Part shown: piece after piece, positions 1 through 64,000 of the stretch
Layout: each line of letters opens with the position of its first letter
How positions within the stretch are numbered: the first letter of the stretch is position 1
DNA from: Aridibaculum aurantiacum
GTDB lineage: Bacteria; Bacteroidota; Bacteroidia; Chitinophagales; Chitinophagaceae
NCBI RefSeq assembly: GCF_017355875.1
Contig: NZ_JAFEWC010000001.1
Span: forward strand, 372,001-436,000
DNA length: 64,000 nt
Direction of reading: 5' to 3'
Translations under genes and position numbers: made by a program
Notes under the pieces: generated by a model
What the model saw: the letters and a program-made list of their open reading frames with translations, nothing else
What the model was told of the DNA's origin: nothing
The model's database searches: none

Positions 1-984
1 TTATAAGCTGTCATTTTTTTTGATGATTCTGTTGTAATGAATGAGGAAGAAAACCAGACCGATAGAAGATAAGATGAAGTAGAAGAATATGAGGTAGAAC
101 GGCAAAGTTGATCTTGATCCCATGCTGGTTACCAGTTCAGTAAAAGTATAACTCAACCCTATGTAGCAGTAGATGGTAGCCAGTACCCAAAAATAAAATG
201 AGCTTTCACGCAAGGCTTGCCAAAAGTGGAAAGCTGAAATAGCTACAAGTAAAAGTAAATACATCCAGTAGTTGCTGAAATGAAACATGGCAGAAAGTGT
301 AGCAACAAACAACACATGTGTCCCCAGGTTTTTATAAGTAAACGAGAAGTGTCGCTTGATATTCATTCTGAGTGAAAAGAAAGACAGAACCATGAGCAGT
401 ATGCCCAACATGATGCCGGTATAGATCAACCTTTCGCTGCTGAAATCATTTTGCTGCAGCAGGTGAAGCGGCGTGACACTGATGCCTAACCATGCAGCCA
501 GGTTGATAATAGCCAGGCTTAGCACAGCAAGACTATCAAAATAATAAGCTGAAAAGAACAATATAACCATGGGTACAAATGTGGCCATGCCCCATCGGTG
601 ACCAAACACCTGGTACTGGTACTGGATGTAACCAATGAATATGAGCAATAATAAGCTACCTGCCAGCAGGATGTACTCGTACAGCAGGTTAGGCGGTTGT
701 ACCTCTTTATTGGAATAGCCTGCAGTTTTAAAGGTGCAATACAAAAAGCAACTAATGGTAGCAAGCGCAATAAAAATAACAATGGCCAGGTGTCCAATGG
801 TATCAATGTTCTTATAGATTACTATACCCAATCCTGTAGTTAGCATCAGCACCCCCAGGTACAGCAGCGTTTTTACGTCCCAATAAATTGATGTGGGTTT
901 GTGTTTATGATCAAGTACCTGTTGCAGTTCAGCATCAGAAATATACCCTTCGTGATGCAGGTGGGTAAACAGCTGTTGGTTCAT
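1..984 (-). CDS. DUF2157-like polytopic membrane protein
   Basis: This 327-residue protein has a short soluble N-terminus with a small helical region (about residues 1-30), followed by roughly nine or ten hydrophobic segments that fill the rest of the chain. The layout resembles DUF2157-type membrane proteins, whose function is unknown. The ATG at 984 is the first codon of the conserved-looking N-terminal segment, and the TAA stop occupies bases 1-3, so the gene is complete at the window edge. No catalytic motif is visible. The assignment to DUF2157 is from general resemblance and is moderate. Confidence 0.6.
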   Translation of the reverse strand: MNQQLFTHLHHEGYISDAELQQVLDHKHKPTSIYWDVKTLLYLGVLMLTTGLGIVIYKNIDTIGHLAIVIFIALATISCFLYCTFKTAGYSNKEVQPPNLLYEYILLAGSLLLLIFIGYIQYQYQVFGHRWGMATFVPMVILFFSAYYFDSLAVLSLAIINLAAWLGISVTPLHLLQQNDFSSERLIYTGIMLGILLMVLSFFSLRMNIKRHFSFTYKNLGTHVLFVATLSAMFHFSNYWMYLLLLVAISAFHFWQALRESSFYFWVLATIYCYIGLSYTFTELVTSMGSRSTLPFYLIFFYFILSSIGLVFFLIHYNRIIKKNDSL

Positions 985-1052
985 AAAAGGGGAGGTGGTT
1001 AAACAATGAATGTACAGCCGGGTGGTGGAACATGCAAATAATTGCGAAGGTT

Positions 1053-1085
1053 GAAAAAAATCAAAAAGTCAAAAGTCAAAAGAAC
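1053..1085. repeat. 7-bp periodic A-rich tract
   Basis: The unit AAAAGTC and close variants recur every seven or eight bases. The tract lies between the DUF2157-like gene and serC. It resembles the tracts at 2299-2335 and 2377-2417. Confidence 0.5.
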
Positions 1086-1194
1086 TTTAGGTAACTCCAA
1101 AAGATAAGGTGATGCGACTTTTAATTTGCATTTGGATCCAGTAGGAATGCGTTCCTTATGTATGACTTGTATTTTGCTTACAATGAAGCACGAA

Positions 1195-2262
1195 TTATCC
1201 GTGCTTCTCAGCAAAATCGCGCATTACCGCGCAAAGCACTTCTACACTTGAAACGGGAAGTGCATTGTACATAGATACCCTGAAGCCACCTACGCTGCGA
1301 TGCCCCTTCACACCGTATAAACCTTCAGCTTTACATACATCAAGGAACAGCTTTTCCTTTTCAGCATTATAGATATTAAATGTTGCATTCATCTTGCTGC
1401 GATCTTCTTTAGCAACAACAGGATTGAAGATTGGTAATGCATCCAGGGTATTATAAAACAGCTCCGCCTTTTGATCATTCAATGCTTCCATGGCTGCAAG
1501 TCCCCCCATCTTTTTTATCCAGCGTAGCGTAAGCATACTTACCAGGATAGCAAATACAGGTGGTGTATTTAGCATGCTTCCTTCTTTGATGTGGTTTCTG
1601 TAATCCAGTAGAGTTGGAATTTGTTGGTTAGTTTTTCCAAGTATCTCTGTATTCACCACCAACAGGTTCACGCCGGCAGGTCCCATGTTTTTTTGAGCAC
1701 CAGCATATATCAGGTCAAACTGGTTGAAGTTGAGTTGACGGCTAAAGATGTCACTGCTCATATCTGCTACCAGTGGTACATCCCAACCAGGAAACTGCTG
1801 GTACTGCGTTCCTTCTACAGTATTGTTGGTAGTGATGTGGATGTAAGCAGCATCCTTAGGTACTTCAAAACCTTTAGGTATGTAATTGTAGTTCTGGTCT
1901 TTTGAAGAAGCTACCACTTCAACATTGCCAAAAAGCTTTGCTTCTTTCACAGCTTTCACTCCCCAGATTCCTGTATCAACATATGCTGCAGTAGCACCAT
2001 CATTTAGCAAGTTGTAGGGCACCTGCATAAACTGTGTACTCGCTCCGCCATGCAGAAACAAGACTTCGTGTGTATCATTTAAAGCCATTATTTCCTTTAC
2101 CAGGCTCCGCGCTTCATCCAGTACATCCTGGAAAAGCGGTGTACGGTGGCCAATTTCTAAAATAGAAAGACCACTGTTATTGAAATTAAGGATAGCCTCG
2201 CTTGCCTGCTGAAGTACTTCTTGTGGTAAAATGCTTGGGCCAGCATTGAAATTATGAACCAT
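1195..2262 (-). CDS. serC: Phosphoserine aminotransferase
   Basis: SerC converts 3-phosphohydroxypyruvate and glutamate to phosphoserine in serine biosynthesis, and also acts in pyridoxal phosphate synthesis. The 355-residue length is typical. The N-terminus carries the family NFNAGPS signature (residues 4-10), an HGGASTQF substrate-binding stretch (71-78), and the PLP lysine K191 in the AGAQKNMGPAG segment. The C-terminus has the HRSVGGFRVSMYNA segment near residues 320-335. The ATG at 2262 directly precedes the conserved N-terminus. serA is not adjacent, and the gene appears to stand alone between two intergenic repeat tracts. Confidence 0.97.
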   Translation of the reverse strand: MVHNFNAGPSILPQEVLQQASEAILNFNNSGLSILEIGHRTPLFQDVLDEARSLVKEIMALNDTHEVLFLHGGASTQFMQVPYNLLNDGATAAYVDTGIWGVKAVKEAKLFGNVEVVASSKDQNYNYIPKGFEVPKDAAYIHITTNNTVEGTQYQQFPGWDVPLVADMSSDIFSRQLNFNQFDLIYAGAQKNMGPAGVNLLVVNTEILGKTNQQIPTLLDYRNHIKEGSMLNTPPVFAILVSMLTLRWIKKMGGLAAMEALNDQKAELFYNTLDALPIFNPVVAKEDRSKMNATFNIYNAEKEKLFLDVCKAEGLYGVKGHRSVGGFRVSMYNALPVSSVEVLCAVMRDFAEKHG

Positions 2263-2298
2263 GGTTAAGCTGTTGTTTTATAACAGCGGAAAGGTATT

Positions 2299-2335
2299 GA
2301 AAAGTCAAAATTCAAAAGTCAAACTTCAAAAGTCA
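2299..2335. repeat. 7-bp periodic tract (AAAAGTC type)
   Basis: Successive heptads read AAAAGTC, AAAATTC, AAAAGTC, AAACTTC, AAAAGTC. The 7-base period is exact over five units. It lies between the nuclease gene and serC. Confidence 0.7.
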
Positions 2336-2376
2336 GAACAGAAAGTCGAAGAAATATTCAGCAGGTGAACATAGCC

Positions 2377-2417
2377 TCAATCTGAAATCTTCAATCTAAA
2401 ATCTAAAATTCTCAATC
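2377..2417. repeat. 7-bp periodic tract (AATCTNA type)
   Basis: Successive heptads read AATCTGA, AATCTTC, AATCTAA, AATCTAA, AATTCTC. The tract runs into the stop codon of the nuclease gene (2412-2414), so it forms the end of that coding region. Confidence 0.65.
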
Positions 2418-3377
2418 ATGTTCTCTTCCTTTCTGCGTATTGTTTTTCCAGGCGGAATTCAGTTCTTCAAATTCTTTCAGGTCTTCTTCAGTAAATGCTT
2501 TTACCTGCAGGTTTTTCAGGTCAGGCTGTCCTGCATTTACCCATGCGGTGTACCAGAAGCTGGCAATAGCATAAATGCTTTGACGCATCCTACGTTCTAC
2601 CATTCCGTTCAGCATTTTATCGTATGCAATAGTGAACGCAGACGAGTACTGCCTGATGACCTTCCCATTTCTTTCTTCAAAAGCATATTTACGATCGCCG
2701 GGAAATTGCTTGCTCAGCTCTGCTTCAGCGCGCAGCACAGTATCTGCTGCTGCACCACTTTCCAGTACCCTTGCCCAAATAAAACTTTCTACATCTATTA
2801 TATAGGTCGCTTTTCCTATCAGGAAATCAAATTGTTTTTCTGCAAGCAATTCAGGTACACGACTTTCCCAAAAACCATGAATACCTTTTTGACCTGTATG
2901 CTGGCCATCGTGGTTATGTGTAGCATGCAGCGGTACATGTGCATCGGCTATATAATGTCCTATTTCTGCAGACAGCTTTAAGATCTTTGCCTGGTTCTTT
3001 TCTTTAAAAGCATTGGTGAGCCTTTGCTGCATTGTCTGCACCCACCATGGCACAATGCCATAAGCTTGTATTGTGTCTTCGGAAAATTTTGCTACGGCAT
3101 CGTTGTACTTGCGTGGAAGTTCGGTGTACGGATATTTGCCATACACATCAATATCTATGTAATGGCGAGGTGCTTCCTGTGGTATAGCATAACGGCGCTT
3201 ATCCGGGTCCACCGAATGATCGCTAAGGAACTGGATGTTAGGCTTGAAAAGTACCATCATTTCGGGCGGCAACAGAAACACTGAAAAATAATTGATCCTT
3301 TGGTGGCCGTAAAAGCCCCAGCAGAAGCAGCGTGTACCTATGCAAACCAATAGCAGCAGGATGATGATTTTTTTCAT
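2412..3377 (-). CDS. Secreted S1/P1-type nuclease / zinc-dependent phosphodiesterase family protein
   Basis: The 321-residue product starts with a signal peptide (about residues 1-19) that would expose a Trp at position 20, the usual N-terminal zinc ligand of the S1/P1 nuclease and phospholipase C family. Further ligands fit the family: H25 in WGFYGHQRIN, H72 in APRHYIDID, and the cluster H141, D145, H147, H151 in GHYIADAHVPLHATHNHDGQ. This supports a periplasmic or secreted trinuclear-zinc enzyme acting on nucleic acid or phosphodiesters; the substrate cannot be told. The gene starts 9 bp after the DUF502 gene stops, so the two probably share a transcript. Confidence 0.85.
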   Translation of the reverse strand: MKKIIILLLLVCIGTRCFCWGFYGHQRINYFSVFLLPPEMMVLFKPNIQFLSDHSVDPDKRRYAIPQEAPRHYIDIDVYGKYPYTELPRKYNDAVAKFSEDTIQAYGIVPWWVQTMQQRLTNAFKEKNQAKILKLSAEIGHYIADAHVPLHATHNHDGQHTGQKGIHGFWESRVPELLAEKQFDFLIGKATYIIDVESFIWARVLESGAAADTVLRAEAELSKQFPGDRKYAFEERNGKVIRQYSSAFTIAYDKMLNGMVERRMRQSIYAIASFWYTAWVNAGQPDLKNLQVKAFTEEDLKEFEELNSAWKNNTQKGREHD

Positions 3378-3386
3378 GATAGTAGT

Positions 3387-4031
3387 TTATTCAGCCACGT
3401 CAGATACGCCGCCACTTACAGCAAACTTCATTGCATCGGCCGGCGAAGTATGATCAAGCACCTTTACATTTTCTTTTGGTACAATATAAACAATACCGCT
3501 TAAAGCATACGAGTGCGGCACATAAACTGCCACATGATCCGGCATCTCGAACTTGTGACAATCCTTTTGCGTCATAAAACCCATTCGCCACACATTTGGA
3601 GAATCAACACATACCAGCACCGGCTTATCAAATTTTCTTTTATTACCTGCAAACGCCTCCAGGAAATCTTTTACAGAACTATAAATGAAACGTATTCCTG
3701 GTGTACGCTCCAGGATATGATCGAGCAGCGATACCATGCGTGATACTACAAAGCTGGATGATACCCATCCAACCACTACCACCACTGTTATCACCAGTAC
3801 AAAACCAACTCCTGGTACTTTATTAGGCAGGCCTTCCTCATCCACCGGCCATGTGCCCGGAAACAGGTTATTGATAAAGTTTGGAAGAATATTATCGACA
3901 TAAGTAAATAGCGATAGCACTGCCCAACTGGTGATAATGATTGGGGCAAGCAGAATGATGCCTTGCAAGAAATAGTTGAACAATTTTTTCCAACTCCACT
4001 GAAGGGGCGGTGGTAACGGTTTTAGATCCAT
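3387..4031 (-). CDS. DUF502 family membrane protein
   Basis: This 214-residue protein has two strong membrane helices (about residues 17-45 and 75-99) separated by an acidic, proline-containing loop, followed by a soluble C-terminal domain. The pattern matches the DUF502 family, found in many bacteria and of unknown function. It is the first gene of an apparent two-gene minus-strand unit with the downstream nuclease and is divergent from the tetR efflux operon. The ATG at 4031 starts a short proline-rich leader before the first helix. Confidence 0.8.
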   Translation of the reverse strand: MDLKPLPPPLQWSWKKLFNYFLQGIILLAPIIITSWAVLSLFTYVDNILPNFINNLFPGTWPVDEEGLPNKVPGVGFVLVITVVVVVGWVSSSFVVSRMVSLLDHILERTPGIRFIYSSVKDFLEAFAGNKRKFDKPVLVCVDSPNVWRMGFMTQKDCHKFEMPDHVAVYVPHSYALSGIVYIVPKENVKVLDHTSPADAMKFAVSGGVSDVAE

Positions 4032-4154
4032 AGATCAAAATAAGTCAAAAAAAGGCAACCATTCTTCCGGCATTTATTATTAGCCACTGCCAGTATTCAT
4101 TGGGCTTTTGCTGCCGAAAAATTCCGTTCATCAAAAAATAATCAAAATTAATAT

Positions 4155-4184
4155 TGGAAACTTTGGCTACCATTATAGTTTCCA
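4155..4184 (+). promoter_or_regulatory. Candidate TetR operator (inverted repeat)
   Basis: TGGAAACT (4155-4162) and AGTTTCCA (4177-4184) form a perfect 8-bp inverted repeat with a 14-bp spacer. It overlaps the predicted promoter of the tetR gene. The position suggests that the TetR-family protein represses its own operon. Confidence 0.6.
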
Positions 4185-4192
4185 TAGTTTTG
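4162..4192 (+). promoter_or_regulatory. Bacteroidota-type promoter of the efflux operon
   Basis: TTTG at 4162-4165 and TAGTTTTG at 4185-4192 are separated by 19 bp. This matches the -33/-7 pattern (TTTG, TAnnTTTG) known for the main sigma factor of Bacteroidota. Transcription would start about 4197-4199, only a few bases before the ATG at 4201. Confidence 0.6.
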
Positions 4193-4200
4193 CCGGCGAA

Positions 4201-4824
4201 ATGGAAATGAGGGAAAGAATACTAGGAAAAGCGCACGAACTATTTCATAGATATGGAATTAGAAGCGTAACGATGGATGAGATTGCCAGCCAGTTAGGTA
4301 TTAGTAAAAAAACAATCTACCTGTCTTTTGCCGATAAGGATGAACTGGTAGATGCCACACTGGAGCAACACCTGAACAGTAGCAGGTCGCGCTGTGAGCG
4401 TGATAGGCTGCAGGCAAAGAATGCAATACATGAGATTTTTCTTACCATGGATATGCTGCAGGAGCTGCTTGCCAATATGAACCCGGCGGTATTCTATGAC
4501 CTTGAAAAATACCATCCAAAAACCTTCGCAAAACTTACCAGGCACAGGCACGACTTCCTTTACCAGGTTGTAAAGAATAACATTGAGTGGGGAATACAGG
4601 ATGGTTTATACCGCGAGGATGTGGATGTGGATGTTGCTACTAAAATCAGGTTGGAGACGATGTTCCTTCCTTTTAATCCAATCATTTTCCCGGTTAGCAA
4701 GTACAGCATACTGGATGTAGAAAAAACAACAATTGAACTTTTTTTATATGGCGTGGCTACTGCCAAAGCACATAAGATGATTCAGAAATACAAACAACAA
4801 CGGTTAAAGCAAGATATACAATGA
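4201..4824 (+). CDS. TetR/AcrR family transcriptional regulator
   Basis: The N-terminal 50 residues form a TetR-type helix-turn-helix (MDEIASQLGISKKTIYLSF, about residues 25-43), followed by a helical ligand-binding domain, 207 residues in all from ATG 4201. A longer open frame exists upstream, but it would run through the promoter and operator, so 4201 (or 4207) is preferred. The stop TGA overlaps the next start as ATGA, coupling it to the tolC-like gene. It most likely represses the efflux operon that it heads. The inducer is unknown. Confidence 0.92.
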   Translation: MEMRERILGKAHELFHRYGIRSVTMDEIASQLGISKKTIYLSFADKDELVDATLEQHLNSSRSRCERDRLQAKNAIHEIFLTMDMLQELLANMNPAVFYDLEKYHPKTFAKLTRHRHDFLYQVVKNNIEWGIQDGLYREDVDVDVATKIRLETMFLPFNPIIFPVSKYSILDVEKTTIELFLYGVATAKAHKMIQKYKQQRLKQDIQ

Positions 4825-6206
4825 GAAGGATGATGTTACCTGTTCTTGCCGCATTGCTAAGTGTGGTAGGTATGCAGGCAAACGCACAGCAAACACACGA
4901 GCTCACGATAAAGCAGGCAGTGGAGTTGGCGTTTAAAAACTTAGCTGACATAAAGAACGCCGAGATAGACGTGCGTTTGCAGCAGGCGAGGAATAAGGAG
5001 ATTACAGGACAAGCGCTTCCACAAGTAGCTGGTAATGCTGCAGCCAGTCATTATTTTAAACTGCCGGCCATACTTTTTCCCGATGCATCGCAGGCTGGCA
5101 TTTACAGTGTTTTATTAAAAGAAGGCCTGTTGCCAAACGGCACTGCTGTTCCTGCGCCGGTGCTTCAGCGTGTAAGTTTTCAGCAACCATGGAACCTGCA
5201 GGCAGGTGTTACACTTACACAGCTGCTGTTTCAGCCGGATGTATTTGTAGGCCTACAGGCAAGAAAGGCATCCATAGAATACCAGGGAACTTTGCTTGAG
5301 CAGCAAAAGGAGAAAATAAAAGACTCCGCTTATCGTCGCTACTACGCCATACTGATCACGCAGAAGCAATTACATTTTATAAATGAAAGCGTAACCCGGC
5401 TGGAAAAGCTTCACCGGGATAATACCATCATGTATCAGAATGGCTTTGTGGAAAAGCTGGATGTTGACAGGGTGCAGGTGCAGCTAACCAATCTTAAAAC
5501 CACGCAAAGTGTACTAGCTAATGCTGTGGAGCTGTCGCATGCGGCACTGAAATTTGCAATTGGTGTTCCTCAATCTGACTCTGTTATTTTAAAAGAAGAA
5601 CTAAGCATTGAAACTGTAAAGGCAAACCTGCTCGACAACAACTTTAAGTACGATGACAGGGTAGAGATACAAATGCTGGAGAAGACAAAAGAACTGCAGG
5701 AGCTAGACCTGAAGCGGCATAAGCTGGGTTATATACCAACGGTGGCTGCTAGCGGTAACTATACAGTAAATGGTCTAGGTCAGAAATTCTTCACCAACAG
5801 CAGCACCTCGTGGATCAACAGTGCGTTTGTTGGCTTGAATGTGAACGTTCCCATATTTGATGGTTTTCAGCGTAAGCAACGAGTAGAGCAGTCAAGGCTT
5901 AATCTTCAGAAGCTGGAAAATACAATTGGCAATGTAAAGCAGGCAATAGACCTGCAGCAGGTAGTAACCCAGAAAAGCCTCACCAATGCGCTGCTAAACC
6001 TGGATGCGCAAGACAGGAATATGAAGCTGGCTGAAAGTGTTTACGCTACCACCAAGAAAAAATTTGAACAAGGTCTTAGCTCCAGCTTCGAGGTACTGCA
6101 GGCAGATACAGAACTGCAGAATGCTCAATCCAATTATTTCACTGCTTTATACAATGCTATTGTAGCACGTATAGGTTATCAATCTTCTTTAGGAAAATTA
6201 GAATAA
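4821..6206 (+). CDS. TolC-family outer-membrane efflux protein
   Basis: The 461-residue product has a signal peptide cleaved near residue 22 (after QANA) and the two-fold repeated helical hairpin architecture of outer-membrane efflux proteins, with long coiled stretches around residues 30-60, 165-240 and 350-455. It would form the trimeric exit duct that couples to the adaptor and pump encoded next. Its start overlaps the tetR stop by 4 bp. No outer-membrane lipid-attachment Cys is visible at the cleavage site. Confidence 0.93.
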   Translation: MRRMMLPVLAALLSVVGMQANAQQTHELTIKQAVELAFKNLADIKNAEIDVRLQQARNKEITGQALPQVAGNAAASHYFKLPAILFPDASQAGIYSVLLKEGLLPNGTAVPAPVLQRVSFQQPWNLQAGVTLTQLLFQPDVFVGLQARKASIEYQGTLLEQQKEKIKDSAYRRYYAILITQKQLHFINESVTRLEKLHRDNTIMYQNGFVEKLDVDRVQVQLTNLKTTQSVLANAVELSHAALKFAIGVPQSDSVILKEELSIETVKANLLDNNFKYDDRVEIQMLEKTKELQELDLKRHKLGYIPTVAASGNYTVNGLGQKFFTNSSTSWINSAFVGLNVNVPIFDGFQRKQRVEQSRLNLQKLENTIGNVKQAIDLQQVVTQKSLTNALLNLDAQDRNMKLAESVYATTKKKFEQGLSSSFEVLQADTELQNAQSNYFTALYNAIVARIGYQSSLGKLE

Positions 6207-6295
6207 GCCGAAAGGAGTACTCTATCAATTCAGAAACTAAAAGCAAGCAAAGACCATTTGCTGCTTCAATCATACAAACCCCGAAACATAATCAT

Positions 6296-7495
6296 ATGCA
6301 GTCGTACATGAAAATTTCGTTGGTAGCTACGCTGGCTGTTTTAGTAATGGCTTGCACCACCAATGAGAAAAAGGTCCTGGAACAAAAAAAGACCAAGCTG
6401 GAGAAGCTAAAAAAAGAGCAATCTGAGCTAGCGGCAGAAATAAAATCACTGGAAACTGAAATAGCCAAGCTTGATCCAACAGTTGCCGAAGACAGGGCAA
6501 AGCTGGTGATGCTGGACACTATTCAGCCTATATCATTTACCCACTATATCGACCTGCAGGGAAAGGTAGATGCAGAGAATATATCGTACATAACACCACG
6601 TGGTATGGGCGGCCAGGTAAGAGCGGTGTATGTAAAGAAAGGAGACAGGGTGCGCAAAGGTCAGCTACTGCTAAAGCTTGATGATGCAGTGGTAAGGCAG
6701 AATGTGGTGGCAGCTCGCCAGGGCATGGAAGCTACCAAAACACAACTGGCACTTGCACGTAGCTTGTACGAGCGCCAGAAGAACCTGTGGGATCAGAACA
6801 TAGGAACTGAAGTACAGGTGATGCAGGCAAAAACCAATATGGAAGCACTGCAGGCAAACCTGCGTACACAGGAAGAGAATGTAAAAGCTGCTGTAGAGCA
6901 ACTGAACACTACCAATGTAGTAAGCAATGTGGATGGTGTAGCCGACGAAGTAAATATTCATGTAGGTGAAACCTTTACGGGCTCGCCTATGCAAGGCATC
7001 AAGATAGTGAACAACAGCCGCCTGAAAGTAGTGGTGGACATTCCTGAGAACTATATAGCAAGAGTTGCAAAAGGAACGCCTGTAGTAGTTACCATACCTG
7101 ATATAGGTAAAACTTACAACGCCAACATTACTGTTATCAGCCAAAGCATAAGTGCAGCTACACGTGGCTTTATTGCAGAGATAAGTATACCTGCAGATAA
7201 AGACCTGAAGCCGAACCTTATAGCCAATGTAAAGATCCAGGATTACAATGTAGAGAATGCAATAGTAGCACCTGTGAACACGCTGCAGAATGATGAGAAA
7301 GGCAAGTTTATAATGGTAGCGGCCAACGAAGGAAAAAAGCTAATTGCACGCAAGCGCTATGTTGATGTAGGCGAATTATACAACAATAACCTGGAGATCA
7401 GGAATGGATTGAAAGCCGGTGATGTGATTGTGAGTGAAGGTTATCAAAGCCTGTACGACGGACAAGCGCTTACAGTTGCTGCTGTTAAATCTTAA
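6296..7495 (+). CDS. RND efflux periplasmic adaptor, lipoprotein (HlyD/AcrA family)
   Basis: The 399-residue membrane-fusion protein begins with a lipoprotein signal ending in VMAC, with C20 as the lipidated residue; the ATG at 6308 is an alternative start five codons in. An unusually long charged coiled coil (about residues 23-60) follows the anchor directly. The lipoyl-type domain (GGQVRAVYVKKGDRVRKGQLLLKLDD), the alpha-hairpin (about 140-205), and the beta-barrel and membrane-proximal domains then come in normal order. It would bridge the TolC-like duct and the RND pump. It lies 89 bp after the tolC-like gene and 84 bp before the pump gene. Confidence 0.93.
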   Translation: MQSYMKISLVATLAVLVMACTTNEKKVLEQKKTKLEKLKKEQSELAAEIKSLETEIAKLDPTVAEDRAKLVMLDTIQPISFTHYIDLQGKVDAENISYITPRGMGGQVRAVYVKKGDRVRKGQLLLKLDDAVVRQNVVAARQGMEATKTQLALARSLYERQKNLWDQNIGTEVQVMQAKTNMEALQANLRTQEENVKAAVEQLNTTNVVSNVDGVADEVNIHVGETFTGSPMQGIKIVNNSRLKVVVDIPENYIARVAKGTPVVVTIPDIGKTYNANITVISQSISAATRGFIAEISIPADKDLKPNLIANVKIQDYNVENAIVAPVNTLQNDEKGKFIMVAANEGKKLIARKRYVDVGELYNNNLEIRNGLKAGDVIVSEGYQSLYDGQALTVAAVKS

Positions 7496-7579
7496 TAATA
7501 TACAAGTACTGCATAGCTGTTTCACATCACTGCTTACTGTAGTGTACAGCCATAGTACTGCACCAACAAAAACCCCACA

Positions 7580-10500
7580 ATGAGTGCTTTAGAAAACATA
7601 AAACAAAAGTTCAAAGAGTTTGGACCAACAACCTGGTCTATCCGCAATAAGACCTCTGTTTACCTGCTCATCATCATTATCTCACTAATGGGTGTGTTCC
7701 AGTTTGTAACACTTCCAAAGGAGCAGTTTCCCGATATAGTTATCCCTACCATCTACATTCAAACAATTAATGTAGGTAACTCGCCGGCTGATATAGAGAA
7801 CCTGGTAACAAGGCCAATTGAGAAACAGCTGAAAGGTATAACAGGAGCCAAGATCAATAAGATCACCAGTACATCGCTGCAAGATTTTTCTGCTATCATA
7901 GTAGAATATAGTACGGATGTAAAAACAGATGTGGCGCTGCAAAAAACAAAGGATGCAGTAGACAAGGCTAAGAAAGATCTTCCTACTGATCTTACACAGG
8001 AGCCGAATGTGCAGGAGGTAAGCTTTAGCGAAATGCCGATCATGTTTGTGAACGTGAGCGGAGACTTTGACCGCGTAAAGCTGAAAGAATATGCAGATGA
8101 TATAAAGGATAAACTGGAAGAGCTGCCGCAGATTACAAGGGTAGATATAGTAGGTGCTCCTGAAAGAGAGTTCCAGGTAAATGTGGACAACCTGAAGATG
8201 CAAAGCTCCAACATCAGTTACGATGATATAGCCAATGCTATTGCACGTGAGAACATGGACATGTCGGGCGGTCTTCTTGAGGTAGGTAATATGAAGCGGA
8301 CACTACAGGTGAAGGGACAGTTCAAGAACGTTTACGACATACAGCAGATCATCATACGCAATACTGCTGGCGCCCCTATATATTTGCGCGATATAGCAGA
8401 GATAAAAGACACGGTAAAAGAGAATGAAAGTTATGCGCGGCTAAATGGAAAATCTGTTGTTACGCTCAACATCATTAAGAGAGCAGGAGAAAACCTTTTG
8501 GAAACCTCTGCAGATGTACAACGGATAGTGGAGGAGATGAAGGCGACAGAGCTTCCAAAGAACCTGAAGGTGGTGATAACAGGTGACCAGAGTATTGCTA
8601 CACGTACATCTTTCAACGACCTGGTGAATTCGATAGTAATCGGGTTTGTACTGGTACTGCTTATTCTCATGTTCTTCATGGGTGTTACCAATGCATTTTT
8701 TGTGGCGCTATCGGTGCCGCTGAGTATGTTCGTAGCATTCCTGTTTCTGCCTTTGGCCGATATCATTACCGGCTCGCATGTTACCCTCAATTTCATCGTT
8801 CTATTTGCCCTGCTTTTTGGATTAGGTATTATAGTAGACGATGCCATTGTGGTAATTGAAAACACGCACCGCATATTTGTGGAAGGTCGTGGTAAACTGG
8901 GGGCATCTGTTGCAGCTCGTATGGCTGCAGGTGAAGTCTTTATTCCTGTACTGGCTGGTACACTTACTACACTGGCTCCATTTTTCCCGCTGCTTTTCTG
9001 GCCGGGCATCATTGGTAAGTTCATGGTGTTCCTGCCAACGATGCTCATATTCACGCTGGCAGCTTCGCTTATTGTGGCTTTCATCATGAACCCGGTATTT
9101 GCTGTAGATTTTATGAGCCATGAAGAGTTCGATGGAAAACGTTCTCCTAAGTACATCTTCAGGAACAGGTTGTTTATAATATTGGTTGTTGCCGGAATCT
9201 TCTTCGATATACTAGGATTTATATTAGGCGGAAATGAAGCATTATTTTTCACTGGCAACCTATTGTTGTTCTTCGCGCTGGTGATGATCCTGAACGCATA
9301 TGTATTCAAATCAGCTATTCATAAGTTTCAAAATAATGTATTGCCGCGGCTGATGGAGCGCTACGAGGTGCTGCTGCGTTGGACGCTTATCGGCACCCGC
9401 CCTGTGTGGTTGTTGCTGGGAACTGTAGCGCTTTTTTTCGTTTCCATTTTTCTGGTTGCCATCACCAAGCCACCGGTTGTTTTCTTTCCTTCAGGCGATC
9501 CCAACCAGGTATATGTATACCTGAAGCTGCCGGTAGGAACCAGTGTTGATTATACGGACTCTATCACTAAGGTGCTTGAGCAGCGTGTGTACAAGGTGCT
9601 GGATATGGAGAACGGTAAAGAGAACCCGATTGTAGAAAGTGTTATTTCAAATGTGGCTATTGGTGCATCTGACCCGCGCAGCGGCGATAGAAGTACACGC
9701 CCGGAACTGGGTCGTATACAAGTATCTTTTGTAGAATACGAAAAGCGTCATGGTAAGGCAACAGCTCCATACCTTGAAGCAATGCGTGTTGCCATGAAAG
9801 GAATGCCGGGAGCACAAATATCTGTAGATAAGGAAGCGAGTGGTCCGCCTACTGAATCGCCTATTAATATTGAAGTGAGCAGTGAAGATCTTGATCATCT
9901 TACCAAGACAGCAGTAGACCTGAAGAACTACCTAGATAATAAGCAGGTAGAAGGAGTGGAGGAGCTGAAGCTGGATGTGGACCTAACAAACCCTGAAGTA
10001 ACGCTTACCATCAATAGGGAACGGGCGTTAACAGAAGGTATTTCTACAGCACAAATTGGCTCTGCCATACGTACGGCTTTATTTGGTCGCGAGGTATCTA
10101 AAATAAAAAGTGGAGAAGATGAATACAAGATACAGCTCCGCAACAACGAAGTGCGCAGGAACAGCCTTAGCGACCTGCTGAACATGCGGCTAACTTTCCG
10201 CGATATGGCTACAGGACAGGTGAAACAAGTGCCTATAAGCAGCGTGATGAACGTAGACTATACCAGCACCTACGGAAGCATCAAGCGTAAGAACGTGAAG
10301 CGGGTTATCACGATCTATTCGAACGTAACAGGCGGTAAAACACCAACGGATGTTAATGCTGAATTGAAGTCTGCGATTGATGATTTCAATAATGTTTATC
10401 CTGATGTTACCATCAGCCAAACAGGTGAGGGTAAGCAGCAGGCAGAAACTGGTCAGTTCTTATTCAATGCACTGATCGTTTCGCTAATGCTGATATTGCT

Positions 10501-11176
10501 GATATTGGTATTGCAGTTCAACTCTATCAGTAAACCTATCATCATTCTTACCGAGATTTTCTTCAGCATCATCGGTGTGCTGTTAGGCTTTGCGCTTACA
10601 GGAATGGAGATATCAGTTGTAATGACAGGTATAGGTATAGTGGGTCTTGCAGGTATAGTGGTTAAGAATGGTATCCTTGTTATTGAGTTTGCTGATGAGC
10701 TGCGTGCCCGTGGTTTAAAAACAAGAAACGCCGTGATAGAGGCAGGTAAAACACGTATCATCCCGGTGTTGCTTACCGCGCTTGCTACCATATTGGCTTT
10801 GGTGCCGTTGGCTATAGGATTCAACATTAATTTCATTACGATGTTCAGCCAGCTGAACCCGCACATTTTCTTTGGTGGAGATAGTGCATCGTTTTGGAAG
10901 CCGCTGGCATGGACCATCATCTTTGGATTGACCTTCGCATTCTTTATGACGTTGATTTTGGTACCTGCTATGTACCTAATTTCAGAAAGATTGCGCCGAC
11001 CGATGCGCAGGCACTATGGTGGCAAATGGATAAGCTTCATGGGCATACCGCCACTTACGCTGTTGTTCATTCCTCTTATCATTGTTTCTGTTATCAGGCA
11101 TAGAAGGGAAGTGAAACGCAGGTACAGGCGCTTAAAAGTGAAAGCCGATAAAACATGGATTGAAAGCTGGTTCTAA
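7580..11176 (+). CDS. RND-family efflux pump, inner-membrane transporter
   Basis: This 1198-residue proton-driven pump has the RND fold with two large periplasmic loops. The proton-relay Asp pair sits in transmembrane helix 4 (GLGIIVDDAIVVIENTH, around residue 420). It is longer than AcrB because about 60 residues holding two extra hydrophobic helices lie between the halves (about 525-585), and there is a further hydrophobic segment near the C-terminus after the usual last helix. It is the last gene of the tetR-tolC-adaptor-pump operon and is followed by a terminator. The substrate (drug, lipid or metal) cannot be read from sequence; the helix-4 motif favours the HAE1/hydrophobe group over metal pumps. 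Confidence 0.95.
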   Translation: MSALENIKQKFKEFGPTTWSIRNKTSVYLLIIIISLMGVFQFVTLPKEQFPDIVIPTIYIQTINVGNSPADIENLVTRPIEKQLKGITGAKINKITSTSLQDFSAIIVEYSTDVKTDVALQKTKDAVDKAKKDLPTDLTQEPNVQEVSFSEMPIMFVNVSGDFDRVKLKEYADDIKDKLEELPQITRVDIVGAPEREFQVNVDNLKMQSSNISYDDIANAIARENMDMSGGLLEVGNMKRTLQVKGQFKNVYDIQQIIIRNTAGAPIYLRDIAEIKDTVKENESYARLNGKSVVTLNIIKRAGENLLETSADVQRIVEEMKATELPKNLKVVITGDQSIATRTSFNDLVNSIVIGFVLVLLILMFFMGVTNAFFVALSVPLSMFVAFLFLPLADIITGSHVTLNFIVLFALLFGLGIIVDDAIVVIENTHRIFVEGRGKLGASVAARMAAGEVFIPVLAGTLTTLAPFFPLLFWPGIIGKFMVFLPTMLIFTLAASLIVAFIMNPVFAVDFMSHEEFDGKRSPKYIFRNRLFIILVVAGIFFDILGFILGGNEALFFTGNLLLFFALVMILNAYVFKSAIHKFQNNVLPRLMERYEVLLRWTLIGTRPVWLLLGTVALFFVSIFLVAITKPPVVFFPSGDPNQVYVYLKLPVGTSVDYTDSITKVLEQRVYKVLDMENGKENPIVESVISNVAIGASDPRSGDRSTRPELGRIQVSFVEYEKRHGKATAPYLEAMRVAMKGMPGAQISVDKEASGPPTESPINIEVSSEDLDHLTKTAVDLKNYLDNKQVEGVEELKLDVDLTNPEVTLTINRERALTEGISTAQIGSAIRTALFGREVSKIKSGEDEYKIQLRNNEVRRNSLSDLLNMRLTFRDMATGQVKQVPISSVMNVDYTSTYGSIKRKNVKRVITIYSNVTGGKTPTDVNAELKSAIDDFNNVYPDVTISQTGEGKQQAETGQFLFNALIVSLMLILLILVLQFNSISKPIIILTEIFFSIIGVLLGFALTGMEISVVMTGIGIVGLAGIVVKNGILVIEFADELRARGLKTRNAVIEAGKTRIIPVLLTALATILALVPLAIGFNINFITMFSQLNPHIFFGGDSASFWKPLAWTIIFGLTFAFFMTLILVPAMYLISERLRRPMRRHYGGKWISFMGIPPLTLLFIPLIIVSVIRHRREVKRRYRRLKVKADKTWIESWF

Positions 11177-11199
11177 TAGATGTTTAGTTACAATAGGAG

Positions 11200-11230
11200 G
11201 CCGTCTTTAAAAAGGCGGCTTTTCTTTTTT
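11200..11230 (+). terminator. Rho-independent terminator of the efflux operon
   Basis: GCCGTCTTT pairs with AAAGGCGGC (one G-T pair) and is followed by a T-rich run. Confidence 0.8.
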
Positions 11231-11245
11231 GTAGCCTAAATAGAA

Positions 11246-11281
11246 ATAAAAAGGCCGGCTCATCAGTTAGATGAGCCGGTC
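11246..11281 (-). terminator. Terminator of the small barrel gene
   Basis: A 12-bp stem (GGCCGGCTCATC with GATGAGCCGGTC) is followed on the minus strand by a run of T. It ends the convergent gene at 11309-11788. Confidence 0.85.
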
Positions 11282-11308
11282 GTGTTTTATAAAAATGTTT
11301 TTAAAATT

Positions 11309-11788
11309 TTAGAAAGTATACCTGATTCCTAGACCACCCCAGTTGCCAATAAAGCCCCTGTTTTCGCCAAACTCAAAAGATGGTTGCCAGTCGATGGAAA
11401 GGTTGATAGGTGCACGATTGATTTTATAATCGAGACCAAGCACACCGTCTACACCTGCTACAGTTTGCGTGTTGTTTGGATGGTTGCGATTGTTGCCAGT
11501 GTTATAAAAGCCAACGTGTGCACCAGGACCAATATACCAGCGCAGGCCAGGTGCGCCATTGATGTTTCCATGTATCTCGTACAAGCCTGTTATGCGGGTA
11601 CCCCTGTTCCAGAAATAACCAATAAATTCAAATGCATCACGGTTGTTTACAAAATGCTTAAACGATACACCTGCGCCATCCCAAACCTTTACACCAAGTG
11701 CTGTTCTATAAGATGTGCCCATACTTTGTGCATCCGCATTTGCAACTGCTAAAAAACAAACCAGGCTTAGTACAAATATCTTTTTCAT
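11309..11788 (-). CDS. Small outer-membrane beta-barrel protein
   Basis: The 159-residue product has a signal peptide cleaved near residue 20 (after NADAQ) and alternating amphipathic strands rich in Gly and aromatic residues, ending in a terminal Phe (GIRYTF) as barrel proteins do. Its function is unknown. The ATG at 11788 is chosen because the codon two positions upstream is TTG and adds nothing to the signal peptide. It has its own terminator and is convergent with the efflux operon. Confidence 0.75.
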   Translation of the reverse strand: MKKIFVLSLVCFLAVANADAQSMGTSYRTALGVKVWDGAGVSFKHFVNNRDAFEFIGYFWNRGTRITGLYEIHGNINGAPGLRWYIGPGAHVGFYNTGNNRNHPNNTQTVAGVDGVLGLDYKINRAPINLSIDWQPSFEFGENRGFIGNWGGLGIRYTF

Positions 11789-11987
11789 AGTCAATCTTTT
11801 AGCAGCAGTTGTTAAAAAATTTATGCCAATGAATGTTGTTCTTCTGCAGCAGCTGTTTGGTTAAAAATAGAAGGTCACATGCTTTTATTAAACATCCAAT
11901 TTGTCGCGCTTTTATAAGCCAAATATTGGAATGGTCTTTTTATATACAATAGAACAATATTGTATTAATCAATTTAATGTTCAAATT

Positions 11988-12455
11988 ATGGAAAGGCAAG
12001 AAGAACTTGTTGCTGTCTTAAATGACCTGATCCGTATTAATAACGATCGTATTGAAGGTTATCAAAGAGCTTCAAACGAATCGAAGGATTCAGATCTTGA
12101 CATGAAAGCCATCTTCAATGAAATGGCTGACCAGAGCCGCAGGTATGTTACAGAACTTACCCAGGAAGTTGGTCGTTTAGGTGGAGATCCTGCTTCAGAC
12201 ACTACTGTATCTGGTAAAATTTACCGTGTATGGATGGACCTGAAAGCAGCTATTTCCGGTAAGGATAGAGAAAGTATACTGGGATCGTGTGAATATGGTG
12301 AAGATGTAGCACAACGTGCATACGAAGCTGCATTGGAATCGGATGCATACATGAGTACCGAGATCAGGCAGATGATCAGTTCGCAGAAAAGCGAATTGAA
12401 AACATCGCACGATATGATCAAGAAATACCGTGATATGCACGAAAAGGTTAGTTAG
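11988..12455 (+). CDS. DUF2383 / PA2169-type four-helix-bundle protein
   Basis: The 155-residue product is entirely helical: a helix pair (about 3-50), a central segment containing DLKAAISGKDRESILGSCEYGED (about 83-105), and a last helix pair. This matches DUF2383 proteins of the ferritin-like four-helix type, often found among general stress genes. An upstream in-frame ATG at 11901 would add 29 unlike residues, so 11988 is preferred. A strong terminator follows. The biochemical role is unknown. Confidence 0.8.
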   Translation: MERQEELVAVLNDLIRINNDRIEGYQRASNESKDSDLDMKAIFNEMADQSRRYVTELTQEVGRLGGDPASDTTVSGKIYRVWMDLKAAISGKDRESILGSCEYGEDVAQRAYEAALESDAYMSTEIRQMISSQKSELKTSHDMIKKYRDMHEKVS

Positions 12456-12480
12456 GTGAACGGAGCGTTTATTAATTAGA

Positions 12481-12508
12481 GCCGGTAGTTTAACTGCCGG
12501 CTTTTTTT
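12481..12508 (+). terminator. Rho-independent terminator
   Basis: GCCGGTAGTT pairs with AACTGCCGGC around a tight turn and is followed by seven T. Confidence 0.9.
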
Positions 12509-12551
12509 ATTCTGGCAAGGAATTTTCATTAGTAATACTAAACCAACTTAT

Positions 12552-12935
12552 ATGGAAGAGAAAACAAACTATATGGAAAACAACGACCAGATACCACATA
12601 TGAAATCGTTGGCGCTTTGCCTTAACCGTATGGTATTGGATGGATACGAAGATGACTTCAAAGTACTGGAAGACGGCAAATTAACTTCTTTAAAAACCGA
12701 GAAGAAGTATGAGCCTGAACAGGTAAATGTTGTTAATTTCTTCAGGTATGAAGGTCAGTCAGATCCTAATGATAATACGATCATGTATGTAATAGAAACA
12801 GCTGACGGTTTAAAAGGCACATTGGTAGATGCATACGGGGCTTATGCCGATGAGCGGGTTTCAACGTTTTTCAAACAAGTGGAATCAATACACAAGAAAA
12901 CTAATAAAGAAGGTCATGAAGTAAAGCACCACTAG
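12552..12935 (+). CDS. Conserved small protein, often mislabelled phosphoribosylpyrophosphate synthetase
   Basis: The 127-residue protein contains the segments FFRYEGQSDPNDNTIMYVIE and GLKGTLVDAYGAYADE, which I recognise from a family of about 100-residue Bacteroidota proteins. Databases frequently name these PRPP synthetase, but no PRPP-binding loop or ATP motif is present and the chain is far too short, so that name should not be trusted. The N-terminal 25 residues are low in conservation, and ATG 12573 is an alternative start. The TAG stop lies inside the palindromic terminator. Confidence 0.65.
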   Translation: MEEKTNYMENNDQIPHMKSLALCLNRMVLDGYEDDFKVLEDGKLTSLKTEKKYEPEQVNVVNFFRYEGQSDPNDNTIMYVIETADGLKGTLVDAYGAYADERVSTFFKQVESIHKKTNKEGHEVKHH

Positions 12936-12950
12936 TGGTGCTTTTTTTAT
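12923..12950. terminator. Shared bidirectional terminator
   Basis: AAAGCACCACTAGTGGTGCTTT is a perfect 22-bp palindrome followed by T on the plus strand. The plus-strand stop TAG is its centre, and the TAA stop of the converging minus gene (12947-12949) overlaps its T-run, so one site serves both genes. Confidence 0.85.
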
Positions 12951-15088
12951 GGCTTCAATCCTAAAATTTCTCTTCCTCCCGAGAATATAGCAGTCCATGT
13001 ATATTTAAAAAATCCCTGGGTAGGATCACGGTCCACGTCAACTTTTGCAACGCGCATATTCGCACGCCTGTTATTGTTTTTTACCAGCAGGTTTGCCAGT
13101 AGCGATAATACGGTCTTCCTGTTTATCTCATCTTCTTTACGCTTTAGCAACGAGATTTTCAGGTTCTCATAAGTCATAGTTACTGTACCTGTAGCGCGGT
13201 TGTTATTGCCCATTATATCGCAGCTAATGGAGTTGAAGCGTCCTTTTTCAATCCTGTTTAACGAAAGCGGAATACTGATCTTGTTAAGTACAGTTCCATC
13301 GAAAGGTTTACCAGTAGCTACCTGTACACGGAAGTCGCCGTTCTTCCATTTATCCAGGTAAAAAGTGAAGGTGCCTGATAATGGTATCTGTTCCAAAAAC
13401 GATGTAGTGAAACGAGCTGTAGCTATGCCACTACCTCCTTCACCATTTCTTACATTTTCAATTGTTAGTTTTCCATTGGTAAATGATACCACACCTATGC
13501 TATCGCCTATAGCACTATTTTCCCTGTAGAAGACATGCACGTCATTGCACACTACTTTATCAACCTTTACGGGAACTTTTATCTTCATCAGCAGCTGGTG
13601 TGGGAACTTTCCTATTTTGGAAGAATTGTCAGGAGGCTGGTGGAGATCACGGGAAACGGTAAGTGTGTTATGCGAAGATGTAACCTCTTTCATGAATAGC
13701 TCAATCTTCGCAAGCTTTCCAATATTTATTCCTGTGCAGATTATGTTTTTACTTACTAGTTCAAACCTGTCTTTTTGAATCTTTGATGCTTTTGCAAATG
13801 CTGCTTCACTTAATTGTGGAATGATCTTTACCTGGCCTATCGTGAACTTTTTTTCGCTGGTGTTCAGGTGCAGATCGGTAAGCCTGTAAACATATTTTTT
13901 ATCCTCGCTTATAAACTCAAGCATTTTATTTGTCAACTCCAGCTTCTTTATTTTTTCAAATAAAGTTTCATTCATCACTGCAGTAGAATCGATGTGAATA
14001 TTTTGAATATTGAAAGAGCTGTTTGCCACTGTTATGTCCCGCTTATCTGGGTCAGTGTATTTATTTTTCAGGCTAAACGATTTCACCTGCAAGCGGCCTA
14101 GCCCAAATGTTTTTATCCATCCGGTGAGGATCCTTTTATTATCTGGCTGCTGTTCTTTTTTATTTTCTCCATTGGTTTGCTCCAGCTCCGCTTTTTGCAC
14201 CACCACGTTTCCTATCAAAAGGTCAGAATATTCAGCAGCGCCTTTCCATTCCAGGTCTTCCAAAGTTATATTCTGTGCTAATGCTTTGAAGTTGCTGTTT
14301 ACTTTATAAGCATCGTATTCAAAAGAAGATAATTGCAGCTTCTTACTGTCTGTATCGAAAGCAAGATCTTTTATCTCTGCTTCCTTGCCTTTACTTCCCA
14401 GCAAAACTCTGCTGGTTGATACGCGAATAAACTTGCTGAACAATGTACGTGTTGTGTCGTGGTAATAGGCACTATCAATTCTTACCTGGTGCAGGTTGAT
14501 GTTGGTGTTGTATGTATGAAATTGGGTTTTCTTATTAGCAAAATCTATAGCTTCTACTTCGGCATTTACAATGGCTACAGTGTCTGCATAGATCATCTTC
14601 ATATTGCCCAATATCTGTTTGTACAGTTCAGGTTTAGGTTGCTCTTTCGCCTTTTGTTTTTCCTGGTTTGGAAAAAGATAAACCATAGCCTTTGGGTCGG
14701 TAATGCGAATGGTGTTACAATCTAATTTTTGCGACAGCAATGCGCGGGCTGTTTTAAAACCCAGCACTTCTATCCGTGGTACAAATACATCCAGTAGCAT
14801 TTTTGATGCTGTCGTATCGCCTGCTGCAATCAGTTGTTGTTGCCGTAGCGTGTCTGCAATTAGCCTCACATTAGTAAGAATAAGATTGCCATTTATTTCA
14901 TCAACCGTAATAGATTCATATGCTACATCGTACACACCGTTCGATTCTTTTTTCACTACCTCGTTCACTTTGTTGTTAATGAACGGGTACTTAACAGACT
15001 GGTAAAATATAAAAGCACCTGCTAGTATAAAGCAGATGCTAATTACGATCAGATATTTCTTATTAATCCTAATGCTAGCTTTCTTCAT
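12947..15088 (-). CDS. Large membrane-anchored, beta-rich protein (AsmA-like layout)
   Basis: The 713-residue protein has a basic N-terminus and one membrane helix (about residues 13-30), then about 680 residues of strand-rich sequence with repeated patterns of the kind seen in AsmA and related lipid-transport bridges. It ends in an approximately 80-residue region with strong Arg/Lys content. No enzyme motif is visible. The AsmA comparison rests on architecture only and is an inference. The gene is monocistronic, bounded by a shared terminator downstream and a small membrane peptide gene upstream. Confidence 0.6.
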   Translation of the reverse strand: MKKASIRINKKYLIVISICFILAGAFIFYQSVKYPFINNKVNEVVKKESNGVYDVAYESITVDEINGNLILTNVRLIADTLRQQQLIAAGDTTASKMLLDVFVPRIEVLGFKTARALLSQKLDCNTIRITDPKAMVYLFPNQEKQKAKEQPKPELYKQILGNMKMIYADTVAIVNAEVEAIDFANKKTQFHTYNTNINLHQVRIDSAYYHDTTRTLFSKFIRVSTSRVLLGSKGKEAEIKDLAFDTDSKKLQLSSFEYDAYKVNSNFKALAQNITLEDLEWKGAAEYSDLLIGNVVVQKAELEQTNGENKKEQQPDNKRILTGWIKTFGLGRLQVKSFSLKNKYTDPDKRDITVANSSFNIQNIHIDSTAVMNETLFEKIKKLELTNKMLEFISEDKKYVYRLTDLHLNTSEKKFTIGQVKIIPQLSEAAFAKASKIQKDRFELVSKNIICTGINIGKLAKIELFMKEVTSSHNTLTVSRDLHQPPDNSSKIGKFPHQLLMKIKVPVKVDKVVCNDVHVFYRENSAIGDSIGVVSFTNGKLTIENVRNGEGGSGIATARFTTSFLEQIPLSGTFTFYLDKWKNGDFRVQVATGKPFDGTVLNKISIPLSLNRIEKGRFNSISCDIMGNNNRATGTVTMTYENLKISLLKRKEDEINRKTVLSLLANLLVKNNNRRANMRVAKVDVDRDPTQGFFKYTWTAIFSGGREILGLKP

Positions 15089-15106
15089 TCACCTGTTTTG
15101 TTGCAC

Positions 15107-15138
15107 TAAAAAGGCTACAAGCTTTATTGCCTGTAGCC
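15107..15138 (-). terminator. Terminator of the lmo0937-type gene
   Basis: GGCTACA (15113-15119) pairs with TGTAGCC (15132-15138), with an additional inner GC pair. Five T follow on the minus strand. Confidence 0.75.
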
Positions 15139-15172
15139 GATGATTACTCCGATAAGTTTAAATTTTCTTACA

Positions 15173-15319
15173 TCATGCTCTTCTTATCAGACCCAGCAAT
15201 AAAGCAATAACTGCCAATACGATCAGCACGTGTATCAAACCTTGCGCGCTGTAAACGAATACGCCAAGCAGCCAACCTATAACAAGGATAACTGCGATTA
15301 TGTATAGTATACTTCTCAT
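15173..15319 (-). CDS. lmo0937-family small membrane protein
   Basis: A 48-residue peptide reads MRSILYIIAVILVIGWLLGV, then FVYSAQGLIH, a second hydrophobic stretch, and a basic end (LIRRA). Two hydrophobic segments with a short polar link and a WLLG turn match the lmo0937 family of tiny membrane proteins (DUF5670), which are widespread in Bacteroidota and often stress-associated. It is followed by its own hairpin terminator. It sits among other stress-type genes and is divergent from the YihY/BrkB gene. Confidence 0.8.
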   Translation of the reverse strand: MRSILYIIAVILVIGWLLGVFVYSAQGLIHVLIVLAVIALLLGLIRRA

Positions 15320-15498
15320 GACTAAATGATTTTGTTACTGTAAAACATTTAAAAACCTTGCCACTTGACAGTCGCAGCTATGAAATGGATTTTTTGCCGA
15401 GAAAAAAAATCCCCAAGTCCCTCATTATGATTGAGAAGCAGGTGAAGTACCAATGGCATGAACTTGCTATAGTGAGTGAAAGAAATACAGATCACAAC

Positions 15499-16464
15499 AT
15501 GACATTTATAAAAAAGTACTTCCAGGTTTTGAAAGATGCCGGTGGAGCATTTATAGAAGACAACTGCGTGAAGCTTGCAGCATCAGTTTCTTATTATACC
15601 ATTTTTGCTATTGGTCCATTGCTGCTGATTATAATTAATCTCTCCGGCTGGTTCTATGGAGAAGAAGCAGTACAAGGAAAAATAAACGACGAGCTTGGCG
15701 GACTGCTGGGGCCAGAGGCAGCAACCTATGTACAGCAGGTCATTCAGAATGTTCAACAAACAGATAGTTCGCTGCTGGGAACTATCATAGGAGCAGTAAT
15801 CTTGTTTATAGGTGCAACGGGAGTTTTTACAGAGATACAGGATTCCATCAACTACATCTGGTCGCTGAAAGCTAAACCTAAGCGTGGTTTAGTAAAACTC
15901 CTCATCAACAGGCTGCTGTCTTTTTCGCTTATCATCAGCATAGGATTCCTGCTGCTGGTTTCGTTGGTGGTTAGTGCATTAATGGCTTTGCTGAACGATC
16001 GTCTCACACGTCTCTTTCCTGATACTACAGTAGTGCTGTTATTCATTTTAAACTTTGCACTTGTCTTTGTTGTTATCACCCTATTATTTGCCATCATTTT
16101 TAAAGTTTTGCCAGATGGGAAAATAAAATGGAAAGATGCTATGATAGGTGCTTCTTTCACAGCCATCTTATTTATCATAGGTAAAGCTGGTATAGGTTAT
16201 TACCTAGGTAACTCTACGCTTGGTGTTACTTATGGTGCTGCTGCATCTATGATCATTCTTTTATCGTGGGTATACTACACTTCCATCATCTTATACTTTG
16301 GCGCAGAGTTTACTAAAATATATGCTTTAGAATTTGGAGGTGGAATTACACCTAATGATACTGCCGTGTTCATCATAAAAAGAGAAGCAAAAGAAATCAA
16401 CTTACATCCTGAGCGGGGAGAGCAAATTGTGAAAGAGCATGAACAGGAACGAGCGAAGAAATAA
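15499..16464 (+). CDS. YihY/virulence factor BrkB family membrane protein
   Basis: This 321-residue inner-membrane protein has the family signature near its start (KLAASVSYYTIFAIGPLLLI) and five or six membrane helices, ending in a charged cytoplasmic tail. YihY/BrkB proteins were once named RNase BN, but that activity belongs to another gene; their role is unresolved. An open frame extends upstream to 15358, but the 47 extra residues look non-family and ATG 15499 fits the usual start. A paralogue lies at 45352-46314. The gene is followed 29 bp later by a PPOX-family gene. Confidence 0.9.
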   Translation: MTFIKKYFQVLKDAGGAFIEDNCVKLAASVSYYTIFAIGPLLLIIINLSGWFYGEEAVQGKINDELGGLLGPEAATYVQQVIQNVQQTDSSLLGTIIGAVILFIGATGVFTEIQDSINYIWSLKAKPKRGLVKLLINRLLSFSLIISIGFLLLVSLVVSALMALLNDRLTRLFPDTTVVLLFILNFALVFVVITLLFAIIFKVLPDGKIKWKDAMIGASFTAILFIIGKAGIGYYLGNSTLGVTYGAAASMIILLSWVYYTSIILYFGAEFTKIYALEFGGGITPNDTAVFIIKREAKEINLHPERGEQIVKEHEQERAKK

Positions 16465-16493
16465 ATCAACTTTTAAAATAAATATCACTTACA

Positions 16494-17000
16494 ATGGAAC
16501 ATCAACATTTAAATAATAAAGAGGCTATAGAGAAGCTTAAAAACATCGTGGAAGAAATTAAGGTAGCTATGATGGCTACCATACATGATGGTGAATTGTA
16601 TAGCCGTCCCATGCACTCAATGGAAGTTGATGCGGAAGGAAATATTTGGTTCTTTACAAGTAAAGATTCCGAAAAGGTAGAGGACGTAGAAGAAGATAGC
16701 ACCATCTACCTGATGTACGCGCACCCTGGCAGGCATACATACCTGCATGTAAAGGGAACGTCTACCATTGTAGAAGATCAACAGAAGATAGATGAGCTAT
16801 GGTCGTCGTTTGTGCAGGCATGGTTTCCTAAAGGAAAAGATGATCCAAACCTTTGCCTGATGAAGGTAAAAACACAGGAAGCAAGTTATTGGGATAGTGC
16901 AACGAGTAAGTTTGTCCTGTTTTTCCAGATAGCAAAAGCATTATTGAAAGGAGAAAGACACCAGGATGGTGATGTAGGTCATCTGCACATCAATTCCTGA
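16494..17000 (+). CDS. Pyridoxamine 5'-phosphate oxidase-like (general stress protein 26 type) protein
   Basis: The 168-residue product has the split-barrel flavin-binding fold: MMATIHDGELYSRPMHSMEVDAEG (about 26-49) followed by WFFTSKDSEKVEDVEEDSTI. This matches the general stress protein 26 group, which binds FMN, FAD or F420-like cofactors, rather than true PdxH. Length is normal. It probably shares a transcript with the YihY/BrkB gene 29 bp upstream and is closed by a terminator. Confidence 0.87.
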   Translation: MEHQHLNNKEAIEKLKNIVEEIKVAMMATIHDGELYSRPMHSMEVDAEGNIWFFTSKDSEKVEDVEEDSTIYLMYAHPGRHTYLHVKGTSTIVEDQQKIDELWSSFVQAWFPKGKDDPNLCLMKVKTQEASYWDSATSKFVLFFQIAKALLKGERHQDGDVGHLHINS

Positions 17001-17022
17001 TATTGGTTTAGCCAACTGCCGA

Positions 17023-17056
17023 AGCCGTAGATAGCGATATCCTGCGGCTTTTTTTG
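17023..17056 (+). terminator. Rho-independent terminator
   Basis: AGCCGTAG pairs with CTGCGGCT across a 11-nt loop and is followed by a T-run. Confidence 0.8.
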
Positions 17057-17144
17057 TACATATTATTTGCTTTTAATTGGTTATAGTATCACTTCTTCAG
17101 CGGTATACTTTTAGAAGTGGATAAAATATAAAAAACAATAGCCT

Positions 17145-17657
17145 ATGTCAGCAAATAAAAATCTACAATTTATCGCCAGTAAAATACTCGATACAGAGGT
17201 TGCTTTATTTCATTGTCTTACCAACAGCATTCTTCGTGTACCTAACACGGTTATAAAAACCCTGAAGGTGGATGACGAAGGACACATTTATTTTTTTGTA
17301 GCTCGCCCGCAACAGCTGATTAGTGAATTTGACCAGGAGTTCCCGGTTAGTCTTAATTATTTCAAAAAAGGTAAGTCGTACACACTTCAAATTTTTGGTA
17401 CTGCACGCATGCTAACCAATGCTGAAGAAATAACAGAAGAGATCAAACTTTCTTCGGAAGAAGTAAGCAATGCATTGTGTACTCAACTGCTTATAAAAGT
17501 GAAGATCCGCCAGGTGGAATTTTGTGATCTTGCTGCTCGCAGGCAAAACATGTTTCAGCGCCTTAAAGCATCTGTTCTTACCTTTTTACATTGGGCACAG
17601 CCAATGGAAAGACAATACAATTTTTCGGCTGGAAGCCGCGTCAATTATGGGTTTTAG
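17145..17657 (+). CDS. Second PPOX-like split-barrel protein
   Basis: This 170-residue protein shows the same order of strands as its neighbour: an N-terminal helix, ALFHCLTNSILRVPNTVIKT, then DDEGHIYFFVARP and a SLNYFKKGKSYTLQIFGTARM barrel strand. It is divergent in sequence and lacks the acidic motif of the general stress type. It is best described as a flavin-reductase-like or PPOX-like protein of unknown substrate. The separating terminator suggests separate transcription from the first copy. Confidence 0.65.
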   Translation: MSANKNLQFIASKILDTEVALFHCLTNSILRVPNTVIKTLKVDDEGHIYFFVARPQQLISEFDQEFPVSLNYFKKGKSYTLQIFGTARMLTNAEEITEEIKLSSEEVSNALCTQLLIKVKIRQVEFCDLAARRQNMFQRLKASVLTFLHWAQPMERQYNFSAGSRVNYGF

Positions 17658-17765
17658 CTTGCGGGGTGAGGTAGCAATTCCACAAGGAAGTGTATATTCT
17701 ACATGAAGCAGCTGCTGATAATCAATAGAAGAAGTTTCGGCACAATTGTTTTTTTAGAAGAGGAA

Positions 17766-18428
17766 ATGACACAGATGAAGATGATGAGAAGATTAACAGC
17801 ATTAGTAGTTGCAGCAAGTATTGCAACAGCAGTAACCGCACAAGAGCAGAGAACATCAAACGAATTTAGCAGAACACCAAAGCTTGGTATAAGAGGCGGA
17901 TTGAATTTATCGAACTTATACGTGCAAGAGGTTGGTGATGATAATGTAAAACCTGGCGTTAATGCAGGACTTTTTGCAAAGCTTCCTATAGCGCGTGGCG
18001 TATCTATTCAGCCAGAGGTTAACTATAGCATGAAAGGAGCGCAGATCAATTACAACAATGTTTTGTTTGGAAGTGGTAAGTATCGTTACAACCTGAATTA
18101 TGTTGAAACACCCATTTTAGCTGTATTCAATGTTGCAAGGAATTTCAATATCCATGTTGGTCCTTATGCGGGGTTTCTTGTATCAGCTAAAGTGAAAAAT
18201 GTAGATGAGAGCGGGAACGTGAATGGTGTGACAGAGTTGAACAAGAATAACTTCAATAGCATTGATTATGGTGCAGTAGGTGGTATCGGTTTCGATATAG
18301 AAAATGTTACACTTGGTGCTCGTTACAACTACGGATTACGTGAAGTAGGAAAAGAAGGAAGAGCAAGTGATCTGACCAATAATGCAAAGAACAGCGTACT
18401 ATCTTTTTATATAGGTTTTGGGTTTTAA
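17766..18428 (+). CDS. Outer-membrane beta-barrel protein (porin/PorT-like fold)
   Basis: From ATG 17766 the 220-residue product has a signal peptide (MKMMRRLTALVVAASIATAV, ending before QEQRT), then the typical eight-strand opening LGIRGGLNLSNLY, paired strands, and a closing aromatic end (SFYIGFGF). An earlier in-frame ATG at 17703 would place 21 polar residues before the signal peptide and is unlikely. Its function is unknown; such barrels are abundant in Bacteroidota. A terminator follows. Confidence 0.8.
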   Translation: MTQMKMMRRLTALVVAASIATAVTAQEQRTSNEFSRTPKLGIRGGLNLSNLYVQEVGDDNVKPGVNAGLFAKLPIARGVSIQPEVNYSMKGAQINYNNVLFGSGKYRYNLNYVETPILAVFNVARNFNIHVGPYAGFLVSAKVKNVDESGNVNGVTELNKNNFNSIDYGAVGGIGFDIENVTLGARYNYGLREVGKEGRASDLTNNAKNSVLSFYIGFGF

Positions 18429-18450
18429 ATAGGGTTGATTTAGGGTTAAC

Positions 18451-18486
18451 AAAAAAGAGGCTTCCTTTTGGTAGCCTCTTCTTGTT
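18451..18486. terminator. Bidirectional terminator
   Basis: AAGAGGCT-t-CC pairs with GG-t-AGCCTCTT around TTTT. A-run upstream and T-rich sequence downstream suit both converging genes. Confidence 0.75.
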
Positions 18487-18521
18487 TTAATCAATTTGCT
18501 CAGTTTATAGAAGCATTGCTA

Positions 18522-19979
18522 TCAGGCCAACTTCTTAAAACCAATAATAAATGTTGTACCTGCACCCACTACTGATTTTACATCAATATGTGCATTGTGT
18601 GATTGCAGAATGTTTAAAGTAGAAGCCAGCCCCAGTCCCATACCATTTCGCTTTGAAGTAAAATATGGCTCGAACAGGCGCTGCAGGTTCTCTTCGCTAA
18701 TGCCACACCCGTTGTCCTTGAATTCAACCAAGTACTCAGTATCGGTGATGTGTATAGAAATTCTTAGTACACCTTCCGCTTCCTCCATAGCTTCTATAGC
18801 ATTGATGATGATATTCAAAAATGCCAGCTGTACTTTTTCTACATCCACCATTGCATAAGCTTCTTTCTCAGGGTAAGAAACTTGAAGCTCTATTCGTTTC
18901 AACGTCATCCTGTCAATAGCCGCCGCAATTGCCTTGTCTACTACATTTTGCAGCGATACTCTTTCCAGGCTTACTTGTGACGATAAACGCGATGAATTCA
19001 ATAGTTCAGTTATAAGATCACCAATACGCTTACTGTTTCGTTGTATGATCTCCAGGTAGAGTTTTGAATCATCATCAGCCAGGTGCGGTTGCAATTGCTC
19101 CAGCGACAGATTAATGTTGTTTAACGGGTTTCTAACCTCATGGGCAAGTGTTCGTACCAATCTGCCGGTTGCAGCCAGTTTTTCGGCCTGTAATGCTGTT
19201 TTTTCAGCACGTTTGCGGCTGGTGTTGTCATGAATAATCCCCTGGATGTATTTCTCACCATTATTATTCATTTCTACCGATGCTGAAATGATACAATTTT
19301 TCACTTCATCATTCTTTGCTTTAATGTCTACTTCAAAATCATTCAGCTCACCAGTTTCATTGAGTTTAGAATAAAAGATTTCCCTGTCGCGTTCATTGTT
19401 GAATAAGCTTACAATCTCCTTATCAAGGAACTCCTCCAGCTCATACTCCAATAGCTCAGTTGCAGCATAGTTGATGTCTACAATTTTGAAATCTTTAGTG
19501 GCAATGAATACCACATCTTTTGATTTCTCGAACATGCTGCGATACTTCCTTTCATTTGCTTTAAGCGCATGAATTGAAGATGCTCTTTCCAGGGAATAGC
19601 GGATACAACGTTCCAGCTTCTCTGTGTTCAGTTCAGATTTGATCAGGTAATCGTAAGCGCCACTCTCCATTGCTTTTATATCAATCTCCTGTGTGCCTTT
19701 ACCTGTAAGAAGAATGATTGGAGCTTCACATCCAGAAGCTATTGCATCGGTCAACAAGTCCATACCTGTTTTTATTCCAAGCCTGTAGTCTACAAAGTAA
19801 ATGTCGTACTGGTTAGAGGTCAACTTGCCCAAAGCATCGTTGTAGTTGTAAGACCAGTCTACGACAAAGTTTTTTGTAGGAATATTCCTGATGTAATCAG
19901 AGGTGATGAAAAAATCATCCTCGTCGTCATCAACTATTAAAATGCGGGTGGGTACCCCTACTAAAGTCTGCGTTTCCAT
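18522..19979 (-). CDS. Receiver-PAS-histidine kinase (hybrid sensor)
   Basis: The 485-residue cytoplasmic protein starts with a response-regulator receiver (DDDEDD at 17-22, phospho-acceptor D64 in YFVDYRLG, K94 in LLTGKGT). A PAS domain follows (about 140-255), then a HisKA domain with H280 in TLAHEVRNPLNN, and a HATPase domain with NIIINAIEA, DNGCGI and GMGLGLA boxes. No membrane segment is present. The receiver-first order suggests that it is switched by another kinase. It lies 92 bp downstream of the NtrC-type gene, beyond a terminator, and may be partner or modulator of that activator; this is inference from position. Confidence 0.92.
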   Translation of the reverse strand: METQTLVGVPTRILIVDDDEDDFFITSDYIRNIPTKNFVVDWSYNYNDALGKLTSNQYDIYFVDYRLGIKTGMDLLTDAIASGCEAPIILLTGKGTQEIDIKAMESGAYDYLIKSELNTEKLERCIRYSLERASSIHALKANERKYRSMFEKSKDVVFIATKDFKIVDINYAATELLEYELEEFLDKEIVSLFNNERDREIFYSKLNETGELNDFEVDIKAKNDEVKNCIISASVEMNNNGEKYIQGIIHDNTSRKRAEKTALQAEKLAATGRLVRTLAHEVRNPLNNINLSLEQLQPHLADDDSKLYLEIIQRNSKRIGDLITELLNSSRLSSQVSLERVSLQNVVDKAIAAAIDRMTLKRIELQVSYPEKEAYAMVDVEKVQLAFLNIIINAIEAMEEAEGVLRISIHITDTEYLVEFKDNGCGISEENLQRLFEPYFTSKRNGMGLGLASTLNILQSHNAHIDVKSVVGAGTTFIIGFKKLA

Positions 19980-20023
19980 ATTTATTTTCTGAAAAAAATT
20001 ATTATCAAAGGAGTGTATACCAA

Positions 20024-20050
20024 AAAAGGGTAATAGTTCATTACCCTTTT
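20024..20050 (-). terminator. Terminator between activator and kinase genes
   Basis: AAAAGGGTAAT and ATTACCCTTTT form a perfect 11-bp stem with a 5-nt loop between the activator stop and the kinase start. The T arm is part of the stem. Partial readthrough is possible. Confidence 0.75.
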
Positions 20051-20071
20051 ATCTAAAAAATTTTTTTACGT

Positions 20072-21586
20072 TCACAACTCGCTATTGAATTGTTTGTACT
20101 GTTTCATTTTGTTGTACAACGTCTTCCTATCCACATTAAGTATTTTGGCAGCCTTGCTTTTGTTATAGTTTGCTTTACGGAGAGCTTCTACTATCAGTTC
20201 ATATTCAGCATCTATACTTGCTCCTTTCAGGCTATGTTCATTTATTTCTACCTGTCGTGTATACACAGGCTCAGGTGTGCTTTGTACACTTGCAGGTGCC
20301 GCTGGGGCCACAGTCTCGTACTGGCGCGTAGCCATATTGGTTGATGCCTCTTCAGATGGTTCGTTGAACTGTAGCTTGGTGAAATTGGTTATTTCAAAAG
20401 GAAGCACCGTCGGCATGATGTAATCGGTATCTGATAGAAGCGTAGCACGTTTTACAACGTTCTTCAGCTCACGCAGGTTACCTGGCCACACATAACTTTT
20501 AAAAACCGACTCCACTTCAGGTGAAAAGCCTTTGATGTTCTTATGAAGTTCATCATTGGTTAGCTTCAGGAAGTGGCGGGCAAATACCATGATATCATAT
20601 TTCCGCTCTCTTAGCGGTGGCACCTCTATGCTAAACTCATTGAAACGATGATAAAGATCTTCACGGAACTTTCCTTTGCGGGCAGCATCCATTAATCTTT
20701 CGTTACTTGCTATGATGATGCGCACATCAAGATCTATGTCTTTATTGCCACCAATGCGGCGCATCTTCCGCTCTTGTACCACGCGCAGCAGCGCCACCTG
20801 TACATCGTAGGATAGATTGGCTACTTCATCAAGGAAAATTGTACCACCGTTGGCTATTTCAAAGCTTCCGATCTTTTGGTTTAATGCACCGGTGAATGAA
20901 CCTTTCTCATGACCGAAGAGTTCACTACCTGCCAGTTCTTTAGAAAGTGCACCACAATCTATAGCTACAAAAGGCATATCCTTTCTGCGGCTACGCTTGT
21001 GCACTTCCTGGGCTATAGCTTCCTTACCACTACCACTTTCACCATAAATGATGATGCTGTAGTTGGTTGGTGCTACTAAGTCTACCTGCTTTAAAATGCT
21101 TTTGAATTCAGCACTGTCACTAAAAATATATTGACCTGATGAGATTGTTTTTGCAGGCCTGAACATCGGCTTGCTATCGTCTTCTTCAGTTATAGTTGGT
21201 GTAGCGGAAGAATATGGCTCATCTGCTTTTTTCTCCAGTGCCTTTTTTATGCTTAATAAAATTTCGTCGGGGAATAATGGCTTGGTAACATAATCATAAG
21301 CACCTAGTTTCATTACGTCTACAGCTACTTTAATGTCGCTGTAGCCAGTCACAATGATCACTGGTGTACGCGGGTAACGCTCCTTTATTTTTATCAGCAG
21401 TTCTTTACCGTCTATATCCTCCAGCCTGAAGTCGCATAGTACCAGATCTGGTTCAGCATTATCCAGCTCTTCCAATGCTTTTTTCCCATTGTGAGCCAAC
21501 GACACTTCGTAGCTGTTTTTGGTAAGGAACCTTTTTAATAAAAGGCACATATCCACGTCATCGTCAATTACCAGAATTTTACTCAT
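20072..21586 (-). CDS. Sigma-54-dependent NtrC-family response regulator
   Basis: The 504-residue activator has a receiver domain (D52 in LCDFRLED, K102 in TKPLF), an AAA+ domain with Walker A GESGSGKE (182-189), the sigma-54 contact loop as GSFTGA (229-234) and Walker B FLDE (251-254), and a Fis-type helix-turn-helix at the C-terminus (NKSKAAKILNVDRKTLYNKM). A linker rich in Pro, Ala and Thr (about 405-450) precedes the DNA-binding domain. It starts 45 bp after rpoN, which fits one operon encoding both the sigma factor and its activator. Target promoters are unknown. Confidence 0.95.
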   Translation of the reverse strand: MSKILVIDDDVDMCLLLKRFLTKNSYEVSLAHNGKKALEELDNAEPDLVLCDFRLEDIDGKELLIKIKERYPRTPVIIVTGYSDIKVAVDVMKLGAYDYVTKPLFPDEILLSIKKALEKKADEPYSSATPTITEEDDSKPMFRPAKTISSGQYIFSDSAEFKSILKQVDLVAPTNYSIIIYGESGSGKEAIAQEVHKRSRRKDMPFVAIDCGALSKELAGSELFGHEKGSFTGALNQKIGSFEIANGGTIFLDEVANLSYDVQVALLRVVQERKMRRIGGNKDIDLDVRIIIASNERLMDAARKGKFREDLYHRFNEFSIEVPPLRERKYDIMVFARHFLKLTNDELHKNIKGFSPEVESVFKSYVWPGNLRELKNVVKRATLLSDTDYIMPTVLPFEITNFTKLQFNEPSEEASTNMATRQYETVAPAAPASVQSTPEPVYTRQVEINEHSLKGASIDAEYELIVEALRKANYNKSKAAKILNVDRKTLYNKMKQYKQFNSEL

Positions 21587-21631
21587 GTATAGAATATAAA
21601 ATAATTTTGAATTTAATCTTTAAGTAAATGA

Positions 21632-23053
21632 TTAAGCCCACATGCGACGTAACTGGGCTACTGGAATTTGTAGCTGCTCACGGTATTTTGCAATAGTGCG
21701 TCGAGCTACATTGATGCCTTTGTTTGCTAAAATAGCTACCAGTTGTTGGTCGGTGTACGGATTAAGTTTGTCTTCAGTTTCTATTACCCCTTCTATAGCT
21801 GATTGTATCACACGGTTACTAATCACTTCTCCTTCTTTGTTTATGATACCTTCAGTAAACAGGTTTTTCAGCAGGATAATTCCAAAAGGAGTATCCACGT
21901 ATTTGTTAGAAGTTACCCTTGAAACGGTAGAGATATCTACGCCAACTTTATCTGCAATATTCTTAAGAATCATTGGTTTAAGCAAACTTACTTCACCTGT
22001 TATAAAGTAGTCATGTTGCAGTTCAACGATTGCTTTCATGATCTGCATCATGGTTGATTCGCGCTGCTTAATGGCATTTACAAACCACTGTGCGCTGCTC
22101 AATTTGCTCTTCAGGTATTGTGTGGCCGACTTGTCTTTGCTGTTGGCTGAATGGTGTACTGTCTCCATCAACGATTGGTTGATGTACAAAGAAGAGGAGC
22201 GGGAACGATATAGGTTTACAACAATCTCTCCTTCATCATTTACATTCAAAATAAAATCGGGGATGATGTTGTTGTTTACTGTGCCTCCATCTACTTCTTC
22301 TAGTACAGGCTTCAATTTTAGCGAAGCCAACAGGCGCAGGATGATCTTTAATTCTTCCTCGTCTACATGCAATGCAGACATGATCTTTTCCATATTACGG
22401 TGCGAAAGATCGGTATAATGATGCTCCAGTAGTTGAATAGCTTTCTTTACATCCGGACCTTTCTTACCAAGGTGGCGAAGCTGGATCAACAGGCATTCAC
22501 GTGTATTTTTAGCACCTACTCCTACAGGATCTAATTCCTGGATGTACCTGACAACTTCCTCCAGTTCTTCTTGTTCTACTATAACGCCTTGCTTAAATGA
22601 AAGATCATCAGCCATGTCCTCCAGGTCTTGCTGTAGAAAGCCATGACAATCCAGGCAGTCGATAATATAATCAGCCAGCTGCAGTTGTTTGTCCGAAAGG
22701 CCTTCGTAGCGGATCTGCTCTTTCAGGTGCTGCCTGTAATCGCTAAATGATTTGATAGGCACATTCGGCATCGACTCGCTATTGAAGTAATTTTCGTACT
22801 CCATTTTGTAGTCGGGAATATCATCATAACCATGCTCTTCCCAACTTTCAAAGTCCTGCACACTTTCTTTAGCAAATTTGTCTATGGCAACGGTTTCTTC
22901 CTCCTCGGCCGACTCCAGTAAAGGATTTTCGTCTAATTCATCTTGAATTCTCTGATCGAGCTCCAGAACATTCAGGTGGAAGATATTCAGCATTTGTATT
23001 TGCTGAGGCAGAATTTTCAACTGCTGTTTCTGTGTTTGTATCTGACTAAGCAT
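21632..23053 (-). CDS. rpoN: RNA polymerase sigma-54 factor
   Basis: RpoN directs polymerase to -24/-12 promoters and needs an AAA+ activator to open them. The 473-residue product shows region I (LKILPQQIQMLNIFHLNVLELDQ in part, Gln- and Leu-rich, residues 12-34), an acidic region II (about 45-85), the core-binding domain, and the RpoN box ARRTIAKYR (450-458) near the C-terminus. All three regions are in place, so it should be functional. It heads an apparent operon with the NtrC-type gene downstream. Confidence 0.97.
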   Translation of the reverse strand: MLSQIQTQKQQLKILPQQIQMLNIFHLNVLELDQRIQDELDENPLLESAEEEETVAIDKFAKESVQDFESWEEHGYDDIPDYKMEYENYFNSESMPNVPIKSFSDYRQHLKEQIRYEGLSDKQLQLADYIIDCLDCHGFLQQDLEDMADDLSFKQGVIVEQEELEEVVRYIQELDPVGVGAKNTRECLLIQLRHLGKKGPDVKKAIQLLEHHYTDLSHRNMEKIMSALHVDEEELKIILRLLASLKLKPVLEEVDGGTVNNNIIPDFILNVNDEGEIVVNLYRSRSSSLYINQSLMETVHHSANSKDKSATQYLKSKLSSAQWFVNAIKQRESTMMQIMKAIVELQHDYFITGEVSLLKPMILKNIADKVGVDISTVSRVTSNKYVDTPFGIILLKNLFTEGIINKEGEVISNRVIQSAIEGVIETEDKLNPYTDQQLVAILANKGINVARRTIAKYREQLQIPVAQLRRMWA

Positions 23054-23284
23054 ATTGATAGTCTGGGTTTTAAATGTTCACTATATATTGTTCAAGTTCA
23101 GCACCAAACTTTCGATTGGCAACAAATAATTAATAAAAGAACAGTTCTCAGCACATTACATATTGTGTTAAACTAAATGTATAATGCTAACGTGCTTAAA
23201 GCTTTGATGTTTACGAGCTACTGTAGAAAAGTTTCCCCACGACCTTTACAGAAAAAATTTGAAGTTTGTAAAAACCGGATATAA

Positions 23285-24691
23285 TTGAAAAGAGACCTCA
23301 GGCTTATATATTTCCTCTACGCTTTATCCATCATTATCATCGTTGTAATCAGCTCGTTATTCTATGTCCAGTTTAAAACACTCACCAATTATTCTGCCGA
23401 AATAGATGACACCAACCAGATGATAGGTTTAATAGAAAACCTGAAACTGGAGCTGGTGAATGTAGAGAACAATCAATTGGATTACCTGGTACGAAAGGAT
23501 ACATCCATCCTGGAACCTGAATTGGAAGTTCAAAGCCGCATCAATAACCTGGTAGAAGTTATAGGGCAACGTATTGTAAACGATAAAGAGCAATATGCCA
23601 ATTTTGTAAAGATGAAGGACGCAGTATCTAATCGACTTACTGCGCTAGAAGATGTGTGGCGTAAAGCTGAGCAAAATGGCACCAACATCAACTTTGAGCG
23701 CTACTTCATCAAAGGACGTGAAGCCATGGTAGACTTTAGGAAAAGGGCTACTAAAATGGAGCAATACGAGAGGCGGCAACTTGAGCAGGCATTCACGCAA
23801 AAACAAAAATACGAACAGGCCACACCTACTTACCTGTACATGGTGCTTGGGCTTACTTGCATCTTCCAGGTTTTATCATTTGCCTTCTTGCTAAAAGAAT
23901 TCAGGAAAAGACATAGCTACCAAGACCAGCTGGAGGAAAAAATAAAGGACTTGAATATCACTAACTCCGAATTAGAACAAATGGCCTTTGTGGCTTCGCA
24001 CGACCTGCAAGAGCCGCTTCGCAAGATCAGGACCTTCAGCGACAGGCTGCTAAAAAAGCATTCTGATAGTCTGGATGAGGAAGGGCAACAAATGCTGCAG
24101 AAAATAAATATTGCTTCCGGCAGGCTGCAGGGGCTGATGGCAGACCTGGTAAACTACTCAAGTATTTTACAAACTGATGGAGAAAATGAACCAATTAACC
24201 TGGAAGACTGTATGCAAGATGTGATGAAGAATCTTGCTGACAAGATCAGGGCAAAAGGAGCCATCATTAATCTTGGACCTTTGCCAGTTGTACAGGGGCA
24301 ATACAACCAAGTTTACCTGCTTTTCTTCAACCTGCTCGACAATAGCTTGAAATTTACCCGCCAAAGCATAGCGCCTGTTGTAAGTATATCTTGTATTGAT
24401 AAATCAGCTGAAGAAACAACCGCGGAAGTAGGACAGGAGGTGTCGCATGCATATTACCGAATAACGGTTAGCGACAATGGTGTTGGCTTCATGAAGGAGT
24501 ATGCGCATAAACTATTCATCATCTTCCAGAGGCTACACACGCACAATGCCATGTACCCGGGCAAGGGCATAGGCCTGGCAATCTGTAAAAGAGTAGTAAT
24601 TAATCATAATGGTTACATAACCGCTACTGGTGATCAAGGTGCAGGAGCTACTTTCAATGTATACCTTCCCGTACCGCAGATGGATAGGTAG
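23285..24691 (+). CDS. CHASE3-type membrane sensor histidine kinase
   Basis: The 468-residue kinase has a membrane helix at about 8-28, an extracytoplasmic helical CHASE3-like domain (about 30-175), a second helix (about 181-200), a short coiled linker, a HisKA domain with the phospho-acceptor His near 239 in VASHDLQEPLRKIR, and a HATPase domain with NLLDNSLKF, DNGVGF and GKGIGLAICKR. The start is TTG at 23285: an in-frame TAA lies directly before it and the next ATG is beyond the first membrane helix. It is divergent from rpoN across about 230 bp. The SHDLQEPLR box is of the phytochrome-like kinase type. Confidence 0.92.
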   Translation: MKRDLRLIYFLYALSIIIIVVISSLFYVQFKTLTNYSAEIDDTNQMIGLIENLKLELVNVENNQLDYLVRKDTSILEPELEVQSRINNLVEVIGQRIVNDKEQYANFVKMKDAVSNRLTALEDVWRKAEQNGTNINFERYFIKGREAMVDFRKRATKMEQYERRQLEQAFTQKQKYEQATPTYLYMVLGLTCIFQVLSFAFLLKEFRKRHSYQDQLEEKIKDLNITNSELEQMAFVASHDLQEPLRKIRTFSDRLLKKHSDSLDEEGQQMLQKINIASGRLQGLMADLVNYSSILQTDGENEPINLEDCMQDVMKNLADKIRAKGAIINLGPLPVVQGQYNQVYLLFFNLLDNSLKFTRQSIAPVVSISCIDKSAEETTAEVGQEVSHAYYRITVSDNGVGFMKEYAHKLFIIFQRLHTHNAMYPGKGIGLAICKRVVINHNGYITATGDQGAGATFNVYLPVPQMDR

Positions 24692-24704
24692 TGTAGCTAT
24701 TAAT

Positions 24705-24875
24705 TTAGTAACCTTTTGTTCTGGCAGAAAATGTTTTAAAACGTTTTCCTATCTGTCCAAGATTTCTTTTGTAGAATGTTACTACTTCCTCAATATTCAA
24801 TTCCACACCTGGCAACAATACGCATTGCGTCATGTACTCCAGTGCATTCTTCAATAATTTCCCCGATGCTTTCAT
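24705..24875 (-). CDS. Candidate small protein, 56 residues
   Basis: An open frame of 56 residues (begins MKASGKLLKNALEYMTQCVL, contains VELNIEEVVTFYKRNLGQ and a basic end) starts at ATG 24875 behind an AAAAGGAAA ribosome-binding-like stretch. The residue mix looks protein-like with a short helix-turn pattern. It converges with the CHASE3 kinase, with 13 bp between stops. I do not recognise the family, and an overlapping frame on the same strand (24790-24981) is also open. It may be spurious. Confidence 0.3.
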   Translation of the reverse strand: MKASGKLLKNALEYMTQCVLLPGVELNIEEVVTFYKRNLGQIGKRFKTFSARTKGY

Positions 24876-25047
24876 AGATTTCCTTTTCTGCTGCTACTAA
24901 AGAAAACACTGTACCAATTTTTTTTTGAATATGAGCAAATGCAGATGCAGAAAGGATTGTAGAAGTTATTCCCGTACACAAAAAGGATTAATGGCACGGA
25001 ATTTTTTAGATGTTTAGAAACTTATTTTAAAACTAAAAAGATTTTTT

Positions 25048-25212
25048 ATGTTACGTTGGACAGTTATATTCCTTGTCGTTGCAATCATAGCTGCGATATT
25101 TGGATTTGGAGGAATCGCTGCAGGTGCTGCAGGTATTGCTAAAGTTCTATTCTTTATTTTCATCGTATTGTTCCTATTGTCATTAATTGGTGGAAGGAAA
25201 ACAGTGGACTAA
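25048..25212 (+). CDS. DUF1328 family small membrane protein (YtjA type)
   Basis: A 54-residue peptide starts [20 protein letters not shown], continues [15 protein letters not shown], and ends in a second hydrophobic stretch with [10 protein letters not shown]. The LRW start, the GFGGIA turn and the AAGIAK segment are the DUF1328/YtjA pattern, a conserved two-helix membrane protein of unknown function. It is preceded by an A/T-rich leader and followed by a clear terminator, so it stands alone. Confidence 0.88.
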
Positions 25213-25233
25213 GGAATATGAGACATTACAAAT

Positions 25234-25270
25234 AAAGTGGCTGCCTTAAAAAAAGACAGCCACTTTTTTT
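25234..25270 (+). terminator. Terminator of the DUF1328 gene
   Basis: AAAGTGGCTG pairs with CAGCCACTTT (10 bp) across an A-rich loop, with seven T at the end. Confidence 0.9.
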
Positions 25271-25288
25271 ATGTCATTAGTTCTACTA

Positions 25289-25450
25289 TCAGTTCTTTTC
25301 GTTTGGATAATGCCCGCCTATTTGGAAAATTTCTATCCTCATTTTCACCTGGTTGATCTTAAAAGCCACCCTGTGCTGCTGCGACAGGCGTAGGGTAAAT
25401 TCTCGGTTGTTTTTACCCCGTATGACTTCAAAATGGTGAAGGAGGTGTGT
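25289..25450 (-). pseudogene. C-terminal relic of a RelE/HigB-like toxin
   Basis: Directly after the yidD stop codon the same frame stays open for 53 codons and reads LLHHFEVIRGKNNREF, TLRLSQQHRVAFKIN and IEIFQIGGHYPNEKN. The order 'HFE..rGk.nr..slRl.q.yRv.F.i...ie...i..HY' is that of the second half of RelE/HigB-like toxins of toxin-antitoxin systems. There is no start codon and no N-terminal half; yidD occupies that space. It is best read as a 5'-truncated remnant. The antitoxin gene is absent. Family identification is by recalled pattern. Confidence 0.5.
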
Positions 25451-25681
25451 TTATGGAACCGGGTCGTGGCCATGACCACCCCATGGATGACAGCGGCCAA
25501 TACGTTTTATAGTCAGCCAACTACCTTTGAATACACCATATTTTTGTAAAGCTTCAATAGCATAATGGCTGCAAGTAGGTGTATACCTGCACTTTGGACC
25601 CAGCCATGGAGAAATTACCACCTGGTAAAACCGGATGAGCAATATAAATGGGTAACTAAGTACCTGTAGCAGTGGTTTCAT
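25451..25681 (-). CDS. yidD: Membrane protein insertion efficiency factor YidD
   Basis: The 76-residue protein has an N-terminal hydrophobic helix (about 5-25) followed by the family core [15 protein letters not shown] (31-45) with its two conserved Cys, and [17 protein letters not shown] at the end. YidD assists membrane protein insertion together with YidC. Its start overlaps the end of rnpA by 26 bp, the usual rpmH-rnpA-yidD order. yidC itself is not next to it here. Confidence 0.96.
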
Positions 25682-26075
25682 CGGCCGATATTTTTACAAC
25701 TTCTTTTACCAATTTGCCAAGTACATACTTCATCTTATCATTTACTTCTTCAAACACGGGAAGTTCCTTACCCAAAAAAATAAAGAAGATGATGAGTTTT
25801 TTTTCCTTTTGTTGTAAAGATTCTATAAGAACTGGCTTATTCAGCCGGTAAGCTTCCCGTAAAATTCGCTTTACACGGTTACGATCCACAGCTTTTTTAA
25901 ACTGCCTGCTGCTCGTGGTAACCCCAGCCTGTACCGTTTCTTCCGCATCTTGTTGCCATGCATAAATGGCTTTTAGCGGGAAAGCCACAATGGTTTTACC
26001 TGCAGAAAACAACTGGCCGATCTGTTTGCGGCTCTTCAGTTTCTCCTTTTTACCGTATGAATGTGGCGATTTAAT
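25656..26075 (-). CDS. rnpA: Ribonuclease P protein component (non-standard start)
   Basis: RnpA binds RNase P RNA and helps tRNA 5'-end maturation. The RNR signature is complete ([19 protein letters not shown]), and upstream of it the conserved opening [15 protein letters not shown] is present. From the in-frame TAA near 26153 to that opening there is no ATG, GTG or TTG; the only plausible starts are ATT at 26075 (used here, 139 residues) or ATA at 26084. A TTG at 26012 would remove the conserved opening. A terminator-like hairpin precedes it. Start choice is uncertain; gene identity is not. Confidence 0.88.
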
Positions 26076-26090
26076 GGCAGTTATTTTTAC

Positions 26091-26126
26091 AAAAGTAAAA
26101 GCCCCGCCTGTAATATAGGCGAGGCT
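26091..26126 (-). terminator. Terminator or attenuator between rpmH and rnpA
   Basis: On the minus strand AGCCTCGCCT pairs with AGGCGGGGCT (one G-T pair) across a 7-nt loop and is followed by TTTTACTTTT. It lies 25 bp after the rpmH stop and ends within about 16 bp of the likely rnpA start. It should cut rnpA expression relative to rpmH. Confidence 0.75.
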
Positions 26127-26150
26127 AAATATGTTTTGACCACTAAGGTA

Positions 26151-26306
26151 TTACTTCAAACTTCTTTCGTCAGACACGGTCAGCTTTTTACGACCTTTTG
26201 CACGGCGACGAGCTAATACTTTACGGCCGTTGGCAGATGCCATACGTTCACGAAAACCATGAACTGATTTACGACGGCGTGTATGTGGTTGGAATGTACG
26301 TTTCAT
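26151..26306 (-). CDS. rpmH: 50S ribosomal protein L34
   Basis: The 51-residue basic protein reads [20 protein letters not shown] at the start and [20 protein letters not shown] afterwards, the standard L34 sequence with a short acidic C-terminal addition (VSDERSLK). It heads the rpmH-rnpA-yidD group. A hairpin with a T-run follows its stop, so most transcripts probably end there. It is below the length limit of many gene finders. Confidence 0.97.
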
Positions 26307-26362
26307 TTTTTTAGAGTTTTACTAGCCCGAAATTTTGTTTTTCATACATCAGCGGTACGTCC

Positions 26363-26394
26363 CATAAGTACTGCTATGGTGAAAGGACGGCAAA
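26363..26394 (-). promoter_or_regulatory. Possible rpmH promoter
   Basis: On the minus strand TTTG (26391-26394) and TACTTATG (26363-26370) are 20 bp apart, close to the TTTG/TAnnTTTG pattern with one mismatch. It lies about 57 bp before the rpmH start. Confidence 0.35.
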
Positions 26395-26619
26395 AGTAGG
26401 GTAAAACAACATATGAAGAGCAGTTGCAGCAGGAATATTTTTTTGTTCCCGGCAGCATAAACACAGATTTAACAGTCGTTGCGTCGCAGTACGTTCATCC
26501 CCATATCGTTGTGCAGCAGTACGGTTGCGGGATAATTTTGATTGTTACTCCTTTACCTTCTGCTGCTTTTATCCCAGCTACCATTCCAACACTTCTACAA
26601 TTGTTATTTCCTGTTTTTC
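26395..26619. other. Intergenic DNA between rpmH and murI
   Basis: With the rpmH leader this forms a gene-free stretch of about 310 bp. It holds the element at 26449-26488 that resembles 48538-48575 (CCGGCAG, then GTTGCGTCGCA). Short open frames here show no family features. Confidence 0.5.
26449..26488. repeat. Dispersed repeat with CCGGCAG and GTTGCGTCGCA boxes, copy 1
   Basis: CCGGCAG (26449-26455) and GTTGCGTCGCA (26478-26488) are spaced 22 bp apart. The same two boxes recur at 48538-48575 with a 20-bp spacer. With only two copies, chance cannot be excluded. Confidence 0.35.
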
Positions 26620-27444
26620 CTACAGGTTTACATGCTCCGACCGCACCTGTTTGCCATAGAACCTGCTGGCGTGGTTGTCAAAATCTTCAGTAGAATCGGT
26701 TGTATAAAAAGATGCTTTGCCGCCTTTGGTGCAGTTGCTCTCGATTTCGGGGTGTCGCTGCAGGTAATCCTGCAGGCTCGCTGCTACTATCTCTCCTTGC
26801 GAAAGCAATTGTTTGCCTTGTGGCAGGTGAGCTTCAATCTTCGACCTTAGCAGCGGGTAGTGTGTGCATGCAAGCAACACTGTATCTATCTCTTCAGATT
26901 GAGCAAAAAGATTTTGTAAGTGCTTCTGAATAAAGTAATCTGCTCCTTCCGTTTCATATTCATTGTTCTCTACCAATGGCACCCACATAGGGCAGGCTTC
27001 CTGGTATACCTTCACTGCCGGGTGAAATTTTTCTATCTCTATCACATACGAGCCTGATTGAACAGTTCCTTTTGTTCCTAGCACACCTACAGAGCCAGAT
27101 CTTGTATACTCGCCAATCCGCTCCGAAGTGGGACGAATAACTCCCAGCACCCGTTTACCCGGCGCAAGTTGCTGCAGGTCGTTTTGTTGAATGCTGCGCA
27201 GTGCTTTAGCCGAAGCTGTATTGCAAGCAAGTATCACCAGGTGGCAGCCTTGCCTGAAGAACCACTCGACGCATTGAAGCGTGTACTGGTAAACCGTTTC
27301 AAAAGAACGGGTTCCATAAGGAGCACGCGCATTATCTCCCAGGTATATATAGTCGTACGCTGGAAGTTGCGCAACTATTTCTTTTAGTACTGTCAATCCT
27401 CCATAGCCACTGTCGAAAACGCCTATTGGTCCTTTGTCTGCCAT
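26620..27444 (-). CDS. murI: Glutamate racemase
   Basis: MurI makes D-glutamate for peptidoglycan. The 274-residue enzyme shows the FDSGYGGLTVL opening with D11 and S12, the first catalytic Cys C74 in ILACNTASA, and the second C193 in LLACTHYPLL, both in normal context. A terminator separates it from the ompH gene upstream (27450-27483), so it probably has its own promoter. It closes the run of envelope genes on this strand. Confidence 0.97.
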   Translation of the reverse strand: MADKGPIGVFDSGYGGLTVLKEIVAQLPAYDYIYLGDNARAPYGTRSFETVYQYTLQCVEWFFRQGCHLVILACNTASAKALRSIQQNDLQQLAPGKRVLGVIRPTSERIGEYTRSGSVGVLGTKGTVQSGSYVIEIEKFHPAVKVYQEACPMWVPLVENNEYETEGADYFIQKHLQNLFAQSEEIDTVLLACTHYPLLRSKIEAHLPQGKQLLSQGEIVAASLQDYLQRHPEIESNCTKGGKASFYTTDSTEDFDNHASRFYGKQVRSEHVNL

Positions 27445-27449
27445 TGTAC

Positions 27450-27483
27450 AAAAATAAAAGAACCACGCTGATGGGCGTGGTTC
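27450..27483 (-). terminator. Terminator after the second ompH gene
   Basis: GAACCACGC and GCGTGGTTC form a 9-bp stem with a 6-nt loop, followed on the minus strand by a T-rich run. Confidence 0.85.
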
Positions 27484-27505
27484 CTGTAATTATATCAATA
27501 ACAAA

Positions 27506-28129
27506 TTATTGCTTTCTCTGGGCTGGTCGAGCACCACCGGTTGCTGGCCTTGTAGCACCACTTGCAGCAGGAGCTGGTTCATCAGCTGCTCCAGGACTAC
27601 GTAGTTGCTCAGGCAGGTTCACTTTCAGTTCCCTTGCTACTTTCTCAAATACGTTTTCTACTTTAGAACCCATTTCGTAAGCACCTGGCTTTAGAACAAC
27701 AAGGTAATTGTTTGCTTTAAGCACTTTATCGTAAGCTGTAAGCACTTTCTCGTACATAGGCGCAGCCAGTTCCTGGCGCTTACCTTCAGAGCGTTGTTGT
27801 GCTATCTGCTGCCAGTAGATAAGCGTGGTAGCAAATTGTGTACGTTGATCTTTGATGTAGTTAAGTACACTTGCTGGTTTACCAGCAGCTGAGTCAGCTT
27901 TGTATGTACTATCAGTACGGTTATATTCTCTTACCGCGAAATCGTAATCTCCACGAAGTGAGTCTTGCTCATACAAGCTAACTAAACTGTCTACAGCACG
28001 GTATCCAGGCATTACCTGTACCATCATGTCAACATCAAAAACACCGATCTTGGCTGTTTGCGCACCAGCATTGTTGGCGGCAAACATAGTACCTGCAAAA
28101 GCCAACATCACAAATAGAACTTTTTTCAT
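27506..28129 (-). CDS. OmpH/Skp family periplasmic chaperone, second copy
   Basis: From ATG 28129 the 207-residue product has a signal peptide (MKKVLFVMLAFAGTMFAANN, cut after AGAQ) and the OmpH layout: a small strand region at each end and a long helical middle. The C-terminal 35 residues are a Pro/Ala/Gly-rich, basic tail (ending RPAQRKQ) not needed for the fold. Skp/OmpH proteins hold outer-membrane proteins for delivery to BamA, encoded two genes upstream. An upstream in-frame ATG at 28189 would add 20 polar residues before the signal peptide. Confidence 0.88.
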   Translation of the reverse strand: MKKVLFVMLAFAGTMFAANNAGAQTAKIGVFDVDMMVQVMPGYRAVDSLVSLYEQDSLRGDYDFAVREYNRTDSTYKADSAAGKPASVLNYIKDQRTQFATTLIYWQQIAQQRSEGKRQELAAPMYEKVLTAYDKVLKANNYLVVLKPGAYEMGSKVENVFEKVARELKVNLPEQLRSPGAADEPAPAASGATRPATGGARPAQRKQ

Positions 28130-28248
28130 TTTTTTCTTTTTAGGTTCTGTAGTTACAGAGTGATCAATAGTGGTCGAATTGTGCTGCAATATCTATTACT
28201 ATTGATGTCATACACTTTTTAAGGATTTATAATTTGGTTAATTAACTA

Positions 28249-28761
28249 CTATTTCAAGCCCAACTCTTTCAATACATCTTCGCTCTTTTCCAGTTTGGGG
28301 TCGGCAAATATAACCGTAATTCCCTCACTTTTGTCAAGCACAAAATCGTATCCGCGGTTCACTGCCATCTTTTGAATAGCGTTGTAAACTTTGTCCTGTA
28401 CCGGCTTTACCAGGCGTTGTCTTTCTTTAAAAAGATCGCCTTCAAAACCGAACCTTTTCTTTTGCAGATCGCGTATCTCTTTTTCTAAATTGAACAGTTG
28501 ATCTTCTCTTTTCTTCTTCAATTCATCGGTAAGCATGAATTGTTCTGCTTCAAAATTGCGGTACATCGTATTCAACTGCCCTTGCTTTGCATCTATCTCT
28601 TTTTGCCACTGGTCGCTTACCTGTGCAAGCTTTTTATCTGCATCATTGTATTCCGGTACTTTACTCAAAATATACCTGGTATCGATGATGGCATAGCGCT
28701 GTGCCTGTACAGTAGCTGTAGCCAATAGGAAGCTTACTGCAACGAAGAATAGTTTTTTCAT
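28249..28761 (-). CDS. OmpH/Skp family periplasmic chaperone, first copy
   Basis: The 170-residue product has a signal peptide (cut near residue 20, TVQAQ), the opening strand RYAIIDTRYILSKVPEY, a long charged coiled coil (about 45-125), and the closing KMAVNRGYDFVLDKSEGITVIFADP. This is the canonical Skp/OmpH arrangement. It begins 26 bp after bamA, in keeping with a role as chaperone for BamA substrates, and a second copy follows. Confidence 0.93.
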   Translation of the reverse strand: MKKLFFVAVSFLLATATVQAQRYAIIDTRYILSKVPEYNDADKKLAQVSDQWQKEIDAKQGQLNTMYRNFEAEQFMLTDELKKKREDQLFNLEKEIRDLQKKRFGFEGDLFKERQRLVKPVQDKVYNAIQKMAVNRGYDFVLDKSEGITVIFADPKLEKSEDVLKELGLK

Positions 28762-28787
28762 ACAAGCGTTTTTGAAGTTTATAAAGA

Positions 28788-31529
28788 TTATTCAGGTTCA
28801 AATCCTAGCATGAAGGTAAACCTTGCCGCATCTTTCAGGCTGCCTTGTGGGTTGTACCTGTCAAGTCCAATTCCGTAGTCGAAGCCAAGCAATCCAAACA
28901 TTGGAAGGAAGAAACGCATACCAACACCCACAGAACGACGCAATTTGAAAGGGTTGTACTCCTTCATGTCGTACCATCCGTTAGCGGCTTCAAAAAAGCC
29001 AAGGGCGAAGATGGTGCTGCTAGGGTTCAGGCTGATTGGGTAACGCATCTCCATCGTGTACTTGTTGAAGATGGTAAAGAAGCGGGAAGCGCTCTGCTGG
29101 TCAGGATTCACCTTTGGATCACTTGTTTCGTAAACAGGGTAACCACGGTGTGCAATGATGTCGTAACCTAACAACGCGAAGTTGTTACTCAAACCTGCAT
29201 CACCAACCTGGAAACGTTCGAACGGAGATATCTGGAGGTCTTTGTTGTAACGACCAATGTAGCCATACTTAACAGCAGTACGAAGTACAAACTGCTTATT
29301 TCTTTCTGCACCGTGTGGCTTACCAATAGGAGTGAACCACTCACCATTGAATCTCCACTTATGATATTCTACCAACTGGTAAGGATTGGCTGTATTTACG
29401 CGCTTAGGATCGAACAGCGACCATGGTGGCGTAAGCTGCGTGCTAAGCAAAAAGTTGGAACCACTGCTTGGGAAGATAGGACTAGGACCTGCAGATGAAC
29501 GCTGTAAAGCAAACTTCATGTTGAAGTTGTTTGACACACCATTGCTAAAGCCCTGGAATATCTGGTAGTCTTTTAGTTTGTAACGTGTATAGTTAAATGA
29601 AGTGATCAAGCTGAAATAATCATCAGGCCATTTCAATTGCTTACCAAGACTTATACCCATACCTGTAGTTTGGATGTAAGAGTCGTTCTGGGTATAATTA
29701 AACCTACCTGTGAACGGATCGTAAGCACCTGTTCTGAACTTAGTATCGTACACACTTACAGTAAATGAATTTCTTTTTTTACCACCTAACCAAGGTTCAG
29801 TAAAAGAGAAGTTGTAAGAGCGGAATGCACGACCATTACTCTGAACACGAAGACTTAGCCTTTGGCCATCACCGGTCGGTAACGGATCCCAAGCTGATTT
29901 CTTCCAGATGTTGTTAATAGAGAAGTTATTGAAAGACACACCCAGTGTACCTGTAAGTCCGATACCACCACCCCAGCCGGCACTCAATTCCAACTGGTCG
30001 CTCGATTTTTCTTCAAGGGTATAGTTGATATCTACAGTACCGTCATCAGGATTTGGAACCGGGTTGATGCCGATCTTTTCCTGGTTGAAGAAGTTTAGCT
30101 GGGCAATTTCACGCTGAGAACGGATCAAGTCAGACCTGCTGAATTTTTCACCTGGAATGGTACGTAGTTCCCTGCGAATAACGTGTTCTTTGGTTTTATC
30201 ATTACCAGAGATCCTGACATTCTTGATGGTAGCCTGCGGACCTTCCACCAGCCTTATCTCATGGTCTATGGTATCGTTGTAAACACCTGTTTCTACTGCT
30301 TCGGTTCTAAAGAACAGGTAACCATCGTCCATGTACAAACCACTGATATCACCACCTTCCGGAGAAAGTTGTTTACCCAGTTTTTTATTCAGCGTTTCAA
30401 GGTTGTAAACATCTCCTTTTTCAATACCAAGAATAGCTGTCAATAAGCTATCAGAGTACTTGGTATTTCCACGCCAGGTGATATTTCCAAAATAGTATTT
30501 ATGACCCTCGTTGATCTTCAGGTCAATGTTCATATGACCCTTTGAATTGTAGTATTGAGTATCTGCTTCAATCACAGCATCGCGATATCCCAACGAGTTG
30601 TAGTATTCAATGATCCTTTCTTTGTCCTCTGCGTATTTGGTTTCATTGTACTTGGCAGAAGTAAAAAATTTGAAACGTACATAAGGATCCAGTAGTTCTT
30701 TGGTTTTTGAGAATGATAAGAAACCAGTCTGTTTCAGGTAATCATTGAAGGTAAGGCGGCTAGGAGCAGCATATCCACCAGAGTCTACAGGTGGGTAAAG
30801 TGTGAAACGTGATTTCTCCTTAGTTCCTTTCAGTTGCTTTTCCAGCCTTGCGTCGGCTACAGTGTTACCTACAAAATTCACCTCGTTTATCTTTACCTTA
30901 TTTCCTTTGGTAACATGGAAAGTAAGTGCAAGTGTATTTTCGATTTTAGGATCTGGCGTTTCTTCTATTCTCACAGCAACTGCCCTGAAGCCTTTATCAG
31001 AATAATATTTTTGAATAGCTTCAATTGCCGACCTGCGAATGTTTTCAGTGATGATACGGCCTTTGATCAAACCCACTTTGCTGTTCAATTCTTCAGACTC
31101 AGTTTTTCTTACGTTTCTAAAAGAGAAGGTAGACAAACGAGGTCTTTCAGTAACCGCAATCTCCAGGTAAATATTTTTACCTTCCAAACGGGTGATGTAG
31201 ATCTCAACATCGCTAAAGTAGTTCTGCTTCCACAAGTTGTTGATGGCTCTAGAAAACTGGTCACCTCCAGGTATCACCACTTCATCACCAATGTTGATGT
31301 TGGCAATAGAAAGAAGTAGTGCCGCATCAAAAAATTTGTTTCCGGTAACAATGATGTTAGCCACCTTGTAACGCTGAGGTACTCTTTGCGAAAAAAGGTT
31401 TTCAAGATCTACATCGATGGATGTTGCCTGGTAACTTGTATCAATTGGGGGAGTAACTTGTGCGGATGCATTGTATTGGAGGAATGATGTTGCTAAAAAT
31501 AACAACATGAATTTGTAAACGTTCTGCAT
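28788..31529 (-). CDS. bamA: Outer membrane protein assembly factor BamA
   Basis: BamA inserts beta-barrel proteins into the outer membrane. From ATG 31529 the 913-residue chain has a signal peptide (about 1-23, ending NASAQ), then several POTRA domains (from about residue 60 to 480; segments such as KVANIIVTGNKFFD and TIKNVRISGNDKT open individual repeats), and a C-terminal barrel with the GLGLD-like LLGFDYGIGLDRYNP near the end. A longer frame to 31628 would hide the signal peptide, so 31529 is preferred. It sits between uppS and ompH, the usual Bacteroidota order. Confidence 0.95.
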   Translation of the reverse strand: MQNVYKFMLLFLATSFLQYNASAQVTPPIDTSYQATSIDVDLENLFSQRVPQRYKVANIIVTGNKFFDAALLLSIANINIGDEVVIPGGDQFSRAINNLWKQNYFSDVEIYITRLEGKNIYLEIAVTERPRLSTFSFRNVRKTESEELNSKVGLIKGRIITENIRRSAIEAIQKYYSDKGFRAVAVRIEETPDPKIENTLALTFHVTKGNKVKINEVNFVGNTVADARLEKQLKGTKEKSRFTLYPPVDSGGYAAPSRLTFNDYLKQTGFLSFSKTKELLDPYVRFKFFTSAKYNETKYAEDKERIIEYYNSLGYRDAVIEADTQYYNSKGHMNIDLKINEGHKYYFGNITWRGNTKYSDSLLTAILGIEKGDVYNLETLNKKLGKQLSPEGGDISGLYMDDGYLFFRTEAVETGVYNDTIDHEIRLVEGPQATIKNVRISGNDKTKEHVIRRELRTIPGEKFSRSDLIRSQREIAQLNFFNQEKIGINPVPNPDDGTVDINYTLEEKSSDQLELSAGWGGGIGLTGTLGVSFNNFSINNIWKKSAWDPLPTGDGQRLSLRVQSNGRAFRSYNFSFTEPWLGGKKRNSFTVSVYDTKFRTGAYDPFTGRFNYTQNDSYIQTTGMGISLGKQLKWPDDYFSLITSFNYTRYKLKDYQIFQGFSNGVSNNFNMKFALQRSSAGPSPIFPSSGSNFLLSTQLTPPWSLFDPKRVNTANPYQLVEYHKWRFNGEWFTPIGKPHGAERNKQFVLRTAVKYGYIGRYNKDLQISPFERFQVGDAGLSNNFALLGYDIIAHRGYPVYETSDPKVNPDQQSASRFFTIFNKYTMEMRYPISLNPSSTIFALGFFEAANGWYDMKEYNPFKLRRSVGVGMRFFLPMFGLLGFDYGIGLDRYNPQGSLKDAARFTFMLGFEPE

Positions 31530-31691
31530 CAAAATCGTGATTTGGTAGGTTTGTTGGCCGGGCTGTAGCAGCTTGCGGTATATTTTTGAATGATCAAATT
31601 TGGTGGGCAAATTAAGGGGAATAAACAAAAGTGTTTGTTAAATAGAACGCTGTAAATTAGGCTCAAACACTTGGTATTCCTCACTTTTTTC

Positions 31692-32435
31692 TTATGCAAG
31701 TTGTTCACTTGTTTTTCCAAATCTTCGCTCTCTCGCCTGGAAGTCGAGGATAGCTTCGTACAGGTTATGCTTGCGGAAGTCGGGCCATCTTGTATTGGTA
31801 AAATACAACTCGGCATAAGCCAGTTGGTACAATAAAAAGTTGCTGATACGATACTCGCCACTTGTCCTGATCATTAGTTCAGGATCGGGAAAATTGCTGG
31901 TGGTTAGAAACCGCTGAAGTGTGTCGTAAGAAATGGTGTCGGGATCAAGCGTTCCGCTTTTTACCTCAATCGCTATATTTTTTACTGCATTCAGAAGCTC
32001 CCACCTGCTGCTATAGCTTAGCGCCATTACCAGGTTCAGGCCGGTGTTTTTGCTGGTCATTTCCAGTGCTTCCTGCAGTTCTTCTACTGCATATTGCGGC
32101 AACATTTTCATGTCGCCTATTACATGCAGTTTAATGTTGTTCTTATTAAGAGTTTCTACTTCTTTGCGAATGGTATCAACCAGTAGCGCCATTAGTCCGT
32201 TCACCTCGTTCTCAGGGCGATCCCAGTTTTCTGTGCTAAAGGCGTAAAGTGTAAGATATTCTACTCCCAATTCAGCGCAGCCTTCTACTATGTTGCGTAC
32301 GCTTTCTACGCCATGAAAGTGTCCAAAGAGCCGATCTTCACCTTTTTCTTTTGCCCACCTGCCATTACCATCCATAATGATGGCTATATGCTTAGGCAAT
32401 CGTGTAAGATCAATTTGTTGTTTAAGGTCCGACAT
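31692..32435 (-). CDS. uppS: Undecaprenyl diphosphate synthase
   Basis: This cis-prenyltransferase makes the C55 carrier lipid for peptidoglycan and other envelope polymers. From ATG 32435 the 247-residue enzyme shows the catalytic IIMDGNGRWAKEKG segment, the YAFSTENWDRP box and the RTSGEYRISNFLLYQLAYAE region, all intact. An in-frame ATG at 32471 lies upstream but adds only a Pro/Lys-rich leader. It is placed between porG and bamA, tying lipid carrier supply to envelope assembly genes. Confidence 0.97.
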   Translation of the reverse strand: MSDLKQQIDLTRLPKHIAIIMDGNGRWAKEKGEDRLFGHFHGVESVRNIVEGCAELGVEYLTLYAFSTENWDRPENEVNGLMALLVDTIRKEVETLNKNNIKLHVIGDMKMLPQYAVEELQEALEMTSKNTGLNLVMALSYSSRWELLNAVKNIAIEVKSGTLDPDTISYDTLQRFLTTSNFPDPELMIRTSGEYRISNFLLYQLAYAELYFTNTRWPDFRKHNLYEAILDFQARERRFGKTSEQLA

Positions 32436-32575
32436 TTTATTCCCTTTTTTCAGGGGTGGCAAAGGTAGCAAACATAACCAGTAAGATGGAACATATCATT
32501 AATAAGATTTGACCTGTTCCACCAGCTGCAGTTTCTGCCCCGGCTCTTGGGTGAAAATAAAGATCAATTCTTTAG

Positions 32576-33427
32576 TTACCAGCTACGTGGAGTTGGACAA
32601 CGGTAAGAAGAGATGTTGAAAGAAACACCTACCTGCGCCAATACATAAGCATCTTTTTGGGCACTGTTACCACGCTGGCGTCCTTTGATTCCTATTGGTG
32701 TACCGGTCTCGTAGCTACGGTCAGCAAGCAGCATGCCTATAGAAGGCTGGCCGTTTGGTAGTGGCTGAAATGCATCAGGCGCATAAGTAGTACTTACATC
32801 GTCTATGTAATCCGTATTTGTAAAACGATAACCTACTTCTGCAAACATGTTTATCTTCTCTGTCACGCTGTATTTAAAACCAACTGCAAGTGGAAAACAT
32901 ACTCCCATAGATCCATATGGTGTGCGATCAGGATAAGCCGGGCTTCCCTGTCCTTCAGTACCTATAGGACGAAGAAAATGTTTCTCATTGTTGAGGTATG
33001 CAAAAGGATCATAAGAGAATACACCAACACCTAATGATACGTACGGGGTATAGGTGAAACCTTCTACACCCGGGAAGAATTTGAAGAAATTGAAATCACC
33101 ACTAAGCGACAATTCCCAGATATTGGTATTGAAGCTAAGATTGCGACGCTTTTGTACTTCGTTACCACTGTATACATCAGAATAACCAAGACGCGCATAG
33201 TTTGCTGCTACCTTCACGCCAATGTAGTTGCTAAACTGCTTGCGGAAAAATGCACCTGCACTAAACTTAGGACGATTAAGGGCGGCTCGTGTGTTCAGAT
33301 CTCCAAAATAATGACCGAGACCGACAGCTAGTCCAAATTCACCTTCCTGTACATAACTGTTCATGATCTGGGCGCGGGTGCTGAGGGAAACAACACATGC
33401 CAGCAATACAATAACGATCTTTTTCAT
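32576..33427 (-). CDS. porG: PorG-like outer-membrane beta-barrel (DUF6089)
   Basis: The 283-residue protein has a signal peptide (about 1-19) and the DUF6089 pattern: EGEFGLAVGLGHYFGDLN near the start, barrel strands in the middle, and a Cys/Arg/Pro-containing end (SSYRCPTPRSW). In Porphyromonas and Flavobacterium the PorG protein of the type IX secretion system belongs to this family and its gene lies before uppS and bamA, as here. Function is assigned from family and position. No other type IX core genes are in the window, so a working system cannot be claimed. Confidence 0.72.
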   Translation of the reverse strand: MKKIVIVLLACVVSLSTRAQIMNSYVQEGEFGLAVGLGHYFGDLNTRAALNRPKFSAGAFFRKQFSNYIGVKVAANYARLGYSDVYSGNEVQKRRNLSFNTNIWELSLSGDFNFFKFFPGVEGFTYTPYVSLGVGVFSYDPFAYLNNEKHFLRPIGTEGQGSPAYPDRTPYGSMGVCFPLAVGFKYSVTEKINMFAEVGYRFTNTDYIDDVSTTYAPDAFQPLPNGQPSIGMLLADRSYETGTPIGIKGRQRGNSAQKDAYVLAQVGVSFNISSYRCPTPRSW

Positions 33428-33514
33428 AATTAGGTGTGCAAAATACTATGTTAGGTAACGCAAAAAAATTGAAAATATATTGTAATCCGCTGAAAAATAT
33501 GATTGCTGGAAGAA

Positions 33515-34393
33515 TTAATTCCTTTTATCAAGACCCCAGGTGAGTTTTTCGCGTAGCGTACCAAGGAAACTGTTTTCATTTAACGCTACCAGCTTCACGG
33601 TGAAATCTTCTTTTTTAACTGCTAATTGAACGTCTTTCTCTACAATCTCCCTGCGCGCATCCATCATACAAATGAAGTCATCCGTTCTACCCTCCACTTC
33701 AAAACTCACAATATTATCATCAGGAACTATGATGGAGCGAACATTTAAATTGTGCGGTGCCACCGGGGTAATAACAAAGCTTCCGCTATCAGGAAAAACG
33801 ATCGGGCCATTACAACTCATATTATATCCTGTAGAACCGGTAGGTGTAGATACGATCAATCCATCCGCCCAATAGCTATTCAAAAATTCACCATTCAGGT
33901 AGGTGTGTATTTTTATCATTGGTGAAAACTCCCTTTTGTGAATGGCGAATTCATTTAGTCCAAAAGGTGTATCGCCAAACAAGGGTATGCTGGCATCAAG
34001 GTGAAGGAGCGTTCTTTTTTCAGTGCCATATGTGCCATTGATAAGCGCTTCTACGGCAGCGCTTACATCTTCTTTACCCAAACTTGCGAGGAAGCCAAGT
34101 CGGCCGAAGTTGATACCAAGAATAGGGATGTTTTTATTTCTTACCAGCGTTGCAGTGTCCAGCATAGTGCCATCGCCACCCAGGCTTATCACACAGTCAA
34201 AACTATCATCAAGGTCTTCGTGTTTGCTAAAAATGGAGAAATCTGTCGGTAGCATGTGTACTGCAGATCGAGGACCGGCCAAAGATTTATGAAGGCAAAC
34301 CTTTACATGATATCTTTTGAGTTCTTCCAGTAAGGTAAGCAGTTGAACTTCCTGCTCGGCTTCTATTCCTCGGCTATATATCGCTACTTTCAT
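33515..34393 (-). CDS. nadK: NAD kinase
   Basis: NadK phosphorylates NAD to NADP. The 292-residue enzyme shows the GGDGTMLD motif (72-79), the NFGRLGFLA segment and the conserved STPTGSTGYNMS region. Length and motif spacing are normal. It lies upstream of porG and downstream of a POTRA-barrel gene and a CBS-domain gene, all on the same strand with short gaps, so the group probably forms one transcript or a few overlapping ones. Confidence 0.96.
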   Translation of the reverse strand: MKVAIYSRGIEAEQEVQLLTLLEELKRYHVKVCLHKSLAGPRSAVHMLPTDFSIFSKHEDLDDSFDCVISLGGDGTMLDTATLVRNKNIPILGINFGRLGFLASLGKEDVSAAVEALINGTYGTEKRTLLHLDASIPLFGDTPFGLNEFAIHKREFSPMIKIHTYLNGEFLNSYWADGLIVSTPTGSTGYNMSCNGPIVFPDSGSFVITPVAPHNLNVRSIIVPDDNIVSFEVEGRTDDFICMMDARREIVEKDVQLAVKKEDFTVKLVALNENSFLGTLREKLTWGLDKRN

Positions 34394-34485
34394 TCAGAAA
34401 TATTAGGCTTGGCTGATGAAATTACTAATGTTATCCTATTGAAGGGGAATATTTAAAAAAAAGGAAAAATATTAACAGCTGCTAC

Positions 34486-35934
34486 TTAGAAATCTGCAGC
34501 TGTATGTATGAAGAAGCCACGTTCTCCTAATTGGTTGAAGCTGTATTCTATTTTCAAAACCATGTCGTAGATGGAGAGAATATCGACACCAGCGCCCCAT
34601 GTACGTAGTATCTTATTGTTGAGCATGCTATTGCCAACATAGCGGTTAGGCAAGTGAGCATAACCTACATCACCATAGGCTTTCAGCATAAAACGGAAAG
34701 GAATTTTATCGTGTGTCTTAGTATTGATCGGGTTCTTTATGTTGAAAGCAAGAACTTTTTTAATGGCGGTGGCACGGGCAACTCCACCAAATACACCTTG
34801 TATAACGTACGGTTCTAAACCACGCATATAAAAATCTGCACTGCCAAACATTCCAAGACTATAATAGGCCTGGTTGAATGGCATTTTTAGCAAACCTGCA
34901 GCCTGGAACTGTAGGTAAGAAGTTGTAAACACCTCTTTAGTAAACGTTCCTCTAAATCCTATTTGCCCTAAAAAATCTTTACTGAAACGGGTGGAAGCAT
35001 ATGCATCGCCCATGAAGCCGCGTGTAGGGTAGGGGATGTAGTCCACATCAAAATGCTGGATGCTGTATGAAAAGCCGCTGTACTTTATCCTTTTCCTACC
35101 CTCTGGGTGATAGGCTGGATTTTTTTCCAATATAGTATCATCAATTTCTACATCATTGTATTGCACCCTAAAGTGGTGGCGGGTTTTAATAGCCGGTCGG
35201 TAAGAGTAACCAACATCAATATGAAAGCTCCTATTAAGGAAAGCATCAGGGTTGCGTACAAACAATTGTTTATTCATGCTATCAGCATAATTCACTTCGC
35301 GGTTGCGGTTATAGCTTACACCTATTGACATCCCGTGTTTCAATGACTTCTCAATGAATGGGTTTTCATACCGTATATAAACCTGCTGTGTATAACCGGC
35401 AACCAATGCAAAGTTCAGGTGGTCGTTTCGGCCACTTACATTGTTTTGCATGAATTTGATACCGTAGTTCACCCGTTGCAGGCTGCGGTTATGCTCTACC
35501 CACCAGTCATTAAAGTTTCTACCTACTATTTTGAAATAAGGAAGAGGGAAGAGGTACCATCTTTCTTTTACCACTACTTGTACAAATGCTACTTCTTCTG
35601 CATACTTGGCGGTAACCTCTACATCTACAAACAAGGTGGTGTTCATAAGCTGCTGCCTTGCCAGCTCCAGTTTTTCCTTTAGCGTGGATTTTAGCATGTA
35701 GTCGCCTTGCTTGAAAGGAATTTCCCGCTGTATGATATATTCTTTTGTCTTCTTGTAGCCCAGGATAGTGATATTACCAACCATCACCAGGCTGCCGAGG
35801 CTATCTGCTTCTGCAGCCGGAAGAATGGATGCAGTTTTTTCTATTGATGTTGAGTCTTGCTGCGCATATAGATTTTGTACAACGCAGATAAAGGATAAGT
35901 AAACCAGCAAAAAGCACCTGCAGGTAAAAAACAT
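34486..35934 (-). CDS. POTRA-containing BamA/TamA-like outer-membrane protein
   Basis: The 482-residue product has a signal peptide (about 1-24), a single POTRA-like domain (about 48-125, opening VGNITILGYKKTKEYII), and a barrel of about 350 residues ending in an aromatic-rich strand (GERGFFIHTAADF). One POTRA and a 16-strand-size barrel fit the small Omp85 proteins of Bacteroidota, distinct from BamA encoded downstream at 28788-31529. The substrate is unknown. It may act in surface transport or assembly; this is inference. Confidence 0.8.
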   Translation of the reverse strand: MFFTCRCFLLVYLSFICVVQNLYAQQDSTSIEKTASILPAAEADSLGSLVMVGNITILGYKKTKEYIIQREIPFKQGDYMLKSTLKEKLELARQQLMNTTLFVDVEVTAKYAEEVAFVQVVVKERWYLFPLPYFKIVGRNFNDWWVEHNRSLQRVNYGIKFMQNNVSGRNDHLNFALVAGYTQQVYIRYENPFIEKSLKHGMSIGVSYNRNREVNYADSMNKQLFVRNPDAFLNRSFHIDVGYSYRPAIKTRHHFRVQYNDVEIDDTILEKNPAYHPEGRKRIKYSGFSYSIQHFDVDYIPYPTRGFMGDAYASTRFSKDFLGQIGFRGTFTKEVFTTSYLQFQAAGLLKMPFNQAYYSLGMFGSADFYMRGLEPYVIQGVFGGVARATAIKKVLAFNIKNPINTKTHDKIPFRFMLKAYGDVGYAHLPNRYVGNSMLNNKILRTWGAGVDILSIYDMVLKIEYSFNQLGERGFFIHTAADF

Positions 35935-36053
35935 TTGAAGACTATGCTGGTTTTTTAATCATGAAAAATCTTATTGATAGCCGTGCATGTAGTATAGCTA
36001 AATGCAGTTGACAAAAGGTACTAGTGTAGTTTTGGGAATATTGATAGAAACAA

Positions 36054-36713
36054 TCAAATCTTGAGGTACGACATCAGGTGATTGTAGTTGTACCTAAGTT
36101 CGTTCTCATAATGTTCTTCACCAATAAAGTAGCGAATACTGTACTCATAGCGCTGAAATGTAGCTATAATATCAGAAACCTCTTGTTTATTGATTTTTAT
36201 AGTTACGACTAAAAGCCCGGTTTCGGTTTCGGTGTAGGTGTTAAATTGAGTTATATGAGCATCATTGGTTTCTACTAACCTGCTTATTTCTCCAAAGGAA
36301 TAACTCTTACGTTCCATTTCCAGCACAATGATAGCCCCTATTTCCTCGGCCCCGGTAAACTGTGTGGCTGTTTTTAATAATTCCTGGCAGGTGATGGCGC
36401 CAACCCATTCCATCTCATCATTTACAACTGGTACCAACGAAAGCTGGTTGGTAGAAGCAAGCTTTAAGGCACTGAGAAAATGTTCAGTAGACTTAACTGA
36501 GCGAATAATGAAATCGTTCCGTAAATATTGAAGTACACCATCTTCCTCTACATCCAGCAGGTCATCTTTGCAAACCAATCCTATGAACTTCTTGTCTTCT
36601 ACTATGGGAAGGTGAATAATATCGAAGTCATCCATCAACTGAAGGGCAAGGGAAACTTTATCTTCTGGCTCTACTGTAGGATAATGATTGGTGATAAGTT
36701 GGCTGATCAGCAT
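36054..36713 (-). CDS. CBS-domain protein with C-terminal ACT-like region
   Basis: The 219-residue cytoplasmic protein has two CBS repeats (about 1-55 and 70-125), which in other proteins bind adenosyl nucleotides. They are followed by an 85-residue region (about 130-215) with an ACT-like strand-helix pattern (IGAIIVLEMERKSYSFGEISRLVE). It is placed upstream of nadK in a conserved-looking block, so a nucleotide-sensing role is plausible but unproven. Confidence 0.78.
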   Translation of the reverse strand: MLISQLITNHYPTVEPEDKVSLALQLMDDFDIIHLPIVEDKKFIGLVCKDDLLDVEEDGVLQYLRNDFIIRSVKSTEHFLSALKLASTNQLSLVPVVNDEMEWVGAITCQELLKTATQFTGAEEIGAIIVLEMERKSYSFGEISRLVETNDAHITQFNTYTETETGLLVVTIKINKQEVSDIIATFQRYEYSIRYFIGEEHYENELRYNYNHLMSYLKI

Positions 36714-36755
36714 GTAATTCCCTTCTTTTTTATATTCTTATGGAGACAACAATTA

Positions 36756-37535
36756 CTACGCCAACGTTGCCGCGGGTTCTGCATGTTTCGCCAGGAATTG
36801 ATCTAGTATAACATTGAATTCACCGGGTACTTCCATCATAGGAGCGTGGCCACATTTATCAATAAAATGAAGTTCGCTGTTTGGAATTAGCCTGTTGAAT
36901 TCTTTAGCAACAAATGGCGGAGTGATGGTATCGTTGTTACCCCAGATAAGGCAAGTAGGTTGTTTTACCTGGCTCAGCTCTTCGCCCAGGTTGTTACGTA
37001 TAGCGCTTTTCGCTAATGAAATAATCTTGATGACTTTTAACCGGTTGTTGGTTATTTCAAAAACTTCATTTACCAGTTCTTCGGTAGCCATTGCCGGGTC
37101 GTAAAAAGTAAGCTCAGTCTTTTTACGGATATATTCTTTATCGCCACGCTTAGGATAGCTATCGCCCATCCCGTTTTCAAATAAACCTGAACTACCTGTG
37201 AGCGTAAGAGTTTTTATTCTTTCAGGATGCTTAAGTATATGAACCAGCGCTACGTGTCCACCAAGTGAGTTACCAAGCAGGTGAATGTTTTTATAATCGC
37301 GTGCTTCTATGAATTTGTGGACAAACTTTTCAAGTCCGCCCACGGTAGTATGAAAAATATCCAATTCAAACAGTGGGAGCATAGGTACTACCACCTTGTA
37401 GTTTTGGCTAAAATGTTCTATCAGGTCTTTAAAATTACTTAGGGCGCCAAACAGGCCATGAAGCAATACAAGAGGCTCACCTTGCCCCTTTTCTATATAT
37501 TTAAATTTATCCTGTTGTTTAATCTCGTACTGCAT
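36756..37535 (-). CDS. Alpha/beta hydrolase
   Basis: The 259-residue enzyme has the alpha/beta hydrolase fold: LLHGLFG oxyanion region (24-30), nucleophile S90 in GNSLGGH, an Asp in CLIWGNNDTITP (near 208), and the catalytic His in DKCGHAPMMEVP (near 237). There is no signal peptide. The substrate is unknown; the sequence is of the general esterase or meta-cleavage-product hydrolase type. It begins the minus-strand envelope block and is followed 42 bp later by the CBS gene. Confidence 0.88.
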   Translation of the reverse strand: MQYEIKQQDKFKYIEKGQGEPLVLLHGLFGALSNFKDLIEHFSQNYKVVVPMLPLFELDIFHTTVGGLEKFVHKFIEARDYKNIHLLGNSLGGHVALVHILKHPERIKTLTLTGSSGLFENGMGDSYPKRGDKEYIRKKTELTFYDPAMATEELVNEVFEITNNRLKVIKIISLAKSAIRNNLGEELSQVKQPTCLIWGNNDTITPPFVAKEFNRLIPNSELHFIDKCGHAPMMEVPGEFNVILDQFLAKHAEPAATLA

Positions 37536-37679
37536 CTGCTGTCTGGTTCTAAAGAATTCTTAGTTCTACAAATAAAGTAAATAATATCAATGCCATCTTT
37601 TCTCAACAGCTTTACAAGGTTTGCTGTGTTAACTGCTTCACGCTAAAATAGTTGAATTTGTGCTAAAATAGCTGTTTTA

Positions 37680-38222
37680 CTACTTGCCACTCCCTTTGGC
37701 GTTTACATTTTCAAAGAATTCCGATAGCTGCGCAAACATATCCCGGAAGAAAGGTAACACCAAGCCAATGCCATCTACTACCGCTGGCCCAAAAGGCGCT
37801 ATGATGGAAAAAGTAGAAGATGCTTGTTGTGTTTCTTCTGAAATAAGACCAATATTGGCTGCATAAAAAAGAATAACACTATAGATCAGCAGGTAGATCA
37901 TTCCGTACAGGATGATACCACCAAGTGTATCTGCCCAGCCCAACATCACAATGCTTACTGCTTTCTTCACCATCCTTGCACCTATTCTTACTAAAAACAT
38001 CACACCAATAAAAACCAGGAAGAAGGACAAAATAGGCAACCACTTGCCGGTGATACCTGCATCTGCCTGCAGAGATGCAGCTACCGTAGCGGATAGCTTT
38101 AGCGCTGCTGCCAAACCTATCATCAAGGCAAAAAAAGAAAACACAGCTACAATAAGCCCCCGGCTAAAACCTTTGAAGATGGCAAATACCACCAGGAACA
38201 GGAAGATGATGTCAATTATCAT
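37680..38222 (-). CDS. CvpA family membrane protein
   Basis: The 180-residue inner-membrane protein has four hydrophobic segments with the CvpA pattern: MIIDIIFLFLVVFAIFKGFS at the start, FSFFALMIGLAAAL, a central AWADTLGG-like turn (GWADTLGGIILYG), and a short polar tail. CvpA homologues are linked to colicin V production and envelope stress, with unclear mechanism. It is 48 bp after the YqeY gene. Confidence 0.85.
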   Translation of the reverse strand: MIIDIIFLFLVVFAIFKGFSRGLIVAVFSFFALMIGLAAALKLSATVAASLQADAGITGKWLPILSFFLVFIGVMFLVRIGARMVKKAVSIVMLGWADTLGGIILYGMIYLLIYSVILFYAANIGLISEETQQASSTFSIIAPFGPAVVDGIGLVLPFFRDMFAQLSEFFENVNAKGSGK

Positions 38223-38270
38223 AAATAGATAGATCCGGGAACTGAACCAGCGCCCGAACCTTTATTAGTA

Positions 38271-38723
38271 TTACTTACTCAACAATTCTTTTACTGCAGC
38301 AGAAATGGCTTTGCCATCAGCACGACCAGCTAATTTCTTAGTAGCAGCACCCATCACCTTGCCCATATCTGCTGGCGAACTTGCACCGGTTTCAGCTATC
38401 ACTGCCTGCACTTCAGCTTTCAGTTCTTCTTCAGTTAGTTGTGCTGGTAAAAATTTTTCTATAACAGCTATTTCTTCCTGCTCTTTCTGTGCAAGGTCTT
38501 CGCGGTTCTGTTGTTTGTAAATGTCAAGGCTGTCGCGGCGCTGCTTTACTAGTTTTTGAAGCAGCTTGGTTTCATCCTCTTCTTTAAGTTCGCCACCAGC
38601 GCCTTCCGATGTTTTAGCTAAAATGATTGCTGCTTTTACTGCACGCAAACTTCTTAATGCTGCTTCATCTTTTGCTTTCATGGCGTCTTTCATTTCAGCC
38701 ATTACCTTTTGTTCCAGGTTCAT
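38271..38723 (-). CDS. GatB/YqeY domain-containing protein
   Basis: The 150-residue helical protein matches the YqeY tail domain related to GatB: LRSLRAVKAAIILAKTSE near the start and the diagnostic end GKVMGAATKKLAGRADGKAI. It may aid tRNA amidation or have an independent role; this is unknown. It precedes cvpA on the same strand. Confidence 0.92.
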   Translation of the reverse strand: MNLEQKVMAEMKDAMKAKDEAALRSLRAVKAAIILAKTSEGAGGELKEEDETKLLQKLVKQRRDSLDIYKQQNREDLAQKEQEEIAVIEKFLPAQLTEEELKAEVQAVIAETGASSPADMGKVMGAATKKLAGRADGKAISAAVKELLSK

Positions 38724-38794
38724 ATATATGGGATGTTTAGAGGGTATTATTATGTTTGATCAATTACCTATTCGGTTAGAGCAGGCATTCAAGG

Positions 38795-39145
38795 CTAGCT
38801 CAGTTTATTTGACTGCAGCTGCGAGTCGCGGAATTTGGTGTAGAATTCTTTTGCAAAATTCTTGATATCAGCTGTAAGTTCAGCTTGTTGTGTAGCACGA
38901 TTAAAAGTATCAGCCATGGTTACAAAAGTCTGGTAGAAAAAATCTGCCATTTCATCCACCATCATTTCTTTGGTCCAAAGATCTACGCGCAAAGCAGTTT
39001 TGTCTGCGCCGTCCCAAAATGCCAGCATCATTGCTTTGGCTTTTTGTGCTTGTTCCGCTGTACTGTCCGATGCGCTCCAGGTAATTCCTTCAGGCACTTT
39101 TTCTCTATCTAAATGAACATCTATGGTGATTGTACTTTTCGACAT
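38795..39145 (-). CDS. gldC: Gliding motility protein GldC
   Basis: The 116-residue cytoplasmic protein reads as GldC: a short strand with ITIDVHLDREKVPEGITW, then KAKAMMLAFWDGADKTALRV and MVDEMADFFYQTFVTMADTF. GldC is required for normal gliding in Flavobacterium, but the gene is also kept in non-gliding Bacteroidota. No gldB or other gld gene is adjacent, so motility cannot be inferred from it alone. It is a strong taxonomic marker. Confidence 0.93.
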   Translation of the reverse strand: MSKSTITIDVHLDREKVPEGITWSASDSTAEQAQKAKAMMLAFWDGADKTALRVDLWTKEMMVDEMADFFYQTFVTMADTFNRATQQAELTADIKNFAKEFYTKFRDSQLQSNKLS

Positions 39146-39219
39146 TGTATGGTAGTTATAAATAAAAATTTAAATGTTGTTGACTGGGCAATTTTTGTAC
39201 CGCCGCAAAAATAGGAGAG

Positions 39220-40347
39220 TTATTTTGAAACAGCTTTTTCAATGGCATTCCACATCAGGTCAGCAGTGGCATCCCATGTAAATTTTCTTGCTTGCTCCTT
39301 TCCCTTTTCAATAAGGCTGCTGCGCAATTTTTCATCTTTAAAAATGCGCTGCATGTTGTCGGCAATGGCTTGGGGATTATCAGCATCTGCATACAAGGCA
39401 GCATCGCCACCTACCTCAGGCATACTACTGCTGTTTGATGTGAGCACCGGCACTTCGCACTGCATGGCTTCTACTATTGGTACACCAAAACCTTCAAAAA
39501 AGCTTGGGTACACTACAGCATACGCCGACGCTACCACCTGTGCCAGTGCTTCTTCCGGCAGGTAATCCAGCAATATCACTTCATCGCGGTATTTGTAGGT
39601 CTTTAATTTTCCAAGGGTATCGTCGTACATCCAACCTTTTTTACCGGCAACCAAAAGCTTCATGTTGGTTCGCTGCCATTTTTTGAAATTGGAGAAAGCC
39701 TTTAGCAGGTTCAGCAGGTTTTTGCGTGGATGAATACCACCAACAAATAAGAAGTATTCAAACCCTTGCGCGTATTTCTCTTTTACTTCTTCACGTTGCT
39801 CCCAATCCACAGGTTTAAAAACAGCTTTTGCCGCACTACCTACATTTATAATTTTTTCTGCAGGTGTTTTATACCTCTTGATGATGTCTGCTTTAGAAAA
39901 TTCAGAAACAGTGGCCACCACTTTTGCTTTACGTAAAAACTTCCCGGTGTGGGTTTTATAAAAGAAAAGATGATGCTTAGGGATGAACCGCGGGAAATGT
40001 AGAAAAGCAAGATCGTGCACTACCAGTACCTGCGGCTTGAATGTAGTAAGGCTGCAAAATCCGTCGGGGCTAACAAAAACATCTGCTTTATGCTTTAGTA
40101 GTGCCAGCGGCACCTTTACATCGAACCACCAGCGAAAGCTAAATGCATGACGTGCGGCAGGTTTGATGACAAGCGGCGTTACATTAGCAGGAAGTGCAAG
40201 GTTTGTGGGAATTTCGCGGTCAAATAAAAACAGGAACTCATGCTCAGGGTGCTGCTGAGCAACCCGGTAAAAAACTTCCTTAGTAAAATAGCCATAACCT
40301 TCTAGTTCGCCCGCCACCAAAAAACGAGCATTGACCGCTATCCGCAT
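39220..40347 (-). CDS. Glycosyltransferase family 4 (GT-B fold)
   Basis: The 375-residue cytosolic enzyme begins with the sugar-acceptor domain (MRIAVNARFL, typical of mannosyltransferase-like GT4 proteins) and ends with the nucleotide-sugar domain. The latter contains FVGGIHPRKNLLNLLKAF and the EX7E motif in FFEGFGVPIVEAM (around 280). It likely transfers a sugar to an envelope polysaccharide or lipid, but donor and acceptor cannot be read. No other polysaccharide genes are next to it. Confidence 0.9.
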   Translation of the reverse strand: MRIAVNARFLVAGELEGYGYFTKEVFYRVAQQHPEHEFLFLFDREIPTNLALPANVTPLVIKPAARHAFSFRWWFDVKVPLALLKHKADVFVSPDGFCSLTTFKPQVLVVHDLAFLHFPRFIPKHHLFFYKTHTGKFLRKAKVVATVSEFSKADIIKRYKTPAEKIINVGSAAKAVFKPVDWEQREEVKEKYAQGFEYFLFVGGIHPRKNLLNLLKAFSNFKKWQRTNMKLLVAGKKGWMYDDTLGKLKTYKYRDEVILLDYLPEEALAQVVASAYAVVYPSFFEGFGVPIVEAMQCEVPVLTSNSSSMPEVGGDAALYADADNPQAIADNMQRIFKDEKLRSSLIEKGKEQARKFTWDATADLMWNAIEKAVSK

Positions 40348-40393
40348 GGCCGCAAAAGTAAGATTTAGGAATGTCAGTCACATTCTGAAGATC

Positions 40394-41530
40394 ATGACAG
40401 CTTTATTTCATCATCTTTTACCTTTAGTACAAATACATCAGATGCGGAAATGGCTGCAGGCGTGGTTGAGAAGACCGGTAATGCGATGGGCACATCAACA
40501 TGCTTCACGTCCTGTAAAGGAAAGGGTGCACGAAGCGCTAAAAGAACTGTACCATCAACTCCTTCACCATCCTGGAAAGCGAGGACCTGTAATAGATTTT
40601 GATCCTGCTTCTGATGCTTTCATAATTTTTTCTGATCATCATAAAGGAGCTAAAAACGGAGCGGATGATTTTGCAAAAGCAGAACCTACTTACCTGGCAG
40701 CGCTTGATCATTATTATGAACGGGGTTATCATTTGGTAGCACTGGGTGATGTAGAAGAGCTATGGGAAAACCTATTTCTTTCGGTGAAAAAGCACAATGT
40801 TCCTTCGTTCACCAAAGAAGGATTGTTTGTACATGCTGATCGTTTCACCAAAGTTTTTGGTAACCACGATCTGTTATGGGATAATGATCCGTTTGCACCA
40901 CTTTACCTTGAACAGATGTACGGCAAAAAGCTAAAGGTATATGAGGGATTGATTTTACAAACCACTGTTAATGATGAGCAACTAAATATCTTTCTTACCC
41001 ACGGGCACCAGGGTGACTCCATGAGTGATGGCAACTGGTTTAGCAAAGCATTTATCTATTATGTGTGGGCGCCATTGCAGGCATACTTGGGTACAAATCC
41101 AAATACACCGGCATATGATGGTGCACTAAAGAGCGAGCATAATAAGCTGATGTACGAATGGGTAGCCAATATAAAGAACATCCTGCTCATTACCGGTCAT
41201 ACGCACCAGCCTGTATTTGAGTCGCTCACGCACCTTGAGCGACTGTATAAACACCTGGGACAAGCAATTCTTACCCATGACGAAGCTCTGATTGCAAAAC
41301 TGCGCGGCGAGATTGCATTGCGTAGAAGCGAAGGTGAAACGGTGCCGGACTTTGCCGATCATAAGCCTTCTTATTTCAACACAGGCTGTTGCTGTTTTGA
41401 AGATGGCAGCATCACAGGTATTGAGATTGCCGAAGGTAGCATCAGGCTCATCAAATGGAGTTGCGAGAACAACATCCATCAACGTACGGTGCTGGAGCAA
41501 ATGGAACTAGCGGCGCTTGTAAATAAGTAG
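40394..41530 (+). CDS. Metallophosphoesterase, LpxH-like family
   Basis: The calcineurin-like motifs are complete: SDHHKG, GDVEELWE, FGNHDLLWD, THGHQGD and TGHTHQP, in order across 378 residues. The SD.H-GD..E.W-GNHD pattern is closest to the UDP-2,3-diacylglucosamine hydrolase type, but the protein is larger and has a basic amphipathic N-terminus, so the substrate is open. ATG 40394 is chosen over 40331, which overlaps the divergent glycosyltransferase; ATG 40442 is also possible. The stop lies in a small hairpin shared with the converging gene. Confidence 0.83.
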   Translation: MTALFHHLLPLVQIHQMRKWLQAWLRRPVMRWAHQHASRPVKERVHEALKELYHQLLHHPGKRGPVIDFDPASDAFIIFSDHHKGAKNGADDFAKAEPTYLAALDHYYERGYHLVALGDVEELWENLFLSVKKHNVPSFTKEGLFVHADRFTKVFGNHDLLWDNDPFAPLYLEQMYGKKLKVYEGLILQTTVNDEQLNIFLTHGHQGDSMSDGNWFSKAFIYYVWAPLQAYLGTNPNTPAYDGALKSEHNKLMYEWVANIKNILLITGHTHQPVFESLTHLERLYKHLGQAILTHDEALIAKLRGEIALRRSEGETVPDFADHKPSYFNTGCCCFEDGSITGIEIAEGSIRLIKWSCENNIHQRTVLEQMELAALVNK

Positions 41531-41537
41531 CTTATTA
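41522..41537. other. Small hairpin containing both stop codons
   Basis: AATAAG-TAG-CTTATT has a 6-bp stem and 3-nt loop. The loop is the phosphoesterase stop codon, and the YjdF-like stop (TTA on plus, 41535-41537) overlaps the second arm. It has no T-run and is unlikely to be a terminator by itself. Confidence 0.4.
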
Positions 41538-42197
41538 GGCAATGGTTTCGCCTTGTTCTTTTATGTTGAACACCTTCTTAATAAGCGATACAATAGTGGT
41601 GGCAAGTATGGCGCCTGCAAAAGCAAGTGCTATATCTTTTTGTGCATCCCAAATGTCGCCTTGCGTACCCAGGTATGCATCTCCCTGTGCTTTGAAAAAT
41701 ACATCAGCAACAGCCCATTCTATCAGTTCATAAAATCCACTGATGGAAAGCGTGATCTCAATCGGCAACATCCATGCAACCCACCGTGGAAACTTCAGCC
41801 ATTTCAAAAACATCTCACGCATTGGGTAGGCCAGCAAAAAACCAAAGCTAAAGTGAACAATCCGGTCATAGTGATTGCGCGACATATTGAATACATCCTG
41901 CAGGTAAAAGCCAAAGGGATTTTCTGCATAAGTATATTTTGAACCATATACATGCAGGCACAGGTAAATGCAAATAAGCAGGTAAGTAAGATCGCTGAAC
42001 TGGAACTTTCGGTAAGTGCCGCATACGAAAGCCAGGAAAAGAAAAACAAGGATATTCTCAAGTATCCAGTTTGCATAGTCTGTGCTTCCTACCAGCGAGT
42101 TGGCCCATACAGCACCAAACAGGAGCATGAACAATTTGATCCAGATATTCTTTGCGAAGGGAGTACGGTAGCTTGAAATAGCTATTGAAAAAGGCAT
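41535..42197 (-). CDS. DUF2238 (YjdF family) membrane protein
   Basis: The 220-residue protein has six or seven membrane helices. It carries the family marks: YDRIVHFSFGFLLAYP (about 110-126), GFYELIEWAVADVF and the DIWDAQKDIALAFAGA stretch. DUF2238 proteins are inner-membrane proteins of unknown function. It converges with the phosphoesterase gene with 4 bp between stops. Confidence 0.87.
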   Translation of the reverse strand: MPFSIAISSYRTPFAKNIWIKLFMLLFGAVWANSLVGSTDYANWILENILVFLFLAFVCGTYRKFQFSDLTYLLICIYLCLHVYGSKYTYAENPFGFYLQDVFNMSRNHYDRIVHFSFGFLLAYPMREMFLKWLKFPRWVAWMLPIEITLSISGFYELIEWAVADVFFKAQGDAYLGTQGDIWDAQKDIALAFAGAILATTIVSLIKKVFNIKEQGETIA

Positions 42198-42349
42198 CAG
42201 TTATGGGTTGATTGAGTACACAAAATAATTGTTGTGTAAATACAACGCGTTTTTTAATAAAAACGTGCATGAGCGGCCGGGTAAAGTGGAAGATAGGATC
42301 TGGACTTTTTCACGGCGCAAGGTTTGCAACAGGTAACAAAACATTTCAC

Positions 42350-42544
42350 ATGGAGAAAAAGATGTTTGGGATTATACTAACCGTGCTGGGCATAGCAGGC
42401 TTAATTGCGGCTGCATATTCTTTTGTTACCAGTAAATCGGGTTCTACCAATGTTCGGCTGGTTGCTACACTCGGTATTCTTGGCGGCATCTTCTTTTTCA
42501 CAGGTGTAGGATTACTGAATAACACCAAAGACAGGTCGGTGTAA
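42350..42544 (+). CDS. Small two-helix membrane protein, unknown function
   Basis: The 64-residue product starts MEKKMFGIILTVLGIAGLIA and has a second hydrophobic stretch (about 37-56) ending LLNNTKDRSV. The open frame extends upstream to 42212, but those 46 residues are Cys- and basic-rich with no membrane pattern, so ATG 42350 (or 42362) is preferred. I recognise no named family. It stands alone between the YjdF-like gene and a repeat-bearing gap. Confidence 0.6.
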   Translation: MEKKMFGIILTVLGIAGLIAAAYSFVTSKSGSTNVRLVATLGILGGIFFFTGVGLLNNTKDRSV

Positions 42545-42833
42545 ATAAGAGGTTGGAGATACGAATTACAAAATATGAAGTACGAAGTACGAGTAGGGTA
42601 GCTTGTAATTATTCTAATTATCTACATCACCTTGTAATCCTGACAACAAGTACCTATGTCTACTCCTTTGCCTCTTTATTGCTTATCATTCATAGTCAAG
42701 TCTTGAAGTAGGCAACCCGGTTGCAGAGATTTTCTATGCTACCTAATGTTCCTATGTCTCTATGTGTTATAGATGAGTCTCTTGACGCTAGTTAAGTAGT
42801 TCCCGATGCACAGTATTATATTGAAAACCTTGA
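42545..42833. other. Gene-free stretch with 7-bp periodic tract
   Basis: This gap before the katE terminator holds the heptad tract 42555-42597 and a weaker repetitive text around 42734-42771 with repeated CTATG and CCTA words. No convincing open frame or RNA gene was seen. Confidence 0.5.
42555..42597. repeat. 7-bp periodic tract (CGAAGTA type)
   Basis: Successive heptads read GGAGATA, CGAATTA, CAAAATA, TGAAGTA, CGAAGTA, CGAGTAG. The third base from the end is usually G or T and the last A is kept. Confidence 0.65.
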
Positions 42834-42866
42834 ATAAAAAAGAAGCGGCCATAAAGCCGCTTCTTT
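42834..42866 (-). terminator. Terminator of katE
   Basis: AAGAAGCGGC and GCCGCTTCTT form a 10-bp stem with a 6-nt loop, and T-rich sequence follows on the minus strand. Confidence 0.9.
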
Positions 42867-42887
42867 GCATTAAACTTATAGCATAAA

Positions 42888-45107
42888 CTAGGCTGCAACT
42901 TCTGCCTTGCCTGCTTCGCGTTCCCAAAAGCGGTGCTGCGCTATAGCGGCTACAAATTCCGTTGCGAGGCTGCTCCAGTCACCTTTACTCAATGTTACCA
43001 CTCCCATTGACTCTTTTACAGATTCATCTTTAGAGAAATCAACCCCCTTCATTTCACTCATCTCCAACAGCTCTATAGCTTCTGCCGCTGCTGCTATTGG
43101 CTTTGCATGCTTAAAGGCCTCATTGATAAAATGTTTTACATCTCCCTGTTCCTTCATTGCCTTCACGCTCTTTTCACCGCCGGGTATGTAAATGGCATCG
43201 TACATAACAGAGGCTGTTGTGATATGGCTTTTATCAACTTCCATTTCCCTGCCATCGGCGCTTTTTAGCATACCCAAAAACATGGAAACAATCTTCGTCT
43301 GCGCTCCCTGCTGCTTCAGCACATCTTTTAAAGCCATCACCTGGTCATAATCGTATCCTTCATCTATCAGTATAGCCACCTGGCGCGTCTTTATACCATT
43401 TGGTTTCTTATTTCGTTCCTGGCTAAGTGCCGGCGAATCCTGGATAGTAGTGCCTGGTGTAACAGCATTTACCACTTTGTCTTTAGTTGATTCAGTCAGA
43501 TCTTTTACCGAACCCATGATAGCTCCATCTGGTGCACTTACTCCTATTCCTTTTGCCACCAGCGTAGCCAGCTCGTGGCTAATGTTGTTCAAAATATCAT
43601 TCACCATCCGCTGCCTTATCTCTTTCCGCTCCACTTTTCCAAGTTCAAAGTGCAAGGCTTCCACAATATGCTTTTGCTCTACTTTGCTCATACTGTTCCA
43701 GAACAGTTTTGCCTGGCTAAAGTGATCTTCAAAACTTTTGCTGCGCTTGCGTATCTTATGTCCGTCTACTTTTTCCTGGTGGTGTATATAACCATTCTCT
43801 TCCTCAGATGCCATTTTGGGATGGCCGTTGTTGATGGAGTTAGGGAAGTAGTTCACCTTTCCTTTGTTGATGGTTTGCTTCATAAAGCCGGCACCATTGA
43901 AATTATGAACGGGGCATACCGGCCTGTTGATCGGCACTTCATTAAAGTTCGAGCTGTTGAACCTATTGATCTGCGTATCCAGGTAAGAGAAGAGGCGCGC
44001 CTGTAGCAGCGGGTCGTTTGTTACATCAATGCCTGCCACCACGTGGCCCGGGTGAAATGCCACCTGCTCCGTTTCTGCGAAAAAGTTATCCGGGTTTCGG
44101 TTCAGTACCATCTTACCTACTTTGCGCAGCGGCACCAGTTCTTCAGGTATAATCTTGGTAGCATCCAGCAAGTCAAAATCAAATTTGTGCTCATCCTTTT
44201 CATCTACCAGTTGCACACATAGTTCGTACTCTGGATAATTGCCCATTTCTATGGCCTCCCATAGGTCCCTGCGTAACCAGTCAGGATCTTTACCTGCCAG
44301 TTTCAGCGCCTCGTCGAATACCAGCGAATGCACGCCCAGCAGGGGCCGCCAGTGGTACTTTACAAAAAATGCTTTGCCGGCTTTATTGATCCACTTGAAG
44401 GTGTGTACACCAAAACCTTCCATCATTCTAAAGCTGCGAGGCAGGGCACGATCACTAAGCACCCACATCAGCATATGCGCAGTTTCAGGCATAAGTGAGG
44501 CGAAATCCCAAAATGTATCATGCGCCGCTGAAGCCTGCGGTATTTCATTATCCGGCATGGGTTTAATGGCATGCACGAGATCGGGAAACTTGATACCATC
44601 CTGTATGAAGAAAGGCGCCATGTTGTTTCCTACCAAGTCGAAATTTCCATCTTCTGTATAGAATTTCGTTGCAAAACCCCTCACGTCACGTACAGTATCT
44701 GCCGAACCTCTTGAGCCTACCACGGTAGAAAAACGAACAAACACAGGTGTCCTCACATTTGGATCTTGCAGGAATTTAGCTTTGGTAAATTCTGCCATAG
44801 ACTCATAAGGCTGGAAATAGCCATGAGCACCAGAGCCACGAGCATGCACCACTCTTTCAGGTATTGATTCATGGTCCAGGTGAGTCATCCTTTCGCGAAA
44901 CAGGAAATCCTCCATCAGGGTTGGCCCACGATCGCCAGCGGTTAGCGAATTATCAACATCGTTTAGCCGCACACCCTGGTCAGAGGTCATAAATTGTCCA
45001 GCACCTTCTTCACGAAAATGTTCCAGCTGGATGTCTTTGGTGTTTTCATTGAAAGGGATAGAGGAAGTGTCTGGTGGAGTAACCTGTTTTTTGTCTTTTT
45101 TTTCCAT
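42888..45107 (-). CDS. katE: Large-subunit catalase (HPII type) with C-terminal DJ-1-like domain
   Basis: This heme catalase disproportionates hydrogen peroxide. From ATG 45107 it is 739 residues, the size of clade 2 catalases. The distal His is H88 in RVVHARGSGAHGYF, the distal Asn is near 161 in DLVGNNMAPFF, and the proximal Tyr is in RLFSYLDTQINRF. A linker rich in Asp, Lys and Thr precedes a C-terminal flavodoxin-like domain of the DJ-1/PfpI type (about 590-735, RQVAILIDEGYDYDQV). The codon 9 bp upstream is TTG, so ATG 45107 is taken. It is monocistronic and divergent from the second YihY/BrkB gene. Confidence 0.96.
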   Translation of the reverse strand: MEKKDKKQVTPPDTSSIPFNENTKDIQLEHFREEGAGQFMTSDQGVRLNDVDNSLTAGDRGPTLMEDFLFRERMTHLDHESIPERVVHARGSGAHGYFQPYESMAEFTKAKFLQDPNVRTPVFVRFSTVVGSRGSADTVRDVRGFATKFYTEDGNFDLVGNNMAPFFIQDGIKFPDLVHAIKPMPDNEIPQASAAHDTFWDFASLMPETAHMLMWVLSDRALPRSFRMMEGFGVHTFKWINKAGKAFFVKYHWRPLLGVHSLVFDEALKLAGKDPDWLRRDLWEAIEMGNYPEYELCVQLVDEKDEHKFDFDLLDATKIIPEELVPLRKVGKMVLNRNPDNFFAETEQVAFHPGHVVAGIDVTNDPLLQARLFSYLDTQINRFNSSNFNEVPINRPVCPVHNFNGAGFMKQTINKGKVNYFPNSINNGHPKMASEEENGYIHHQEKVDGHKIRKRSKSFEDHFSQAKLFWNSMSKVEQKHIVEALHFELGKVERKEIRQRMVNDILNNISHELATLVAKGIGVSAPDGAIMGSVKDLTESTKDKVVNAVTPGTTIQDSPALSQERNKKPNGIKTRQVAILIDEGYDYDQVMALKDVLKQQGAQTKIVSMFLGMLKSADGREMEVDKSHITTASVMYDAIYIPGGEKSVKAMKEQGDVKHFINEAFKHAKPIAAAAEAIELLEMSEMKGVDFSKDESVKESMGVVTLSKGDWSSLATEFVAAIAQHRFWEREAGKAEVAA

Positions 45108-45167
45108 AGCTGTCAAAAATTTTTTAAGTGAAAATGTTTGGTTGTCCAGGATTCAGATCAGCCTATA

Positions 45168-45198
45168 CATTCTGCTTTTAAAAAAGCGCAACAGAATG
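45168..45198. promoter_or_regulatory. Inverted repeat in the katE-yihY divergent region
   Basis: CATTCTG (45168-45174) and CAGAATG (45192-45198) form a 7-bp inverted repeat with a 17-bp spacer, 61 bp before the katE start. It could be a regulator site; nothing in the arms identifies the regulator. Confidence 0.3.
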
Positions 45199-45351
45199 AA
45201 ATGTGGAGCAGGGATGTGCGTTGAAGGCTGCTCTTCAGGAGCATAAAAACTATACCTACTTCTTCTGCAGCATGAGGTATAATAGGCTGAATATGTGAAG
45301 GATTTTTATCTCAATGAATACTGCCTTAGTTTTGGCCGCAGCAAAATATAC

Positions 45352-46314
45352 ATGGGAAAAAGAAAGCAGAAAGTAAAGACGTGGATTTCATTATCAAAAG
45401 AAGCGCTTGGTGTTCTTAAAGAAAATGACCCTTTGCGGATGGCAGCTGCTACGGCTTTCTTTACCACTTTTGCGCTTCCTCCTATTCTTATTATAATGGT
45501 ACAGGTATTTGGCCTCATCTTCAATATGGAGCACCTGGGGGACCGGTTTTTTGAAAGAATTGCCGGTGTGTTGGGCACAGAAAGCAGTGGCCAGATCAAA
45601 CGGACTTTCCTGGGTTTTAAATCCAAAGCACAAAACTGGTGGATCACCATTGGCGGGTTTGTTTTCCTGATGTTTGTGGCTACTACACTTTTTAAAGTGA
45701 TCAAAGATTCACTTAATCAATTGTGGAATATCAGGATGGATACCAAAGGAAAAATGAAAGCCAATCTTGCAAAGCGTGGCGTTTCTATGGTCATCATTCT
45801 TTTAGCAGGAATACTTTTCATTACTAATACCATGGCCGAAGGCGTACAAAGCTTACTGGGAGATTACCTGAACGAAGTATCACCTGGCGCAGGATCGCTG
45901 GTAAACAGGATATTGAATAAGATCATCTCGGTGGTGATTGTAACCATTTGGTTCAGCATCCTGCTGAAGCTACTACCAGATGCTAACCCAACATGGCGTG
46001 TTGTGATCACGGGTGGTTTTGTAACAGGTATCTTATTTACAATAGGAAAAGCGGTTATACCACGTATGCTTCCGTTTGGAGAATTGTCTTCCATCTTCGG
46101 TACATCAGCATCTATTGTGCTACTGCTGCTGTTTGTTTTTTACTCCTCATTCATCTTATACTTTGGCGCCTGTTTTACCAGGCAATATGCACTGCATATA
46201 GAAGAGCCAATAGAAGCGGGATCACATGCTTATAAATACGATCCGGAGAAGGTGAAAGAAGCACAGGAAGAAAAGGTTGATGAGCCTGGTGAAACTGAGA
46301 GTAGTAAAGCTTAA
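45352..46314 (+). CDS. YihY/virulence factor BrkB family membrane protein, second copy
   Basis: From ATG 45352 the 320-residue protein has the family opening RMAAATAFFTTFALPPILII and about six membrane helices, with a charged acidic tail (PEKVKEAQEEKVDEPGE in part). The GTG at 45295 would add 19 residues without membrane pattern. It is a diverged paralogue of the protein at 15499-16464; both lie beside stress-type genes, here katE. Function unknown. Confidence 0.88.
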   Translation: MGKRKQKVKTWISLSKEALGVLKENDPLRMAAATAFFTTFALPPILIIMVQVFGLIFNMEHLGDRFFERIAGVLGTESSGQIKRTFLGFKSKAQNWWITIGGFVFLMFVATTLFKVIKDSLNQLWNIRMDTKGKMKANLAKRGVSMVIILLAGILFITNTMAEGVQSLLGDYLNEVSPGAGSLVNRILNKIISVVIVTIWFSILLKLLPDANPTWRVVITGGFVTGILFTIGKAVIPRMLPFGELSSIFGTSASIVLLLLFVFYSSFILYFGACFTRQYALHIEEPIEAGSHAYKYDPEKVKEAQEEKVDEPGETESSKA

Positions 46315-46317
46315 TGT

Positions 46318-46360
46318 AAAAAATCTACCGTACTAATATTGACTACGGTAGATGAAATTT
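46318..46360. terminator. Bidirectional terminator between yihY-like gene and murA
   Basis: ATCTACCGTA and TACGGTAGAT form a perfect 10-bp stem with an 11-nt loop. The minus side has TTTTTTAC after the stem; the plus side has a weaker AAATTTTAT. Confidence 0.75.
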
Positions 46361-47667
46361 TATACTCGCTTTATCTCCGCGCCCAGCGCATTCAGTCGCT
46401 CATCTATGTACTGGTAGCCGCGGTCTATCTGGTTAATGTTCTGAATAATACTTTTTCCATCGGCACTCAGCGCTGCTATTAAAAGAGCAACACCTGCACG
46501 TATATCAGGACTGGTCATGCTAATGCCGCGTAGCGGGTGCTTACGCCCTAAGCCTATCACGGTAGCACGGTGCGGATCGCAAAGAATGATTTGCGCACCC
46601 ATTTCCATCAGTTTATCTACAAAGAACAAGCGGCTCTCAAACATTTTCTGATGAATAAGCACACTACCTTTTGCCTGTGTAGCAACTACCAAAACGATAC
46701 TCAACAGGTCAGGAGTGAAACCAGGCCATGGATGATCGTAAATGGTAAGAACAGAGCCGTCTAGAAAGGTGGCTATTTCATAACTCTCCTGCGAAGGAAT
46801 ATAGATATCATCGCCACGTATTTCGAGCTTAATGCCCAGTTGCTGAAACTTTTCAGGAATAACACCCAGGTGCTCTACGCCTGCATCCTTTATGGTGATC
46901 TCGCTTTGTGTCATCGCAGCAAGACCTATAAAGCTGCCTACTTCTATCATGTCGGGCAGCATACGATGCGTGGTGCCTGTAAGGTATTCTACACCTTCTA
47001 TTATCAGCATATTGCTGCCAATGCCACTGATCTTAGCGCCCATCCTTACCATCATCCTGCACAGTTGCTGCAGGTAAGGTTCGCATGCTGCATTGTATAT
47101 GGTAGTAGTTCCTTTGGCCATTACAGCAGCCATCACCAGGTTGGCAGTTCCTGTTACGGAAGGCTCATCCAGCAACATATAAGTTCCGGTGAGGCCGTTT
47201 GGTGCAGTAAGTGTATAGGCGCCATGTTTGTCCGTCAGGTCAAATTGTGCACCCATTTTTTCAAAGCCAAGTATATGTGTATCCAACCTGCGGCGACCAA
47301 TTTTATCGCCACCTGGTTTAGGTAAGAAAGCTTTTCGATAGCGCGCCAACATAGGACCGGCAAACATTACAGATCCTCTCAGCTTGCCGCTCTTCTTATG
47401 AAAAGCATCAGAGCCAAGATAATCCACATCTACTTCGTCAGCCTTGAAAATACAAGTATCACGCGTAGGTCTTTCCACCTTCACATTCATCTCCTGCAAT
47501 ATCTCTATCAGCAGGTTTACATCTATGATGTCGGGAATGTTGGTAATTGTTACTTGTTCAGGGGTAAGCAGTACTGCTGCAATTATTTGAAGTGCTTCGT
47601 TCTTTGCCCCTTGCGGCACAATAGTGCCTGATAATTTTCTTCCGCCGGTTACTTCAAACTTCGCCAC
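46360..47667 (-). CDS. murA: UDP-N-acetylglucosamine 1-carboxyvinyltransferase (Asp variant)
   Basis: MurA joins enolpyruvate to UDP-GlcNAc, the first committed step of peptidoglycan synthesis. The 435-residue enzyme has K22-N23 in GAKNEALQ and the mobile loop as LPKPGGDKIGRRRLDTH. In E. coli this loop has Cys115; here the residue is Asp (D121), as in naturally fosfomycin-insensitive enzymes. The start is GTG at 47667, whose G is also the last base of the TAG stop of the DUF4290 gene (TAGTG), so translation is likely coupled. A terminator follows. Confidence 0.95.
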   Translation of the reverse strand: MAKFEVTGGRKLSGTIVPQGAKNEALQIIAAVLLTPEQVTITNIPDIIDVNLLIEILQEMNVKVERPTRDTCIFKADEVDVDYLGSDAFHKKSGKLRGSVMFAGPMLARYRKAFLPKPGGDKIGRRRLDTHILGFEKMGAQFDLTDKHGAYTLTAPNGLTGTYMLLDEPSVTGTANLVMAAVMAKGTTTIYNAACEPYLQQLCRMMVRMGAKISGIGSNMLIIEGVEYLTGTTHRMLPDMIEVGSFIGLAAMTQSEITIKDAGVEHLGVIPEKFQQLGIKLEIRGDDIYIPSQESYEIATFLDGSVLTIYDHPWPGFTPDLLSIVLVVATQAKGSVLIHQKMFESRLFFVDKLMEMGAQIILCDPHRATVIGLGRKHPLRGISMTSPDIRAGVALLIAALSADGKSIIQNINQIDRGYQYIDERLNALGAEIKRV

Positions 47668-48428
47668 TAAAAACGTTTTTTATTGCCGCCAAATTTGTTG
47701 TTGCGATTATCTCTATTACCGCCACCGCCTGCATTTCCACCACCGCCACGGTTGTCTCTTCCGCCGCCTCCGGCATTTCCGCCACCACCGCCGCGGTTGT
47801 TGCGCTGAAACTGGCCACCGCCATTGTTGTTGCGTTTAAAGCGGTTATCGCCATAGCCACCGCCACGGTTGTCGCGGCCTTCTACAGTTCGGTAATGTTT
47901 CACAAATGGAGTGCTGTCAAACTCAAGCTGACCATTGGTGATGATGTTCAGTTCTGCACGAATTCCATCATCATGAACCAGTTCTTTATGCCAATTGCTG
48001 TAAGCCAGCTTCATGTAGTAAGCTATGGAGTTAGCAAAGCCAGCGCGCTTTTCCGAATTCTCTTCTTTCAGTGCTTTGTCAATTACCAGTTCCAGGTTCT
48101 TACCCAGGTGACTGTAACGCGGCTTGCGCTTAGGATAAGGAAGCGGGTCCGGTTTTACCTTATAAGTTTCTTTGGTAGGCTTAGGATATGGGCTATCCAC
48201 ATCCAGTTTAAAATCACTTACAAAAAACAGGTGATCCCATAACATATGCCTGAAATCCTCCACATTCTTCAGGTGAGGATTAAGCGTACCCATCAGTTCA
48301 ATGACAACCTGCGCCTGTTGCTGGCGCTTTTGCCTATCTTCTATTGTCAGCACGTGTTCTACCATTCGCTGAATATGACGACCATATTCCTTCATCGTCA
48401 AATGGTTGCGCTGCGTATTATATTCCAT
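47667..48428 (-). CDS. DUF4290 family protein with Gly/Arg/Asn-rich tail
   Basis: The 253-residue protein has a helical DUF4290 domain (about 1-175, with YGRHIQRMVEH, HLKNVEDFRHMLWDHLFFVSDF and AYYMKLAYSNWHKELVHDD), a family largely confined to Bacteroidota and of unknown function. The last about 70 residues are low complexity, built from RGGG, NNRGGGGG and RDNRGGGG runs with Arg and Asn, like RGG-box RNA-binding tails. The stop overlaps the murA start by one base. An RNA-linked role is inference from the tail. Confidence 0.85.
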   Translation of the reverse strand: MEYNTQRNHLTMKEYGRHIQRMVEHVLTIEDRQKRQQQAQVVIELMGTLNPHLKNVEDFRHMLWDHLFFVSDFKLDVDSPYPKPTKETYKVKPDPLPYPKRKPRYSHLGKNLELVIDKALKEENSEKRAGFANSIAYYMKLAYSNWHKELVHDDGIRAELNIITNGQLEFDSTPFVKHYRTVEGRDNRGGGYGDNRFKRNNNGGGQFQRNNRGGGGGNAGGGGRDNRGGGGNAGGGGNRDNRNNKFGGNKKRF

Positions 48429-48537
48429 CTAAAAAAGTTGAATGGCAAATGTAGGAAACGATTTACTACTGCCGCCAATATTATCAAACCCTTGCCCAGC
48501 CAGCAAAACCGTGCCAATGCGGATTGTTTTTTGGTAG

Positions 48538-48575
48538 CCGGCAGAGGTTCCCTCTTCAACATTTGTTGCGTCGCA
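48538..48575. repeat. Dispersed repeat with CCGGCAG and GTTGCGTCGCA boxes, copy 2
   Basis: CCGGCAG (48538-48544) and GTTGCGTCGCA (48565-48575) are separated by 20 bp; compare 26449-26488. Between them is a small hairpin AGAGG-TTC-CCTCT, again with a 3-nt loop. Confidence 0.35.
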
Positions 48576-48635
48576 CACTTGTACGGCTGAAGGTAGTTTC
48601 GGCTATTGGTGAAGGGGCGGGGTGGTTGGATACTT

Positions 48636-49118
48636 TTATAGATCGGTGATTGAAGCCTCATCATAAAACTCAAACAAGTACTTTTCATCATACTGTACGT
48701 TATACTTTTTTAGAAACTGGATGTATTCTTCATGAAATGTAATTTTTTGATGATGTTGTTCCTGGTTCAGTATGTACTGAACAACAGAATTGATTGAAGA
48801 ACGAGAGTAACTAAAAGCTCCATAACCTTTCTGCCAGTGAAAATGGTTGCCAATAATGTGATCTCTATTGATGAAGTTTGTCGTTGCCCGCTTTACATCC
48901 AAAACAAGGTTAGAGATTGAAACTTCAGGATTAAGTCCTACCAGCATGTGCAGGTGATCCGGCATGCAGTACACTGCTAGCATCTTGTTACCATCCGCCT
49001 GTACAACCTGTGTTACATATTTGTGTATCGTTTGCCTGTGTTGTTTAGCAATTAGATTTTGCCTTCCTTGAACAGCAAAGACCAGTTGAATATAAAGCTG
49101 CGTATAAGTATTTGGCAT
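48636..49118 (-). CDS. IS200/IS605-family Y1 (HUH) transposase TnpA
   Basis: The 160-residue protein is a compact single-strand transposase. The HUH motif is H55-L-H57 in MPDHLHMLVG, and the catalytic Tyr is Y115 in VVQYILNQEQHH after GYGAFSYS. All catalytic residues are present, so it may be active. An open frame upstream to 49220 runs through a hairpin repeat and adds 34 unlike residues; ATG 49118 gives the usual MPNTYTQ opening. No TnpB lies beside it. These enzymes bind hairpins at element ends, and hairpin repeats begin 69 bp upstream, which suggests a functional link. Confidence 0.93.
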   Translation of the reverse strand: MPNTYTQLYIQLVFAVQGRQNLIAKQHRQTIHKYVTQVVQADGNKMLAVYCMPDHLHMLVGLNPEVSISNLVLDVKRATTNFINRDHIIGNHFHWQKGYGAFSYSRSSINSVVQYILNQEQHHQKITFHEEYIQFLKKYNVQYDEKYLFEFYDEASITDL

Positions 49119-49186
49119 AAGAAAAGGTTGAGAGCAATAAGATAAAATATTTGTTGATCTTTTTATAGTGGTGGATTGCGGTATAC

Positions 49187-49202
49187 GTTGAGCAGCGCCC
49201 AA
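49187..49202. repeat. Degenerate 3-nt-loop hairpin
   Basis: GTTGAGC-AGC-GCCCAA matches the GTTGGGC-NNN-GCCCAAC family with one stem mismatch. It is nearest the transposase start. Confidence 0.55.
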
Positions 49203-49230
49203 TGCTTTCAGGAAAAACAACTAAAAAAGG

Positions 49231-49247
49231 GTTGGGCTACGCCCAAC
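49231..49247. repeat. Hairpin GTTGGGC-TAC-GCCCAAC
   Basis: This is a perfect 7-bp stem with a 3-nt loop. Confidence 0.85.
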
Positions 49248-49269
49248 AGTTAATCCCGCCAACACCATT

Positions 49270-49380
49270 CTACAAGTAGGAATGCGCGATGCGCATTTGA
49301 TTGATCAACACCAAATCTTGTATAGTGTTTGGTAGACTTTTGGAAGGAAATTGTTGGGCAGCGCCCAACACCGTTTGTAG
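49270..49380. repeat. REPIN-like unit 1
   Basis: The unit opens with CTACAAGTAGG, followed by the hairpin AATGCGC-GAT-GCGCATT (49281-49297). It closes with the hairpin GTTGGGC-AGC-GCCCAAC (49353-49369) and CCGTTTGTAG (49371-49380), the inverse of the opening box. The left box is degenerate. Confidence 0.7.
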
Positions 49381-49405
49381 ATATACGCAGGCAAACGGAA
49401 CCATG

Positions 49406-49422
49406 ATTGGGCGTAGCCCAAT
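49406..49422. repeat. Hairpin ATTGGGC-GTA-GCCCAAT
   Basis: This is a perfect 7-bp stem with a 3-nt loop, in the gap between REPIN-like units 1 and 2. Confidence 0.8.
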
Positions 49423-49453
49423 CCTTTCAGGTAAAGATGAGTATGAAAAAAGG

Positions 49454-49469
49454 GTTGGGCTACGCCAAT
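49454..49469. repeat. Damaged hairpin GTTGGGC-TAC-GCCAAT
   Basis: It matches the family except for one lost C in the right arm and a changed last base. The intact sister copy is at 49654-49670. Confidence 0.7.
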
Positions 49470-49489
49470 ATTAAATCCCGCCAAAACCA

Positions 49490-49634
49490 TTCTACAAATG
49501 GGTATGCGCTATGCGCATTTGGAGAGTTTCAAAATGAAACCAATTATTGTGTTGCGGAAAAAGTTGGGCATGGCCCAACACCGTTTGTAGCAGATAGAAT
49601 GTGCAAATGTTTCTTGGGCGGAGCCCAAGCCTGT
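49490..49634 (+). repeat. Direct repeat, copy A (145 bp)
   Basis: This is nearly identical to 49691-49835, with an offset of 201 bp. I count five differences; two of them fall in the loop of the last hairpin (CTTGGGC-GGA-GCCCAAG, 49613-49629). Confidence 0.9.
49492..49590. repeat. REPIN-like unit 2
   Basis: CTACAAATGG (49492-49501) and CCGTTTGTAG (49581-49590) bound a 99-bp unit. Inside are three perfect hairpins, all with 3-nt loops: ATGCGC-TAT-GCGCAT (49504-49518), GTTTCA-AAA-TGAAAC (49526-49540) and GTTGGGC-ATG-GCCCAAC (49563-49579). Confidence 0.85.
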
Positions 49635-49653
49635 AAATTTTAATTCATCAAGG

Positions 49654-49670
49654 GTTGGGCTACGCCCAAC
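49654..49670. repeat. Hairpin GTTGGGC-TAC-GCCCAAC
   Basis: This is a perfect 7-bp stem with a 3-nt loop. It opens the second duplicated block and matches the damaged hairpin at 49454-49469. Confidence 0.85.
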
Positions 49671-49690
49671 AATAACACTTCATATGCTCT

Positions 49691-49835
49691 TTCTACAAAC
49701 GGGTATGCGCTATGCGCATTTGGAGAGTTTCAAAATGAAACCAATTATTGTGTTGCGGAAAAAGTTGGGCATGGCCCAACACCGTTTGTAGCAGGTAGAA
49801 TGTGCAAATGTTCCTTGGGCATAGCCCAAGCCTGT
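49691..49835 (+). repeat. Direct repeat, copy B (145 bp)
   Basis: This is the partner of 49490-49634. It ends with the hairpin CTTGGGC-ATA-GCCCAAG (49814-49830). Confidence 0.9.
49693..49791. repeat. REPIN-like unit 3
   Basis: CTACAAACGG (49693-49702) and its exact inverse CCGTTTGTAG (49782-49791) bound the unit. The same three inner hairpins as in unit 2 lie at 49705-49719, 49727-49741 and 49764-49780. Confidence 0.87.
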
Positions 49836-49921
49836 TAATGGGCATCTCAAATTAGATTGACTTGCTAAACCATTCCTTCGCATCACCCAATACTTTTCCT
49901 CCTATTCTCTATTTTTATTAA

Positions 49922-51694
49922 ATGAAATACTTGCTAATCCTCGTATGCATTGCCACTGCAATGGCGTGCAGCAACACCAATAATCAATCATCGGCAGGAA
50001 ACGAACTACCAGCGCTCCTTGAACGTTACTACCAGGAACGGCTGAAACTATTTCCTTTGGAAGCCACTCAAAATGGCGACAACCGCTACAACAACCGACT
50101 GAACATTGATTTTACCCAAAGCTTCCGCGACACGCTCCGCAACTTTTACAACAGCTACCTCCAGGAGGTTACCAAATTCAACCGGGAGGAGCTTAACAAC
50201 AACGACCAACTGAGCTACGACATTTTCAAACGCGAGATGGAGATGAGCCTGGAAGGCCTGCAGCAACCTGATAACCGCATCCCATTCCAGCAGTTTTGGG
50301 GACTGCCACTCACCATGGGCCAGCTAGGCAGCGGCGATGGCAACCAGCCATTCAAAACCATACAAGACTATGACAACTGGCTGCAAAGAGCAAGTAAGTT
50401 TCCAGCATGGGCCGACAGTGCCATCGTCTATTTCAGGAAAGGTATAGCAGAAGGATTTGTACTACCGAAATCACTAGTGGTAAAAATGATCCCGCAGATG
50501 CGGTCGATGATAACCATCAACGACACCGCCAGTTTATTCTATGGACCTATCAGGAAGTTGCCTGCAAGCATCACCGGTGCAGATAAGGATAGGTTGGATA
50601 GCGCATATCGCCAGCTTATATCACAGCAGTTGGTGCCAGCATATACCAGGCTGGCTGATTTTCTGCAAAATGAATATTTGCCAAAAGCAAGAACTACTAG
50701 TGGCATCTCTGCTTTGCCCGGAGGAAAGGAATACTACAACTACCTGATCCGCTACTGGACCACCACCAACAAAACCCCTGATGAAATTTATAACACCGGC
50801 CTTGCAGAAGTGCAGCGTATCAGGCAGCAGATGGATAGCGTGAAGAATGCAGTTGGTTTCAAAGGAGATCTGAATGCTTTTTTTGAGTACATGCGTACCG
50901 ACAAACAGTTCATGCCTTATAATAATGCGGAAGAGGTTCTGAGTGCTTTTCGTGCCATTCAAACCCGCATTGATCCTAACCTGCAGAAGATGTTTGGACG
51001 CACACCTAAAACACCTTTTGAGATCAGGCAGACTGAGGCGTTCAGAGCTGCCAGTGCAAGTGCTGAATATAACCAGGGATCTCCTGATGGAAGCCGCCCC
51101 GGCATTTTCTATGTGCCCATAGTAGATGCTAAAACTTACAACACCACCAGCGGCATGGAGAGCCTCTTTTTACATGAAGCTATTCCCGGGCATCACTACC
51201 AGATATCGCTGCAGCAGGAAAACGAGAGCCTGCCTAAGTTCAGGCGCTTTGCCTGGTATGGCGCCTACGGCGAAGGCTGGGCGCTCTACACCGAAAGCTT
51301 AGGAAAAGAATTGGGTTTATATACCGACCCTTACCAGTACATGGGTGCTCTGGGCGATGAAATACACCGGGCAATAAGACTGGTGGTGGACGTAGGCTTA
51401 CACACCAAAGGCTGGACAAGAGAGCAAGCCATCAAATACATGATGGACAATGAAGCCATCAGTGAACAGGGCGCAACAGCAGAAATAGAAAGATATATGG
51501 CTATACCTGCACAGGCAATTAGTTATAAAATAGGTTCATTGAAGATTTGGGATTTAAGAAATAAGTATCAACAGCAACTGGGTCAGAAGTTCAATCTTTC
51601 AGCTTATCATGATGAATTACTCAAAGATGGTGTAATGCCACTGGACGTACTGGAAAGAAAAATGGATAGATGGGCAAATGTCAACAAGAAGTAG
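49922..51694 (+). CDS. DUF885 family lipoprotein, putative zinc carboxypeptidase-like
   Basis: The 590-residue product has a lipoprotein signal with C16 (ATAMACSN), followed by a long helical protein. The DUF885 metal motif HEAIPGHH is at about 418-425, with a second conserved Glu region in YGEGWALYTESLG. This group is related to thermolysin-like carboxypeptidases and is expected to bind zinc. It would sit on the periplasmic or outer face. It lies just right of the hairpin array, about 90 bp from its last copy, and is followed by a small membrane protein gene. Confidence 0.9.
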   Translation: MKYLLILVCIATAMACSNTNNQSSAGNELPALLERYYQERLKLFPLEATQNGDNRYNNRLNIDFTQSFRDTLRNFYNSYLQEVTKFNREELNNNDQLSYDIFKREMEMSLEGLQQPDNRIPFQQFWGLPLTMGQLGSGDGNQPFKTIQDYDNWLQRASKFPAWADSAIVYFRKGIAEGFVLPKSLVVKMIPQMRSMITINDTASLFYGPIRKLPASITGADKDRLDSAYRQLISQQLVPAYTRLADFLQNEYLPKARTTSGISALPGGKEYYNYLIRYWTTTNKTPDEIYNTGLAEVQRIRQQMDSVKNAVGFKGDLNAFFEYMRTDKQFMPYNNAEEVLSAFRAIQTRIDPNLQKMFGRTPKTPFEIRQTEAFRAASASAEYNQGSPDGSRPGIFYVPIVDAKTYNTTSGMESLFLHEAIPGHHYQISLQQENESLPKFRRFAWYGAYGEGWALYTESLGKELGLYTDPYQYMGALGDEIHRAIRLVVDVGLHTKGWTREQAIKYMMDNEAISEQGATAEIERYMAIPAQAISYKIGSLKIWDLRNKYQQQLGQKFNLSAYHDELLKDGVMPLDVLERKMDRWANVNKK

Positions 51695-51790
51695 TTGCAG
51701 CAGCATTAGCTAAGTTTTAATAGCAGCTATTGTATGAACGGAAAAGCAGTTGGTGCTGCCGATCTATACATGTATTTACTTTTGCACATT

Positions 51791-52192
51791 ATGAAACAAC
51801 TCCTAAGCTTCAGAACTGCTGTCTACAGTACAGTGACCATCTTATCTCTTATCATTTTATTCCACATCCTGGTAATTACAGGTGTTATACCGTTTGGCAT
51901 TGTGTGGGGAGGAAGGCTAACTAACCACCAACAGATGGTGCAGTTTGAAACAACTTCCATCCTCATCAACCTGGTGATGATTTCAATTGTGGCCACCAAA
52001 GCAGGATGGCTTATCAAGCAAATGAACGAGCGCATCATTAATATTTTGCTTTGGCTGATGGTTGGCTTGTTCACTCTGAATACCATTGGAAATATCTTCG
52101 CTGAAAATAAGATTGAGGCAATCATTTTTACACCAATGACATTTCTCCTCGCTATTTTCTGCATTAGGATGGCACTGGAAAAAAAATCTTGA
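51791..52192 (+). CDS. Four-helix membrane protein, unknown function
   Basis: From ATG 51791 the 133-residue product has four hydrophobic segments, a FGIVWGGRL turn after the first, and a short basic end (MALEKKS). The frame reaches back to ATG 51734, but the extra 19 residues are less likely. It resembles an unnamed family of Bacteroidota membrane proteins; no function is known. It starts 96 bp after the DUF885 gene and ends before a terminator. Confidence 0.65.
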   Translation: MKQLLSFRTAVYSTVTILSLIILFHILVITGVIPFGIVWGGRLTNHQQMVQFETTSILINLVMISIVATKAGWLIKQMNERIINILLWLMVGLFTLNTIGNIFAENKIEAIIFTPMTFLLAIFCIRMALEKKS

Positions 52193-52199
52193 AATAATG

Positions 52200-52230
52200 A
52201 GGCACTTGAAAGAGTGCCTTATTTATTTGT
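52200..52230 (+). terminator. Rho-independent terminator
   Basis: AGGCACT (52200-52206) pairs with AGTGCCT (52213-52219) and is followed by TTATTTATTT. Confidence 0.7.
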
Positions 52231-52333
52231 AAACTGGAGCAGACACATTTATACATAAGCGAAACTTGCTCTTCCTGCTCCTTTATTTCGAGTAACTAAC
52301 TAATCTTTATCTTCCCTCATTCAACTAAAACAT

Positions 52334-55300
52334 ATGAAGAAATGGTTGTTATTGCTGCCTGCGAGCATTATTGCTTTGTTTGCTGTAGCGCAAGAAAAAA
52401 AAGATGATAAGAAGAAGTGGGATGTTGCCAACCCCGACGGTACTTTTAAAGAAGTTTCCTTCACGCTTGATGAAGGAACATGGATGAACCTTGATGTATC
52501 TCCTGACGGAAAAGATATCGTTTTCGATCTGCTGGGTGATATTTATACCATGCCTGTAGCTGGAGGCACAGCTCGTCCTTTGCGTACCGGTGTTCCTTTT
52601 GAAGTTCAGCCAAGGTACAGTCCTGATGGAAGCAAGATATTATTTACAAGTGATGCCGGAGGCGGTGATAACATCTGGATCATGAACCGCGATGGCAGCA
52701 ATGCAAAGCAGGTGACAAAGGAAACTTTCCGACTGCTGAACAATGCTGCATGGACACCCGATGGACAATACATTGTAGCTCGTAAGCACTTTACTTCCAC
52801 CCGCTCGTTAGGTGCCGGCGAAATCTGGATGTATCACACCAGTGGTGGTGGTGGTTTGCAGCTAACGCAAAAAAAGAACGACCAGCAGGATGTAAATGAA
52901 CCTATCGTTTCACCCGATGGCCGCTATGTTTACTATAGCGAAGACATGTATCCCGGTGGCAATTTTCAATATAATAAAGACCCTAACAACCAGATATTCG
53001 CTGTACGCCGCTTTGATAGAGAAAAAGGAACAATAGAAACAGTAACAGGCGGACCAGGCGGCGCTGCTACTCCACGACTTTCAAGAGATGGTAAGCTGCT
53101 GGCTTTTGTTAAACGCGTACGCACCAAGTCGGTGCTATACCTGCGCGATGTGCAGACAGGTGAAGAGTGGCCGATCTACGACAGCTTATCAAAAGACCAG
53201 CAGGAAGCTTGGACCATCTTCGGCAGCTATCCCGGCTATGCATGGGCACCCGATAATCAATCGATCATTATCTGGGCTAATGGTAAGATCAACCGCGTGG
53301 ATGTAAAGCAGCCAAAGCAAGCCACTGTTATTCCTTTTACTGTAAATGCTACTCACCGAATTTATGATGCGGTACGCACAAAGCAGGATCTAAATCCAGA
53401 TACTTTTAGTCCTAACGTGCTTCGCCATGCTATCACATCACCTGATGGAAAGATGCTGGTGTTTAATGCTGTTGGTTATTTATGGAAAAAGCAACTGCCA
53501 AATGGCACACCGCAACGTATCACCAAAAGCAACCACTTTGAGTTTGAACCCTCTTTTTCTGCAGATGGAAAATGGCTGGTGTATGTTTCATGGAATGATG
53601 ATGAAACGGGTGCTATTTATAAAGTTGATCCAAACCGCGGCAATCCTATTCGCCTGACAACAGACAAAGGCATTTATCGTGCGCCGTCTTTCTCGCCCGA
53701 TGGTAATCTTATTGTTTTCAACCGGGAGAATGGCAATGAAGATATGGGGCATTCTTTTACTACCCAACCTGGTGTATACACGATTCCTGCAAACGGTGGT
53801 AAAGCAACATTTGTGAACTCCAAAGGAGAATATCCAACGTTCAATGCTAAAGGCGACCGCATTTACTACCGCACCGGTGGTTTGTTGTTTGGCGGTCCTG
53901 TTAAAAACCTTGGCAGTTACAACCTGAACGGTAATGAAGAACGTACACATATCAAGAGCACCTATGGCAGCAGGTTTATCCTTTCGCCAAATGAGCAGTG
54001 GGTAGCTTTTGTTGACCTGCACCAGGTATACGTTGCAGCTTTCCCGCAAACAGGTAGAACCATCGACCTCGGCAGCAGCACAGCTGATTTTCCTGTTAAG
54101 CTGGTAAGTAAAGATGCCGGCATCAACCTGCACTGGAGCGGCGATAGCAAGAAGTTGTATTACACCCTCGGAAACCAGTACTACACCATCAATCTTGAAG
54201 ATCGTTTTGAATTCATTGCAGGTCGTCCGGACAGCGCATTTGTTATTCCTGAAAAAGGGGTAACTGTTGGTCTTTCAGTAAAAACCGATAAACCAACTGG
54301 CACCATCGCCTTCACCAATGCCCGTATCATTACCATGAAAGGCAATGAAGTTATAGAAGGAGGAACAGTGGTAGTAGAAGGCAACCTGATAAAAGCAATT
54401 GGAAAGAATGTAACTATTCCTGCTGGCGCAAAAATCATTGACGCAGCCGGCAAGACCATCATGCCGGGTATGGTAGATGCGCATGCGCATGGTGCACATT
54501 TCCGCTATGGACTTACACCAAAACAACACTGGCCTTACTATGCCAACCTTGCTTATGGTGTTACCACTATGCACGATCCATCAGCAAACAGCGAAATGGT
54601 TTTTGCGCAAAGTGAGCTGATAAAAGCAGGTGAAGTAGTAGGACCAAGAGTATTCTCTACAGGTACTATATTGTATGGTGCAGAAGGAGATTTTAAAGCA
54701 GTTATCAATACATTGGATGACGCACGAAGTGCATTACGCAGGTCTCGTGCTTACGGTGCATTTAGTGTGAAAAGCTACAACCAGCCTCGCCGCGATCAGC
54801 GCCAAATGATCATAAAAGCAGCGCGTGAATTGGGGATGGAAGTAGTGCCTGAAGGTGGTTCATTCTTCTTTCACAACATGAGCATGATCCTGGATGGTCA
54901 TACTACCATTGAGCACAATATCCCGGTGGCGCCGTTGTATGCTGATGTTATCAACCTTTGGAAAAATTCCAAAACAGGGTATACGCCAACCCTCATTGTG
55001 AACTATGGTGGGTTGAACGGCGAATATTACTGGTACCAGAAAACCAATGTTTGGGAGAAAGAAAGACTTCTGCGTTTTACACCACGTAGTGTTATCGACA
55101 CCCGTAGCCGCCACCGCACCATGGTTCCAGATGAAGAATACCAGAACGGCCACATCCTGATTTCGCAGAGCGCAAAGCGTTTGGCAGATGAAGGCGTGAA
55201 AGTAAACATGGGAGCACATGGTCAGCTGCAAGGACTGGGAGCACATTGGGAAACATGGATGCTAGGACAAGGCGGAATGAGCAACCACCAGGCACTGCGT

Positions 55301-55606
55301 TCAGCAACATTGAGTAGCGCAGAAAGCCTTGGTCTCGACAATTGGATCGGATCTTTGGAAGCAGGCAAATTTGCAGATCTTATAGTGATGGACAAGAACC
55401 CATTGGAAAACCTGCTGAATACTGAAAGCATCAGCCAAGTGATGGTGAATGGAAGACTGTACGATGCTGAAACCATGAATGAGATTGGAAATGCAAACAA
55501 GCCACGTCCAAAGTTCTGGTGGGAAAATAGCAGGACAGCAACCTTCTTCAACTGGCATGAACATGCTGAAGGACCTACAATGCATAAGTGTTGCGAAAGC
55601 CATTAA
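52334..55606 (+). CDS. TolB-type beta-propeller fused to amidohydrolase
   Basis: The 1090-residue protein has a signal peptide (about 1-20, cut before QEKKDD). About 650 residues of WD40/TolB-like propeller repeats follow (recurring SPDGK and F.PDG turns). The C-terminal metal-dependent amidohydrolase domain has VDAHAHGAH (HAH at 717-719), a metal His in DGHTTIEHNIP, and GLDNWIGSLEAGKFADLIV near the end. Such fusions are exported enzymes, perhaps acting on peptides or cyclic amides; the substrate is unknown. The last residues are Cys- and His-containing (MHKCCESH). A terminator follows. Confidence 0.92.
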   Translation: MKKWLLLLPASIIALFAVAQEKKDDKKKWDVANPDGTFKEVSFTLDEGTWMNLDVSPDGKDIVFDLLGDIYTMPVAGGTARPLRTGVPFEVQPRYSPDGSKILFTSDAGGGDNIWIMNRDGSNAKQVTKETFRLLNNAAWTPDGQYIVARKHFTSTRSLGAGEIWMYHTSGGGGLQLTQKKNDQQDVNEPIVSPDGRYVYYSEDMYPGGNFQYNKDPNNQIFAVRRFDREKGTIETVTGGPGGAATPRLSRDGKLLAFVKRVRTKSVLYLRDVQTGEEWPIYDSLSKDQQEAWTIFGSYPGYAWAPDNQSIIIWANGKINRVDVKQPKQATVIPFTVNATHRIYDAVRTKQDLNPDTFSPNVLRHAITSPDGKMLVFNAVGYLWKKQLPNGTPQRITKSNHFEFEPSFSADGKWLVYVSWNDDETGAIYKVDPNRGNPIRLTTDKGIYRAPSFSPDGNLIVFNRENGNEDMGHSFTTQPGVYTIPANGGKATFVNSKGEYPTFNAKGDRIYYRTGGLLFGGPVKNLGSYNLNGNEERTHIKSTYGSRFILSPNEQWVAFVDLHQVYVAAFPQTGRTIDLGSSTADFPVKLVSKDAGINLHWSGDSKKLYYTLGNQYYTINLEDRFEFIAGRPDSAFVIPEKGVTVGLSVKTDKPTGTIAFTNARIITMKGNEVIEGGTVVVEGNLIKAIGKNVTIPAGAKIIDAAGKTIMPGMVDAHAHGAHFRYGLTPKQHWPYYANLAYGVTTMHDPSANSEMVFAQSELIKAGEVVGPRVFSTGTILYGAEGDFKAVINTLDDARSALRRSRAYGAFSVKSYNQPRRDQRQMIIKAARELGMEVVPEGGSFFFHNMSMILDGHTTIEHNIPVAPLYADVINLWKNSKTGYTPTLIVNYGGLNGEYYWYQKTNVWEKERLLRFTPRSVIDTRSRHRTMVPDEEYQNGHILISQSAKRLADEGVKVNMGAHGQLQGLGAHWETWMLGQGGMSNHQALRSATLSSAESLGLDNWIGSLEAGKFADLIVMDKNPLENLLNTESISQVMVNGRLYDAETMNEIGNANKPRPKFWWENSRTATFFNWHEHAEGPTMHKCCESH

Positions 55607-55633
55607 GGCTTTATAACATTGAATCATCAACAT

Positions 55634-55672
55634 TAAGAGCGGCAATTATCATCTGCCGCTCTTTCTTTTTTT
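55634..55672 (+). terminator. Rho-independent terminator
   Basis: AAGAGCGGCA and TGCCGCTCTT form a 10-bp stem with a 9-nt loop followed by a T-run. Confidence 0.92.
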
Positions 55673-55732
55673 AGGAAAACCGCACTTTCTCTTTTCACAA
55701 TTCAAAACCTGCCCATTACCTACTTTTGCCGC

Positions 55733-57130
55733 ATGAGACGAAAAAAGGTGGTACTGCAGAATGTAGTGCTGGAAAAATATGCTGCAGAAGGGCAGTCGTT
55801 GGCGCGGGTAGATGGTAAGGTAATCTTTGTTGAGAACACTATTCCCGGTGACGAGGTGGATGTACTACTAAAAAAGAATAAGAAGGATTGGGGTGAAGGT
55901 GTTGCCCTTCAATTTCATAAATACAGCGACCTGCGGGTGAAGCCGTTTTGCCAACACTTTGGCGTATGTGGTGGCTGCCAATGGCAAATGCTGCCGTATG
56001 CAAAGCAACTGGAATACAAACAGCAGCAGGTAGTAGACAACCTGCAGCGCATTGCACGCATTCAGCTTCCTGAAATACAACCTATCATTGGTGCGCATGA
56101 AACACGTGAATATCGCAATAAGATGGAATACACTTTTGCTAATAAGCGTTACTTATTACCTGGTGAGCTAAATGATGCTTCCATATCAGGTGATGAGAAT
56201 GTGGCTGGTTTTCATGCACGTGGATTTTTTGATAAAGTAGTTCCTATTGTTCAATGCCACTTACAAAGCGAACCTACCAACAGGCTGCGCAATGGTATTG
56301 CTGAATATGCCAAAGAACATGGACTTACACATTACGACATTCGCCAGCACCACGGATTTCTGCGCAACCTGCAGGTGCGCCTGGCTACCACAGGCGAACT
56401 GATGGTGAACCTTGTGGTAGGTTACGAGGATGAGGCTTTATTCCCGCTGCTCGAATGGATCAAGAATGGGTTCCCCGAGATCACGACTTTGTTGTATACC
56501 ATTAACCCCAAAAAGAACGATAGCCTGTACGACCTGGAGCCACAGGTATACACCGGCAAAGGTTTCATTATCGAAAAGCTGGAAGATTATTCTTTTAAAA
56601 TATCACCTAAATCATTTTTTCAAACCAATACACGGCAAGGGGAGAAACTGTACCAGGTTACCCGCGAATATGCTGAACTAGATGGCAGCCAGGTGGTGTA
56701 CGACCTATACTGCGGTACAGGCAGCATTGGAATTTTTGTAAGTAAGCAGGCTAAAAAAATAGTAGGTGTAGAAGTGATAGAAGATGCCATTGCCGATGCT
56801 AAAGAAAATGCTGCTTTGAACGAGCTAACAGATGCATCTTTTTTTGCAGGTGATGTTATTGACATAGTGGATGAAGCCTTCTTTGAAGCGCACGGCAAAC
56901 CAGATGTGGTTATCACTGACCCGCCTCGGGCTGGTATGCACGAAAAGCTGGTAAAGAAGTTGCTGGAAATAGCAGCGCCAACCATAGTTTATGTGAGTTG
57001 TAACCCTGCTACGCAGGCACGCGACCTTGCGTTACTCGATGAGAAATATGTGGTTACGAAGGTGCAGCCTGTAGATATGTTTCCGCATACCCTGCACATT
57101 GAGAACGTGGTGCAACTAAAACTTCGCTAA
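55733..57130 (+). CDS. rlmD: 23S rRNA (uracil-5-)-methyltransferase, RlmD/RumA family
   Basis: The 465-residue enzyme has an N-terminal TRAM domain (about 5-60), the iron-sulfur Cys cluster FCQHFGVCGGCQWQM (about 70-85) with a fourth Cys later, the SAM-binding DLYCGTGSIGIF motif, and the catalytic Cys in VSCNPATQARDL. This is the RlmD/RumA arrangement for methylating U1939 or another uracil in 23S rRNA; the precise site cannot be read. It is the first gene of a close plus-strand run with the rhomboid and EEP genes. Confidence 0.92.
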   Translation: MRRKKVVLQNVVLEKYAAEGQSLARVDGKVIFVENTIPGDEVDVLLKKNKKDWGEGVALQFHKYSDLRVKPFCQHFGVCGGCQWQMLPYAKQLEYKQQQVVDNLQRIARIQLPEIQPIIGAHETREYRNKMEYTFANKRYLLPGELNDASISGDENVAGFHARGFFDKVVPIVQCHLQSEPTNRLRNGIAEYAKEHGLTHYDIRQHHGFLRNLQVRLATTGELMVNLVVGYEDEALFPLLEWIKNGFPEITTLLYTINPKKNDSLYDLEPQVYTGKGFIIEKLEDYSFKISPKSFFQTNTRQGEKLYQVTREYAELDGSQVVYDLYCGTGSIGIFVSKQAKKIVGVEVIEDAIADAKENAALNELTDASFFAGDVIDIVDEAFFEAHGKPDVVITDPPRAGMHEKLVKKLLEIAAPTIVYVSCNPATQARDLALLDEKYVVTKVQPVDMFPHTLHIENVVQLKLR

Positions 57131-57164
57131 CTTTTGGAGGCGTACATTTGTTACTGAAATAATT

Positions 57165-57989
57165 ATGACCGAATTCAGACCCAGCCGGTTCGAGATATTG
57201 CCTATCGTTATCAAGAACCTGCTTATCATCAACTTACTTTTTTTCCTGGCAAAAAATAGCATTGGCAGTAGCGACCTCTTCAATATGGTGGATGTGCTGG
57301 CTTTGCATCATGTGAAATCGCCGCTGTTTCAGCCATGGCAGATCGTTACGCATATTTTCATGCATGCGGACTTCTTCCACCTGTTTTGGAATATGTTCAT
57401 GCTTTGGATGTTTGGGTCGGTGCTGGAAAACCTGTGGGGACCGAAACGTTTTCTTACATTCTATTTTATCTGTGGCATTGGTGCAGGCTTGTTGCACCTT
57501 ACCTTCTTGTGGTTCGACTTTAATGAGCTGCTAAACCAGTACATGCGGATAAAAGAAAACCCAAGCCCGGGTAAGATCAGCGCGTTTTTTAACGACTACA
57601 ATCTTTTCCGTTTCTCTGGAAGTAGAGAAGTATTGAGTAATTATGTTTCCAATCCTTCGAACCCGCTTTACCTGCAGTCTGCGGTATCGTATGTAAATGA
57701 ATATACCTATGCGCGCCTTAGTGTGCCTACAGTAGGAGCTAGCGGCGCTGTATCGGGTGTGATGGCTGCCTTTCTATTTTTGTTTCCCAACACATACCTA
57801 TACCTATACTTCCTGTTTCCAATAAAAGTAAAATGGTTCGGACTTTTCTATTTTGGCCGCGAACTGGTGCTCGCCATTATGAACCAGGAAGGCGATAACA
57901 TAGCACGGTGGGCGCATATAGGAGGTGGATTGGTAGGATTTTTATTGGTGCTTACCTGGAACAAGAAGAACAGGCGGAAATTTTACTAA
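57165..57989 (+). CDS. Rhomboid intramembrane serine protease (intact)
   Basis: The 274-residue membrane protein has the rhomboid features: HIFMHADFFHLFWNMFMLWMFG in loop and helix 2, nucleophile S193 in VGASGAVSG, and catalytic H251 in RWAHIGGGLVGF. A soluble insertion of about 60 residues (about 125-185) lies before the Ser helix. It should cleave membrane proteins within the bilayer; substrates are unknown. A second rhomboid gene starts 27 bp downstream. Confidence 0.94.
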   Translation: MTEFRPSRFEILPIVIKNLLIINLLFFLAKNSIGSSDLFNMVDVLALHHVKSPLFQPWQIVTHIFMHADFFHLFWNMFMLWMFGSVLENLWGPKRFLTFYFICGIGAGLLHLTFLWFDFNELLNQYMRIKENPSPGKISAFFNDYNLFRFSGSREVLSNYVSNPSNPLYLQSAVSYVNEYTYARLSVPTVGASGAVSGVMAAFLFLFPNTYLYLYFLFPIKVKWFGLFYFGRELVLAIMNQEGDNIARWAHIGGGLVGFLLVLTWNKKNRRKFY

Positions 57990-58016
57990 ATTAGAAGGAT
58001 ACTAAAACAGGATGCA

Positions 58017-58937
58017 ATGAGTGTACTGGAGCAAGATAGCCGGAGAAAGACGCTGCTGGGAGAAGATGGAAATGCATTGACAATGCTGCTCATCTTCAAT
58101 GCTATAATCTTTGTGGCTGTTGGTTTTGTCAAAGTATTGTACCTGCTAAACGATAGGGCTGAGGCCGACTTCTTGAAGGAGATCGTTTCATGGATAGCAG
58201 TTCCGGCTGCCGCCGATGTATTTGCATCTCGTCCGTGGACGCTGATCAGTTACATGTTTAGCCACGTTAGCCTATGGCATTTCATAAGCAATATGCTGTG
58301 GCTGTGGGGCTTTGGATTTATTTTGAACGATTTGGCTGGATCTAAAAAAGTAGTCCCGCTGTTTCTATACGGAGGCCTGGTTGGTTCTGTTGTTTTCATT
58401 CTTACTATTAATCTTATTCCTGCACTACGCGAAAGTGTGCAGGTAAAGTCAACGCTGCTGGGTGCAGGTCCGGCATTGATGGCCATAGCTATTGGCACCA
58501 CTACTTTTTCTCCCCGCTACAAGATATTTCCAATGATCAATGGCGGAATTCCGCTTTGGATTTTTACTGCCATTTTTGTGGCAATACATCTTGCTACCAT
58601 TGGTGCAGGTATTGGTGCTGCCGCTGCTTACGTGGCTGCCGGGGCAATGGGTTTTGTTTTTGTTCAACAGCTAAAGCAGGGCAATGACTGGGGGCAATGG
58701 ATGAGCGATTTCGTGAACTGGCTCAACGATCTTTTCAACCCCGAGAAAAAGCATTCGCCAAAAACAATGAAGCACCAACTGTTTTACAAAGCAGACCAGA
58801 AACCTTTTGAGAGAACACCACATATAACCCAGCAGCGGGTTGATGAGCTGCTTGATAAGATCCACCAGAAAGGGTATTTTTCTTTAACAGACGAAGAGAA
58901 AGATTTTTTGAAGAAAGCGGCAAAAGAGGAACTATAG
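58017..58937 (+). CDS. Rhomboid-fold pseudoprotease with DUF6576-like C-terminal domain
   Basis: The 306-residue paralogue keeps the rhomboid scaffold (MFSHVSLWHFISNMLWLWGFG) but the Ser site reads LGAGPALMA, with G151 where Ser is expected, and the His site reads AAAYVAAGAMGF, with Y205 where His is expected. It therefore lacks both catalytic residues. A soluble C-terminal tail (about 245-306) has the RVDELLDKIHQKGYFSLTDE pattern known as DUF6576. It could regulate or present substrates to the intact rhomboid upstream; this is inference. The EEP gene starts 3 bp after its stop. Confidence 0.9.
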   Translation: MSVLEQDSRRKTLLGEDGNALTMLLIFNAIIFVAVGFVKVLYLLNDRAEADFLKEIVSWIAVPAAADVFASRPWTLISYMFSHVSLWHFISNMLWLWGFGFILNDLAGSKKVVPLFLYGGLVGSVVFILTINLIPALRESVQVKSTLLGAGPALMAIAIGTTTFSPRYKIFPMINGGIPLWIFTAIFVAIHLATIGAGIGAAAAYVAAGAMGFVFVQQLKQGNDWGQWMSDFVNWLNDLFNPEKKHSPKTMKHQLFYKADQKPFERTPHITQQRVDELLDKIHQKGYFSLTDEEKDFLKKAAKEEL

Positions 58938-58940
58938 CTG

Positions 58941-60050
58941 ATGCGGAAATTCTTTTACTTACTACTTGTAGCTACTACAGGGCTACTCGCCATAGTATAT
59001 TTTGTAAGTTGTCTTACTCCCTACATTTCTCCTGTGCAACTCTGGCCGCTGGCTTTTCTTGCTTTGGGTTTTCCATACCTGGCGCTGGCTGTCTTGGTGT
59101 ATATTATTCTTTGGTTGTTGGTAAAAAAGAAAGTGGCGCTGTATCTTCTTATCCTGTTGCTGCTTGGCTTTAGTAATATTACCTCAACCATTGGGTTCAA
59201 TATATTTTCGACAGAAGCACCTGGAAGAGAAGCGACATTACGGGTGCTTGCATGGAATGTTCGCAATTTTGATAATCCTGCCAACCATGCTGATTCTGCT
59301 AATTCTGTACGCCGTAGAATGTTCAGGTATATTCAGCAGGTAAATGCCGATGTATTGCTACTGCAGGAAATGACTGAATACGTTGGACCATCTTTTTTGT
59401 CAAATAATATAACCCTGCGCCAACTTGGTTATAAATATTATTACAAGCCCAAAGAGATAGATAATGTGCATCCCTATGGAACACTGCAGCAAGGCAATGC
59501 TATTTTTTCAAAATACCCATTGATCGATACCGGCAGCATGGTTTTGAACGATCCTTCGTACCCGCAGAAGATACTTTATGCAGATATACAATTTGAGGGT
59601 AAACCAGTCCGATTGATCACCACTCACTTTAGGTCGTTTCATTTATTTGCAAAAAAGAAACATGATCCGCCTGTGCCGTTTCATAATGATACCGGCTTTA
59701 TAAATAATTCCTCCAATTTTCAAAAGCTGAAAGTGATACAGCAGGATCATGCAGAACAAGCTGCGGCTACAAGAAAATATATAGAAGCCAGCCCTTATCC
59801 TGTGGTATTTGCAGCCGATATGAATTCTGTGCCTGCATCTTATGCTTACCATAAAACGCGGGGTAATATGCGTGATGCTTTCTTATCAAAATCATGGGGC
59901 TTGGGTGGCAGTATGGATAGTATGCCTAAAACATTGCGTATAGATCATATACTGGTAAATAAGGAAATTGATATCATGTACTATAAACAACAAAGGCTTT
60001 CGCTTTCTGATCATTACCCGCATTTCGCTGATCTTAAGTGGAAACGTTAA
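58941..60050 (+). CDS. Endonuclease/exonuclease/phosphatase family membrane protein 1
   Basis: The 369-residue protein has three membrane helices (about 1-80) and then an EEP (DNase I-like) domain with VLAWNVRNFDN, LLLQEMTEYV, the GNAIFSKYPLID strand, AADMNSV and SDHYPHF. The Asn, Glu, Asp and His positions of the active site look complete. The anchor suggests that it acts at the inner membrane, perhaps on phosphodiesters or lipid phosphates. It follows the pseudo-rhomboid by 3 bp and precedes a paralogue. Confidence 0.9.
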   Translation: MRKFFYLLLVATTGLLAIVYFVSCLTPYISPVQLWPLAFLALGFPYLALAVLVYIILWLLVKKKVALYLLILLLLGFSNITSTIGFNIFSTEAPGREATLRVLAWNVRNFDNPANHADSANSVRRRMFRYIQQVNADVLLLQEMTEYVGPSFLSNNITLRQLGYKYYYKPKEIDNVHPYGTLQQGNAIFSKYPLIDTGSMVLNDPSYPQKILYADIQFEGKPVRLITTHFRSFHLFAKKKHDPPVPFHNDTGFINNSSNFQKLKVIQQDHAEQAAATRKYIEASPYPVVFAADMNSVPASYAYHKTRGNMRDAFLSKSWGLGGSMDSMPKTLRIDHILVNKEIDIMYYKQQRLSLSDHYPHFADLKWKR

Positions 60051-60099
60051 GGTGAAGGCGTGAAAAAGCTACTGCTAACGAAATCAATATATTTACAAC

Positions 60100-61206
60100 A
60101 TGGCAGCAAGGGCATTAAGGAAGATCATCCGCAATCTTATTATCGTTATCAACAGCGTGGTTGCTTTGCTGTTTCTTGTTGGATGTCTTGTACCTTATCT
60201 TAATCCTGCTACATGGTGGTTCATGGGGTTCTTCGGGTTAATGCTGCCTTACCTTGCCATTATCCTGCTATTCTTCATCTTTTTCTGGTTAGTAGTTAGG
60301 CCTAAATATTTTTGGATACCTCTAGTTACACTTCTTATAGGCTATAAGCAGTTGAGCGTATTGTTTGCCGTAAATAAACATGAAACCTTTAGCGACAAAA
60401 AAGATAGTGCACGCATCAGGGTGATCAACTGGAACATCAGGAGCCTGGAGGGGCTGAGCAACAAAGCCGACATTAAGAAGATCGATCGGGCCACTATACC
60501 TTCTGTTATCATTGATCAGAATGCAGATATCGTTTGCCTGCAGGAGTTCAATACTTCTTCTATCCAGGATAATATTGCGCCCATAGCTGCTAAATTTCCC
60601 TATTATTTTTTTTCTAAGGATTTTACGCGGTCCTCACCACAAGGTTATAAGGCAGGTAGTATTATCTTTTCTAAATACCCTATTGTTGATTCTGGAAAAG
60701 TAAGATACCCGGGTGAACAGGGCGAAAGCCTCATATATGCAGATGTTTTAAAAGCGGGTAAAATTCTAAGAGTGTTCACTACCCACCTTCAATCATTTCG
60801 TTTTAAAAGAGAAGATTATGAAGGCATGAAGAAGGTGGCAAAAAATGAAGATCCGGCGGCGTCGAAAACCATTTTTCAAAAAATGAAAACGGCCTTTACT
60901 ATACGCGGCGAACAGGCTCGTATAGTTCGAGATGCATTGGATAATTCACCGCACCCTTCCATCATTACTGGCGACTTCAATGACGTGCCTAATAGTTATA
61001 CTTATTTTCATATCCGCGGCGACTGGCAGGATGTATTTCTTGCATCATCGCTTGGTATTGGCCGCACCTACCTTGCACTTGCGCCCACTCTTCGTATTGA
61101 TTATATTCTTCCAGACAAGAACTTTAATATCCACCAGTTTGATATGATGGATGAAGGATTGAGCGATCATCTTATGCTGGTGACAGACGTAAGTTTGAAG
61201 CAGTAG
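60100..61206 (+). CDS. Endonuclease/exonuclease/phosphatase family membrane protein 2
   Basis: This 368-residue paralogue of the previous gene has three helices (about 10-85) and an EEP domain with VINWNIRSLEG, VCLQEFNTSS, SIIFSKYPIVDS, TGDFNDVPNS and SDHLMLV. Active-site motifs are complete. The two proteins differ enough that duplication is old. It is the last gene of the plus run; a repeat-bearing gap follows. Confidence 0.9.
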   Translation: MAARALRKIIRNLIIVINSVVALLFLVGCLVPYLNPATWWFMGFFGLMLPYLAIILLFFIFFWLVVRPKYFWIPLVTLLIGYKQLSVLFAVNKHETFSDKKDSARIRVINWNIRSLEGLSNKADIKKIDRATIPSVIIDQNADIVCLQEFNTSSIQDNIAPIAAKFPYYFFSKDFTRSSPQGYKAGSIIFSKYPIVDSGKVRYPGEQGESLIYADVLKAGKILRVFTTHLQSFRFKREDYEGMKKVAKNEDPAASKTIFQKMKTAFTIRGEQARIVRDALDNSPHPSIITGDFNDVPNSYTYFHIRGDWQDVFLASSLGIGRTYLALAPTLRIDYILPDKNFNIHQFDMMDEGLSDHLMLVTDVSLKQ

Positions 61207-61210
61207 GGGA

Positions 61211-61290
61211 AGGTCATGCTGGATGCTGATGCTGGATGGATGATTGAGAAGCGAGAGGCGTTAGATGTTAGGTGATAGAGAGACCGATGC
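61211..61290. repeat. 7-bp periodic tract (ATGCTGG, then NNAGNNG)
   Basis: Words read ATGCTGG, ATGCTG, ATGCTGG, ATGG, ATGATTG, AGAAGCG, AGAGGCG, TTAGATG, TTAGGTG, ATAGAG. Most are 7 bases and end in G. ATGCTGG recurs at about 61288-61294 and 61308-61314. Confidence 0.6.
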
Positions 61291-61338
61291 TGGAGGGTTT
61301 ATACGGGATGCTGGATCTTTAAACCAGGCAGACCAACA

Positions 61339-61366
61339 GTTGGGCAGCGCCTAACTCCGTTTGTAG
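61339..61366. repeat. Hairpin GTTGGGC-AGC-GCCTAAC plus CCGTTTGTAG
   Basis: The right half of a REPIN-like unit is present: the hairpin at 61339-61355 (one C to T change gives a G-T pair) and the box CCGTTTGTAG at 61357-61366. The box follows at the same distance as in the array at 49353-49380. Confidence 0.8.
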
Positions 61367-61390
61367 AAAATGAACATGTTTAATACATTT

Positions 61391-61407
61391 TTTGGGCGTA
61401 GCCCAAA
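61391..61407. repeat. Hairpin TTTGGGC-GTA-GCCCAAA
   Basis: This is a perfect 7-bp stem with a 3-nt loop, the same loop as at 49406-49422. Confidence 0.8.
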
Positions 61408-61437
61408 CCTGACATAATCATCCAACACTTTATTTGA

Positions 61438-61454
61438 TTTGGGCTATGCCGAAC
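61438..61454. repeat. Degenerate hairpin TTTGGGC-TAT-GCCGAAC
   Basis: It is a family member with stem mismatches in the right arm. Confidence 0.55.
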
Positions 61455-61617
61455 TCAAAATCATTCGATGGAAAGGAATTAGGTGGTTTTAGTAGCTTCA
61501 CATAATTGGCCTTACATTTTGCTTTGACATTCTCCATTTTACCTTTTTCGTTCGGCTTTTTAGTTTTTGAATTCTGCCTTCTGATTTCCAACTTACATTT
61601 GTAGCCATTTTCCACTT

Positions 61618-63135
61618 ATGAGCCAACTGAAAGTTTATAATTCGCTGAGCCGACAGAAAGAAGTTTTTGAACCAATAATTCCCGGTCATGTGGGCATGTA
61701 TGTGTGCGGTCCAACCGTAAGTGGCGAAAGTCACCTTGGGCATGCTCGTCCTTATATAACTTTTGATGTAATATACAGGTACCTGCAATACCTGGGTTAT
61801 AAAGTACGCTATGTGCGCAATGTAACTGATGCAGGACATTTTGAAGAGGAAGGCAGAGAGGCTGAAGATAAGATCAGTAAAAAGGCTGTGCTGGAGAAGT
61901 TGGAACCGATGGAACTGGTGCAGAAGTATACCAATCTTTTTCATTGGGCCATGCGCCAGTTCAACAATTTGGAACCAACTATAGAGCCTACCGCTACAGG
62001 CCATATTGTAGAGCAAATTGTGATGATCGAAAAGATCATTGAAGATGGATATGCTTATGTAGCCAATGGCAGTGTATATTTTGATGTAGATAAATACCAT
62101 TTAGATTTTTCTAAAAAGGGATTGCCTTATGGCATGCTTAGCGGCCGCATATTGGATGAGCAGATAGACAGCGTACGGGAACTGGATAACCAGGATGAAA
62201 AGCGCAATCGTTCAGATTTTGCGCTTTGGAAAAATGCCCCTCCTGAACACATTATGCGGTGGAAGAGCCCATGGGGTGAAGGTTTTCCCGGTTGGCATAT
62301 TGAGTGCTCTGCAATGAGTTCAAAATACCTGGGAGAGCAGTTTGATATACATGGCGGAGGTATGGATCTGCAGTTTCCGCACCACGAATGCGAAATAGCA
62401 CAAAGCACCGTATGCAATCATGTAACGCCCGTAAAGTACTGGCTGCATAACAACATGATCACCATCAACGGTAAGAAGATGGGAAAAAGCTACAACAACG
62501 TAATCAAGCTGACCGAAATGTTCAGCGGGTCGCACCCTATACTGCAGCAGGCTTATAGCCCTATGACCATACGTTTTTCCATTTTGCAAACCCATTACCG
62601 CAGCGCACTCGACTTTAGCAATGAGGCTTTGCAAGCTGCTGAAAAAGGATTGAAGCGGTTGTGGGAAGCTTATGAAGCTTTGCAAAAAATGAAGCTGGGC
62701 GAAGTGGAGTTTGATTTCAGTAAGATCAACCAGGAATTGGAAGAAAATGTACTGGAGCGCCTTGATGAGTTGGATGAATTCATGAACGACGACTTCAACA
62801 CTGCCAAGGTTCTTGCCAGTATGTTTGAAATAGTGCCGGTCATTAATTCTATAAAAGATAAACATATAGAAGCAGCTTCTCTTTCTAAAGAAACGCTTAC
62901 TCTGCTACAGCATAAGCTAAAGGTTTTCGTAGAAGATATCTTCGGACTTCGCTCCGAACTGGAAGGCGACCAGTCAAAACTTGATGGTGTGATCCAGGTG
63001 CTGATAGAGCTTCGCAAGCAGGCCAAAGCAAAAAAGGATTATGCTACATCAGATAGCATCCGCAACCAATTGCTGCAACTGGGTATAGCATTAAAAGATG
63101 AGAAGGATGGAAACATCTCGTACTCGTTCCTGTAG
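61618..63135 (+). CDS. cysS: Cysteinyl-tRNA synthetase
   Basis: CysS charges tRNA-Cys. The 505-residue class I enzyme has the zinc-site Cys and HIGH-type motif in [20 protein letters not shown], the second zinc ligands in [14 protein letters not shown] and [19 protein letters not shown], and the KMSKS loop as KKMGKSYNN. Length and order are normal. It follows the repeat-rich gap and appears monocistronic. The KMGKS form is a mild variant. Confidence 0.97.
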
Positions 63136-63143
63136 ATAGCTAA

Positions 63144-63176
63144 GGGAACGCTGATGCCGCGGATGGTGGTGATGAG
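63144..63176. repeat. Direct repeat copy 1 (GGGAACGCTGATGCCGCGG type)
   Basis: This 33-bp stretch is nearly repeated at 63193-63225, starting 49 bp later. Confidence 0.7.
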
Positions 63177-63192
63177 TTATAGTTTTCAGGCA

Positions 63193-63225
63193 GGGAACGC
63201 TGATAACGCGGATGGTGATGATGGG
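63193..63225. repeat. Direct repeat copy 2 (GGGAACGCTGATAACGCGG type)
   Basis: This is the partner of 63144-63176 with a few substitutions. AACGCTGAT and AACGCGGAT within it form a 9-base tandem. Confidence 0.7.
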
Positions 63226-63236
63226 GAGGATGTGTT

Positions 63237-63312
63237 GAATTATAAGTTATGAATTATGAGTTCTTGATGATAACTGATTGCTGTTAGTTCATGGTTCATA
63301 GCCGATAATTGG
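63237..63312. repeat. 7-bp periodic tract (NRNTNAT type), about ten units
   Basis: Heptads read GAATTAT, AAGTTAT, GAATTAT, GAGTTCT, TGATGAT, AACTGAT, TGCTGTT, AGTTCAT, GGTTCAT, AGCCGAT. Every unit ends in T and nearly all have T at position 4. Confidence 0.8.
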
Positions 63313-63358
63313 TTTTAGTAAGTCGTTAGGCAGGACACGTGAGGCGAGAGATGATGCC

Positions 63359-63386
63359 AGCTGATAACTGATAGCTCATAGCTGAT
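63359..63386. repeat. 7-bp periodic tract (AGCTGAT type)
   Basis: Heptads read AGCTGAT, AACTGAT, AGCTCAT, AGCTGAT, directly before the cdsA stop. It is the same consensus as the tract at 63237-63312. Confidence 0.75.
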
Positions 63387-63388
63387 CC

Positions 63389-64000
63389 CTAAAAAAGCAT
63401 CCTCAGTGCCAGCCACACAAAAGGTGTTGCTAGTAGCAGACTGTCAAATCTATCCAGGAAGCCGCCATGCCCGGGCATGATGTGACCGCTGTCTTTTACG
63501 CCGGCCATACGTTTCATTTTACTTTCTACCAGGTCGCCTATAGTACCTATAACTGCAGCAATGGCTGCCACCGTTACCAGTTGATACTCCATCTCCGGCA
63601 ACCATTGATGTGCTACCAGCCATACCACGCCTATACAAAGTATGGCACCGCCAATGGTTCCTTCCCATGTTTTTTTAGGAGAGATAGGCGACAAAGATGT
63701 TTTGCCAATGAACGATCCAACCAGGTAGGCCATCGTATCATTGATCCATATAGAAGCAAGCAGGAACATGGGCAGTATCCATCCTTTGTCTTCCACTATA
63801 GTTGAACCTGATAACTGCATGTTGTCTTGCCGCAGGTCCATCATCAGTGACCAGCTAAGCGAGATGTACAACAATCCAAGAAACGAATAGCCAATATGTT
63901 TTGCATTGATATTTCGGCTAAACAATACTTCTATAATGGGAAGCACAAAGGCTAGTACTAGCAATAGCCAAAATCCTATCTCGTGCAGCGTGACTGTAGC
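63389..64000 (-). CDS. cdsA: Phosphatidate cytidylyltransferase, partial
   Basis: CdsA makes CDP-diacylglycerol for phospholipid synthesis. The visible part is about 203 residues of a membrane protein with repeated hydrophobic segments. It carries the family signature near the C-terminus: ISPKKTWEGTIGG, DLVESKMKRMAGVKDSGHIM and PGHGGFLDRFDSLL. The frame stays open to base 64000, so the N-terminus lies outside the window; the TTG at 63964 is not a real start. The order of motifs in the visible part is complete. Confidence 0.93.
   Translation of the reverse strand, partial: ATVTLHEIGFWLLLVLAFVLPIIEVLFSRNINAKHIGYSFLGLLYISLSWSLMMDLRQDNMQLSGSTIVEDKGWILPMFLLASIWINDTMAYLVGSFIGKTSLSPISPKKTWEGTIGGAILCIGVVWLVAHQWLPEMEYQLVTVAAIAAVIGTIGDLVESKMKRMAGVKDSGHIMPGHGGFLDRFDSLLLATPFVWLALRMLF

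What the first reader, a model, noticed from the sequence alone, without database searches (positions are those of the whole stretch)
48636..49835. Y1 transposase beside a REPIN-like hairpin array in a Bacteroidota genome
An IS200-type transposase with intact HUH and Tyr residues lies next to about 650 bp packed with perfect hairpins. Many are arranged as inverted pairs bounded by CTACAAACGG and its inverse CCGTTTGTAG. REP/REPIN elements mobilised by related transposases (RAYTs) are known mainly from Proteobacteria; there a short box next to a hairpin is the recognition site. The same logic with different sequence and a short IS200-like enzyme here would be a separate system. That the enzyme acts on these repeats is inference.
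Basis: partly seen in the sequence, partly recalled or inferred. Interest (0 to 1): 0.85.

Follow-up and report, generated by a model that had tools for sequence, protein, structure and literature searches.

The report
New REP-like hairpin family with IS200-type enzyme
Next to a small DNA-cutting transposase gene, this bacterium carries clusters of short DNA hairpins built to a fixed plan that recurs, with different letters, beside related genes in many related bacteria, which points to a so far undescribed repeat-spreading system.

Summary
A Y1 (IS200-type) gene (48636-49118, minus) lies beside 11 perfect hairpins in 600 bp, forming three inverted pairs. The enzyme carries the Y---Q--HH signature of subclass 1.2 of Quentin et al. 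2018, tabulated there as having no REP. I find instead an architecture shared across this group: hairpin, about 30 nt, CTAY, 9 nt, hairpin, with hairpins about 50 nt apart. CTA exactly 13 nt from the core stem is the commonest trinucleotide-position beside these genes (147 of 765 core readings; 10 of 512 far away; 3 of 132 beside class-2 RAYTs). The window's stem occurs 24 times in this genome and at most twice in each of 293 other family genomes. One other stem type with CTAY is present in 49 of 93 genomes with a strong relative and 8 of 127 without (within genera p 1.6e-4). Copies are dispersed and differ between sibling species. Most likely this is a REPIN/RAYT-like system run by a class-1 enzyme. 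That the enzyme cuts these hairpins is inferred; in one genome the best-bounded elements have no such gene beside them.

The parts
48636..49118 (-). Y1 (HuH/Tyr) single-strand transposase gene, 160 aa, subclass 1.2 signature DHLH / WQ / YILNQEQHH
49178..49255 (-). degenerate end module beside the gene's 5' side
   Evidence: covariance model R1, 23.6 bits, E 0.009
49223..49306 (+). end module 1: outer hairpin GTTGGGC-TAC-GCCCAAC, spacer, CTACAAGTAG, inner hairpin AATGCGC-GAT-GCGCATT
49344..49430 (-). end module 2: outer hairpin, spacer, CTACAAACGG, inner hairpin (inverted partner of module 1)
49446..49528 (+). end module 3: imperfect outer hairpin, CTACAAATGG, inner hairpin ATGCGC
   Evidence: not used to build the model; for the inner hairpin
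49554..49637 (-). end module 4 (inverted partner of module 3)
49646..49729 (+). end module 5
49755..49838 (-). end module 6 (inverted partner of module 5)
   Evidence: 49691-49839 is a 96% copy of 49490-49638
61330..61415 (-). solitary end module of the same family, no transposase gene beside it

Best explanation
This is a REP/REPIN-like system with its own enzyme type. The window gene encodes a single-copy HuH/Tyr single-strand DNA transposase of subclass 1.2 (class 1, the IS200 side of the family). Its partner repeats are end modules: outer hairpin, about 30 nt of unconserved spacer, CTAY, 9 nt, inner hairpin. The modules occur as inverted pairs (here), as head-to-tail arrays with a period of about 50 nt, or inside larger dispersed repeats. 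Proposed working: when a module is single-stranded, for example on the lagging strand, a TnpA dimer grips two hairpins spaced about 50 nt apart. The tyrosine cuts at the C|T of the CTAY that sits a fixed distance 5' of the inner hairpin, and the freed strand is joined to another CT or CTAY site. Insertion at the CTAY of an existing copy gives 50-nt tandem arrays; insertion on the other strand gives inverted pairs. Each enzyme lineage keeps its own hairpin and box letters. Shown by sequence: the fixed geometry, the association with this gene subclass, the dispersal, the covarying stems and the co-variation of box with enzyme. Inferred: binding, the cut site, the dimer grip, and that this enzyme rather than another moves the repeats.
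For: Geometry: CTA 13 nt 5' of the core stem in 147 of 765 core readings (both strands read) within 800 bp of the genes at 75 loci, versus 10 of 512 beyond 2 kb. It is the top trinucleotide-position among offsets 3-40, in 54 of 75 loci. With one doubled locus and repeated identical modules removed: 130 of 687 versus 10 of 505, 53 of 74 loci. Neighbouring hairpins 50-54 nt apart: 93 of 350 pairs near versus 4 of 186 far. Specificity: beside class-2 RAYTs of the same family 3 of 132 cores, 2 of 24 loci (24 of 30 fetched loci used). Own family: 20 strong ends at 8 loci, one of which has the gene (17 of the 20 built the model); 29 cells changed on both sides, shuffles 9.1. Co-occurrence: TTGGGCNNNGCCCAA 24 in this genome, at most 2 in each of 293 others; one of the two in G267 lies beside its 66% orthologue; the 67% relative L004 has the same stem. 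CTAYN9GCTCCNNNGGAGC: 300 matches versus 1 reversed-pattern control in 294 genomes; in 49 of 93 genomes with a strong relative versus 8 of 127 with none; within 29 genera 27 of 55 versus 5 of 46, odds ratio 11, p 1.6e-4. Box similarity follows protein identity (Mantel r 0.64, p 5e-4, 35 loci). The nearest module on a gene's side has the same facing relative to the gene in 61 of 73 locus-sides. Sibling genomes G001 and G101 carry 33 and 34 copies; 30 of 33 boxes begin CTACAAAC and 30 of 34 CTACAGAC, and modules lie beside the gene in both.
Against: In G055, whose dispersed elements have the clearest boundaries, none of its four subclass-1.2-like matches sits beside that element family in the flanks read; the enzyme would have to act from elsewhere or be lost. 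Eight genomes have the GCTCC pattern without a relative at E 1e-10; of the four of these searched again with a profile, G184 (9 matches), G163 (3) and G148 (2, genome 76% complete) have none at E 0.001 and G097 (4) has one partial match. 44 of 93 genomes with a strong relative lack this one stem type, and 21 of 75 loci lack CTA at 13. Two of the five covariation measures, pairs with a change on both sides (5, shuffles 3.9) and further pair types (11, shuffles 9.7), do not stand out. No guide covarying with CTAC versus CTAT was identified. In most of the 20 G001 copies read the module lies inside a longer repeat, so the moving unit is not clearly the module alone. Spacers differ between most copies in the window's genome, so recent movement there is not shown. 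The gene-to-box correlation could reflect inheritance as one locus.
Confidence: 0.7

Rival explanations
1. Ordinary IS200/IS605 insertion sequence with non-autonomous derivatives: the hairpins are simply the left and right IS ends and the arrays are debris of nested insertions.
For: The enzyme is on the class-1 side: NCBIfam IS200 model above its cut-off; all 22 aligned relatives match that model. Modules bracket the gene. In G055 the dispersed units have inverted ends like miniature transposons.
Against: One gene against 20 ends at 8 loci; ends are inverted copies of each other, whereas IS608 has different left and right guides and cleavage sites; tandem arrays of about 50-nt period; the other relatives in this genome are only 43% and 30% identical.
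Confidence: 0.15
2. The repeats belong to a class-2 RAYT (canonical REP system) elsewhere in the genome, and the nearby Y1 gene is incidental.
For: Class-2 RAYT matches are common in the family (66 of 98 genomes at E 1e-12, 44 of 98 over the model's cut-off) and this genome has two.
Against: No GGGCNNNGCCC palindrome of this genome lies near either class-2 gene; CTA-at-13 is rare beside class-2 genes. The GT[AG]G foot is seen for 15 of 516 hairpins near subclass 1.2 genes, but also for only 4 of 244 near the class-2 genes tested, so that test had no working positive control here.
Confidence: 0.06
3. The hairpins are host features (transcription terminators, mRNA stabilisers or nucleoid sites) unrelated to the transposase.
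For: They are mostly intergenic and their stems stay paired (97.9% of cells).
Against: Stem and box follow the enzyme lineage, fixed CTAY offset only beside this gene group, different boxes in sibling species. A host role acquired later is not excluded.
Confidence: 0.07

Closest known systems
REP / REPIN elements with RAYT (TnpAREP), class 2 of Quentin et al. 2018
   Same: Low-copy HuH/Tyr gene beside hairpins; hairpin families dispersed mostly in intergenic DNA, inverted pairs and clusters; hairpin family tied to the enzyme.
   Different: Enzyme is class 1 (Y---Q--HH, not Y---NP); no GT[AG]G foot at the window hairpins; CTAY lies 9 nt from the core stem; two hairpins per end about 50 nt apart.
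IS200/IS605 insertion sequences (IS608, ISDra2)
   Same: Class-1 catalytic core; subterminal hairpins with a short conserved tetranucleotide 5' of the hairpin.
   Different: IS608 uses TTAC and TCAA with separate guides at unlike ends; here ends are inverted copies, arrays form, and gene copies are few and diverged.
Subclass 1.2 TnpAY1 proteins (Quentin et al. 2018, PMC6006769)
   Same: Signature Y---Q--HH, DHxH, WQ, about 150-160 aa, low copy number, Bacteroidetes.
   Different: That paper's table gives REP 'no' for the subclass; here 54 of 75 loci have the module signature. Its automatic REP search required GTAG or GTGG 0-2 nt from the hairpin, which these modules lack.
GTAG and CGTC palindromic repeat superfamilies (Di Nocera et al. 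2013, PMC3733652)
   Same: Short hairpins tagged at one end, found as singles, dimers and clusters.
   Different: Tags there are GTAG or CGTC at the terminus; here CTAY at a distance, and a gene beside the repeats. The reverse strand of the box reads GTAG, but on the far side of the hairpin.

Membership tests
Subclass 1.2 TnpAY1 (Quentin 2018) | Y motif Y---Q--HH | tested here: met
   YILNQEQHH in the window; 50 of 50 extracted proteins of 140 aa or more have Y...Q..HH. 38 of these came from a scan whose query peptides included NQEQHHQK, so they are biased; the other 11 besides the window protein (10 family loci and L060) came from whole-protein searches
Subclass 1.2 TnpAY1 (Quentin 2018) | HuH DH[IV]H and WQ motif, length near 148 aa | tested here: met
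   DHLH (L instead of I/V), WQ, 160 aa
Subclass 1.2 TnpAY1 (Quentin 2018) | REP 'no' in the paper's table | tested here: not met
   I treat this as a reported negative, not a defining feature
Subclass 1.2 TnpAY1 (Quentin 2018) | position in a family tree with class 1.1 and class 2 | not tested
   no tree with reference sequences was built
Class-2 RAYT / TnpAREP | Y---NP motif | tested here: not met
   YILNQ; NCBIfam REP_Tyr_transpos 37.8 bits against a cut-off of 80
Class-2 RAYT / TnpAREP | REPs with GT[AG]G at the 5' foot of the hairpin | tested here: not met
   absent at the 11 window hairpins; 15 of 516 hairpins beside subclass 1.2 genes; but class-2 loci of the same family also gave only 4 of 244, so the survey part is inconclusive
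REPIN-like dispersed non-autonomous repeats | many copies away from the enzyme gene, arranged as inverted pairs or clusters | tested here: met
   8 loci, one with the gene
REPIN-like dispersed non-autonomous repeats | mobilised by the cognate enzyme | not testable with these tools
   needs biochemistry or evolution experiments
IS200/IS605 insertion sequence | multiple near-identical gene-bearing copies | tested here: not met
   one copy; next relatives in the genome 43% and 30% identical
IS200/IS605 insertion sequence | class-1 transposase above the family model cut-off | tested here: met
   NF033573 65.7 bits, cut-off 55

The most novel reading that the evidence does not exclude
A second REP/REPIN-type system, separate from the class-2 RAYT systems: a domesticated-looking class-1 enzyme lineage spread across Bacteroidota (with a variant at one planctomycete locus) with its own recognition grammar, two hairpins 50 nt apart with the cut site CTAY a fixed 13 nt from the core stem, so that any DNA gaining such a module becomes movable.
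Probability: 0.55. Interest if true: 0.78.

Novelty: new variant of a known kind. Interest (0 to 1): 0.68.

Why it matters
REP systems are a leading case of a transposase kept as a low-copy gene while tiny repeats spread. The papers read here describe them for class-2 enzymes, mostly with a GTAG or GTGG foot. If a class-1 lineage does the same with a different DNA grammar, the arrangement arose more than once or is older than the split. It would also give a simple, testable recognition rule and account for a set of palindromes in Bacteroidota genomes. The main survey left this subclass without associated repeats.

Tried and rejected
Rejected or unresolved: Rfam RNA family, no match at the gathering score in the window. 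Chance clustering. Canonical GTAG REP: not at the window hairpins; the wider GT[AG]G count (15 of 516) cannot carry weight alone because class-2 loci gave 4 of 244. Guide/cleavage covariation: CTAC versus CTAT associates most with box positions 4 and 6, which may be shared descent; no clear guide was found. Autonomous partner in G055: not found beside the element. One G055 copy (L109) starts exactly at the CTAC and is joined to a local repeat at a shared CT; it suggests a C|T cut but is one case, and 2-bp microhomology would look the same. No tree with reference sequences was made. In one search some family loci carry the gene on the minus strand and gave short wrong frames; only proteins of 140 aa or more were used afterwards. 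One search took family loci in contig orientation; the pooled 61 of 73 is unaffected because turning a locus round exchanges the two agreeing classes. The 75 loci leave out 5 of 29 family loci that were cut short, and hold one locus twice (L006 and L099); one search repeats the count without it.

Full report
What is there. The window carries a Y1 transposase gene on the minus strand (ORF 48636-49220, ATG at 49118, 160 aa). Upstream of it lie 11 perfect hairpins between 49231 and 49830, about 18 per kb; the density is 0.38 per kb in 11 other stretches of the same genome. The array contains three inverted pairs. In each half the order, read 5' to 3', is outer hairpin, about 30 nt, CTACAAACGG or a variant, inner hairpin. 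A further lone half lies at 61330-61415.

The enzyme. Pfam Y1_Tnp matches at 9.2e-22. The NCBIfam IS200 model scores 65.7 bits (cut-off 55) and the RAYT model 37.8 (cut-off 80). The best sequence matches among solved structures are 2fyx and the 2xm3 group, named only 'transposase' in the listing; I recall the latter as ISDra2. Invariant positions across 22 relatives include D54, H55, H57, W95, Q96, Y115, Q119, H122 and H123. This is the Y---Q--HH signature of subclass 1.2 (PMC6006769; I saw its abstract, sections 12, 31 and 38, part 1 of section 15, and search passages). That paper reports subclass 1.2 mostly from Cyanobacteria and Bacteroidetes, with low copy number and REP 'no' in its table.

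The repeats in this genome. A covariance model of 17 end modules (A3) finds 20 strong ends (E below 1e-11) at 8 loci, plus 2 weak ones. Seventeen of the 20 built the model; three are independent. One of the 8 loci has the gene; the two other relatives in the genome are 43% and 30% identical and have other hairpins. In 10 genomes of the genus the model also finds 3 ends in G267, which has the 66% orthologue, 3 weak ones in G297 and 1 weak one in G172; six genomes have none. Covariation: 97.9% of cells paired (shuffles 84.4), 29 cells changed on both sides (shuffles 9.1); two other measures do not stand out (5 pairs with double change against 3.9, 11 further pair types against 9.7). Of 20 ends checked, 15 overlap no ORF of 100 aa or more; the four in L053 overlap an ORF lying inside the array itself, and the single end at C1:114 kb overlaps the 5' part of a 486-aa ORF whose start is uncertain.

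A general architecture. I looked at 75 loci: 49 from a named genome scan, the window, the second own gene, and 24 of 29 further family loci (5 were cut short). Five-base-pair cores with a 3-nt loop are eight times denser within 800 bp of the gene than beyond 2 kb (3.27 versus 0.41 per kb). CTA exactly 13 nt 5' of the core occurs in 147 of 765 core readings near the genes and in 10 of 512 far away; neighbouring offsets are near 1%. Among all trinucleotides at offsets 3-40 this is the top one. One locus is present twice; without it and with identical modules counted once the figures are 130 of 687 and 10 of 505, in 53 of 74 loci. Neighbouring hairpins are most often 50-54 nt apart near the genes (93 of 350; far 4 of 186). 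The consensus from 112 distinct locus-box pairs is T[TG]-CTA[CT]-N9-stem with a T-rich approach. Beside class-2 RAYT genes of the same family the CTA rule is nearly absent (3 of 132 cores, 2 of 24 loci; 6 of 30 loci were cut short and skipped). Those class-2 loci also showed few GT[AG]G feet (4 of 244 hairpins), so I do not use the low GT[AG]G count beside subclass 1.2 genes (15 of 516) as an argument on its own.

Link to the enzyme. TTGGGCNNNGCCCAA occurs 24 times in this genome and no more than twice in any of 293 other family genomes; 48 of 294 have at least one. In G267, one of its two starts 9 bp after the 66% orthologue. The 67% relative L004 has the same stem. With a commoner stem, CTAYN9GCTCCNNNGGAGC, 294 genomes give 300 matches and the reversed control 1. 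It is present in 49 of 93 genomes with a strong relative (E at or below 1e-40), 5 of 35 with a middling one, 8 of 39 with a weak one and 8 of 127 with none. Within the 29 genera that hold both strong and none the figures are 27 of 55 and 5 of 46 (odds ratio 11, p 1.6e-4). Of the eight pattern-bearing genomes without a relative I searched four again with a profile; three have none at E 0.001 and one has a partial match. Box similarity follows protein identity (Mantel r 0.64, 35 loci); this does not separate co-evolution from inheritance as one locus.

Dispersal. In G055, 12 fetched copies share a right end (12 of 12) and, in 7 of 12, a left end that is its inverse (17-bp form AATGTCATTTAGTTAAG, with variants); flanks are otherwise mostly unrelated, though three copies (L109, L111, L114) share a flanking repeat. 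None of that genome's four related matches lies beside this family in the flanks read. In G001 and G101, two species of one genus, 33 and 34 copies carry boxes that mostly differ by species (30 of 33 begin CTACAAAC, 30 of 34 CTACAGAC), and modules of the same stem type adjoin the gene. In most of 20 G001 copies read, the module is part of a longer repeat whose ends vary.

Mechanism. HuH/Tyr enzymes of this family cut and join single strands. RAYTs cut at C|T near REPs (PMC8266576, passages read). IS608 inserts 3' of TTAC, which is kept in the left flank, and pairs its cleavage sites with guides 5' of the hairpins (PMC5934647, passages read). A CTAY at a fixed distance 5' of the hairpin is therefore a reasonable cut site, and the 50-nt spacing a reasonable fit for a dimer holding two hairpins. 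One truncated copy starting exactly at CTAC, with a shared CT at the junction, agrees with this but is a single case. These steps are inference.

Literature. Ten searches with combinations of RAYT, REPIN, REP-associated tyrosine transposase, TnpAREP, TnpA with IS608, IS200, Y1 transposase, palindromic repeats and Bacteroidetes listed no paper that, from title, abstract or the passages I read, describes such repeats for subclass 1.2. Of PMC3733652 I read passages only. The library lacks most subscription journals and preprints, so this is not proof that none exists.

Verdict. A REPIN/RAYT-like arrangement with a different enzyme class and a different repeat grammar: a new variant of a known kind, well supported as an association and unproven as a mechanism.

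Noticed in passing
G000:C3:313931-314359 (L060): A second subclass 1.2 gene (43% identical) in the same genome, flanked on both sides by its own hairpins (GTTCC type) with CTACC boxes at the same offset.
   Followed up: partly
G000:C1:904219-904662 (L003, L056): A third Y1 relative (30%, one TAG inside the frame) flanked by a different hairpin type, 6-11 bp stems with 4-nt loops, in a repeated three-hairpin order.
   Followed up: no
G000:C1:2719581-2720048 and 2798130-2798591: Two class-2 RAYT genes over the NCBIfam cut-off in the same genome, so at least two kinds of Y1 enzyme coexist.
   Followed up: partly
L103-L114 (G055): Flanks of several of the inverted-ended elements contain other palindrome-like stretches (such as GCTTTAGC or ATCCCGAAGGG), as if insertion favours other hairpins.
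   Followed up: no
L149-L178 (class-2 RAYT loci): Class-2 RAYT genes of this family mostly lack a GT[AG]G foot by my criterion (4 of 244 hairpins, 3 of 24 loci), so their repeats may also be of an undescribed type.
   Followed up: no
L035 (Stieleria, Planctomycetes): A relative in a planctomycete has paired hairpins about 41 nt apart with CTA 12 nt from the core, a variant of the same plan.
   Followed up: no
L132 (G188), L128 (G101): Head-to-tail arrays of the module with a period of about 50 nt directly beside the gene.
   Followed up: partly
window 47667-48428 (minus): A 253-aa ORF with a repetitive glycine-, arginine- and asparagine-rich tail downstream of the transposase.
   Followed up: no
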